From Candidatus Saccharimonadota bacterium (GTDB lineage: Bacteria; Patescibacteriota; Saccharimonadia; Saccharimonadales; UBA4665), in assembly GCA_028286385.1 (NCBI GenBank), contig JAQBRQ010000039.1, forward strand, positions 1-38,879: a stretch of 38,879 nt of DNA. The letters run 5' to 3'. The notes beneath the pieces were generated by a model that was not told the origin of the DNA, ran no database searches, and saw nothing but the letters and a program-made list of their open reading frames with translations. Made by a program: the position numbers and the translations under genes. Each line of letters starts with the position of its first letter. Position 1 is the first letter of the stretch. This document shows positions 1 to 38,879 of the stretch, piece by piece.

Positions 1-7
1 GACTGTC

Positions 8-259
8 TTAGGCTAGATTGCGCGCTTTAAGCGCAGCGTCAATTTTAGGTTTGTCGAAACCAATGATGATTTCGCCATCGATATCAATAACGGGGATGCC
101 GCGCTGACCTGATTTTTCGACGGCTTCCATGCCGGCTGTTGGATCTTTTTCGACATCTTTATCGGTGTAGGTAACGCCGAGCTTATCGAAGTAATCCATA
201 GCGGCGTGGCAAAAGGCGCACCAAGTTGCGCTGTAAACAGTAATTTGCGGACTATTCAT
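8..259 (-). CDS. Glutaredoxin-like thiol-disulfide oxidoreductase
   Basis: Small thioredoxin-fold protein of about 83 residues, the usual glutaredoxin length. The N-terminal beta strand (ITVYSA) leads directly into a CxxC redox motif, Cys-Ala-Phe-Cys, followed by the helix. A cis-proline region (GIPVIDIDG) and a GFD(K) segment near the end match the glutathione/substrate face of the glutaredoxin/NrdH group. It probably reduces disulfides in the cytoplasm; the exact partner cannot be read. An in-frame ATG eight codons upstream (283) is possible, but TACAAT lies seven bases before the ATG at 259, so a leaderless start at 259 is preferred. It is divergent from the ATP synthase operon, and the region between them holds both promoters. 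Confidence 0.85.
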   Translation of the reverse strand: MNSPQITVYSATWCAFCHAAMDYFDKLGVTYTDKDVEKDPTAGMEAVEKSGQRGIPVIDIDGEIIIGFDKPKIDAALKARNLA

Positions 260-266
260 GCTGTTT

Positions 267-272
267 ATTGTA
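267..272 (-). promoter_or_regulatory. -10 element of the glutaredoxin-like gene
   Basis: TACAAT on the minus strand ends seven bases before the ATG at 259. Transcription starting about seven bases downstream would begin at or next to the start codon, giving a leaderless message. No good -35 is visible. Confidence 0.45.
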
Positions 273-335
273 TCACTATACAATGTAAAATAAAGCCTTA
301 TTCCTTACATCGTTACTGCTGCGAAGCGCTCCCTG

Positions 336-365
336 TTGCGTGAGATAGATCACACCTGTTATACT
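336..365 (+). promoter_or_regulatory. Promoter of the ATP synthase operon
   Basis: A -35-like TTGCGT (336-341) is separated by 18 bases from a -10 TATACT (360-365). The ATG of the first gene (374) follows after eight bases, so the transcript would be essentially leaderless. A CRP-like palindrome occupies the spacer. Confidence 0.6.
339..354. promoter_or_regulatory. CRP-like palindrome in the atp promoter
   Basis: CGTGA-N6-TCACA matches the E. coli CRP consensus TGTGA-N6-TCACA at nine of ten defined positions, with a perfect GTGA/TCAC dyad. It lies between the -35 and -10 of the atp promoter, a position where a bound protein would normally block polymerase. A Crp/Fnr-family gene is present at 22040-22729. 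Binding is an inference. Confidence 0.45.
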
Positions 366-373
366 AAGAAGTA

Positions 374-682
374 ATGAAACAGACGCCCTTGCCTCCTACT
401 AAAGGACAAACGACGCCGGTTAAATCGGTGGGTAATGATCAGCAGGCCAGCTATGAAGCTCGTGCTCAGTTTTTCTCTGCCGCTTTGAACATGAGTTGGC
501 AATTAGCTATCGTGGTGCTCGTGCCAATCATTGGCGGCTTCGAACTTGATAAGCGGCTCGATATGCTGCCGCTCCTTACAATTGTCGGTTTTCTGCTGGC
601 TATGATCGGCATGGCAGTAGTGGTCTGGCGCCAAATGCAGTTGAATAGCCCAGGCATCCCGCCGAAGGGGCACCACTCATGA
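374..682 (+). CDS. AtpI/AtpZ-like membrane protein, first gene of atp operon
   Basis: A 102-residue protein with a polar N-terminus (about 1-35) and two hydrophobic segments (about 38-60 and 65-88). The hairpin carries GGFELDKRL after the first segment, the pattern of the small membrane proteins that precede atpB in many ATP synthase operons (ATPase_gene1/AtpZ-AtpI type, proposed assembly factor or Mg/Ca channel). It ends with TGA overlapping the ATG of atpB by four bases, so it is translationally coupled. Its own start has no Shine-Dalgarno; TATACT lies eight bases upstream. Assignment to AtpI versus AtpZ is not certain. Confidence 0.75.
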   Translation: MKQTPLPPTKGQTTPVKSVGNDQQASYEARAQFFSAALNMSWQLAIVVLVPIIGGFELDKRLDMLPLLTIVGFLLAMIGMAVVVWRQMQLNSPGIPPKGHHS

Positions 683-1545
683 TTGGTGGCTTACTAGCAC
701 GTTTTGCCGAAACCGGGCCAACAGTTCACGTTGCGCCAGCTGGTGTATTCGAAATCGGTGGTTTCACTATTACCAACTCGATTCTTTATGGTTGGATCAG
801 CACCCTGTTTATAGTCGCTTTTATGATTTGGGTCAGCCGCCAGGTCACCGTTAAACCCAAGGGTGGCGTTGTGCAGTTCGTGGAAGCCGGCGTCGAATTC
901 ATAAGCAATCTGGTCGAAAACGCTTTTGACGACAAAAAGATTGGCCGCAAGTACGTGCCGTATTTTGTGACGGTCTTCTTCTTTATCATTCTCAATAACT
1001 GGCTTGGGTTACTACCATTTGTCGGTGGTGGGTTCCACTCCGGCGAAAACCCACTGCTACGACCATTTACCGGTGACTTGAATGCAACACTGGCCATTGG
1101 CGCATTTACGATGCTCACAGTGTATACCGCATCCATTCGCGAATCTGGCGGCCCCATCAAATACCTGCGCCACTTCTTTATTGGTAGTCCCTGGAATCCG
1201 CTGTACTTTATAATTGGCTTGCTCGAAATGTTCACCGACCTCACGCGCGTACTCAGCCTGTCGCTTCGTTTATTCCTCAATATAACCATCGGTGAGATCG
1301 TCATTAGTGTCTTCTCGTATCTTGGCAGTGTTGCCGCGCCATTGACTGCCCTGCCGTTCACCTTACTGGAAATACTTGTTGCTGCCCTGCAAGCCTACAT
1401 TTTTACCGTCCTAGCTACTATGTACCTGGCAATCGCTGTTAATCACTCCAGCGCCCACCCCGAGGAAGAAGACTTGACCGAAGATGACGTTCCTGCAACA
1501 ATGGTGCCACAGGCTACCGTTCCCGGAGGAAGTGTCAGTGGGTAG
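679..1545 (+). CDS. atpB: ATP synthase subunit a (F0)
   Basis: Membrane subunit a, 288 residues, which forms the proton half-channels beside the c-ring. The signature helix near residues 190-210 contains SLSLRLFLN, with the essential arginine at about residue 197, followed by a conserved Gly-Glu. There are about five to six hydrophobic segments. The last 30 residues are acidic and then polar (SAHPEEEDLTEDD), a cytoplasmic or loop tail longer than needed for function. The start overlaps the preceding stop (ATGA). Confidence 0.97.
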   Translation: MIGGLLARFAETGPTVHVAPAGVFEIGGFTITNSILYGWISTLFIVAFMIWVSRQVTVKPKGGVVQFVEAGVEFISNLVENAFDDKKIGRKYVPYFVTVFFFIILNNWLGLLPFVGGGFHSGENPLLRPFTGDLNATLAIGAFTMLTVYTASIRESGGPIKYLRHFFIGSPWNPLYFIIGLLEMFTDLTRVLSLSLRLFLNITIGEIVISVFSYLGSVAAPLTALPFTLLEILVAALQAYIFTVLATMYLAIAVNHSSAHPEEEDLTEDDVPATMVPQATVPGGSVSG

Positions 1546-1598
1546 TTTTATTTTTGGTTTTAAACAAGTAATTAATTATAAGGAGCAAGGTAAATAAC

Positions 1599-1832
1599 AT
1601 GATATTCGCAGCCGCAGACGCAGTTAATACAGCAATTATCGGTAAAGGTTTAATGATTGGCGGTGGTTTTATTGGCCCAGCTATCGGCATTGGCCTTATT
1701 GGCGGTAACTACTTGCAGGCCGTCGGTCGCAACCCTGAAGCAGCTAAGTTCCTCGGTCAGGCTTTGATCTTTGTGGCTATTGTCGAATTGTTCGGTCTAT
1801 TAGCCTTCGCATCAATCTTCATCGTCAAATAA
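1599..1832 (+). CDS. atpE: ATP synthase subunit c (F0 ring)
   Basis: A 77-residue hairpin proteolipid. The first helix is glycine-rich (GGGFIGPAIGIGLIGG), the polar loop is GRNPEA, and the second helix carries the ion-binding carboxylate Glu63 in VAIVELFGLLAF. The glutamine and the serine/threonine after Glu that make up the sodium site of Na+-type c subunits are absent, so the ring is most likely H+-driven. A Shine-Dalgarno AAGGAG lies 5' of the ATG. The following atpE-atpF gap contains a large palindrome, which could protect or process the atpE mRNA. Confidence 0.97.
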   Translation: MIFAAADAVNTAIIGKGLMIGGGFIGPAIGIGLIGGNYLQAVGRNPEAAKFLGQALIFVAIVELFGLLAFASIFIVK

Positions 1833-1834
1833 GT

Positions 1835-1960
1835 GGGAGGATTCCAGAAAATGCACATTTTGCCCGAAACACTGCGCTCCGCGCTCACCGTACCTTGCAG
1901 TACGGCTCGCTTGCGGTGCTCATCTTTCGACCAAACTGCACTATTTTATGAAACCCTCCT
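1835..1960. repeat. ~126-bp imperfect palindrome between atpE and atpF
   Basis: The intergenic region folds on itself almost completely. The centre is CCGTAC-CTTGCA-GTACGG (1888-1905). Outward, the arms keep matching with small bulges: TGCGCTCCGC against TGAGCACCGC, CGAAA against TTTCG, AAAATGCACATTTTG against the complement of CAAACTGCACTATTTT, and GGGAGG (1835-1840) against CCCTCC (1954-1959). The result would be one long RNA hairpin between the c and b subunit genes, or a MITE/REP-like mobile palindrome. No second copy is in this window. A 41-codon frame (1851-1976) runs through it and overlaps the atpF start. Confidence 0.7.
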
Positions 1961-1972
1961 TGAGGTGAGTGT

Positions 1973-2509
1973 ATGACAACTCTCGTAACTACGTTTGCGG
2001 CTGAGAGTTCGTCAGGTTTGGGCGCGCTTGGCGTTGACGGCAAGGCGTTCCTGATTCAGCTGGTCACGTTTGTGCTGGCCTACCTAGTATTGCGTCGTTA
2101 TGCCTTTACACCGATTCTCAAAGTTTTAGAAGAACGGCGCCAAAGAATCGAAAGCGGTGTAACACTTGGCGAAGAAATGCAAAAAGAACGTGCCAAGCTC
2201 GAACAGCAGATCGCCGAGGCATTGCAAGAGAGTCGTAAAGCGGCCGACGGCATTCTCGTTAGTGCCCAAGAAAGCGCTCGCCAGGCCATTCGCGAAGCCG
2301 AAGAGAAAGCCCGTGCTAAAGCCGACGGCATTCTGGCCGCCGCCGAGGATCGCATTAAGCAAGACACCGCTCGGGCTCGCAAGCAGCTCGAAAAAGAGCT
2401 GGTTAACCTAGTCTCCGATGCCACCGAAGCCATCATCCAAGAAAAGATCGACGCTAAAAAAGATGCCGCACTCATTGAGCGCGCACTGAAAGGCAGCGCA
2501 AGCGCATGA
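1973..2509 (+). CDS. atpF: ATP synthase subunit b (F0 stalk)
   Basis: 178 residues: one N-terminal membrane helix (about 25-45, FLIQLVTFVLAYLVLRRY) followed by a long charged, alanine-rich helix (about 55-165) that would form the peripheral stalk dimer. Homodimeric b is likely, since there is no second b gene in the operon. AGGTGAG lies just before the ATG. The end overlaps atpH by four bases (ATGA). A preceding 41-codon frame also ends in an ATGA overlap with this start. Confidence 0.96.
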   Translation: MTTLVTTFAAESSSGLGALGVDGKAFLIQLVTFVLAYLVLRRYAFTPILKVLEERRQRIESGVTLGEEMQKERAKLEQQIAEALQESRKAADGILVSAQESARQAIREAEEKARAKADGILAAAEDRIKQDTARARKQLEKELVNLVSDATEAIIQEKIDAKKDAALIERALKGSASA

Positions 2510-2913
2510 AGACCGCTCGAACCCGTATCGCTAACGTCATCGCCGACAACACTTTAAAAAGTGGTGTGTCTAAGACCTACGTTAACGAAATCGCCGCTTA
2601 TTTACTAAGTGAGCAACGGGTTGGTGAGCTGGATTCATTGCTGCGTGACGTGCAGGCCGATTGGGCGGCAGCCGGTTTTGTAGAGGTGATTGCCACCAGC
2701 GCTCACCCGCTCACCGCGGCCATTAAAGCCGATATCATCAAGCAATTCAAGCAGCTCTACCCAGAGGCCAAGAAGATTATCGTCACCGAAGCGCACGATC
2801 CAACAATTTTAGGTGGCGTGCGTCTGAGCCTGGCTGATAAGCAGCTTGATTTGAGCGTTGAAGCAAAATTGAATAAGTTTAAGCAATTAACCACTGCAGG
2901 AAAGGATACGTAA
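2506..2913 (+). CDS. atpH: ATP synthase subunit delta, shortened N-terminal domain
   Basis: 135 residues against about 175-180 in the family. The C-terminal domain is recognisable: an alternating strand/helix region and the signature DPTILGGVRLSLADKQLD-SV (about residues 102-120), ending in a short helix KLNKFKQL. The N-terminal helical bundle, which normally caps the alpha subunits, is only about 55 residues instead of about 105. The start is fixed by the ATGA overlap with atpF, so the shortness does not come from a misplaced start. It joins the b dimer to F1. Confidence 0.92.
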   Translation: MKTARTRIANVIADNTLKSGVSKTYVNEIAAYLLSEQRVGELDSLLRDVQADWAAAGFVEVIATSAHPLTAAIKADIIKQFKQLYPEAKKIIVTEAHDPTILGGVRLSLADKQLDLSVEAKLNKFKQLTTAGKDT

Positions 2914-2919
2914 AGACCC

Positions 2920-4470
2920 GTGGCTGAACTATCGATTACAGAATTATCAGATGATATCCGAGCAGCAATTGCTCAGTTAAAAGAACGACCAGAAATCGAA
3001 AACGTCGGTGTTGTTACCCGCGTTGGTGATGGCATTGCTTGGATCTATGGTCTGAGTTCCGCTGGTTATAACGAAATGCTCGAAGTCGAGGGCGCGCAAG
3101 GTCAGAAAGTTACCGCTTTTGCTCTTAACCTCGGCCAAGAAGAAATTGGCGCCGTACTCCTCGGTACCGACATCGAAGTAAAGGCCGGTGCTAAAGTCCG
3201 CCTCAGCGGTTCCGTGCTGGAAGTGCCTGTTGGTCCTGAGCTCGTTGGTCGTGTGGTTGATCCTTTGGGCCGTCCCCTCGATGGTGGTGACCCAATCAAG
3301 ACTAAGCTGCGCAGCCGTGTTGAACGCCCTGCTCCCGGTGTCTTAGCCCGTAAAAGCGTCCACGAACCAATGATGACCGGCTTAACTGCCATTGATGCCA
3401 TCGTGCCAATCGGCCGTGGCCAGCGTGAGCTGATCATTGGCGACCGTCAAACCGGTAAAACAGCTATCGCTGTTGACACCATGGTTAACCAGGCTAAGCA
3501 AAAAACCGGTGTTATCAACGTCTACGTTGCCATCGGTCAGAAGCTATCTAAGATTGCTGCTTTGCAAGAGCGCCTCAAGCGCGAAGGCGTTATGGACCAG
3601 ACCATCATCGTGGCTACCAGCCCGGCTGATCCAGCAGCCATGCTCTACCTGGCGCCATACGCCGGTGCAGCCATGGGTGAATACTTCCGCGACAACTCAC
3701 AGCACGCCTTGATCATTTACGATGATCTTACCAAGCACGCTGCGGCCTACCGCCAAATGTCACTGCTTCTGCGCCGCCCACCGGGCCGCGAAGCCTACCC
3801 AGGCGATGTTTTCTACTTGCACTCCCGCCTTTTGGAGCGCGCCGCTAAGCTCTCGGATGATCTCGGTGCCGGTTCTTTGACGGCTCTGCCGATCATCGAA
3901 ACCCAAGCTGGCGATATTTCTGCCTACATCCCAACCAACGTCATCTCGATCACCGATGGTCAAATCTTCCTGGAAACTAACCTGTTCTACCAGGGTATTC
4001 GCCCGGCTATCTCGGTCGGTCTATCTGTTTCGCGTGTTGGTGGTTCTGCCCAAACCAAAGCTATCAAAGCTGTTGGTGGCGGCCTTAAGCTTAGCTTGGC
4101 TCAGTACCGTGAACTTGCGGCATTCAGCCAGTTCTCGACCGACCTCGACCCAGAAACCCGCCAAACCATCGAGCGCGGTCAGCGCCTAACCGAACTGCTC
4201 AAGCAGCCGCAGTACAGCCCATACGCAATCTGGGAAATGTACAGCAGCCTACTGGCAGCTACCAAGGGTTGTTTCGACGCTGTACCAGTCGAAAAAATCA
4301 AGCTCGCCGAAGAGGCTCTGCACCGCGAACTCAAGAGCAAGCATCCTAAGGTTATCGAAGCCCTTAACACCGGTGGTAAACCATCTGACGCCGACAACGA
4401 AGTTGTCATCAAGGTTGCTAAAGCCATCGCCGACAGCTACAAGCCCCTTAAGAAAGCCAGCAAGGAGTAA
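2920..4470 (+). CDS. atpA: ATP synthase subunit alpha (F1)
   Basis: 516 residues, full length. It shows the N-terminal beta-barrel (about 25-95), Walker A GDRQTGKT (174-181), the [12 protein letters not shown] segment and the [10 protein letters not shown] region with the arginine finger. It forms the non-catalytic sites of the alpha3beta3 hexamer. The start is GTG in the context GACCCGTGGCT, which recurs at atpG. An upstream AGGAAAGGA is the only Shine-Dalgarno candidate. Codon use is strongly biased (CGT/CGC arginines), as expected for a highly expressed gene. Confidence 0.98.
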
Positions 4471-4477
4471 TTGACCC

Positions 4478-5340
4478 GTGGCTAGTACAATCGTTCTTAA
4501 ACGCAAGATCACCTCGATCAAAGGCACTCGCCAGATCACCAAGGCGATGGAGCTGGTTTCGGCCAGTAAACTGCGTCGTGCACAGGAACGGGCTCAACGT
4601 AGCCGCCCTTACCGCGACATGGCCTACGATCTGTTGACCCGTTTGAACGCTATTAGCGAAGTTGAACGTCAGCCACTATTCCGGAAGCGTCCCGTAAAGA
4701 ATCGCTTGTACGTCATCATTACCAGTAACACCGGCTTAGCTGGTGCTTACAATGCCAACGTCCTCAAGCAATTAACGACTGGCCTACGCGAAGACGAAGC
4801 CCAAAAGGTTAAAAGTCACGTCATTACCATCGGCAGCAAAGGTGCGCAATTCGTCCGCCGCCTGAGCGAAGTTGATCTGATGGCCGCCTATCCCCCTTTG
4901 GGCGACCAGCCGAGCGTCAACGACATCCGCCCTATCCTGAATACGGTCATTGAACACTATAAAGAGAGCAAAGTCGACGAAGTCCGAGTGATTTACACTG
5001 CCTTCAAGTCAACAGTGTCTCAGGAAGTTAAGAGCCTCCAGCTCTTGCCTGCTGCCGGCGTAGGGGACGAAAGCCCAAATACCGCTATGAGTAACTTCGA
5101 GCCAGACGTCGAAACCGTCATCGATCAGGTGGCAATTCGCCTCGTCGAAGCCCAGGTTTGGCAAGGCGCGCTCGAGAGCCTGGCATCTGAACACGCCATG
5201 CGCATGCTAGCTACCAAAAACGCCACCGATAACGCCAACGACCTGATCAAAGACTACACTCTGGAGCTGAACACTGCCCGACAGGCAGCCATAACCCAGG
5301 AATTAGCCGAAATCAGCGGTGGAGCGGAGGCTATGAATTC

Positions 5341-5344
<4 letters not shown>
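4478..5344 (+). CDS. atpG: ATP synthase subunit gamma (F1 rotor)
   Basis: 288 residues. Both ends of the rotor coiled coil are conserved: SIKGTRQITKAMELVSASKL near residues 13-32 and the C-terminal helix with MRMLATKNATDNANDLI. The middle Rossmann-like region (about 75-210) is present. The start is GTG preceded by AAGGAG about ten bases upstream. The stop TGA overlaps the ATG of the unrecognised gene that follows, an unusual neighbour, since atpD normally comes next. Confidence 0.97.
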
Positions 5345-7181
<1,837 letters not shown>

Positions 7182-7183
7182 AC

Positions 7184-7612
7184 GTGATTCATTTCCAACT
7201 GGTAGCCCTCAGCGGCATCAAGTTTGACGAAGACGTCTATGAAGTCACCTTGCCAACATTAGACGGCGAAATCGGTGTGCTACAGCACCACATGCCGCTG
7301 GTTAGCGTGGCTAAAAACGGCGTGATCGCTGTTCGCCGCGCTCCCAAAGATACCGATGCCCAGCGCGAATTTTTTGCCACCAATGGCGGCGTCATCGAAG
7401 TAACCACCGACAATACACTCCGCGTACTCGTTGATGAAGCCGACCATGCCGAAGGTATTGACGAAGCCGAAGCCCAAAAGGCCTTAGAACGCGCTCAAAA
7501 GATGAAAACCGAAGCCAAAGACCAAGTTAGCCTTGAGCATGCTCAGACTATGGTTGATCGCCAATCAGTCCGTTTGCACGTCGCCGGCCTCAAGCGCCGC
7601 ACCCGTAAATAG
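7184..7612 (+). CDS. atpC: ATP synthase subunit epsilon (F1)
   Basis: 142 residues. The N-terminal beta sandwich (about 1-85) has the family pattern FD-E-VYEVTLPTLDGEIGVLQHHMPLVS. The C-terminal helical pair (about 88-135, DEAEAQKALERAQKM) is complete, so the auto-inhibitory element can form. The start is GTG two bases after the atpD stop, with AGGAG upstream. It ends the operon; I see no clear terminator in the 23 bases before the convergent gene. Confidence 0.95.
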   Translation: MIHFQLVALSGIKFDEDVYEVTLPTLDGEIGVLQHHMPLVSVAKNGVIAVRRAPKDTDAQREFFATNGGVIEVTTDNTLRVLVDEADHAEGIDEAEAQKALERAQKMKTEAKDQVSLEHAQTMVDRQSVRLHVAGLKRRTRK

Positions 7613-7635
7613 CACCGGCGCTTAAACGGATAGTG

Positions 7636-7968
7636 CTACATGGCTAGATTATTGCTGGCGCCGATTTCGGCCCGTAGGTCGGCGCGGTCGAGCATGGCGA
7701 TAACTATGCGCATGCCGTATAGAATGGCTTCTTCGGTGCTGGCGAATTCCGCACCCGGATTGTGTGCTTCGGTGAGTAAGGCGAGCGCAACAGGTGCGTT
7801 GGTGCTGGCGATTTGACGCCTGAGCGTGTCGCTTTGATCAGGGCTTGCGAGCATATGTGCAGCCTGCTCTACATCTTCACGCGTGGCTTGACCAATCAGC
7901 TCAAACACGCCTGATCGATTGGCGAGCGCGGGTAAATCGGTGGCTTTCTGCTTGTGTGATTCCCTCAT
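7636..7968 (-). CDS. Small conserved-looking hypothetical protein
   Basis: 110 residues, not recognised. It appears soluble and helical, with acidic and alanine-rich segments and no membrane helix or cysteine. The start is supported by TACACT ending seven bases before the ATG, the leaderless arrangement seen at many genes here. It is convergent with the ATP synthase operon and divergent from the carbonic anhydrase-like gene. Base composition matches its neighbours. I cannot offer a function. Confidence 0.6.
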   Translation of the reverse strand: MRESHKQKATDLPALANRSGVFELIGQATREDVEQAAHMLASPDQSDTLRRQIASTNAPVALALLTEAHNPGAEFASTEEAILYGMRIVIAMLDRADLRAEIGASNNLAM

Positions 7969-7975
7969 GCCTATC

Positions 7976-7981
7976 AGTGTA
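7976..7981 (-). promoter_or_regulatory. -10 element of the 110-residue hypothetical gene
   Basis: TACACT on the minus strand, seven bases before the ATG at 7968. This predicts a leaderless transcript. Confidence 0.4.
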
Positions 7982-8051
7982 GCTAGTTTCGATTTGCAAA
8001 GCTGTGATTATTGTTACTTTTGCACTGTAAGTTATTTTACAAATACTACGG

Positions 8052-8079
8052 TTGTACTCTGTAAAAACAAGCGTATAAT
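8052..8079 (+). promoter_or_regulatory. Promoter of the carbonic anhydrase-like gene
   Basis: TTGTAC (8052-8057), a 16-base spacer and a perfect TATAAT (8074-8079). The ATG follows at 8117, so this message has a leader of about 30 bases with a weak TTAGG Shine-Dalgarno. A half-conserved CRP-like TGTGA-N6-TTACT lies upstream at 8003-8018. Confidence 0.6.
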
Positions 8080-8116
8080 TGGGCTTTGTGTTAACAAATA
8101 AAACCTTAGGTAATTT

Positions 8117-9166
8117 ATGAGCGAAAGAGCATACGAAATGCAGAATATATATGTTGCAGAGAATACTACTCAGCAAGAACTCGATATTATTAAATCTGAA
8201 ATGCATGAGCGATCTCGTCAGGCAGGTGTAATAGAGGTGATTGGGACGCTTTCTGGTGAAACGACCTCTGAATATTGGACCGGCAGCATATCTCTAAAAG
8301 ATCGCCTTGAGAGTGGCGAGCTAACGGCCGGAGATGTCCAGGAAGGCCTGCATATCCTAGAGGAGTGCTACGTTCTGACCCAAAAAGGTGGAACAATTGG
8401 CTGCATCGATGGACGCCCAAAAGAGGGCTACGATGACAACGATCCTGCGATGTTTGGTCGCAAACTTGGTCCAAAATCGCCAGGCGGTACGGTAATCGAC
8501 GGCATCGCTGACCGTATTAGTCTTGGGGTTGACGATGAGTCGCATGAATCGGTACATCTTCTCAATGACATAGACGAAATGGCAGAAGTAGCTATTGAGA
8601 CTGGCTATCAGCCTGGTGATCACGTAGCTGACCAATGCGCCGATGGCAACTGCGGTTGCGGTGCAGTAGATGGCGCTGAAAAGCACTGCGAAACTATCAA
8701 CTTACCCGCCAAGGCAGAAGTAAGGGCCACGACAGCAGGTTTACTAGGAGAAGCTTTTGATGAGGATACTTTTAATAAAGTTGCTGATTCAGTTGAAGCG
8801 CTAATGAGTATTAAAGAAAACTACATGATGGCCAAGCAGGAGATTATTGCTGAGCTCGTAAGACTTAATCCCGAAGCGGCTCCTGTGCTAGTCGGAAAGC
8901 ATAATGAAATTGTAGTAGTGCTTGATATGGTTTCTGGCGAAACATTGCACACCGATCACTATGCTGCCCGAACCAACAATAAAATTCATGCATTTAACTA
9001 CGATGTGTGGCACACATTTGAAATGGCTGAAGCTCGATTTGCGGACGATCCAGAGAAGTTATCGCTCTTTAAGCACGCACGCATTGCCATCGCTGTCACG
9101 GCCCTAATGGATCTCACTGACGGCAGTCTTTTGCTTGCTACCCGCACTCCCCGCGGCTCGCAGTAA
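8117..9166 (+). CDS. Cadmium-type carbonic anhydrase-like protein
   Basis: 349 residues, soluble, no signal peptide. It contains CxDxR (Cys96-Ile-Asp98-Gly-Arg100), a glycine-rich GGTVIDG segment, and a His169-x9-Cys179 motif inside DHVADQC-ADGNCGCG. In the diatom cadmium carbonic anhydrase CDCA1 the metal is held by Cys, His and Cys with the same ten-residue His-to-Cys step, and the first Cys lies in a CxDxR turn, so the metal site fits that family. It would hydrate CO2 to bicarbonate. Two further cysteines (174, 181) lie beside the proposed ligand. The C-terminal 150 residues are less clear and could be a second, degenerate domain. Transcribed alone from a good TATAAT promoter. Confidence 0.6.
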   Translation: MSERAYEMQNIYVAENTTQQELDIIKSEMHERSRQAGVIEVIGTLSGETTSEYWTGSISLKDRLESGELTAGDVQEGLHILEECYVLTQKGGTIGCIDGRPKEGYDDNDPAMFGRKLGPKSPGGTVIDGIADRISLGVDDESHESVHLLNDIDEMAEVAIETGYQPGDHVADQCADGNCGCGAVDGAEKHCETINLPAKAEVRATTAGLLGEAFDEDTFNKVADSVEALMSIKENYMMAKQEIIAELVRLNPEAAPVLVGKHNEIVVVLDMVSGETLHTDHYAARTNNKIHAFNYDVWHTFEMAEARFADDPEKLSLFKHARIAIAVTALMDLTDGSLLLATRTPRGSQ

Positions 9167-9199
9167 TAGTTCGAGCAAAAGCACCAATAGAACAATAGC

Positions 9200-9228
9200 T
9201 TTACAAAAGTAAAACTTCAGGTTACGAT
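9200..9228 (+). promoter_or_regulatory. Promoter of the aquaporin-family gene
   Basis: TTTACA (9200-9205), a 17-base spacer and TACGAT (9223-9228). The gene start at 9259 is preceded by GGAGG (9246-9250), giving a normal leader. Confidence 0.5.
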
Positions 9229-9258
9229 TATGGCATCAATTAAGTGGAGGTTCCAAAA

Positions 9259-10041
9259 ATGTTTGGAAGACGCAAAGTAGCTACCCTAGTGGCTGAATTT
9301 CTAGGTACCGGTGTACTGACACTTCTCGTGCTCAGTGTGCAACGTTCAACAATTGGTGTGCCATTTTTCGTGGCATTGGCCGCAGGTCTAACCATTGCTC
9401 TTATGAGCTTTGCGTTGGCTCGCACTTCTGGCGGTTATTTTAACCCCGCCCTAACCATCGCTATGTGGACTGCTCGCAAGCTACCAACCGTAAACACTAT
9501 TCTTTTCGTTGGTGTTCAATTGCTTGGTGGTTGGGCTGCGTATGGTCTGTACACATACTTCGTTAACCAGTCATTGCAACCAGTCGGTGGTGATTTCACT
9601 GGCCGCATCCTCGTTGCTGAGGCTGTTGGTGCTGGTATCTTTGCCTTTGGTTGGTCAGCTGCTGTTTACCAGCGTCTGAGCCCAGCTGTATCGTCTTCTA
9701 TTGCCGGCCTGGCATTAATCGTCGGTATCATAGCTGCATCATCGGCTTCAATCGGCCTGCTTAACCCAGCTGTCGCCCTCGGTGCTCGTGCTTGGGTCTG
9801 GGGCACGTACGTACTCGGTCCAGTACTTGGTGCTGTTATCGGCGTAAACCTTTACGGGCTGCTCTTCGCAGATGTCGAAGCGGCTGTAGCCAAGCCGGTT
9901 CAACCGTTTGCTCCTGAGCCTGTTGTAGTTCCGGCTAAGTCTCGCGCTAAAGCAACAACTGCCAAGCGTGGCAAGACAACTGCTAAACCAGCTTCTAAGA
10001 AGCCTGCAGCTAAGCGCAAAACAACCGCTAAAAAGAGATAA
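9259..10041 (+). CDS. Aquaporin/MIP-family channel with basic C-terminal tail
   Basis: 260 residues with six hydrophobic segments and both NPA boxes: SGGYFNPALTIA (NPA 62-64) and SIGLLNPAVALG (NPA 169-171). The arginine that normally follows the second NPA and lines the selectivity filter is replaced by Val172, so solute selectivity may differ from that of water channels. After the last helix (about 205) comes a tail of about 40 residues made mostly of Lys, Ala, Thr, Pro and Arg, resembling histone-H1-like tails; a membrane channel does not need it. ATG 9259 was chosen over an in-frame GTG at 9244 because that GTG lies within the GTGGAGG Shine-Dalgarno. A strong terminator follows. Confidence 0.9.
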   Translation: MFGRRKVATLVAEFLGTGVLTLLVLSVQRSTIGVPFFVALAAGLTIALMSFALARTSGGYFNPALTIAMWTARKLPTVNTILFVGVQLLGGWAAYGLYTYFVNQSLQPVGGDFTGRILVAEAVGAGIFAFGWSAAVYQRLSPAVSSSIAGLALIVGIIAASSASIGLLNPAVALGARAWVWGTYVLGPVLGAVIGVNLYGLLFADVEAAVAKPVQPFAPEPVVVPAKSRAKATTAKRGKTTAKPASKKPAAKRKTTAKKR

Positions 10042-10056
10042 GTAGTTTTATGTATC

Positions 10057-10086
10057 AAAGAGGCCTCATCGCGAGGCCTCTTTTTT
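10057..10086 (+). terminator. Rho-independent terminator after the aquaporin gene
   Basis: An 11-bp stem AAAGAGGCCTC/GAGGCCTCTTT with the loop ATCGC, followed by a T run (10081-10086). It is symmetric enough (A run before, T run after) to also stop minus-strand transcription from the helicase gene that ends at 10100. Confidence 0.9.
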
Positions 10087-10099
10087 ATTGCCTTGGAAT

Positions 10100-13000
10100 T
10101 TATTCGCCGAGTAAGTCAGCTTCAAAAGCCAGGATGCCTTTGAGGTCCTGACTGTAGCCGCTTATGTCGGGTAGCTGAGCGGTAATGATACAGTTGTAAA
10201 CCGCCTTTATCAGGCGCTCAGTGCGATCCAGCTCGGCCTTATCAAAGTCATCAATGCGTAGCCGTATGAATTGGTTGTCGCCATCTTCGGAAGGTTCTAC
10301 GAACACCAATTCGCCGGCGGTAACGTGCTGCTTAAACGCAGTGCTGTTATCTATCAAGAGTTTGTAGAACAGTAGCTGCTGCCGGTAAAAATGTTGACTG
10401 GTCTTCTTGCTGTCGCTGAGGCCAGTTGTTTTCCAGTCGGGCAATGGCGGCTTACCGGTCTTATAATCAATCACCTCTATGCCTTGCTTGGTTTCGGCGA
10501 GTGCGTCAACAGCGCCGCTGAGCGGTATGGAACTATTTGGCAGTTCGGCGGTCACGTATTGTTCGGAAGACGTAATACGATCAAAATCGCTGACGGCAAA
10601 CTTGTCCACGAACATCGGCAAAAATTGGTGGCCATGCTCGCGGACGGCTCGCAGCTCAATGTCGGTTAAGCCTGAGGCGTCTAGCTCTCTATCGAAGTCT
10701 TTGAGTAGTTGGGCGTTAGAAAGCGGTGCGCCGGCCTTGTGGGCCGCGCACGCAGCTTCTAGGGCACGGTGAGCGGCTGATCCGAGTGCGCTCCGAGCAT
10801 TGTAGGGCGACGGGAACTTTAGAACAGACTGTTCGATGCTCGCCCGCGGACCGCCGTAGCGGATATCGATGAACGTCCGGAGCGCGCTGGCGCTGAGGCG
10901 GTATTTGCCAAGTAACGGCTGTAACACTTGCTGCAATGATCGGTCTATTGTTGTTGGTGCTGGTCGCCAGGCAGTTTCCAGCGTGGCTTTTACGCTGTCC
11001 TCAGCCACGTCTTGCGGGGTGCCCTGCCACCAGGCATCTGCCTGTTCACCGAGTTGCAGATAGCTGAGTGCTGAGGCTTTTTTGCCGCCATCAGTATTAT
11101 CGTAACTGGTGATTAATAGATGGGATTTGGCACGGGTCATGGCTACGTAGAGTAGGCGTAAGCGGTCGCTATCGGCATCGCCGGCTGGGTAGAGCGGTAA
11201 ATTTTCTGGTAAACGAACGCGCTGTGTTTGGCCGCGGGCGCGTGATCCCCAGATGGTATCGATGGCCGACAGAATAATTACATGCTCAAATTCGCGGCCT
11301 TTAGAGCCGTGGGCGCTCATTACTTGTACGCCTTCAGTGTCACCGCGCAGCACCGGATTTGTATCAATCAAGCGAAGGCCACTTTGCCGATATTCTGTTG
11401 CTACGTCGATCAAATCTTGGACCCCGCTGGCCGTCGGCCGAGCAGTTAGCACGGCGCTCCGTAGGCAAATCAAATGAGACAGCAGCGTAATGTAGCTTTG
11501 GGCTGGCTCGTGCTCTAAATACACGGCGAATGGTGACCTGCCGAGCTCAGTACCGGCGAGTGGTTCGCGGCCGATTAATACGTCGAGCAGCTGAGTGAAA
11601 TTATGAGTGTGTGTGATGTTTGCTGCGGCTATGAGCCACTCGGCGATTGCTTGCCAACGCTCATCGCTGCTGGCCAGCATGGTGTCGAGCCACGATGCCT
11701 TATTCTGACGGGCATTTGCGGCAAGTTCGTACGTTGCCGTGGCGGATAATTGCCAATAATCACCGGCTAAGACGCTGGGCAAAAGCAGTTCCGCTTGCTT
11801 AGATTCTTGACCCAACGCACCAATGTAGGCTGCCAGCTGCAGCAACTGGGCGATGTGCGGGTGATCCAACACGTTTTCGCGATAATCGTAGTCACAGCTA
11901 ATGCCGCGGGCTGTTAAAAACGGCACGAACTCGGCCAGTTCAGCGTGCTTACGACCAATGATGGCGATCTCGGCGGGCTCCACGCCCTGCTTAATAAGTT
12001 CTTGAACATGCTCGGCGACCGACGCGTACTCCGCGCTCGGGCTGGCATAGATTCGGTGCTCAAGGCTAGACTTGGGTCTATCTGCCTGAGCCGTCAATTG
12101 CTTGGTAAAACCTTGCTCTGGCAAAGCAGCTTCCAGCCGCTCTTCGGTTTGCGTCATGATTTGCCGTGAAGCATCAAGAATCGGCTGACTTGAGCGGTAG
12201 TTATCTTTAAGTACAATGATTCGCGGTTCATATTTGGCTACGAACGCTAACATGCCAGACAGCTCGGCCCCTTGAAAACGCATGACTGCTTGATCGTCGT
12301 CACCGACTACCATAACGTTCGGACTGTTGAGCGGGTTGGCTTGCAAAATAGCGTCGAGCAGGCGGTTCTGGGCGCCGTTGGTATCCTGGTATTCATCGAC
12401 CATAATGTATTGGAAACGCTCGGCGATATCGAGTCGAAGATCATCTTTTTGCTCGAGGGCGTCAACGGCCCACAGCACCATATCTTCATAATCGAAGCGA
12501 CCTTCTACTTGCAGACATTCTTGGTAGGCTTCGTAGAGTTTAATAACGTCACTCAGTAGCGCGGCCTGAGCATTACTCTTGAGCACACGCTGCTTATTTT
12601 TGAATGTCGTGTGGCTATCACGCCATTTGCCAAGCGGCGTGGTCCTGCCGAGTTCCTGTGATTGTGCTACGGCGGTTGCCAGGCTGTGCAGTAAAATAGT
12701 TGCTAAGCTCCCGGCATCGGCTTTCTCTGCAGCGTCTTGCACGAGCTTTGCAATGTCACCCAGTCGCTTGGCGCTGAGCGTGGTGCCAAATATCTCGTCG
12801 AGCAGTGGCTGAATAGTCACAAAACTGGCCATATTATCTTTGACGACAGCCCGTAGTTGATCCGGAGATAGGCCGCCTTGTTTGAAGGCCCGGATGGCTT
12901 CTTCGACAGCGTGCCGACGAATAAATTGTTCGTCATCACCGCGGACTGCCAGCTGGTGGCGTAGCGGCAATTTGGAGAGTAACGATTCAAAGATACGGTA

Positions 13001-13333
13001 ACGCCCCAAATCATCGAGTGGTTGCAGCGCACGCAGCGAACTAAAATATTCCGGGTACTGCCCAATCAGCCAGGTGCCAAAACTATGGAAAGTATGCACG
13101 AAGACTTCACCGCCAGCTGGCCCCATGACGCGCCCTAGTCGAGCACGCATTTCGGCGGCTCCGGTTTCTGTAAATGTCAGACATAAAATGTTACTGGCCG
13201 ACACGTTGCCGCTGGCCACGATCTTGGCGGCCCTGGTACTCAGCAGCTGCGTTTTGCCGGTTCCCGGACCGGCCACGACCAGTAGCGGACCATCAATTGT
13301 ATCGACGGCCTGTTTTTGAGCGCTATTTAACAT
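10100..13333 (-). CDS. UvrD/PcrA-type helicase fused to a PD-(D/E)XK nuclease
   Basis: 1077 residues. The SF1 helicase motifs are complete: Walker A AGPGTGKT (21-28), a Q-motif SAQKQAV at residues 4-10, YIMVDEYQDT, VVGDDDQAVMRFQGA, and RLLYVAMTRAK. After about residue 780 comes a RecB-like nuclease domain with VDALAETKQGIEVIDYKTGK (956-961 DYKTGK), the active-site Asp and Lys, and a following Gln helix (QQLLFYK). This is the AddA/RecB-like or UvrD-nuclease layout. No AddB partner is seen, so it may act alone in repair or DNA degradation after uptake. TACAAT sits six bases before the ATG. It follows NDH-2 by 19 bases, so read-through is also possible. Confidence 0.93.
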   Translation of the reverse strand: MLNSAQKQAVDTIDGPLLVVAGPGTGKTQLLSTRAAKIVASGNVSASNILCLTFTETGAAEMRARLGRVMGPAGGEVFVHTFHSFGTWLIGQYPEYFSSLRALQPLDDLGRYRIFESLLSKLPLRHQLAVRGDDEQFIRRHAVEEAIRAFKQGGLSPDQLRAVVKDNMASFVTIQPLLDEIFGTTLSAKRLGDIAKLVQDAAEKADAGSLATILLHSLATAVAQSQELGRTTPLGKWRDSHTTFKNKQRVLKSNAQAALLSDVIKLYEAYQECLQVEGRFDYEDMVLWAVDALEQKDDLRLDIAERFQYIMVDEYQDTNGAQNRLLDAILQANPLNSPNVMVVGDDDQAVMRFQGAELSGMLAFVAKYEPRIIVLKDNYRSSQPILDASRQIMTQTEERLEAALPEQGFTKQLTAQADRPKSSLEHRIYASPSAEYASVAEHVQELIKQGVEPAEIAIIGRKHAELAEFVPFLTARGISCDYDYRENVLDHPHIAQLLQLAAYIGALGQESKQAELLLPSVLAGDYWQLSATATYELAANARQNKASWLDTMLASSDERWQAIAEWLIAAANITHTHNFTQLLDVLIGREPLAGTELGRSPFAVYLEHEPAQSYITLLSHLICLRSAVLTARPTASGVQDLIDVATEYRQSGLRLIDTNPVLRGDTEGVQVMSAHGSKGREFEHVIILSAIDTIWGSRARGQTQRVRLPENLPLYPAGDADSDRLRLLYVAMTRAKSHLLITSYDNTDGGKKASALSYLQLGEQADAWWQGTPQDVAEDSVKATLETAWRPAPTTIDRSLQQVLQPLLGKYRLSASALRTFIDIRYGGPRASIEQSVLKFPSPYNARSALGSAAHRALEAACAAHKAGAPLSNAQLLKDFDRELDASGLTDIELRAVREHGHQFLPMFVDKFAVSDFDRITSSEQYVTAELPNSSIPLSGAVDALAETKQGIEVIDYKTGKPPLPDWKTTGLSDSKKTSQHFYRQQLLFYKLLIDNSTAFKQHVTAGELVFVEPSEDGDNQFIRLRIDDFDKAELDRTERLIKAVYNCIITAQLPDISGYSQDLKGILAFEADLLGE

Positions 13334-13339
13334 AGCTCT

Positions 13340-13345
13340 ATTGTA
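13340..13345 (-). promoter_or_regulatory. -10 element of the helicase-nuclease gene
   Basis: TACAAT on the minus strand, six bases before the ATG at 13333, within the 19-base gap after NDH-2. This suggests a separate leaderless transcript. No convincing -35. Confidence 0.35.
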
Positions 13346-13352
13346 CAGTGGT

Positions 13353-14546
13353 TTACTGTGCTAGCGCGATGGCACAGGTTTGGCAGTCATCTTCGACTTC
13401 GAATTCGGTCATAAATTGCTTGCTGGCTCGGACCCACGGTTCGAGGTCACGGAAGCCGATAAAATCCGCAGCTTCGCGAATAGCCCAGCCCGCCCAACCC
13501 TGGATGCGAACGCCACCCCAGATAACTGCTGCCCAGTAAGGCCCAGCTGGAATAACCGTGATTGGCGCAACGGCATCATAACTCTTCAAGCGCTTGCCCG
13601 ATGCTTTACGACGCAAATTATTGGCAACAAAGGCGCCATCGCGCAGCGCGGTTTGCGCGAGACCGCTGAACGGTGTATTGGCATTGTCACCGATTACGTA
13701 AATATTTTCTTCGGATTGCAGGTAGACATCGACGGCAACTTTGCCGCGGCCCATAATCACAAAACGGTTTTCGGTAAAAAATGGATGATTGGTAACGCCG
13801 GCTGTCCAGATGACGGTGTGGCTGCGGATCGGTTTGCCGCTAACCATTAGCTGGTCAGCGCTAGCGGCTTGAACCGTTTTGCCGATGTACAATTTGACGC
13901 CGAGTTTTTTGAGTCGGCGGCGAACAATCCTCGACGTTGCTTTTGGCAAACGCGGTAGTAATCGGGGAGCTGCTTCGATCAAATCAACGTGTACGTTGCG
14001 CTCCGGCAAGCCGTGATTTTTCATAATATGCTTTAGATAACCAGGGAGCGAACCGGCTAATTCGATGCCGGTTGGCCCGGCGCCAACGACGACGTAATGG
14101 TTATCCGGCCGGTGGTCATCGAGTAATTGTTTATGTAAATGAGCTTTAAACTTGGCAACCTCACTCTGTGATTTGATGCTATAAGAATATTCCTGCATGC
14201 CCTCGATGCCGAAATAATTAGTGACGACGCCCAATCCGATAATCAGCGTATCGTATTCGTATGACTGGCCGCCACTCGACGACACGGTTTTGGCTTTGCG
14301 GTCTAGTGTTGCAGCCGTATCCTGCACAATCGTGATGTCTTTGTCCATAAAAATTCTACTGAGCGGAATGCTAGAATTGGAACGACGTCCGCCTGTGGCT
14401 GTGTGATACAGCGTTGGGTAGTAGCGCAGATCGGTATCGTCGCTGAGCAGTGTTACATCAAAGCGCGGGTCATCTACCAGTTCCAGCGCGGCTTTGACAC
14501 CACCAAATCCACCACCGACGATCAGAACTCGTTGTTTGTTAGCCAT
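13353..14546 (-). CDS. Type II NADH dehydrogenase (NDH-2)
   Basis: About 397 residues. Two Rossmann folds are visible: the FAD-binding VLIVGGGFGGVKAA at the N-terminus (glycines 11-16) and the NADH-binding YVVVGAGPTGIELAG in the middle. The FAD-contacting ENIYVIGDNANTP and AQTALRDG segments follow, and the C-terminus has amphipathic, membrane-facing helices. The enzyme would oxidise NADH and reduce quinone without pumping protons, feeding the Cyo oxidase encoded in the same window. The start at 14546 (MANKQRV) was chosen over an in-frame upstream codon at 14615 because the FAD fold begins at once and TATAAT lies ten bases upstream. It is divergent from the FAD-linked dehydrogenase. Confidence 0.93.
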   Translation of the reverse strand: MANKQRVLIVGGGFGGVKAALELVDDPRFDVTLLSDDTDLRYYPTLYHTATGGRRSNSSIPLSRIFMDKDITIVQDTAATLDRKAKTVSSSGGQSYEYDTLIIGLGVVTNYFGIEGMQEYSYSIKSQSEVAKFKAHLHKQLLDDHRPDNHYVVVGAGPTGIELAGSLPGYLKHIMKNHGLPERNVHVDLIEAAPRLLPRLPKATSRIVRRRLKKLGVKLYIGKTVQAASADQLMVSGKPIRSHTVIWTAGVTNHPFFTENRFVIMGRGKVAVDVYLQSEENIYVIGDNANTPFSGLAQTALRDGAFVANNLRRKASGKRLKSYDAVAPITVIPAGPYWAAVIWGGVRIQGWAGWAIREAADFIGFRDLEPWVRASKQFMTEFEVEDDCQTCAIALAQ

Positions 14547-14556
14547 ATTGCTTATG

Positions 14557-14586
14557 ATTATACAATTAGTAAGCTGGTATCTCCAA
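14557..14586 (-). promoter_or_regulatory. Promoter of NDH-2
   Basis: TTGGAG (14581-14586), an 18-base spacer and a perfect TATAAT (14557-14562) on the minus strand. The ATG lies ten bases downstream, so the leader would be only two to four bases. Confidence 0.6.
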
Positions 14587-14629
14587 GAGCGCTTGCTTTT
14601 AGTGGGTAAAAACACTTAAGCTTATTACA

Positions 14630-16294
14630 ATGGGCAATATTATAAATGATCTTAAAAAAGCCGGCTTTAGCGGCGAAATACGCGATGATCCGACAACGCT
14701 CGATTTTTACAGTCACGATGCCTCTATGTTCGAGCTCCGCCCTACCCTAGTCGTAAGACCAAAAGATGGCAAAGACGTCGAGCGCCTCGTTCGACTAGCT
14801 GCTGATCAAAAAAAGACCAACCCTACTTTAAGCCTAACGGCACGCAGTGCCGGCACCGATATGTCCGGCGGCGCAATAAATGATTCGATCATTGTTGATT
14901 TTCTGAAACATTTCACCAAGATCGAAAAAGTAACCGCAACATCAGCGCAGGTCCAGCCCGGCGTGTTTTACCGTGATTTTGAACCGGAAACCCTCAAACA
15001 CAAAGCCCTAATGCCGACCTACCCTGCCTCTCGCGATTTAGCGTCGGTTGGTGGCATGGTCAACAACAATTCCGGCGGCGAAAAATCACTGCAGTATGGC
15101 AAAACCGAAGATTTTGTAACAGAGCTCAAATTTGTCTTTGCTGACGGCATTGAGCGCACTGTGAAGCCGCTCACCAAAGCCGAACTCGACAAAAAGATGG
15201 AGCAAAAAGACTTTGAGGGCGAAGTTTATCGCAAGCTCTTCATTCTGATTGATGGCAACTATGATCAGATTAAAGCCGCCAAGCCGCACGTCAGCAAAAA
15301 CTCCACCGGCTACAATTTATGGGATGTCTGGGATCGTAAAACTGGTATTTTTGACCTCACGAAATTAATTGTAGGTGCTCAAGGCACACTTGGCTTTACG
15401 ACCGATATCCACTTCCGACTAGTACCCGCCAGTCCGCACTCAGGTTTATTGGTGCTCTTCATGAAAGATATTGATGATCTCGGCGAAGTTATTCCAAAAG
15501 TTCTGGAGGCCAAGCCAGCAACCTTTGAATCGTTCGACGACGCCACCTTGTTTTTGGCAATTCGTTTTATGCCAAGCTTCCTAAAGCTGCTTGGCTGGAA
15601 GCGATTTATCCACTTGCTCATTACCTTAATACCCGACGGCCTGCAGCTCCTGCGCGGCATTCCTAAGCTGATCATGATGGTTGAATTTAACGGCGAAACC
15701 GAGGAAGAAGTCCGCGCCAAAATTAAGGCCCTGCACGCCGAGCTCAAAAAACACCGCGCCCGCTACGAAATCAATGGCTTCGAAGAAGACCCTACCGAGG
15801 GTAAATCAGAGAAGTTCTGGATTATGCGCCGTTACAGCTTCCAGCTCCTGCGCAGCAAGGTCAAAGACAAGCACACCGCACCATTTATTGATGACTTTGT
15901 GGTGCCGCCAGTTCACCTCTCAGAGTTTTTGCCGAAACTGCGCGCCATCATCAAAAAATACAAATTGCAGTCAACCATTGCCGGCCATATGGGCGATGGT
16001 AACTTCCACGTTATCCCGCTCATGAAACTAGAAGACGAGCTCGATCGCAAAAAGATTCTGCCCGCCATGAAGGCGGTTAACAAACTCGTGTTGCATTATG
16101 GCGGCTCGCTGTCCGGCGAGCACAACGATGGCCTGGTTCGTGGGCCGTGGCTCGAGCAGATGTACGGCAAAGAAGTGCTCGGTTTGTTTAAGCAAGCTAA
16201 GGCGATTATGGACCCCCAGGGTATCTTTAATCCACACAAAAAAACCACTGCCGACTGGGAATATTCATTCGGTCATATCCGCAATCATTTTTAA
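14630..16294 (+). CDS. FAD-linked D-lactate/glycolate-type dehydrogenase
   Basis: 554 residues of the GlcD/DLD flavoprotein family. The N-terminal FAD-binding domain (about 35-260) shows VVRPKDGKDVE, TARSAGTDMSGGA, the ASVGGMVNNNSGG turn and GAQGTLGF. The C-terminal cap domain has AGHMGDGNFHVIP and the SLSGEHNDGLVRGPW segment, ending with MDPQGIFNPHK. It lacks the cysteine-rich Fe-S domain of long fused forms. It probably oxidises D-lactate or a similar 2-hydroxyacid and passes electrons to quinone; the substrate cannot be told from sequence. It is divergent from NDH-2 across an 83-base gap, so the two quinone-reducing enzymes may be co-regulated. Confidence 0.87.
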   Translation: MGNIINDLKKAGFSGEIRDDPTTLDFYSHDASMFELRPTLVVRPKDGKDVERLVRLAADQKKTNPTLSLTARSAGTDMSGGAINDSIIVDFLKHFTKIEKVTATSAQVQPGVFYRDFEPETLKHKALMPTYPASRDLASVGGMVNNNSGGEKSLQYGKTEDFVTELKFVFADGIERTVKPLTKAELDKKMEQKDFEGEVYRKLFILIDGNYDQIKAAKPHVSKNSTGYNLWDVWDRKTGIFDLTKLIVGAQGTLGFTTDIHFRLVPASPHSGLLVLFMKDIDDLGEVIPKVLEAKPATFESFDDATLFLAIRFMPSFLKLLGWKRFIHLLITLIPDGLQLLRGIPKLIMMVEFNGETEEEVRAKIKALHAELKKHRARYEINGFEEDPTEGKSEKFWIMRRYSFQLLRSKVKDKHTAPFIDDFVVPPVHLSEFLPKLRAIIKKYKLQSTIAGHMGDGNFHVIPLMKLEDELDRKKILPAMKAVNKLVLHYGGSLSGEHNDGLVRGPWLEQMYGKEVLGLFKQAKAIMDPQGIFNPHKKTTADWEYSFGHIRNHF

Positions 16295-16423
16295 CATATT
16301 TGGTGTTGTAGCTTTTGTGTTTTAACGTCGTCTCAAGCACGCCCGGCATCTGTTACTTGTTGTAGAATCTTAAATTTATATTAAATCGACCGATTATGAT
16401 TAGTAATTCGATACGGCCGGATT

Positions 16424-16429
16424 TATACT
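16424..16429 (+). promoter_or_regulatory. -10 element of the coiled-coil gene
   Basis: TATACT ending nine bases before the ATG at 16439, predicting a leaderless or near-leaderless message. The preceding 129 bases after the dehydrogenase are A/T rich with no gene that I can support. Confidence 0.45.
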
Positions 16430-16438
16430 AGGTTCACT

Positions 16439-16957
16439 ATGGCAAATACCTACGTAACCTTGGACCATTTCAACTCCGCAATCGGTGAGCTCAAAGAGCT
16501 GGTTGTTGCTGGTTTTGAGACCATGAACGATCGCTTCGACCGCTTGGAGGCCCGTGTTGACCGGCTCGAAGTCCGCATGGACGCTCTCGAAGCTGCTCAA
16601 CAAGAAACCAATGATCGGTTAACCAAGCTCGAGTCGGGCCAACAAAGCCTAGAAGCAGGCTACCAGAGCCTAGAAGTAGGCTATCAGAGCCTCCATGCTG
16701 CACAGTTAGAGACTAATCAGCGATTAGGCCGTATTGAATCGGCGCAGATCGAAACCAATGTTCGGCTCGACCTTATAGAAGGAACGCAATTGGCACATTA
16801 CGCTGACATTAAAGAGCTGTATCGACTGCTTGCTGAAACAAAGCGGCGCTATAGCAAGCAGTTATCACTCAATGCAGATCTTAATAAGCGCGTGCTTCGA
16901 GTTGAACGGTTCGCCAACGAAGTAGCTGCTCGAACAGGCGTCCCATATAAGGCTTAA
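16439..16957 (+). CDS. Coiled-coil protein of unknown function
   Basis: 172 residues, nearly all heptad repeats: FDRLEARVDRLEVRMDALEAAQQETNDRL and so on through residue 130. It contains a perfect-looking seven-residue tandem block (QQSLEAG, YQSLEVG, YQSLHAA, about residues 68-88) encoded by three 21-bp units. There is no membrane segment or signal peptide. The C-terminal 45 residues are basic and helical. It probably forms a trimer or dimer rod. Its stop codon overlaps the stop of the convergent flippase-like gene. I cannot assign a function. Confidence 0.75.
   Translation: MANTYVTLDHFNSAIGELKELVVAGFETMNDRFDRLEARVDRLEVRMDALEAAQQETNDRLTKLESGQQSLEAGYQSLEVGYQSLHAAQLETNQRLGRIESAQIETNVRLDLIEGTQLAHYADIKELYRLLAETKRRYSKQLSLNADLNKRVLRVERFANEVAARTGVPYKA
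16640..16702 (+). repeat. Three 21-bp tandem repeats in the coiled-coil gene
   Basis: Three in-frame units at 16640, 16661 and 16682, each coding a heptad of the type (Q/Y)QSLxxG. Units one and two differ at few bases and unit three diverges at its end. Such repeats can change copy number by slippage and lengthen the rod by whole heptads. Confidence 0.7.
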
Positions 16958-17835
16958 GTCTCAGCGTCAGCCGTCGCAACGGCCAGCTTTTTCTGTGCGT
17001 GAGTGGCAAAGATAGCAACAGCCAAGAATAGCAGCAAGCTAATATACACGGCGCGGTCAATCGTATTAGCGACGACAATGGCGTTGTTGCTGACATGGTG
17101 CAATTTTTCGGAAAACACCAGGAATGATTCACGGAAGCCAATCGCTCCTGGCGTTAACGAAACAAACAGCGCAAAATTAGCGGCGCCGGTATAAATAATC
17201 ACCTGGGAAAAGTGAATACCCGGCATCACCGAGCGGAGTTCAACGTAGTAAATGATTGCCAGCAGGCTGACTTGCAAGAACGTAGCGGCCGCTAGGTAAT
17301 ACCAGCCCGATAGATCGAGCTTGCGCAGACGCTCGGCAAAAGCAAACGGGCTGCGGTACGTAAGCCAGAGTATAAGCAGACCGGCACCAGCCAGCGGGAT
17401 GAGCCACCAGCCGAGTAGTCCTGACACTAAAAATAATCCACTAAAAAAGGCGTAAAAGCCGTAGTACACCAATGTTGCCGTACCATAACTCTTAAGATTC
17501 GTACCATGCATTTTTTTAAGGTACAGCGCCCGGAATGCCGGACCGCTCTGCAGCGGACCAAAAAAATTAATCACCGATGAGTACATGGTAAGCAGGAGGC
17601 TTTCACGCCCTATGAGTCGCGTGCCGCACAGTCGCAAAGTCGCGCTGTTAATCAGCGCCAGGCTGCCAACGAATAGCACGTAAAGACCAAGCAAAGAAAG
17701 CAAGAGTATCGGGGATGTATCTCTTAACAGTTGACGAACCTGAGGGTGGCTAGCAAAATAATTAGCAAAGGCCGCGATCGTAATCAGCAAAATAAATACA
17801 GTGGCGATTGGTCGCCAGGTGGTGCGCATAACCAT
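16954..17835 (-). CDS. Flippase-like membrane protein (LPG synthase TM / UPF0104 family)
   Basis: About 293 residues with six to eight membrane helices. The family marks are visible: NFFGPLQSGPAFRALYLKK in the first third and SLTPGAIGFRESFLVF in the last third. Proteins of this fold are the membrane part of lysylphosphatidylglycerol synthases (without the catalytic soluble domain) and AglD-like proteins; they probably move or handle lipid-linked substrates. It lies head-to-head with a GT-C glycosyltransferase, fitting envelope glycan work. Three in-frame ATGs exist (17844, 17835, 17829); 17835 is favoured because TATAAT ends seven bases before it and overlaps the 17844 codon. Confidence 0.8.
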   Translation of the reverse strand: MVMRTTWRPIATVFILLITIAAFANYFASHPQVRQLLRDTSPILLLSLLGLYVLFVGSLALINSATLRLCGTRLIGRESLLLTMYSSVINFFGPLQSGPAFRALYLKKMHGTNLKSYGTATLVYYGFYAFFSGLFLVSGLLGWWLIPLAGAGLLILWLTYRSPFAFAERLRKLDLSGWYYLAAATFLQVSLLAIIYYVELRSVMPGIHFSQVIIYTGAANFALFVSLTPGAIGFRESFLVFSEKLHHVSNNAIVVANTIDRAVYISLLLFLAVAIFATHAQKKLAVATADAET

Positions 17836-17842
17836 GGTATCC

Positions 17843-17850
17843 ATTATACT
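17843..17850. promoter_or_regulatory. Overlapping divergent -10 elements
   Basis: The eight bases ATTATACT read as TATAAT on the minus strand (for the flippase-like gene, seven bases before its ATG) and as TATACT on the plus strand (for the GT-C gene, 17 bases before its ATG). Two polymerases could not occupy both at once. No good -35 is visible on either side. Confidence 0.35.
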
Positions 17851-17867
17851 GTTATGCAGCAACAATT

Positions 17868-19391
17868 ATGAATATAAGCTTTCTTTCCACCGCGCGCATT
17901 GCCGCTTTCTTGCGTTCGCAGGCGTTTTTCCGGGCCATTATTGGCCTATTTATCTTGCAGGCAGCCTGGATCGCGCTCAGCGGACGCTACCCAATGGCTT
18001 TCGACGAAGACTTCCACCTAGGTGTAATTAAGCTCTACGCCGAGCACTGGAGCCCTTTCTGGAGCGCTCATCCAGCCGGTGGCGATGCATTCGGTGCCCT
18101 TACCCGCGATCCATCATACCTCTACCACTACTTGATGAGTTTCCCCTATCGTTTCATCACCCTATTTACCGATAACCAAACCCTCCAGGTTTTGATCCTT
18201 CGCGGTATGAATATTGCCTTTTTTGCCTGCGGCTTGCCGCTGTACCGCCGTTTATTGCTCAAAACTGGCGCCTCGAAGTCACTTGTTCATTTGAGCTTAC
18301 TAATCTTTGTGTTAATACCGATCGTACCCCTGTTAGGGGCTCAAATTAATTACGATAATGTCATTATCCCACTAACAGCGCTAACGTTATTGTTAGCTAT
18401 CCAAGTCAGCGAATCACTCCATAAACAGTCAATCGATCTGACGAGGCTGCTGCAATTCGTTGCTGTTAGTCTGTTTGCCAGCCTTATTAAGTATGCTTAC
18501 TTACCTATATTCGTCGGGGCAGCTGGCTATCTGTTGTTTCGTGCCTGGCGAGTCTACCGAACACCGCGCAGGCTCACTAAAGCCCTCAATAAGAGTTGGC
18601 CTTTGCTCCGAGGGTGGAGCCACTGGGGATTGATTGCTCTGGTTGTGCTGATGGGAGTATTATTCGCCGAACGATATGGCGTGAATTTGGTTCGCTACCA
18701 CACGCCGGTACCTGATTGTGCTCAGGCGCTGACCTACAACGAGTGCCAACATTATGGTCCGTGGATCCGCGACTACAACTTCGAAATGAGCAAACCAGCC
18801 GACAGCGACCGTGATCCAATTCACTACACCCAGCACTGGCTATACGGTATGTGGTTGCGTAGTTTCTTTGCGGTTGATGGTCCAGCAAGCGACTTTCAGA
18901 CCCGCTCACCACTGTTAATTCCAGGCATGACCGGTGCAATTTTAGCGATTACTGGTCTGGGGGCTTTGTTGGTATCGGCTCGGCGTGTCTGGCGGCGTTA
19001 TAATGGCTCAGTTTTGTGGCTGTTTAGCATTGCTACGCTGCTCTATGTCGCCATTTTATGGGTTACTCAATATCAGCTGTACCTGCAGACTGCACAGCCG
19101 GTGGCCATCAACGGACGCTATTTGCTGCCCGTACTACCCTTAGCGGTCACGATGACGGCTCTGGCTGTCCGTGAGCTCCTAGGGCATCGTGAGCGGCTAC
19201 AGCTACTAATCGCAACAGTGGTCGTCATCTGTTTGATGTGGGGCGGCGGTGCCCTGACCTACATCCTGCGCAGTAACGATGCTTGGTATTGGCCCGGGAC
19301 GCCGTTCAAAGCCGCTAATCACGCCCTGCAACAGACTTTGGGCCCAATTACACCCGGTTACGACCACCCAACCGAATTCCTGCCGCATTAA
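17868..19391 (+). CDS. GT-C family membrane glycosyltransferase
   Basis: 507 residues with about 11-13 hydrophobic helices. After the first helix comes YPMAFDEDFHLGVIKLYAEHW, with the acidic pair (Asp46-Glu47-Asp48) that GT-C enzymes such as the PMT/ArnT family place in the first periplasmic loop. A periplasmic-side soluble stretch (about 270-330) with paired cysteines (CAQALTYNEC) follows. It would transfer a sugar from a polyprenyl-phosphate donor outside the cell. Its convergent neighbour is a GT2 enzyme that could make such a donor. Exact substrates are unknown. Confidence 0.75.
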   Translation: MNISFLSTARIAAFLRSQAFFRAIIGLFILQAAWIALSGRYPMAFDEDFHLGVIKLYAEHWSPFWSAHPAGGDAFGALTRDPSYLYHYLMSFPYRFITLFTDNQTLQVLILRGMNIAFFACGLPLYRRLLLKTGASKSLVHLSLLIFVLIPIVPLLGAQINYDNVIIPLTALTLLLAIQVSESLHKQSIDLTRLLQFVAVSLFASLIKYAYLPIFVGAAGYLLFRAWRVYRTPRRLTKALNKSWPLLRGWSHWGLIALVVLMGVLFAERYGVNLVRYHTPVPDCAQALTYNECQHYGPWIRDYNFEMSKPADSDRDPIHYTQHWLYGMWLRSFFAVDGPASDFQTRSPLLIPGMTGAILAITGLGALLVSARRVWRRYNGSVLWLFSIATLLYVAILWVTQYQLYLQTAQPVAINGRYLLPVLPLAVTMTALAVRELLGHRERLQLLIATVVVICLMWGGGALTYILRSNDAWYWPGTPFKAANHALQQTLGPITPGYDHPTEFLPH

Positions 19392-19394
19392 TGC

Positions 19395-20339
19395 TTAAGA
19401 GCCGTAGCGCTGGCGCTTGGTCTGCTCCAGATTATCTTCGATAAGAATGCGATTGATGCGAATTAGATCGGCAATGATGTTGAGTACCAGGCACAAAAAG
19501 GCACCAATCAACAGTAGTGACCCAGCCAGCAGTGACTGGATATGGCCACGAGTCGTGCCCTCCACGATGCTCAGGTAGACGAATCGAGCGAATGGAATAG
19601 AGCCAAGCACTAGCAACAGTCCGCCTAAGCCGCCGAAGATAACGTATGGCTTATACATGGCGAAGGCTCTGATGATGGTGACGCCCGATTTAAAAACATG
19701 TTCGCGAGTGGACTTAAACAGACGTGATTCGCGCAGTTTTGGGTTAGTTTCTACCGGAATACTCGTGATGCTCAAGCCCTTATTGCCGGCCTGGATAATT
19801 GATTCGGTGCAATAGCTAAAGCGCGTAAAGGTGTTGAGCCGCAGCAGTGATTCGCGGCTGTAGGCCCTGAAGCCACTAACCGCATCTGGGAGATTAGTGC
19901 CGGCGGCTTTGTTAACGACGGCGCTGCCAAAGCGTTGCAGGAACTTTTTAAACGGCGAAAAGTGAGCGATGGTGCTGGTTTGGCGGTCAGCGATGACGAT
20001 ATCGGCTTGGTGCTTAAGGATCGGTTGTACGAGGTCGCCGATACGATCTTGCGGGTATTGGTTGTCGCCATCGGTGTTAACCACGATGTCAGCGCCAAGC
20101 TCTAAGGCTTTTTGGACGCCATCGTGGAAAGAGCGGCCCAGCCCCTGATTACGATTGTGGCGGACAAAGTGTGTTACGCCATGCTCACGGGCTACGGCCA
20201 CCGTGTTATCGGTTGAGCCGTCATCGATAACTAGCACGATAATTTCGTCGATGCCATTGATTTTCTTAGGTATACTCTGGAGTACGAGCGGCAAGGTAGC
20301 TTCTTCGTTGAGGCATGGGATTTGGACGACAAGTTTCAT
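19395..20339 (-). CDS. GT2 glycosyltransferase, polyprenyl-phosphate sugar synthase type
   Basis: 314 residues. The GT-A domain has the strand VVQIPCLNEEATLP, the nucleotide-binding VIDDGSTDNT, the metal-binding NTDGDNQYP and the acceptor helix region DAVSGFRAYSRE. Two C-terminal membrane helices (about 230-252 and 267-290) place it on the membrane inner face, like DPM1/GtrB enzymes that load a sugar on undecaprenyl phosphate. It is convergent with the GT-C gene three bases away; the two could form a donor-making and donor-using pair. TATACT lies ten bases before the ATG. Confidence 0.88.
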   Translation of the reverse strand: MKLVVQIPCLNEEATLPLVLQSIPKKINGIDEIIVLVIDDGSTDNTVAVAREHGVTHFVRHNRNQGLGRSFHDGVQKALELGADIVVNTDGDNQYPQDRIGDLVQPILKHQADIVIADRQTSTIAHFSPFKKFLQRFGSAVVNKAAGTNLPDAVSGFRAYSRESLLRLNTFTRFSYCTESIIQAGNKGLSITSIPVETNPKLRESRLFKSTREHVFKSGVTIIRAFAMYKPYVIFGGLGGLLLVLGSIPFARFVYLSIVEGTTRGHIQSLLAGSLLLIGAFLCLVLNIIADLIRINRILIEDNLEQTKRQRYGS

Positions 20340-20349
20340 AGGTAGTTAC

Positions 20350-20355
20350 AGTATA
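20350..20355 (-). promoter_or_regulatory. -10 element of the GT2 gene
   Basis: TATACT on the minus strand, ten bases before the ATG at 20339, with a weak TACCCC 17 bases further upstream. Near-leaderless transcript predicted. Confidence 0.4.
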
Positions 20356-20412
20356 CCCGAGATAGGCTTACAGGGGTAGTCATTCTAACTCGCATCCCAG
20401 GCTGGAAATCGC

Positions 20413-20418
20413 TATAAT
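20413..20418 (+). promoter_or_regulatory. -10 element of the LCP gene
   Basis: A perfect TATAAT, 13 bases before the ATG at 20432. The predicted leader is about six or seven bases, too short for a Shine-Dalgarno, and none is visible. Confidence 0.5.
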
Positions 20419-20431
20419 AGATACAACTTCA

Positions 20432-21997
20432 ATGGCACAAAAACCTATTCGTACTACCAATATCCCTGTTAATGGTCTTAGAAGGCCTCGTCAAGACGCG
20501 GTTACGGTTAAGCAACAGGCTGGCCAGTTCCCCGGCGTTGGTATGACGCTTCGCAGTTATAAGTACGATCCACGCGATTATCATAAGGGCGTTAACGCTA
20601 AGCCAACAGTTGTCAAAACCAGTCGCTGGCGTCGTATCCGCAACAGTATTACGCTTAAACGGACTGTCATTACATTAGCCTTGATTATGTTGGTCGTTGG
20701 CGGTTGGGTCGGCGGTAAATTTGCCTACAATGCTCATAAAGTCTTTGGTGGCAATATTCTGAGTGTCCTCAACACCACCAAACTTAAAGGCGAAGAAAAC
20801 GGCCGCGTTAACATCTTGCTGGCCGGTAACTCAGCCGATGATGTTGGGCACAATGGCGCGCAGCTAACCGACTCGATCATGATTATGAGTATCGACACCA
20901 AGAACAACAAAGCGTTCCTGATGAGTGTTCCGCGTGACCTCTACGTTGAAGTTGACGGCGGCCACGAAAAAATTAATGGCGCCTACGTGGTTGGCAAAGA
21001 AAACGATTTTAGCGCCGATGGCTACCCAAATGGCGGCATGGGACAACTCGAGCAAGTCATCGAAGATAGTTTTGGCATCGATATCAATTATTACGCCCTG
21101 ATTAATTACAATGCCCTCAAGCAGGCGGTTGATGCGGTCGGCGGCATCGATTTGACTATCGCGAGTAAAGATCCACGCGGCTTATACGATCCAAACATTG
21201 ATTACAGCACTGGCGGACCACTGGTTAAGCTCAAGAATGGCCGGCAACACCTTAACGGGCAGCAAGCATTGAATCTGGCCCGCGCCCGCGGTGATTCCTA
21301 CCGATCATATGGCTTCCCGGCCAGTGACTTTGACCGTACCGAAAACCAACGCAAAATGATGGTCGCTCTCAAAAGCAAAGTTGTATCGAGCGGTGTTATC
21401 GCAAATCCGTCCAAGCTCAGCAGCCTCTCGGATGTCATTGGTGGTAATGTAAAAACTGATTTTGAGCTTAATGAAGTACGTCGTTTGTACGACTTAATCA
21501 AGGTGATTGACTCTAATCAGATCAGTTCATTAAGTCTTAATAATGCCAATGGCAAGAATCTACTAACCAGCTACGCCACTCCTTCTGGGCAATCAGCGTT
21601 GATCCCAGCTGCCGGCGTTGATGACTTTAGTGATATTCAAAGCTTCATAATTCGCCAAACCTCATCAAACCCGATTGTGCAAGAGGGTGCGTCGGTCGTT
21701 GTCCTGAACGGCACCAGTACTGACGGTCTAGCTAGTAAGCAAAAAACCATACTCAAGCAAAAGAATGTTATCGTCGATAAGGTCGGCGATGCCAAGGTTG
21801 ACCTGGCGGTTACCAGCATTATTGATCAATCAGGGGGCAAAAAGTCGGCGACCAGCAAGTTATTAACGCAGCTGTATGGTAATCACCTCACTACAGTCAA
21901 CCCGTATGCTGGTATATACGATACTGATTTCATTATTGTTATCGGTGCCGACCAAGTGCCGGCTCCTGCTAAGAGCACGAGCACATCAGGCCAGTAG
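20432..21997 (+). CDS. LytR-CpsA-Psr (LCP) family cell-wall glycopolymer transferase
   Basis: 521 residues. A basic cytoplasmic segment of about 77 residues precedes one membrane helix (about 78-98). The LCP domain (about 120-335) shows LTDSIMIMSID, FLMSVPRDLYVEV, KINGAY, AVGGIDLTI and FDRTENQRKM, including the Arg and Asp residues that grip the polyprenyl pyrophosphate. A LytR_C-type domain (about 418-505) starts with ASVVVLNGTSTDGLA. It would attach a glycopolymer to peptidoglycan outside the membrane, fitting a Gram-positive-type envelope as expected for Saccharibacteria. TATAAT lies 13 bases before the ATG. Confidence 0.93.
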   Translation: MAQKPIRTTNIPVNGLRRPRQDAVTVKQQAGQFPGVGMTLRSYKYDPRDYHKGVNAKPTVVKTSRWRRIRNSITLKRTVITLALIMLVVGGWVGGKFAYNAHKVFGGNILSVLNTTKLKGEENGRVNILLAGNSADDVGHNGAQLTDSIMIMSIDTKNNKAFLMSVPRDLYVEVDGGHEKINGAYVVGKENDFSADGYPNGGMGQLEQVIEDSFGIDINYYALINYNALKQAVDAVGGIDLTIASKDPRGLYDPNIDYSTGGPLVKLKNGRQHLNGQQALNLARARGDSYRSYGFPASDFDRTENQRKMMVALKSKVVSSGVIANPSKLSSLSDVIGGNVKTDFELNEVRRLYDLIKVIDSNQISSLSLNNANGKNLLTSYATPSGQSALIPAAGVDDFSDIQSFIIRQTSSNPIVQEGASVVVLNGTSTDGLASKQKTILKQKNVIVDKVGDAKVDLAVTSIIDQSGGKKSATSKLLTQLYGNHLTTVNPYAGIYDTDFIIVIGADQVPAPAKSTSTSGQ

Positions 21998-22006
21998 GGC
22001 CTGTTC

Positions 22007-22025
22007 ATCACTCGAAACCGGTGAT
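22007..22025. promoter_or_regulatory. Dyad ATCAC-N9-GTGAT before the Crp/Fnr gene
   Basis: An inverted repeat overlapping the -10-like region (TACTAT, 22025-22030) of the regulator gene. It has TCAC and GTGA half-sites, but with spacing and orientation opposite to CRP operators. It could be an autoregulatory site. Confidence 0.3.
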
Positions 22026-22039
22026 ACTATAGCTATACC

Positions 22040-22729
22040 ATGTCAGACCAAGTCGCTATCAACTATCTTCATACCTTCCTCGACCGTCACCCAACTCGGA
22101 GCTTTAAAAAGGGTGAAATTATTATTTTTCAGGGCGAGGCTCCGCGCAGCGCATTCGTGGTTAAAACTGGTACGGTTAAAGCCTATAACCTGAGTATTGG
22201 CGGCGATGAGAAGCCGGTTGCCTTTTACTCAGCCGACGCCATTTTCCCGGGACCGTGGGTTTACGGCACGATGTCGAGCGCTATTTACTACTACGAGGCT
22301 TTTAGCTCCGAAGTGACGCTCTACACAATTAATCGCGACGAACTCACCAGTTTCATTAAAAAACGACCCGAGCTGGTCTATCAGGAGCTTGAGCGCTATT
22401 TAACCGACCAGTTGGGCATGTCGATGCGGCTCAATGCTCTGCAGCATTCCAGGGCCAGCGACAAATTACTATACACCCTGCACTACCTGGCGCTCAGCCA
22501 CGGTCGCCCGGTGGCTCCCCAGGAAATCGAAATTAATCTCGATCTAACCCACCAGGATTTCGCTAACTTGACTGGTTTAACCCGCGAAACCGCGGCCACC
22601 GAACTGAACAAGCTCAAGCACACTGGTGTTATCACCTACGGCAAGGGCACACCGTACCGTTTATACCTCAATAAACTCATGCAACTACTAAACGATCAGT
22701 ATATTGCTGATCTGCCGATTAAGCTTTAG
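22040..22729 (+). CDS. Crp/Fnr-family transcription regulator
   Basis: 229 residues. The cyclic-nucleotide-binding-like beta roll occupies about residues 15-105, the dimer helix about 110-140 and the winged helix-turn-helix about 160-215. The recognition helix contains TRETAATEL, matching the SRET of E. coli CRP at Arg180 and Glu181, while the third contact (Arg185) is Thr. There is no cysteine in the protein, so it cannot hold an FNR-type Fe-S cluster. The phosphate-binding Arg-Ser pair of cAMP receptors is not evident, so the ligand is unknown. Its 3' end overlaps the convergent response regulator gene by 11 bases. A CRP-like palindrome in the atp promoter is a candidate target. Confidence 0.92.
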   Translation: MSDQVAINYLHTFLDRHPTRSFKKGEIIIFQGEAPRSAFVVKTGTVKAYNLSIGGDEKPVAFYSADAIFPGPWVYGTMSSAIYYYEAFSSEVTLYTINRDELTSFIKKRPELVYQELERYLTDQLGMSMRLNALQHSRASDKLLYTLHYLALSHGRPVAPQEIEINLDLTHQDFANLTGLTRETAATELNKLKHTGVITYGKGTPYRLYLNKLMQLLNDQYIADLPIKL

Positions 22730-23129
22730 GCTTGGTAGCCTTTGTCTTTGCCGGTTTCGGCTTAGTTTTTAGCGCGTCGCTAATAACCCGCGCTAAGTTG
22801 TGCGGTGCTGTCCACGATTTGATAATGCAGCGGTGAGCGCCAAGCTTGTAGGCTTCGTTCACCTCTGGAGAATTTTCCATATTGGTGAAAATGAGCACTT
22901 TTACATCGGCGTGCGTTTTGAGCAGATCGTAGTGTTGCAGGAACTCTAAGCCGCCCATGATAGGCATTAACAGATCGAGTAAGATTAAATCAGGTGAAAA
23001 ATCTTTGAGCTTAGCCAAGGCTTCTTGGCCGTCGTAGGCCTCGACAACCTCATGACCTTCATTTTTTAGGATAATGGAATAAGCATTATTGAGATCGCGA
23101 TCATCTTCAACGATTAAGATTCGAGCCAA
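22719..23129 (-). CDS. Single-domain response regulator with basic tail
   Basis: 136 residues. The receiver domain fills about 1-118: acidic pair Asp9-Asp10, phospho-acceptor Asp52 in LLDLLMP, Thr82 and Lys104 in IIKSW. There is no output domain; a lysine-, proline- and threonine-rich tail (about 119-136) follows instead. The start codon is TTG, preceded by AAGGA about ten bases upstream. It is last in a minus-strand series with the PAS kinase (80-base gap), so the kinase is the likely phosphodonor. It probably acts through protein contact, like CheY/Spo0F-type regulators. Confidence 0.93.
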   Translation of the reverse strand: MARILIVEDDRDLNNAYSIILKNEGHEVVEAYDGQEALAKLKDFSPDLILLDLLMPIMGGLEFLQHYDLLKTHADVKVLIFTNMENSPEVNEAYKLGAHRCIIKSWTAPHNLARVISDALKTKPKPAKTKATKPKA

Positions 23130-23209
23130 AACTATACATCCTTTTCAAACTTAATACCTTATTTATAGCATATAAGACTCACGGCGCAGTATCAAATATT
23201 TCACACAGT

Positions 23210-24370
23210 TTAAGCCGTGGTTACTGTACGCCGGGTGCTTTTAGTCGACTTGCGCTTAGGCGTTCGTGGCAGCGTGAGGTAGAAAGTTGTACCCGTGCCT
23301 TCGCGACTCTTAAAGCTAATGCTGCCGCCAAGCGTATCGACGAGGCCTTTGACTAAGTATAACCCCAGCCCGGTGCCGGTCGTTTCGCGCATAACGATGT
23401 TCGGTGCTCGAAAAAACTTACTAAAAATTTGATCCTGAGATTGTAACGGAATGCCCCAGCCGGTATCGCTGACGGTAATCAGCACATCTGCCCCTCGTTG
23501 CAGGGTTGTTATAGTAACGCTGCCGTTCTCCGGTGTGTACTTGACAGCGTTCGATACCAGATTGGTGATAATTTCTTTTAGAATTAAGGCATCCGTCTTG
23601 ATCGATATGCTCGCTTGACTCTCATTTTTAAGCTCGATGCTGATCGATTTGTCGGCAGCCATCATCGATACCTCTTTTATGACATCATCAATCGTGCGTT
23701 CCAGCTGGACCATTCTAAGCGTTACGGCGATTGTGCCACTTTCTATACGGGTAATATTAAGCAGCGTGCTGATGAGCTCGTTCATGCGATTGGCGCCGCT
23801 TATGATAGTGCGCAGTGACTTCTTTTGGGTTGGTGTAATATCGCCCATGTAGCCATCGACTAACATGTGCGAATAGGTTTTGATGGCCGACAGCGGTGTT
23901 CTCAGCTGGTGCGACGCCAGTGAGATAAATTCGCTCTTCATGCGGTCGACTTCTTCTTCTAAAGTGATGTCGCGGAATACCTCGACAGCGCCCAAAGGCT
24001 TGCCCTCTAGCAGGATGGGCGAGACACTGATCGAAACCGGAACTTTTTCGCCGTTTTTGCGCCGGTAGTACATCTTTTCTGAGATTGACCGGCCAGTTAA
24101 AAAGGCTTTGGTTATCGGACGATCAATCAGATTAACCGGGATGTCATCACTGGTGATGGCGATAATCTTTTTAGGGAACCACTCCCCAATAAGTTCTGTT
24201 TCGCTGTACCCTAAGATATCCTGGGCTACCGGATTAACGCGGGTGATGCGCCCAAATTCGTCAGTCGAAATAGCACCATCGCCAATGCTGGTGAATAAAG
24301 CCTCGGCTTCGGCTTGCTGCTCGAAAGTCGAGCGGTTCGGCGATAGTGATGACGTCTTTGATCGGGGCAT
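23210..24370 (-). CDS. Cytoplasmic PAS sensor histidine kinase
   Basis: 386 residues without membrane helices. A PAS domain (about 22-135, ISTDEFGRITRVNPVAQDILGY and the PAC end VFRDIT) is followed by HisKA with the H-box SLASHQLRTPL (His154) and a HATPase domain: N box NLVSNAVKYTP (Asn274), G1 DTGWGIP and G2 GTGLGLYL. The C-terminus is a basic tail rich in Lys, Arg, Ser and Thr. It starts 11 bases after the upstream small gene, with GAGAAG before the ATG, so it is co-transcribed. The missing membrane part may be supplied by the multi-spanning protein two genes upstream. Confidence 0.95.
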   Translation of the reverse strand: MPRSKTSSLSPNRSTFEQQAEAEALFTSIGDGAISTDEFGRITRVNPVAQDILGYSETELIGEWFPKKIIAITSDDIPVNLIDRPITKAFLTGRSISEKMYYRRKNGEKVPVSISVSPILLEGKPLGAVEVFRDITLEEEVDRMKSEFISLASHQLRTPLSAIKTYSHMLVDGYMGDITPTQKKSLRTIISGANRMNELISTLLNITRIESGTIAVTLRMVQLERTIDDVIKEVSMMAADKSISIELKNESQASISIKTDALILKEIITNLVSNAVKYTPENGSVTITTLQRGADVLITVSDTGWGIPLQSQDQIFSKFFRAPNIVMRETTGTGLGLYLVKGLVDTLGGSISFKSREGTGTTFYLTLPRTPKRKSTKSTRRTVTTA

Positions 24371-24381
24371 AATCTTCTCGT

Positions 24382-24675
24382 TTAGGGCTGCTTGGCCTTG
24401 GCTTTAGCTTTTGACTTAGGTTTAGTAGGTACTGCTAGTTTGTGGAGTTGTAACGCGTATTCCTCGACAATTTCGCTGTCGTCGGTTAGCAGCGAAACGG
24501 CAACCTTGATCCAATCAATAAGGCTCAGCAGATCCTTTTTGGACATATCCTCTGGCGGTTTTTGGAGGTGGTTTTCGACCTGACGCGCGATAAAGCGGTC
24601 GGCGGCCGGTCCTAGATACACGTGCGTTACCCGCACAACTTGGGTATAAAGCAAAGTATTGTTTGCGCCAGTCAT
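24382..24675 (-). CDS. Small helical protein in the signalling operon
   Basis: 97 residues, not recognised. It looks all-helical (QVVRVTHVYLGPAADRFIARQVENHL, then DLLSLIDWIKVAVSLLTDD) and ends in a Lys/Ala tail (KPKSKAKAKAKQP). ATG 24675 was chosen over an upstream ATG at 24720 because AGGAGG lies at the right distance inside the upstream gene's 3' end. The start lies one base past the upstream stop. Position between a membrane protein and a kinase suggests an adaptor or histidine-phosphotransfer-like role, but no clear phospho-acceptor histidine context (HxxKG) is present. Confidence 0.75.
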   Translation of the reverse strand: MTGANNTLLYTQVVRVTHVYLGPAADRFIARQVENHLQKPPEDMSKKDLLSLIDWIKVAVSLLTDDSEIVEEYALQLHKLAVPTKPKSKAKAKAKQP

Positions 24676-24676
24676 G

Positions 24677-25615
24677 CTACACCTCCTCAATCTTTTTGAG
24701 GCGATTAGCCCCAACTGCAATTAAGACAAACCCTAGGCCAGTTAGGATACGGAAAAGTAATATCAACAGCAATTTATAGTCGAGGACTAAATAGCCAACG
24801 CGCGGCGATACGGTGTTGATGTACTGCAAGGCAATCGAGCTTACTACCACCGCTATTAGGCCAAAGACGAGCAATCGAAGCGCTTGGCGATACAGCACAC
24901 CCTTAACGTTCTTGCTGAATAGAGCGATTTCGTAGGCCGACAATAACCCGATAAACCAGACATAAAGATACGGGATAATAACAGTTATTACCATCAGCCA
25001 TAGCGGTAGGTAGTATGGGTTATCGGTTGAGCCAAAACTCGATAGGTCAAAGCGCTGGAAGGTAAAGTAGCAATATGCCAGTCCGGCTACAACAAACGCC
25101 GCAATAATGCTACGAGCTCGGGCAACACTAAAGCTTAGTTGAGCACTGGCCGTTAAAGCTCGTGAAGCGAAACCGATAATTGTCAGCGCAGTAAGCGGAA
25201 ATAACAGGTTGAGGTAGTTGCTCGTTATAATTGCTGTCGGACGGAAATCGGAATGACCGTTGGCATAGGCATTGAATAGGAGCGACAAGATGATTGGGAT
25301 CGGTAAACTCCAGGCCAACCAAGTAGAGCCTTTAGCTAGTTGCTTAAAGCTTGGACCCTCTGATGTGTCTGCAATAGAATCTGCGTACTGATGCAAACGA
25401 GCGTAGCCAATAAAAGCTGCCAGCCAGGCCATAAGCGAAGGCAGCCCTATAGCGAACAGTAACACTTTGTACTGCAAGGGCGTAAGCATGTGTTCACGCA
25501 TAGCTGTCGTATTCGCCGGGAGTAAGAAAATCAGGAGTGTGTAGAGCGCGGCCAGGATAACATATCGCTGAATCACGCGTCCGGTAATGTCAGATGTATT
25601 TTTTTTAACTGTCAT
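24677..25615 (-). CDS. Multi-spanning membrane protein of the signalling operon
   Basis: 312 residues with about eight hydrophobic segments (near 17-35, 47-66, 91-112, 127-148, 165-185, 202-225, 247-270 and 280-305), separated by short loops. No transporter signature or catalytic motif is recognised. ATG 25615 was selected over an upstream ATG because AAGGAG precedes it closely. The stop lies one base from the next gene's ATG, and that gene's Shine-Dalgarno is inside this one, so they are tightly coupled. It may be the membrane sensor for the soluble PAS kinase downstream. Confidence 0.75.
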   Translation of the reverse strand: MTVKKNTSDITGRVIQRYVILAALYTLLIFLLPANTTAMREHMLTPLQYKVLLFAIGLPSLMAWLAAFIGYARLHQYADSIADTSEGPSFKQLAKGSTWLAWSLPIPIILSLLFNAYANGHSDFRPTAIITSNYLNLLFPLTALTIIGFASRALTASAQLSFSVARARSIIAAFVVAGLAYCYFTFQRFDLSSFGSTDNPYYLPLWLMVITVIIPYLYVWFIGLLSAYEIALFSKNVKGVLYRQALRLLVFGLIAVVVSSIALQYINTVSPRVGYLVLDYKLLLILLFRILTGLGFVLIAVGANRLKKIEEV

Positions 25616-25749
25616 AGTCTCCTTCACGGATAGGGCATTAGTACCTAGCTGGTGTTCGCTATAAATATAGTAAACCACACCACCACAAATTGCATGCGTA
25701 AGAATTGCAACAGTTATTCAATTATGTTTAGTTATATCATGAACTAAGC

Positions 25750-25778
25750 TTGTGCTTACGCGCCAGCTCAGTGATAAT
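25750..25778 (+). promoter_or_regulatory. Promoter of the second flippase-like gene
   Basis: TTGTGC (25750-25755), a 17-base spacer and GATAAT (25773-25778), with the GTG start seven bases downstream. Because the promoter falls inside the longest open frame, it rules against the upstream TTG start. The rest of the 25616-25749 region is A/T rich with no gene. Confidence 0.55.
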
Positions 25779-25785
25779 ACTGCTT

Positions 25786-26739
25786 GTGACTACTTCTAAG
25801 CAACACTTCCGCCCCGGTCGCCGCCAATTACTTGCCTTCGCAGTTTTGTTGCTTATGGCTGTCGTATTATTGCCGCAATTGAGCGGTTTTAACGAAAGCT
25901 TACATCTGTTACGAAATCCTAACTGGCTGTATGCTACGCTTGCCTTTATTCTGGCGGTGCTCACCTACTTCGCGGCAGCCGCCACCTATTGTTTCCTGGC
26001 GTTTAAGCCGCTTCCCTACTACCGGACGCTGTTAGCCCAGTTTGCCGCCATGTTTATCAATCGTTTACTGCCTGCCGGTTTTGGCGCGCTCGGTGTGAAT
26101 TATGCTTATTTGCATAAGATGCGCCACAGTCCAGTGCAAGCAGCAACGGTAGTCAGCGTTAACAATCTGTTTGGGCTGCTTGGGCATATGCTGCTACTTG
26201 GTGTGTTGGCCTTGTTTTTCCATGCAAGCGTGCCATCATTTACAGCTAGGGGCATCGGTGATTCGGCAAGTTTGGTTGCCGGTGCCGTAGCTTTGATCAT
26301 AGCCTGCAGCTTGCTATTCGCCCCAAAGCTGCGCCGTAAGGCCGCCACAGCATTTGCTGATATTGTGAAGCAACTCGGCAAGTACCGAGGTCGGCCTAGC
26401 CACTTGCTGGCGGCATTAACCAGCTCTACCACTTTAACTTTTTGCAACATTTTGAGCCTGTATGTTTGCTTATTGGGGTTTGGCGTCCACTTATCGTTTG
26501 TAGCGGTCGCCCTGGTCTTTACGATTGGCATTGGAGCTGGAACGGCTACACCAACGCCCGGTGGCTTAGGCGGCCTGGAAGCGGGGATGGTGGCCGGCTT
26601 CATAGCCTATGGTGTACCCTCGGCCGCGGCCTTGGCGGCCGTTATTTTATATCGAGTCTTTAGTTATTGGTTGATGTTAGCGATTGGCGCTGTAGCATTT
26701 GCCTTTTGCCAACGGCGAGGTTACTTTAGGCTCGCCTAA
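25786..26739 (+). CDS. Second flippase-like membrane protein (LPG synthase TM / UPF0104 family)
   Basis: 317 residues with about eight membrane helices. It has the family segments FINRLLPAGFGALGVNYAYL and TPTPGGLGGLEAGMVAGF, closer to the typical UPF0104/AglD pattern than the copy at 16954. There is no soluble aminoacyl-transfer domain, so it is probably a lipid or lipid-linked sugar translocase rather than a full lysyl-PG synthase. The GTG start at 25786 follows a good promoter at leaderless distance. It is convergent with the DrrB-like permease, five bases apart. Confidence 0.82.
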   Translation: MTTSKQHFRPGRRQLLAFAVLLLMAVVLLPQLSGFNESLHLLRNPNWLYATLAFILAVLTYFAAAATYCFLAFKPLPYYRTLLAQFAAMFINRLLPAGFGALGVNYAYLHKMRHSPVQAATVVSVNNLFGLLGHMLLLGVLALFFHASVPSFTARGIGDSASLVAGAVALIIACSLLFAPKLRRKAATAFADIVKQLGKYRGRPSHLLAALTSSTTLTFCNILSLYVCLLGFGVHLSFVAVALVFTIGIGAGTATPTPGGLGGLEAGMVAGFIAYGVPSAAALAAVILYRVFSYWLMLAIGAVAFAFCQRRGYFRLA

Positions 26740-26744
26740 GCCGG

Positions 26745-27491
26745 TTACATTTGAATGCGGTTGAAGCGATTGACGGCAAAGATCATGCACAGCCCAAACG
26801 TGGCACCGATAACGGCCAGGTCGAGCCCAAGGCCAAAATGAGTTTGATTAGAAAGCAGGAGACGAAGCGCATCTACCATGTAGCTGACGGGGTTGAGCTC
26901 GCTGACAATTCGAAGTGCTGTTGGCACGCTGTTGAGTGGATACAGCGCGCTAGACAAGAAGAATAACGGCATAATCAGCAGGTTATTGATACTTTGGAAA
27001 CCCTGAAAATCATCAACCATCGAAGCGATGCCGGCGCCTAGGCTGGTGAGCGCCAGGCTCGTCAGTACAAGAATGCCGAATGCTGGAATGACCAGTAGCC
27101 AATCATATGGTCGGAAGCCAAAGATTATCGAGATGAAGAACACGATCATGCCTTGGGCTATGGAAATAGTTGCCCCGCCAAGCGCGCTGCCAAAGAGTAT
27201 CTTGAGGCGTGAAACTGGTGCGACGAGTAGTTCAGATAAGAAGCCGAAGCGTTTATCTTGCAGGATGATGATACCCCAGAAGATAGCCGACAGAAGGACG
27301 GTTTGAGTTATGATGCCGGGCACTAAAAATTGTAAATAATTGCCCTCGCCAGCTTTACGATAAATGGCGCCAATACCATAGCCAAGCGCTAGCAGCAGCA
27401 AGACCGGCTGACCGAGTGAACCTATAATGCGCGAACCACTGCGGTAGTAGCGGCGGACTTGGCGGAGCCAGAGAGTGTATATAATTTCCAT
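26745..27491 (-). CDS. ABC-2 type exporter permease (DrrB-like, first pair)
   Basis: 248 residues with six hydrophobic segments. The ABC-2 pattern is visible: an N-terminal amphipathic stretch (LWLRQVRRYYRSGSRIIGSL), a central conserved loop DKRFGFLSELLVAPVSR, and PLFFLSSALYPLNSVP followed by LNPVSYMVDALR. It pairs with the ATPase immediately upstream (eight bases). Such two-gene systems export drugs or lipids, or build glycolipids; the substrate is unknown. Confidence 0.88.
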   Translation of the reverse strand: MEIIYTLWLRQVRRYYRSGSRIIGSLGQPVLLLLALGYGIGAIYRKAGEGNYLQFLVPGIITQTVLLSAIFWGIIILQDKRFGFLSELLVAPVSRLKILFGSALGGATISIAQGMIVFFISIIFGFRPYDWLLVIPAFGILVLTSLALTSLGAGIASMVDDFQGFQSINNLLIMPLFFLSSALYPLNSVPTALRIVSELNPVSYMVDALRLLLSNQTHFGLGLDLAVIGATFGLCMIFAVNRFNRIQM

Positions 27492-27499
27492 AATGTTTT

Positions 27500-28309
27500 C
27501 TAGCGTAAATTCTTGTTGCGCATAGCAGTTTTAAAGTTGAGCCCGTTATTGTTGCCGCTATCGGCTTCGTCGCGGGTGGTATTGCCGGTTAATGACAGGT
27601 AAGCATCTTCCAGCGTCTTGGTGTTAGTCTGCTTCGTTAGTTCCGGCGTCGTGCCGCTGGCAACGATTTTGCCGTGATCAATAATCGCAATGCGCTGAGC
27701 TACGCCCTCTGCTTCGTCGAGATAGTGGGTGGTGAAAAAGATCGTCATGCCCTTTTCGTCGCTTAGCTTTTTGACGTAGTCCCACATTAAGTTGCGGGTT
27801 TGGGTGTCGAGCCCGAGTGTTGGCTCATCGAGGAATAAAATACGTGGTTCGTGTAGTAAGCCGCGGGCGATTTCCAGACGACGGCGCATGCCACCGGAAA
27901 AGGTTTTGATCATTGAATCTTTGCGAGCCCACAGTTCAACTAGCTCGAGCAGCTCCTTAATACGCACTTCGCGTTCAGCTTTAGGGATACTGTACAGTGT
28001 GCCGTGCAGCTCCATGTTCTCGTAAGCCGACAGTTCTTCGTCGAGGCTCGGATCTTGGAAGACGATGCCAAAGGCTTTGCGGGCGTCATCTCGATTTATT
28101 GTGACATCGTGACCTGCCAGTTTCATGACGCCTTCGGTTGGACGAAGCATAGTGGTTAACATTTTAATGGTGGTACTTTTGCCGGCGCCATTCGGGCCTA
28201 AGAATGCAAAAATCTCGCCTTTTTTAACATCAAAAGAAATTCCATCAACGGCAGTTATGTTGCCAAATTTCTTAACGACGTTTTGAGCTGAAATTACGGT
28301 GTCTGACAT
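27500..28309 (-). CDS. ABC transporter ATPase (DrrA-like, first pair)
   Basis: 269 residues: Walker A GPNGAGKST (about 39-47), signature FSGGMRRRLEIA, Walker B ILFLDEPTLGLD and the switch histidine in FFTTHYLDEAE. A short C-terminal extension of about 30 residues is polar and asparagine-rich. It serves the permease just downstream. Promoter: TATACA-17-TATAAT, with a predicted leader of about eight bases before ATG 28309. It lies 54 bases after the glycosylase gene. Confidence 0.93.
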   Translation of the reverse strand: MSDTVISAQNVVKKFGNITAVDGISFDVKKGEIFAFLGPNGAGKSTTIKMLTTMLRPTEGVMKLAGHDVTINRDDARKAFGIVFQDPSLDEELSAYENMELHGTLYSIPKAEREVRIKELLELVELWARKDSMIKTFSGGMRRRLEIARGLLHEPRILFLDEPTLGLDTQTRNLMWDYVKKLSDEKGMTIFFTTHYLDEAEGVAQRIAIIDHGKIVASGTTPELTKQTNTKTLEDAYLSLTGNTTRDEADSGNNNGLNFKTAMRNKNLR

Positions 28310-28323
28310 ATCTATTGGTAACT

Positions 28324-28352
28324 ATTATACATTTATCACTATACTTTGTATA
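28324..28352 (-). promoter_or_regulatory. Promoter of the first ABC exporter
   Basis: TATACA (28347-28352), a 17-base spacer and TATAAT (28324-28329) on the minus strand, between the glycosylase stop and the ATPase start. Confidence 0.5.
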
Positions 28353-28363
28353 CTATGAAATTT

Positions 28364-28912
28364 CTAGCGCTTAGAAACGTGCGGGTTGTCGCGAATATAA
28401 AAGCGCCAGGGTACATCCTGAGCGCGGGTAATACCAACTCGATTAGTTTGCACAATTTCGTTGTTGCTTAGCCCCTCTTGCATAATAAGTCTGAGCGGCT
28501 GGTTACGAAGATCATGACCGTTGAGGCTTTGATTGATGGCCAACACTTGGCATAGCTTTGCCGGGCCATTGGTGAGCTCTGAGATGCCAGCGATTGGCTC
28601 GACCGCTCTTATTAAGACTGCCGAGCCATGGCCTACCGGACCGGTCACTACGTTACAGCAAAAGTGTCTGCCATAGGTAAAGTACACATAAAGATGACCC
28701 GGCTCGCCAAACATAACGGCGGTGCGCGGCGTTTGGCCCTTGTAGCTATGACTAGCAGCGTCCGATTGATCATAGGCTTCGGTTTCGACGATTTTAGCAC
28801 GCAGCGTTACGCCGTTAACTTCACGCTCTAGTATGCAACCAAGCAATCGCGGTGCGACCTCGTGAGCCGGACCGCTTAGAAATGAAAAGTCGTTTACTTT
28901 TTGGGATGCCAC
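28364..28912 (-). CDS. 3-methyladenine DNA glycosylase (AAG/MPG family)
   Basis: 182 residues, the usual length of bacterial AAG. The catalytic segment IVETEAYDQSDAASHS aligns with human AAG, with the water-activating Glu at about residue 45 (Glu125 in human), base-stacking Tyr47 and His55. HLYVYFTYGRHFCCNVV and AVLIRAVEPI follow. It excises alkylated and deaminated purines. The start is GTG, inside the last codons of the ChaB-like gene in another frame (19-base overlap), so the two are co-translated. The ChaB partner has no known link to DNA repair. Confidence 0.92.
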   Translation of the reverse strand: MASQKVNDFSFLSGPAHEVAPRLLGCILEREVNGVTLRAKIVETEAYDQSDAASHSYKGQTPRTAVMFGEPGHLYVYFTYGRHFCCNVVTGPVGHGSAVLIRAVEPIAGISELTNGPAKLCQVLAINQSLNGHDLRNQPLRLIMQEGLSNNEIVQTNRVGITRAQDVPWRFYIRDNPHVSKR

Positions 28913-29124
28913 TTGCCGTCATCGCCCTTTTCGTACTTTTTCTTAACAGCGCTCCAGGCGACGCGGTGCGCAACTTCTTCGCGGTCGGCATTGTCGCGGC
29001 GATTTTCCGGACGTTTGTACTGTTTCCAGGCATTATTAAACACATCTTTATAGATGTCCTGCGCATGCAACGGCAGAACGCGCTGAACACTTTCGGGTAG
29101 TTGGCTAATCTCTGTGTAAGGCAT
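28894..29124 (-). CDS. ChaB-like small protein
   Basis: 76 residues matching the ChaB family: MPYTEISQLPESVQRVLPLHAQDIYKDVFNNAWKQY opens with the conserved LP-x-LP-AQ-IY-FN-AW order, and the C-terminus has DREEVAHRVAWSAVKKKYEK. In E. coli ChaB is described as a putative regulator of the ChaA cation antiporter; the real role is unclear. AAGGGA lies before the ATG. The stop lies 19 bases inside the glycosylase gene. GATAAT upstream at about 29146 could be its -10. Confidence 0.88.
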   Translation of the reverse strand: MPYTEISQLPESVQRVLPLHAQDIYKDVFNNAWKQYKRPENRRDNADREEVAHRVAWSAVKKKYEKGDDGKWHPKK

Positions 29125-29156
29125 CTTGGTCCCTTGTATACAATTATCACTGAACT

Positions 29157-29182
29157 AAAAACATCCCTTCTGGGATGTTTTT
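29157..29182 (-). terminator. Rho-independent terminator after the cupin gene
   Basis: An 11-bp stem AAAAACATCCC/GGGATGTTTTT with a four-base loop (TTCT on plus). Read on the minus strand it ends in a T run and lies 83 bases after the cupin stop, ahead of the ChaB promoter. It separates the two minus-strand units. The region between (29183-29264) holds only a small GCAAC-GATT-GTTGC hairpin. Confidence 0.85.
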
Positions 29183-29264
29183 CTGTGCTCGCAACGATTG
29201 TTGCATGTCAGCACTACGGACAGCATATTCCTCCCTAGACATAACCACTATGGGAATTCTTACA

Positions 29265-29597
29265 CTAAACTTGCAAAATGGCCGGATTGACGGCCGGCAC
29301 CGGGGATTCGTAGATGGCGCAGCCGCTAAAACCGCCCAAAGCTTCGTGGACGGTATAGGCTGGAATATCCAGCGCATCACCAGCTTGCAGCGAAATCTTT
29401 TTACCATCGACAGTAAATATAATTGAACCCTCGGCGCACCATAGCTTTCGATCGAGGGCGTGCGCCCGAGGCGCGAACACTTCATCGCTCTCGGCGGTCC
29501 AGCGTTCGCTGGTGATATTTTTGGCGGCAAACATCTGAAGTAATTCCTCTTCGGCGGATTCGTAATCTCTTGACCAGCGGTATTTTTTGAGTTGCAT
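29265..29597 (-). CDS. Small cupin-domain protein
   Basis: 110 residues. One cupin barrel: CAEGSIIFTVDGKKISLQAGDALDIPAYTVHEA carries the G-x5-G-D-x-x-x-I/P-x-x-x-H core (GDALDIPAYTVHEA) of cupin motif 2-like sequences. The first metal motif is degenerate, with few histidines, so a metal-dependent enzyme activity is doubtful. It starts leaderless, with GATACT eight bases before the ATG, and is divergent from the second ABC exporter. Confidence 0.75.
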   Translation of the reverse strand: MQLKKYRWSRDYESAEEELLQMFAAKNITSERWTAESDEVFAPRAHALDRKLWCAEGSIIFTVDGKKISLQAGDALDIPAYTVHEALGGFSGCAIYESPVPAVNPAILQV

Positions 29598-29605
29598 CTA
29601 GCATT

Positions 29606-29611
29606 AGTATC
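29606..29611 (-). promoter_or_regulatory. -10 element of the cupin gene
   Basis: GATACT on the minus strand, eight bases before the ATG at 29597. A possible -35 TTAGCA lies 19 bases upstream of it. Confidence 0.4.
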
Positions 29612-29671
29612 TCACAGCCGACAATCGATATGCTAAGATAGTACCGAATCATAAACATAGCTAAGAGAAAC

Positions 29672-30634
29672 ATGACAAATAACGACCACATAATCCAAGT
29701 ACAAAATCTGACCAAATCCTATGGCTCTAATAATGTCCTCAATGGCATCAATTTTAACGTAGCACGCGGCACTATGCTGGCCCTGCTCGGACCAAATGGC
29801 GCTGGCAAAACAACCACCGTGCGTATTCTTAGCACGCTCCTTTCATTTGATGCCGGATCAGTCTCGGTTGAGGGTCACGATGTCGGCACCGAAGCCGATA
29901 AAGTTCGCGCCGTCATAGGCCTAACCGGGCAGTCAGCTGCTGTCGATGAACTGCTAACCGGGCGCGAAAACTTAGTAATGATGGGGCGCCTATATCGACT
30001 CACCAAAAACAGTGCTACTGCCCGCGCCCAGGAATTGCTCGAGGAGTTTGATCTGGTAAAAGCAGCTGATCGTCCTGCCAAGACATACTCTGGCGGCATG
30101 CGTCGTCGCTTGGACCTAGCCGTCAGCCTCATAGCCACTCCTCCGGTTATTTTCCTTGATGAACCGACCACCGGCCTCGATCCACGCTCACGTCTCGCCA
30201 TGTGGGTGATCATTAAGCGACTGATGGCAAATGGTACAACTATCCTGTTGACTACGCAGTATCTCGAGGAAGCTGACCAACTGGCTGATCAAATTATTGT
30301 GATCGATGGCGGCAAAGTCATTGCCGAAGGCACTGCAGAAGAACTCAAGAGCAAAATCGGCAAAGACCGGCTGGAATTGACGTTCGAGAGTCCTGAGGTG
30401 CTAAAAGCTGCCACCAAAGCTCTCGGTACGGATATTATCGATACTAATCCGAAGGCGCATTCGGCAACTATCGTGATCAACGAAACCAATGTCGATATCA
30501 AAAAAGTACTGGACATACTGAGCGGTGAAAACATAGAGCTCATTTCGATGGCTGTTCATAAGCCTACACTTGATGACGTGTTCTTGTCGCTGACCGGTAA
30601 GCAAAAATCTACAATGAAAGCGGAGGGCAAATAA
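29672..30634 (+). CDS. ABC transporter ATPase (DrrA-like, second pair)
   Basis: 320 residues: Walker A GPNGAGKTT, signature YSGGMRRRLDLA, Walker B VIFLDEPTTGLD and an H-loop changed to Gln (LLTTQYLEEAD), a change common in DrrA proteins. The C-terminal extension of about 90 residues (KDRLELTFESPEVLK onward) is the DrrA-type assembly/regulatory domain, absent from the first pair's ATPase. It abuts the permease with no gap. It is not a recent duplicate of the first pair: lengths and motifs differ. Confidence 0.94.
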   Translation: MTNNDHIIQVQNLTKSYGSNNVLNGINFNVARGTMLALLGPNGAGKTTTVRILSTLLSFDAGSVSVEGHDVGTEADKVRAVIGLTGQSAAVDELLTGRENLVMMGRLYRLTKNSATARAQELLEEFDLVKAADRPAKTYSGGMRRRLDLAVSLIATPPVIFLDEPTTGLDPRSRLAMWVIIKRLMANGTTILLTTQYLEEADQLADQIIVIDGGKVIAEGTAEELKSKIGKDRLELTFESPEVLKAATKALGTDIIDTNPKAHSATIVINETNVDIKKVLDILSGENIELISMAVHKPTLDDVFLSLTGKQKSTMKAEGK

Positions 30635-31444
30635 ATGGCTGTCGAACTAGAATTTGAGAGAAAGCCTAGGCCACTACTCGCGCTGATTGACTCGCTGATA
30701 ATGATCAAGCGAAGCAGCACGCACATTATTCGTAATACCGATCAATTACTCGGCACATTCTTTCAGCCAATCATGTTCTTGGTGCTATTCGCGGCAGTAT
30801 TCAGCGGCGCTGTAGCGGCAGCCTTACCTAAAGGCGTCAGTTATCTTAATTTCCTAATGGCCGGAATTATTGTCCAAACCGTAGCTTTCGGCTCATCGAC
30901 GACAGCCATTGCAATCTGTAACGACTTGCAAAAAGGTATTGTTGACCGTTTCCGATCACTACCGATGTCAAACTTGGCAGTGCTCAATGGTCATGTTGTT
31001 TCAGACCTGTTCCGTAATGGTATCTCCACAATTGTCATGTTGCTGGCTGGCCTAGTGATCGGCTTTAGAAGTGGTGCCAGCTTTGTTGATTGGCTGGCTA
31101 TTGCTGGCCTCTTAATTATTTTTACCTTAGCAATGTCCTGGTTGGCGGCGATTGCCGGCGTGGTATCTAAGAGCGTCGAAGGCGTGCAGTGGCTCAGCTT
31201 CGTGTTTATTTTTCCGCTGACTTTCGCCAGTAGCGCCTTTGTCCCCACAAAAGGTATGACACCTGTCCTAAAAGCCTTCGCAGAGAATCAACCGATTACT
31301 CAAGTTGTTGAAGCAGTTCGTGCTCTGATGCTCGGCACGCCAATCGGTAACTATGGCTGGCTATCGGTTGCCTGGAGCTTAGGCATCTTAATTGTCTCGA
31401 TTCCCCTTGCGTCGTGGCTTTTCCGCCGCAAAACAACTCGCTAA
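30635..31444 (+). CDS. ABC-2 type exporter permease (DrrB-like, second pair)
   Basis: 269 residues with six membrane segments and the ABC-2 pattern: RNTDQLLGTFFQPIMFLVLF at the first helix, IVDRFRSLPMSNLAVL in the conserved loop, and SSAFVPTKGMTPVLKAFAENQPIT near the last helices, a stretch typical of DrrB/daunorubicin-type permeases. The start follows directly on the ATPase stop. The stop touches the stop of the convergent cyoE with no base between them. Confidence 0.92.
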   Translation: MAVELEFERKPRPLLALIDSLIMIKRSSTHIIRNTDQLLGTFFQPIMFLVLFAAVFSGAVAAALPKGVSYLNFLMAGIIVQTVAFGSSTTAIAICNDLQKGIVDRFRSLPMSNLAVLNGHVVSDLFRNGISTIVMLLAGLVIGFRSGASFVDWLAIAGLLIIFTLAMSWLAAIAGVVSKSVEGVQWLSFVFIFPLTFASSAFVPTKGMTPVLKAFAENQPITQVVEAVRALMLGTPIGNYGWLSVAWSLGILIVSIPLASWLFRRKTTR

Positions 31445-32299
31445 CTAGCGCACAAATGAGTCGATAGAAATCGTCAGGCACAGCAGAGAGATCACTATTA
31501 AAGAACGCAAAAACATTTTGCGCCCCCATAGTGTCTCGTCTTTAGCTTTGAAGCTGCGGATGCCGAGTGCGAACCAGCTCAATCCGAGCAATAGCGCGAC
31601 AATCAGGTAGCCGCAGCTGGCGTAGCCGAAGACCGTCAACAAAGCCGAGGTTATCGTAAAGCCAACGATGTATAGCAAGACCTGAATCTTAGTGATTCTC
31701 ATACCCTTTTTCACAGGCAGCACGGGGATTCCGGCGGCTGCATAATCTTTAAGCCGGTACATAGCAATGGCGTAAAAATGAGGCATTTGCCAAAAAACAA
31801 GTATGGCAAATAGAATAAGGGCTGCCGTGTCGAGTCGACCAGTGACGGCCGTGTAGCCAGCAACTGGCGGCACTGCTCCAGAAATTGTTCCCACTAGCGT
31901 TCCATGGACTGACCGCCGCTTGTAATAACCGTACAGTACGACGTAGGCGACGAAACCAAGCAGTCCGATGTAGAGCGTAACCAAATTAGTGTAGATAGTC
32001 AGAATAAGCACGCCTAACAGGCCGAGTATTGTTCCGAATATAAGGGCGTTTTTCCCGGAGATTGCTCCGCTTACCAGCGCACGCTTTTTGGTACGGGCCA
32101 TTAGCCGATCGATGTCACGATCCATGTAATTGTTGAATACGCAGGCCGAGCCAATCACCAGTGATGTGCCGGCAAGCGTAGCCAGCAGCAATTCAAAATC
32201 AACCCCGCCCTGTGCAGCTAAGAAAAAGCCGGCGCAAGCGGTTAGCAAATTGCCTCGGATGATTCCTGGCTTCGTGAGAGAGTAATATGCCTTGATCAA
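31445..32299 (-). CDS. cyoE: Protoheme IX farnesyltransferase (heme O synthase)
   Basis: 284 residues with eight to nine membrane helices. The polyprenyl-transfer Asp-rich motif NNYMDRDIDRLMARTKKR and the second motif YRLKDYAAAGIPVLPV are present. It adds a farnesyl group to heme b to make the heme O of the bo3 oxidase. The start is TTG, two bases after the cyoD stop. It is the last gene of the cyo operon. Its substrate, heme b, must be imported or made elsewhere, since no heme synthesis gene is in the window. Confidence 0.95.
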   Translation of the reverse strand: MIKAYYSLTKPGIIRGNLLTACAGFFLAAQGGVDFELLLATLAGTSLVIGSACVFNNYMDRDIDRLMARTKKRALVSGAISGKNALIFGTILGLLGVLILTIYTNLVTLYIGLLGFVAYVVLYGYYKRRSVHGTLVGTISGAVPPVAGYTAVTGRLDTAALILFAILVFWQMPHFYAIAMYRLKDYAAAGIPVLPVKKGMRITKIQVLLYIVGFTITSALLTVFGYASCGYLIVALLLGLSWFALGIRSFKAKDETLWGRKMFLRSLIVISLLCLTISIDSFVR

Positions 32300-32301
32300 A
32301 A

Positions 32302-32691
32302 CTATGGCTTAATTAGTTCATCACGGATGATGGAGTTGTCGGTTTCGCTTGGCGTGTGGCCATGGTTGTAATCGAGGTTGTCCATAATCCACAGCGTGCC
32401 AATGGCTACAATTAGCACTACAACCATCATAAAGCTAAAGACAATCAGGTTCCAGCGCGGCTTAGATTCGTTGCCGAGGTGCAGGAAAAATATCAATTGA
32501 ATAAGTAACTGCACAAGAGCGAGTGCGATAAGCGCAAACACCAAGTCCCAGCCTGTAAATACATGATGCACCACTAGGCTGTAGGCAGCGAGGGTCACAA
32601 CGACTGACAATATAAAACCAGTCGCGTATGACTTTAAAGTTCCCTGCCCGGCACCATGGTCGGGCACTACGTTTGGTGCGTGTTTATTCAT
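32302..32691 (-). CDS. cyoD: Cytochrome o ubiquinol oxidase subunit IV
   Basis: 129 residues, with three membrane helices after a polar N-terminus. The conserved core GFILSVVVTLAAY and QLLIQLIFFLHL is typical of CyoD. It helps assemble the oxidase and stabilise the CuB site of subunit I. The start overlaps the cyoC stop by four bases (ATGA). Confidence 0.95.
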   Translation of the reverse strand: MNKHAPNVVPDHGAGQGTLKSYATGFILSVVVTLAAYSLVVHHVFTGWDLVFALIALALVQLLIQLIFFLHLGNESKPRWNLIVFSFMMVVVLIVAIGTLWIMDNLDYNHGHTPSETDNSIIRDELIKP

Positions 32692-33254
32692 ACGGATGTC
32701 GCTCCCATAAGATAGACAATTGTGAAAATAAAGATCCAGACGATGTCTAAGAAGTGCCAGAATAAACTCAGCAACGTCAGTCGTTTAACGGTGGACGGCG
32801 TCAGGCCGCGGCGCATAACCTGGACCAGTAACACGACAGTCCACAGCAGGCCGGTCGCGATGTGTAACCCATGAGTACCAACCAGCGTAAAGAACGAAGT
32901 CAAGAAGCCGCTGCGCGTCCAGCTGTTACCTTCGTGCACTAGTTTGGTGAACTCGATCATTTCCATAGACAAGAAAGCAATTCCTAGGCAAAAGGTTACA
33001 GCAAACCAGTTAATGACTTTTACTTTGTCTCCGCGATGAGCGGCCAACATAGCTAGGCCACAGGTAAAGCTGCTTGTGAGCAGGATGAGTGTTTCGGCCA
33101 GCACAAATGGCAGGCTAAATAATTCGCGGGCTGATTCACCGCCGTACGTGTTGTTATGTAACACGGCGAATGTCGCGAATAAACTAGCGAACAGTACGCA
33201 GTCGGTCATGATGTAGACCCAGAAGCCGAAGACGGTTTTGGCGCTGTTGTTCAT
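32688..33254 (-). CDS. cyoC: Cytochrome o ubiquinol oxidase subunit III
   Basis: 188 residues, five membrane helices, the short form of subunit [30 protein letters not shown] opens the protein and the segment [17 protein letters not shown] follows later; both are typical of CyoC. The start overlaps the cyoB stop by four bases, with AAGGGG upstream in cyoB. Confidence 0.96.
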
Positions 33255-35215
33255 GCTGGTTGCCCCTTGTGCGCACTGTCTAATTTGGCCAATTCGGCAG
33301 CCGTAATGGTGTACTCGGTTTCATCATCTGTTGAACGGATAATCACGGACGCAATAATACCAAACAGAGCAAGCGGAATCAGCCAGATAATGTGCCAGAT
33401 AACCGCGAAGCCAAAGATAAAGGCAAAACCGGCTATCACTATACCCATCCCGGTGTTTTTGGGCATCCCGATGTCTTCGTAATGCGGTTTTGCGGCGGTT
33501 GTTTTGGCTTGCTTGTCGGCCCAGAACTGATCGCGGTCAGTAACGTGCGGCGTAACCGCAAAGTTATAGAATGGCGCTGGCGAGACTGTTGACCACTCTA
33601 GCGTGCGACCATTCCATGGATCACCGGTGGAATCAAGGTTTTTGTTTCTTTGCCAAATACTGACGACAAATTGCAAAATCTGGAAGCCAATGCCTAGTAA
33701 AATAATCAGCACGCCGACTCCCGCAACGGCAAACAGACCTTGCCAGCCGAGGGACTTGTCGTAGTGGTCAAGGCGTCTGGTAGCACCCATCAAACCAAGA
33801 ATGTAAAGTGGCGTAAAGGCTGTGGTGAAGCCAATAATCCAGCTCCAAAAAGCGTACTTGCCGAGCCGTTCGTTGAGTGCAAAGCCGAAGATCTTAGGGA
33901 ACCAATAGGTGATGCCGGCGAAGTAGCCGAACAGTACACCGCCAACAATCATCATGTGAAAGTGTGCCACCAAAAATAGGCTGTTATGGACTTGGAAATC
34001 AATGGCTGGAACCGACATGAGCACCCCAGCTAATCCGCCAATAGTGAAGATCACCACAAAACCCAAGAACCACAGCATCGGCGTGGCAAACTTAATCCGT
34101 CCCCTGAACATAGTGAACAGCCAGTTAAATATCTTAACGCCAGTTGGGATGGCAATTACACCGGTCATAATACCAAAGAAGGCGTTGACGTCGGCCCCGG
34201 CACCCATCGTAAAGAAATGGTGCAACCAGACAATAAACGATAGAAACGAAATTGCGCCCAACGCCCAGACCATCGAGGCGTAGCCGAACAGACGCTTGCG
34301 CGAGAAGGTCGCCACAATCTCCGAGAAGATGCCAAAGGCCGGCAGCACCAGAATGTAGACCTCTGGATGGCCCCACGCCCAAATCAGGTTAATGTACATC
34401 ATAGGATTGCCGCCAAAATCAGAGGTAAAGAAATGAGTGCCAATGGTACGATCCAACGACAACATCGCCAGCGTTGCTGTTAAGATCGGAAAGGCGAAGA
34501 TTACCATAATCATGCTGCACAGGACGCTCCAGACGAACATTGGCATTTTCATGAGCGTCATGCCTGGCGCGCGCATTTTGAGGATTGTCACAAAGAAGTT
34601 TATACCCGATAGTAAGCTACCGACACCGGCAATCTGCAAACTCCATATCCAATAATCTACTCCGACTCCCGGACTGTACTGTAACCCTGAAAGCGGCGGG
34701 TAAGCTAACCAACCGGCGGCCGAAAACTCACCAACAATTAGCGATAAATTAACCAGCGCCATGCCTGCTGCAAACAGCCAAAAACTGATTGAGTTCAGGA
34801 ATGGGAACGCCACGTCGCGGGCGCCGATCTGCAGCGGCACAATAAGGTTAATAAGCCCGAACATCAATCCCATGGCTACGAAGAAAATCATAATTGTGCC
34901 GTGGGCCGAGAAGATCTGCTGGAAGTGATCGGACGTTAAGATGCCTGTCGAGTCACCAACTGAAGTCGCCTGTTGCGCGCGTAAAAGCAGCGTATCGGCC
35001 ACGCCCCGCAGTAACATCACCAGCCCAATAATAATGTACATGACGCCGATTTTTTTAGGATCGAGCGATGTTAGCCAATTCTTGTAGAGCCATTTCCAGC
35101 GCTTCGTATAGGTGAGCAGCGCAATAATACCAAGGCTAGCAAGCAGCATCGTCATGACACCGCCGAGTACGATGATATCGTGATGGAACGCGTCGAGCCC
35201 TAACTTGCCTAGCAT
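33251..35215 (-). CDS. cyoB: Cytochrome o ubiquinol oxidase subunit I
   Basis: 654 residues, about 14-15 membrane helices. All key residues are seen: heme ligands His105, His418 and His420; CuB ligands His283, His332 and His333, with the cross-linked Tyr287; quinol-site Arg70, Asp74, His97 and Gln100; D-channel Asp134 and Asn141 with Glu285; and K-channel Lys361. It should therefore reduce O2 and pump protons. From memory, long stretches match E. coli CyoB almost word for word ([25 protein letters not shown]), unlike what a deep-branching CPR protein would show. Confidence 0.98.
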
Positions 35216-35230
35216 AGATGGTTCCTTGGT

Positions 35231-36139
35231 TTAGTTTGCATGATGATCCATCTCGTACATACTCATGCCCTGCATCTCCTGCTCCGGACCCATGTATTTC
35301 CCTATTACTTTATCATACAGCTTATGCTCGCCGCCGGCATAGTAAGCGACCGGGTTGTTGGTGCTCGATTTGATGAGCTTGGCGTATTCGTTCATGTCGA
35401 GCTGCTGCGGCGATTGTTTAACGCCGTTTACCCACTTCCGGAAATCGGACTCCGAGCTCGATTTTGCCACAAAGCTCATCTTGGAGAACTGCGGTCCGCT
35501 GAGGTTTGCCGATGAACCCCTAAAAATGCCTGGCTCGTCAGCCATCAAATGCAGTTGTGTCGACATGCCGGCCATGGCATAAATCTGGCCGCCAAGTTGT
35601 GGAATCCAGAATGAATTCATCGCGGCATCTGCTGTTACATGGAAGTTAATAGGAGTCTTTTCGGGAAATTGCAGATAATTGACGGTCGCGATTCGTTGCT
35701 CTGGATAAATAAACAGCCACCTTGATTCTAAGGCGATAACTTGCACGTTAATTGGCTTAACGTCTGACGCAAGGTGCTTAAAGGGATCAAGCTCATGACT
35801 GCTGTTCCAGGTAATAACTGACAGCACGACGATTATAATCGTCGGGATGCCCCACCAGATGGTTTCAGCAAGGATATTGCGGTCCCAATCAGGTGTGTAC
35901 TTAGCTTTGGCGTTACTTTCGCGGTACTTCCAGGCGATGCCGAATGTCAGGGCAAATACGGGCACAACGATTAATAGGCCCAGTAGCGTCGTAAAAACAA
36001 TTAAATCACGCTCTTTTTGAGCTATAACCCCTTTTGGATCGAGAACCGCAATGTTACTATCGCGTAACAAAAAAACTGTCGCTCCCAGAGCTGCAATCGA
36101 CAGTAAAGCAAAAATAACGATTTTAGATTTTTTGTTCAA
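35231..36139 (-). CDS. cyoA: Cytochrome o ubiquinol oxidase subunit II
   Basis: 302 residues. A first hydrophobic segment (about 6-25), two membrane helices (about 45-70 and 92-112) and an extracytoplasmic cupredoxin domain (about 125-250) are seen. The CuA cysteines are absent (GSSANLSGPQFSKM where C-x3-C would be), so electrons come from quinol, not cytochrome c. E. coli CyoA is a lipoprotein, but no lipobox cysteine exists here. The tail is rich in Met and His (MQGMSMYEMDHH), a possible copper-binding end. The start is TTG with GAGGT upstream; TATAGT lies at 36177-36182. Confidence 0.96.
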   Translation of the reverse strand: MNKKSKIVIFALLSIAALGATVFLLRDSNIAVLDPKGVIAQKERDLIVFTTLLGLLIVVPVFALTFGIAWKYRESNAKAKYTPDWDRNILAETIWWGIPTIIIVVLSVITWNSSHELDPFKHLASDVKPINVQVIALESRWLFIYPEQRIATVNYLQFPEKTPINFHVTADAAMNSFWIPQLGGQIYAMAGMSTQLHLMADEPGIFRGSSANLSGPQFSKMSFVAKSSSESDFRKWVNGVKQSPQQLDMNEYAKLIKSSTNNPVAYYAGGEHKLYDKVIGKYMGPEQEMQGMSMYEMDHHAN

Positions 36140-36176
36140 GCTTCCGACCTCGGGTTAAACCACTCATGCTTTCTCT

Positions 36177-36182
36177 ACTATA
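36177..36182 (-). promoter_or_regulatory. Candidate -10 element of the cyo operon
   Basis: TATAGT on the minus strand, 37 bases before the cyoA start codon, leaving a leader of about 30 bases with a GAGGT ribosome site. No clear -35. The remaining 36183-36350 region is A/T rich and must also hold the promoter of the secreted-protein gene; several TATATT/TATAAA-like hexamers there make the choice ambiguous. Confidence 0.35.
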
Positions 36183-36350
36183 GCATTTTGTCCGTGGTTC
36201 CACCCTGTTATTTGTTATTGTTGAGGCCTATGTTTACTGCTTATGCTATATTATACACCTAATTGTCAAGTATAAAATTCATAGCGAACGTTAACTATGG
36301 GGCCCTATAGTGCAATCACATAAGTGGTAAATAGAAGGAGGATAAAGTTT

Positions 36351-37001
36351 ATGAAGAATATCATCAAGAAAGTAAGCATTACAGGAGCAACGGTGCTGGG
36401 TAGCGTCTGCATGGTTGTTAGTGGCGTGGTCGGAGTTGCATCTGCCGATAGCATTGACCTGACCGGACCATACTCACTTAATAGGATTTCGCGACACGTG
36501 GACATCAATCGTATAGTAGATAATCGTAATAATGTGGTTGTCCGCAATAACTCAGTGCAGACAGCGCGATCTGGTGATGCGATTGTCACCCACAACACCA
36601 GGGGTGGTGACGCATTCACTGGCAACGCCCGCAACGAAAACATTACTAGTACCCACGTAGGCATCAGCAACGGCATTGGTGGCGCAGGCTTCGGTGGCGA
36701 TTACGGCGGTGGCTGTGGCAGTAGCTGCGGTGGCGGCTGTGGCGGTGGCTGTGGCGGCGGTTACGGCGGTGACTCTATCCACTTCACCGGCCCGGGGTCA
36801 GAAAATAAGATCGAAAGCAGCTACAGGAATACGAGCCTTGTTACCAATACCAACAATGTTGCTGTTGATAACAACAATCTCCAGTATGCTACGAGCGGCA
36901 ACGCCATCGTCAGCGGTAACACCTTTGGTGGTAGCGCATTGACTGGTGACGCTGTCAACACAAACAGAACTAGCACGGACGTAAACATCGTTAACCGCTA
37001 G
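36351..37001 (+). CDS. Secreted two-repeat protein with CxxxC-spaced glycine linker
   Basis: 216 residues. A signal peptide (1-32: KNIIKK, hydrophobic core, ASA before Asp33) is followed by two homologous repeats, about 33-107 and 141-216. Both have the order DSI-(D/H)-(L/F)-TGP-S-N, then an Asn-rich ladder NN-V-V-NN--Q-A-SG-AIV--NT-GG-A-TG-A-N. Between them is a glycine linker (108-140) with four cysteines at exactly every fourth residue (122, 126, 130, 134). The repeats look like a beta-solenoid or amyloid-type ladder. There is no LPXTG-like anchor or membrane end, so the protein is released or self-assembles. AAGGAGG lies nine bases before ATG 36351; an upstream in-frame ATG at 36324 would destroy the signal peptide pattern. 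Function unknown. Confidence 0.85.
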   Translation: MKNIIKKVSITGATVLGSVCMVVSGVVGVASADSIDLTGPYSLNRISRHVDINRIVDNRNNVVVRNNSVQTARSGDAIVTHNTRGGDAFTGNARNENITSTHVGISNGIGGAGFGGDYGGGCGSSCGGGCGGGCGGGYGGDSIHFTGPGSENKIESSYRNTSLVTNTNNVAVDNNNLQYATSGNAIVSGNTFGGSALTGDAVNTNRTSTDVNIVNR

Positions 37002-37005
37002 TAGA

Positions 37006-37028
37006 GCAAGAGGCATCCTGCCTCTTGC
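37006..37028 (+). terminator. Hairpin after the secreted-protein gene
   Basis: A perfect 9-bp stem GCAAGAGGC/GCCTCTTGC with loop ATCCT, starting four bases after the stop codon. It is followed by ATAAAAAA, not a T run, so it may act as a 3' stabilising hairpin rather than a classic terminator. Confidence 0.5.
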
Positions 37029-37034
37029 ATAAAA

Positions 37035-37068
37035 AATGCGGAGGGCCTCCTATGAGGCTCTCCGCATT
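37035..37068. terminator. Long hairpin, terminator-like on the minus strand
   Basis: A 15-bp stem AATGCGGAGGGCCTC/GAGGCTCTCCGCATT with one G-T wobble and loop CTAT. On the plus strand only ATTATT follows; on the minus strand a clean T run (complement of 37031-37036) follows. It sits nine bases before the AAAGGAGG ribosome site of the next gene. Confidence 0.55.
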
Positions 37069-37089
37069 ATTAACGTAAAGGAGGTAATT

Positions 37090-37305
37090 ATGGCATACGC
37101 AAATCCAGTAGAGATACAAGTTATATTAGCGAGCGTCGATTACCCTGTCAGCAGGGATACGCTCGTTGTGGCCGCCGAAGACGCCGATGCTGACGAGTCA
37201 GTTATCGCTATGATACAGGAGTTGCCTGACGGCCAGTACGAAACTCAAACTGAAGTCAAGGAAGCGCTCGACGCAATAGATTCATCAGATTCAGATTCGC
37301 GCTAA
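37090..37305 (+). CDS. DUF2795-family small protein
   Basis: 71 residues. YANPVEIQVILASVDYPVSRDTLV is the DUF2795 pattern (ANP-EIQ-L--VDYP-S---L), followed by AEDADADESVIAMIQELPDGQYETQTEVKEAL, also conserved in that family. It is acidic and soluble. The family is often found among stress-response genes, but its activity is unknown. AAAGGAGGT lies four bases before the ATG, the strongest ribosome site in the window. The start was set at 37090, not at an upstream ATG that would cover the hairpin. Confidence 0.85.
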   Translation: MAYANPVEIQVILASVDYPVSRDTLVVAAEDADADESVIAMIQELPDGQYETQTEVKEALDAIDSSDSDSR

Positions 37306-37386
37306 CAAATGTAAAAATATCGATAGATGGATCACGCGCAACTTGATAACCTAACTAGGCTTAATTAACCGTAAAGGAGGGTTATT

Positions 37387-37566
37387 ATGGCAAAAAAGAA
37401 CAGTAACCGCGGTTTGGCAAGCGCCGATGAACAAACTCGCAGGGATGTCGCGAGCAAAGGCGGTCGAGCAAGCAAGGGTGGGTTCGCTAGCATGGACCCA
37501 GAAAAGCAACGCGAAATCGCTCGAAAAGGCGGCCAGTCCAGCCACGGCGGCGGTCGACGCAGCTAA
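37387..37566 (+). CDS. KGG-motif (stress-induced) small protein
   Basis: 59 residues with repeated Lys-Gly-Gly motifs: SKGGRASKGGFASMDPEKQ and REIARKGGQSSHGGG, the KGG/GsiB-YciG type repeat (EIARKGG-SHG). Very hydrophilic, probably disordered when dry; the family is linked to desiccation, heat or acid stress in other bacteria. AAAGGAGGG precedes the ATG by six bases, similar to the DUF2795 gene 81 bases upstream, so both are set up for strong translation. Confidence 0.82.
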   Translation: MAKKNSNRGLASADEQTRRDVASKGGRASKGGFASMDPEKQREIARKGGQSSHGGGRRS

Positions 37567-37608
37567 ACACTTAGACGTACCTACACATGTATAGGGGGCT
37601 TAATAAGT

Positions 37609-38879
37609 ATGGAGATACCACAGCCCAAAGATGCCCAAGTTATCCCGGCGCTGGCCCTCAGGAGCGTAACGAGCAAATCAGGTGCGGGCGTTTACGCCAG
37701 CTCGGACACTCTTTTTAAGGGCGCTGTCTTTGGGCGCGATTCTTTAGAGGTAGCTGAAGATTTACTGCTCATTAAACCCCGCTTAGTTCGTAATATTCTG
37801 CTGACCCTGGGGCGATTGCAAGGCCAAGAATATAATACCGAAAACGAGGAAGAGCCTGGCAAAATCATACATGAATACCGATCGACAGTTGTCGACGGCA
37901 AGCCAATCGACGATATCTCGCTGAGTATATTCCGTAACTTATCACAAAAATGGGGTGGCGACGACCGCACAATGGCCTATTACGGCTCGGTTGATGCGAC
38001 GCCTCATTTTTTGCGCACCTTAGGGATGTACACTAACGCGTATGGCGAATCGTTCCTCGACAGAAAGATTCACCAAAAGGGTGATGGAAATGTGAGCTTG
38101 CGCGAGGTAGCACAACGCTCCAGCAAGTGGTTGCTCCAAAAAATAGCTGTGTCTGAGTCGGGGCTTGTGGAGTACAAAAGGCAGAATCCCCATGGTATCG
38201 AGAATCAAGTATGGAAAGATTCAAAAGAGTTTTACGTGCATGAGGATAAGCAGCGGGCCAACCACGACGCGCCTATCGCTTCGATTGAAGTTCAGGGGTT
38301 AGCCTATGATGGGCTGATGGCTGCTGCCACGCGGTTCTTCCCGGACACGGCCGACACCTACCGTAATGCTGCCCACGTGCTTCGAGACCAAACCATCGAA
38401 CATCTGTGGCAAAATGACAGAAACGCCTTTGCGCTCGGTCTCGATTATGACCCAGATGGACAGATTAGAATTATTCGCACGGCTACCGCAAATCCGGCCG
38501 CCCTGCTAGACACCGGATTTTTTGATGATCTGCCACCTAAAATGCGCCAAAAATATGTCACAGCAATCGCTCAAGATATTACCAGTGGCAACTTTTTAAC
38601 AGACGCTGGTATTCGCAGCCGTTCCTTGAGCGAAGCGCATCTGGTCGACCATTGGGATTACCATGGTTCATATGTTAGTTGGCCCAAAGAAACGTACGAT
38701 ATAGCCAAGGGCATGCGTCGGCAAGGCTTCCCCAAGCTTGCCCGTCAGCTAGAAAACAGGCTGCTTAATGTCTGGCTGCGCAACCGATCATATCCGGAGT
38801 TTGTTTACGTCGATGAACTTGGTCGTGTCCTGGCCGGTCCACCGAGCACACATTCCCATGGAGAACTGACGATCGTGGA
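37609..38879 (+). CDS. Glycogen-debranching-type (alpha/alpha)6 glycosidase, cut by window end
   Basis: 423 codons are visible with no stop. Marks of the amylo-alpha-1,6-glucosidase/GDE C-terminal-type family are present: AVFGRDSLEVAEDLL near residues 42-56 (W/F-GRD-), MAYYGSVDATPHFLRTL near 124-140 and ASIEVQGLAYDGLMAA near 226-241, then a WDYHGSYVSWP segment. The last two are the helical-barrel motifs that hold the acidic catalytic pair in this clan. It may act on storage glucan, trehalose-like or host glycans; there is no signal peptide, so a cytoplasmic enzyme is likely. GGGGG lies ten bases before ATG 37609. Confidence 0.75.
   Translation, partial: MEIPQPKDAQVIPALALRSVTSKSGAGVYASSDTLFKGAVFGRDSLEVAEDLLLIKPRLVRNILLTLGRLQGQEYNTENEEEPGKIIHEYRSTVVDGKPIDDISLSIFRNLSQKWGGDDRTMAYYGSVDATPHFLRTLGMYTNAYGESFLDRKIHQKGDGNVSLREVAQRSSKWLLQKIAVSESGLVEYKRQNPHGIENQVWKDSKEFYVHEDKQRANHDAPIASIEVQGLAYDGLMAAATRFFPDTADTYRNAAHVLRDQTIEHLWQNDRNAFALGLDYDPDGQIRIIRTATANPAALLDTGFFDDLPPKMRQKYVTAIAQDITSGNFLTDAGIRSRSLSEAHLVDHWDYHGSYVSWPKETYDIAKGMRRQGFPKLARQLENRLLNVWLRNRSYPEFVYVDELGRVLAGPPSTHSHGELTIV

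Follow-up and report, generated by a model that had tools for sequence, protein, structure and literature searches.

In FapC, each imperfect repeat forms one Greek-key cross-β layer held by conserved Asn/Gln residues, variable linkers join the layers, and the repeat follows a 27-position motif, gasGN-x-G-x-N-x-aaG-x-gNqQN (PMC12392863). The two-repeat protein described here is encoded in a stretch of 38,879 nucleotides, called the window as a whole. With FapC and FapB of Pseudomonas, it shares predicted export, imperfect repeats whose linkers vary, conserved Asn, Gln, and Gly residues within every repeat, and, at the level of its family, a related second repeat protein as the likely nucleator. 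It differs from them in that the Saccharibacterial repeat has 75 aa, occurs twice per subunit against three times in FapC, and follows another motif, while the family is found in Patescibacteria and its partner is a four-repeat, membrane-anchored protein. The full FapC motif was found in 0 of 174 family open reading frames (ORFs) and is lacking from the window protein, and no FapF pore or FapD protease genes were recognized by eye among the window neighbors.

The likeness to curli CsgA/CsgB lies in the combination of a secreted major subunit with a surface-tethered relative and in β-repeats with conserved Asn/Gln; the Saccharibacterial repeat is, however, three times longer than the curlin repeat. 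The Pfam model Curlin_rpt matched neither the window protein at E ≤ 1 nor 18 relatives at E ≤ 0.1, and the curlin motif S-x5-Q-x-G-x2-N-x-A-x3-Q was found in none of the 174 family ORFs. As both the FapC and the curlin motifs are absent, the window protein belongs to neither family, and the best reading of its repeats, by analogy, would be a FapC/curli-like logic without membership in either. Gram-positive sortase-anchored proteins and pili offer a third comparison: one-repeat relatives combine an LPxT-S/G motif, a transmembrane (TM) segment, and a basic tail with an adjacent sortase gene, whereas the window protein lacks a sorting signal and pilin domains are absent.

The two-repeat gene and its product

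The window gene encodes a 216-aa product (Table 1). An in-frame GTG at 36324 is an alternative possible start, but the ATG is preferred because the position of the Shine-Dalgarno (SD) sequence points to it. The earlier note on this DNA had taken the strong ribosome site as a sign of abundance; the 7-nt match is present, but matches of at least 7 nt precede 4 of the 35 window genes, including both genes that come after this one (at 37090 and 37387). The site is therefore strong without being unique, and abundance does not follow from it. The signal peptide proposed in the same note is of the Sec type, ending in ASA-D, and suggests export via Sec. The extra Cys within it, C20, was considered as a lipoprotein site and rejected, as Val stands at −1 and there is no lipobox. 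The protein contains 18% Gly and 14% Asn, and its C-terminus (...DVNIVNR) directly follows the second repeat, with no LPxTG-like motif, TM segment, and basic tail. Two strong hairpins downstream, without a clear U-run on the + strand, may act as a terminator and suggest that the gene is a single-gene unit. A promoter scan gave nothing above chance, and an Rfam search gave no match.

Table 1 Features of the window gene, its product, and related loci.
Feature	Position	Strand	Basis
CDS, secreted two-repeat protein, 216 aa	36351..37001	+	ORF and translation
Shine-Dalgarno AAGGAGG, ATG 9 nt further on	36335..36341	+	7-nt match
Signal peptide, residues 1-32, KK..hydrophobic..ASA-D	36351..36446	+	Sequence; N-terminal design common to all aligned relatives
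Repeat R1, residues 33-107	36447..36671	+	Alignment; AF2 strands 43-73, 77-80, 93-107
Gly-rich linker without regular structure (residues 108-140), modeled by AF2 at low confidence	36672..36770	+	AF2 and sequence
4-residue tandem GGG-[F/Y/C]: F114, Y118, C122, C126, C130, C134, Y138	36690..36764	+	12-bp DNA repeat; pattern unique in own genome
Repeat R2, residues 141-215	36771..36995	+	Alignment; AF2 strands 151-181, 185-188, 201-215
Pair of strong hairpins (37006-37028 and 37035-37068), where the transcript probably ends	37006..37068	+	RNA fold −45.6 kcal/mol, z −8.9
Cohesin-like/dockerin neighbors	L053:7-3789 (own genome C22); L034:7829-11651; L052:7289-11150		Pfam and by eye

R1 and R2 align in register and without gaps, with 40 of 75 residues identical, whereas 20,000 shuffles of R2 against R1 gave a mean of 6.7 identities (sd 2.4) and a maximum of 19, which confirms the two 75-residue repeats that had been proposed. 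The repeat length is fixed at 75 residues. Among 22 divergent aligned family proteins, 19 columns are invariant, most of them occupied by Asn, Gln, Gly, Ala, or Thr, and on the long strand of the repeat every second position tends to be conserved, a period of 2 (p = 0.0018 and 0.006; Asn/Gln/Gly positions).

An AF2 model of the window protein, built with 22 aligned sequences, had a pTM of 0.36 and a mean pLDDT of 49; the strand pattern was identical in R1 and R2, and the linker was structureless. Structure prediction, which had been suggested as a check, thus returned the repeated strand pattern but at low confidence. As for the β-solenoid or amyloid-like blocks proposed in the earlier note, a duplicated β-repeat with period-2 Asn/Gln/Gly conservation is real, but a model of this pLDDT establishes neither fold.

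The repeat family and its gene clusters

No Pfam or NCBIfam model matched the window protein or its relatives (18 relatives in the Pfam search), a sequence search of the PDB gave chance matches only, mostly to viral capsid and spike chains, and no description of the family was found in the open-licence full texts searched. The repeat defines an undescribed family, absent from Pfam and NCBIfam, whose members have a signal peptide, two in-register repeats of ~75 aa with invariant N/Q/G, and a C-terminus at R2, all of which are found in the window protein.

When the repeat was sought in other Saccharibacteria, homologs with the plan signal peptide-R1-linker-R2 were recovered in many of them: within the taxonomic family of the window organism, 30 of 93 genomes had matches; there were small-type proteins in 56 of 393 genomes of the class sample (E ≤ 1e-10), and matches in 17 of 287 genomes of the phylum sample, with the best scores inside the class. 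The repeat family is thus common across the class Saccharimonadia, but few other Patescibacteria have it. A contig search with an alignment of five family proteins as the query returned named records that were mostly Saccharibacteria MAGs, plus two contigs labeled Parcubacteria, and the genomes of the same taxonomic family with matches are likewise Saccharibacteria MAGs, which supports a Saccharibacterial origin of the window; the window protein as a single-sequence query matched no genome contig. No relatives were found in the phages, plasmids, and viral contigs searched, so nothing suggests that the gene came from a phage or plasmid. In a distinct subfamily, the first repeat is interrupted by a Trp-rich insert, DSWNPDSWQ..GxSFSxWW... 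(L081:3094-4110, L094:4954-6225, L091:5374-6366).

Forty-eight of the 393 class genomes encode a larger four-repeat protein (600-790 aa). It begins with a signal peptide and an N-terminal part rich in Trp and Tyr, ends with a TM helix, and has another β segment (...FIGTINIYGNLNGDIL...) after every repeat. A separate two-repeat ORF is also encoded in 44 of these 48 genomes, as found by reading the 48-genome list against the 56-genome list, and in all 44 pairs the small gene lies directly upstream of the large gene on the same strand, with a gap of about 30-530 bp between match ends. Counted from the small-type matches, the large partner is directly downstream in 44 of 56 genomes; among the distinct small proteins with several repeats in the loci retrieved, 39 of 56 are encoded beside a large gene. 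The profiles of the small and large families align with each other (hhalign 98%, E 3e-14). Many Saccharibacteria thus keep members of this family, probably surface proteins, as a fixed small/large pair.

AF2 predicted the four repeat cores of the large partner at ~90 pLDDT, with the same strand pattern as the window repeats. Foldseek found no significant structural neighbor in the PDB for the model of either protein; the top-ranked match of both was FapC, with E values of 6.0 and 1.3 that are far from significant, and could serve as a lead only.

The second module of these clusters contains a one-repeat protein with the LPxT-S/G motif, TM segment, and basic tail, usually with four Cys. Its gene is directly followed by a sortase gene in all 14 loci that have it; the small/large pair is also present in 11 of these, and the complete order anchor-sortase-GT2-subunit-large protein is seen, for example, in L075 (3480-8527) and L086 (3779-8417). 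The sortases of the one-repeat loci do not reach the NCBIfam cut-offs for class D and class F. Downstream of the large gene, L086 has a Crp-type regulator gene, identified by Pfam, and L079 and L083 have one by similarity; together with GT2, it hints at a regulated or glycosylated surface assembly. Because relatives end in a membrane anchor or an LPxT-S/G sorting signal, a surface role of the family is indicated, and this part of the earlier claim of a surface or matrix protein stands, whereas host contact and fiber formation would be conjecture.

Proposed assembly of the exported protein and possible role of its linker

We favor, with a probability of roughly 0.45, the reading that the window protein is an exported structural subunit of a Saccharibacterial surface or matrix polymer, bivalent and with one Asn/Gln-stabilized β layer per repeat. 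As an outer-surface building block of Saccharibacteria it is plausible, and it may self-assemble and form disulfides. Sec export and signal-peptidase cleavage would release a mature polypeptide of 18.6 kDa (predicted) with two ~75-residue β modules, the repeats being evident by alignment and the export presumed. The probable fold of a module is a single flat β layer, for which a long strand, tight turns (Ser-Gly, Asn-Thr-x-Gly-Gly, and Thr-Gly), and a return strand are predicted, with alternating Asn/Gln/Ala/Val facing inward. The two layers, held on the flexible Gly linker, may then stack with layers of other copies into a polymer or sheet. In most relatives, as the strictly conserved operon suggests, the four-layer membrane-anchored partner would nucleate or tether the polymer; in the window organism, where the partner is missing from the assembly, the protein would act alone or dock on paralogous repeat proteins. 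The four linker Cys might be oxidized outside the cell, where VKOR is a candidate contributor encoded by the genome, and cross-link subunits covalently. Beside the window gene, no genes specific to the export or chaperoning of amyloids were recognized.

Alternatively, the protein could be a discrete adhesin or ligand-binding protein, whose repeats are self-contained β domains that bind a host-surface or matrix glycan, the linker spacing two heads in a bivalent, lectin-like arrangement with no polymerization. The two-headed plan with a variable flexible linker and the anchored relatives are consistent with this explanation, as are the GT2 gene between the sortase and repeat genes of some clusters and the large partner, in which four modules predicted at ~90 pLDDT are well separated and alternate with other β segments. 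However, no binding domain was matched in Pfam or the PDB, and the conservation lies, as we interpret it, on alternating inward-type N/Q/G/A positions and not on a compact surface site. We hold an adhesin to be less likely than the structural subunit.

The linker bears on how the favored structural subunit would be held together. Its four Cys fall at exactly every fourth residue (122/126/130/134), as had been noted from the sequence, and the register extends beyond them to seven positions, from F114 to Y138, with a GGG-X period of four. The linker DNA (36679-36760) is a 12/24/36-bp tandem repeat, and the Cys spacing is exact because the linker grew as a 12-bp tandem DNA repeat. The spacing alone is therefore no proof of selection, and the 12-bp repeat may have produced the Cys register incidentally. 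The codons have diverged since the repeat expansion (GGT/GGC, TGT/TGC, and two Ser replacing Gly). The GGG-[F/Y/C] pattern has no second copy in the own genome and the CxxxC ladder occurs in none of 21 aligned two-repeat relatives; the Cys linker was found in the window protein only and is not a family trait, while in other subfamilies CxC or CC pairs recur in the linker just after a repeat. The own genome encodes VKOR, which makes oxidation of exported thiols plausible. A plain flexible spacer is the role we would name first, with some hesitation, and inter-subunit disulfide cross-links come second as a tentative proposal, a metal or redox role being a further alternative.

Under the latter, the Gly/Cys tandem would be the functional center (a Cys4 metal cluster, a thiol buffer or redox element, or a heterocyclized RiPP-like core) and the repeats its carriers. 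The regular spacing of the four Cys would suit such a center, and a paralog in the same genome, C22, also has a Cys-rich linker, with a weak resemblance to the heterocycloanthracin family (E 0.0054). That match is nevertheless a low-complexity one, its 17.3 bits falling short of the cut-off of 35; genes for RiPP maturation were not seen in the neighborhood, and the linkers of the closest relatives have no Cys; to our knowledge, an i, i+4, i+8, i+12 arrangement of Cys on a GGG background is no standard metal motif, which also counts against a metal center, and we regard this explanation as improbable. There is similarly little to be said for a disordered, low-complexity Asn/Ser/Thr/Gly-rich secreted filler for envelope hydration or spacing, its repeats kept in composition only: the low AF2 confidence, the high Gly and Asn content, and the lack of a Foldseek match would fit it, but the 19 invariant columns, the period-2 pattern, the fixed repeat length, and the high-confidence prediction of the same module in the partner argue against it.

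Saccharibacteria are ultrasmall, host-dependent bacteria. They might have an undescribed surface-polymer system made of an exported two-layer subunit and an adjacent four-layer membrane-anchored nucleator, joined in many genomes by a one-layer component that is anchored by sortase. Such a system would be functional-amyloid-like, have arisen independently of curli and Fap, and serve host attachment or a protective coat, with a disulfide-locked orphan version in the window lineage. Taken as a whole, this picture is speculative, and we hold it to be doubtful. Type IV pili are the main factors described so far for host binding by Patescibacteria (PMC12206443). A conserved operon with anchored and soluble copies of one unannotated β module would offer a concrete, testable surface structure, and the window protein, if the cross-link reading is true, an example of a covalently stabilized subunit. 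The finding is real and suggests that Saccharibacteria have a larger surface system without annotation so far, of which the window protein would be an unusual orphan member.

Genome and gene neighborhood of the orphan member

The own genome (832 kb) encodes two further repeat proteins, namely C22 (340 aa, two repeats, a Cys/Ala/Gln-rich linker, and 15 Cys outside the repeats) and C32 (135 aa, one repeat). The large four-repeat partner was not found in its assembly, which is 92% complete. The window gene is thus an orphan member, with two paralogs and no large partner in the assembly, and the best-supported assembly model therefore does not transfer directly to it. In a tree of last repeats, where the sequences were too short to place the window protein, the C22 paralog falls in a different subgroup (support 84/94). 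A RiPP or bacteriocin reading of this Cys-rich paralog was rejected, its score being under the cut-off.

The window gene stands alone between a divergent cyo operon and small stress-type genes. Two tiny genes downstream encode a DUF2795 protein (37090-37305, 7e-16) and a KGG stress repeat (37387-37566, 4e-14), with SD matches of 7-8 nt that are among the strongest in the window. Genes for an F1Fo ATP synthase (374-7612), an NDH-2-like oxidoreductase (13353-14615), and a full cyo cluster of cytochrome bo oxidase and heme o synthase (31445-36139) were identified by eye in the window and, on that basis, look like an aerobic respiratory chain in a Patescibacterium.

The neighbors of the C22 subgroup are conserved, with RlmH and a UmuC/DinB-like gene upstream (both named by eye), a convergent membrane-anchored protein, and a protein that has fn3 domains and, at its C-terminus, a dockerin motif. 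The membrane-anchored neighbor has a cohesin-like N-terminus by eye, Pfam matching only its fn3 and CarboxypepD_reg-like parts, and the other neighbor has six fn3 domains before the dockerin (Pfam, 6.5e-6); the two could possibly form a cohesin-dockerin surface complex in Saccharibacteria. Near 42835 of C22 (L056) in the own genome, an exported cupredoxin-like protein (by eye) ends in ...GGGSTTG, a TM segment, and a basic C-terminus and is directly followed by a sortase gene; it is possibly a sortase-anchored copper protein.
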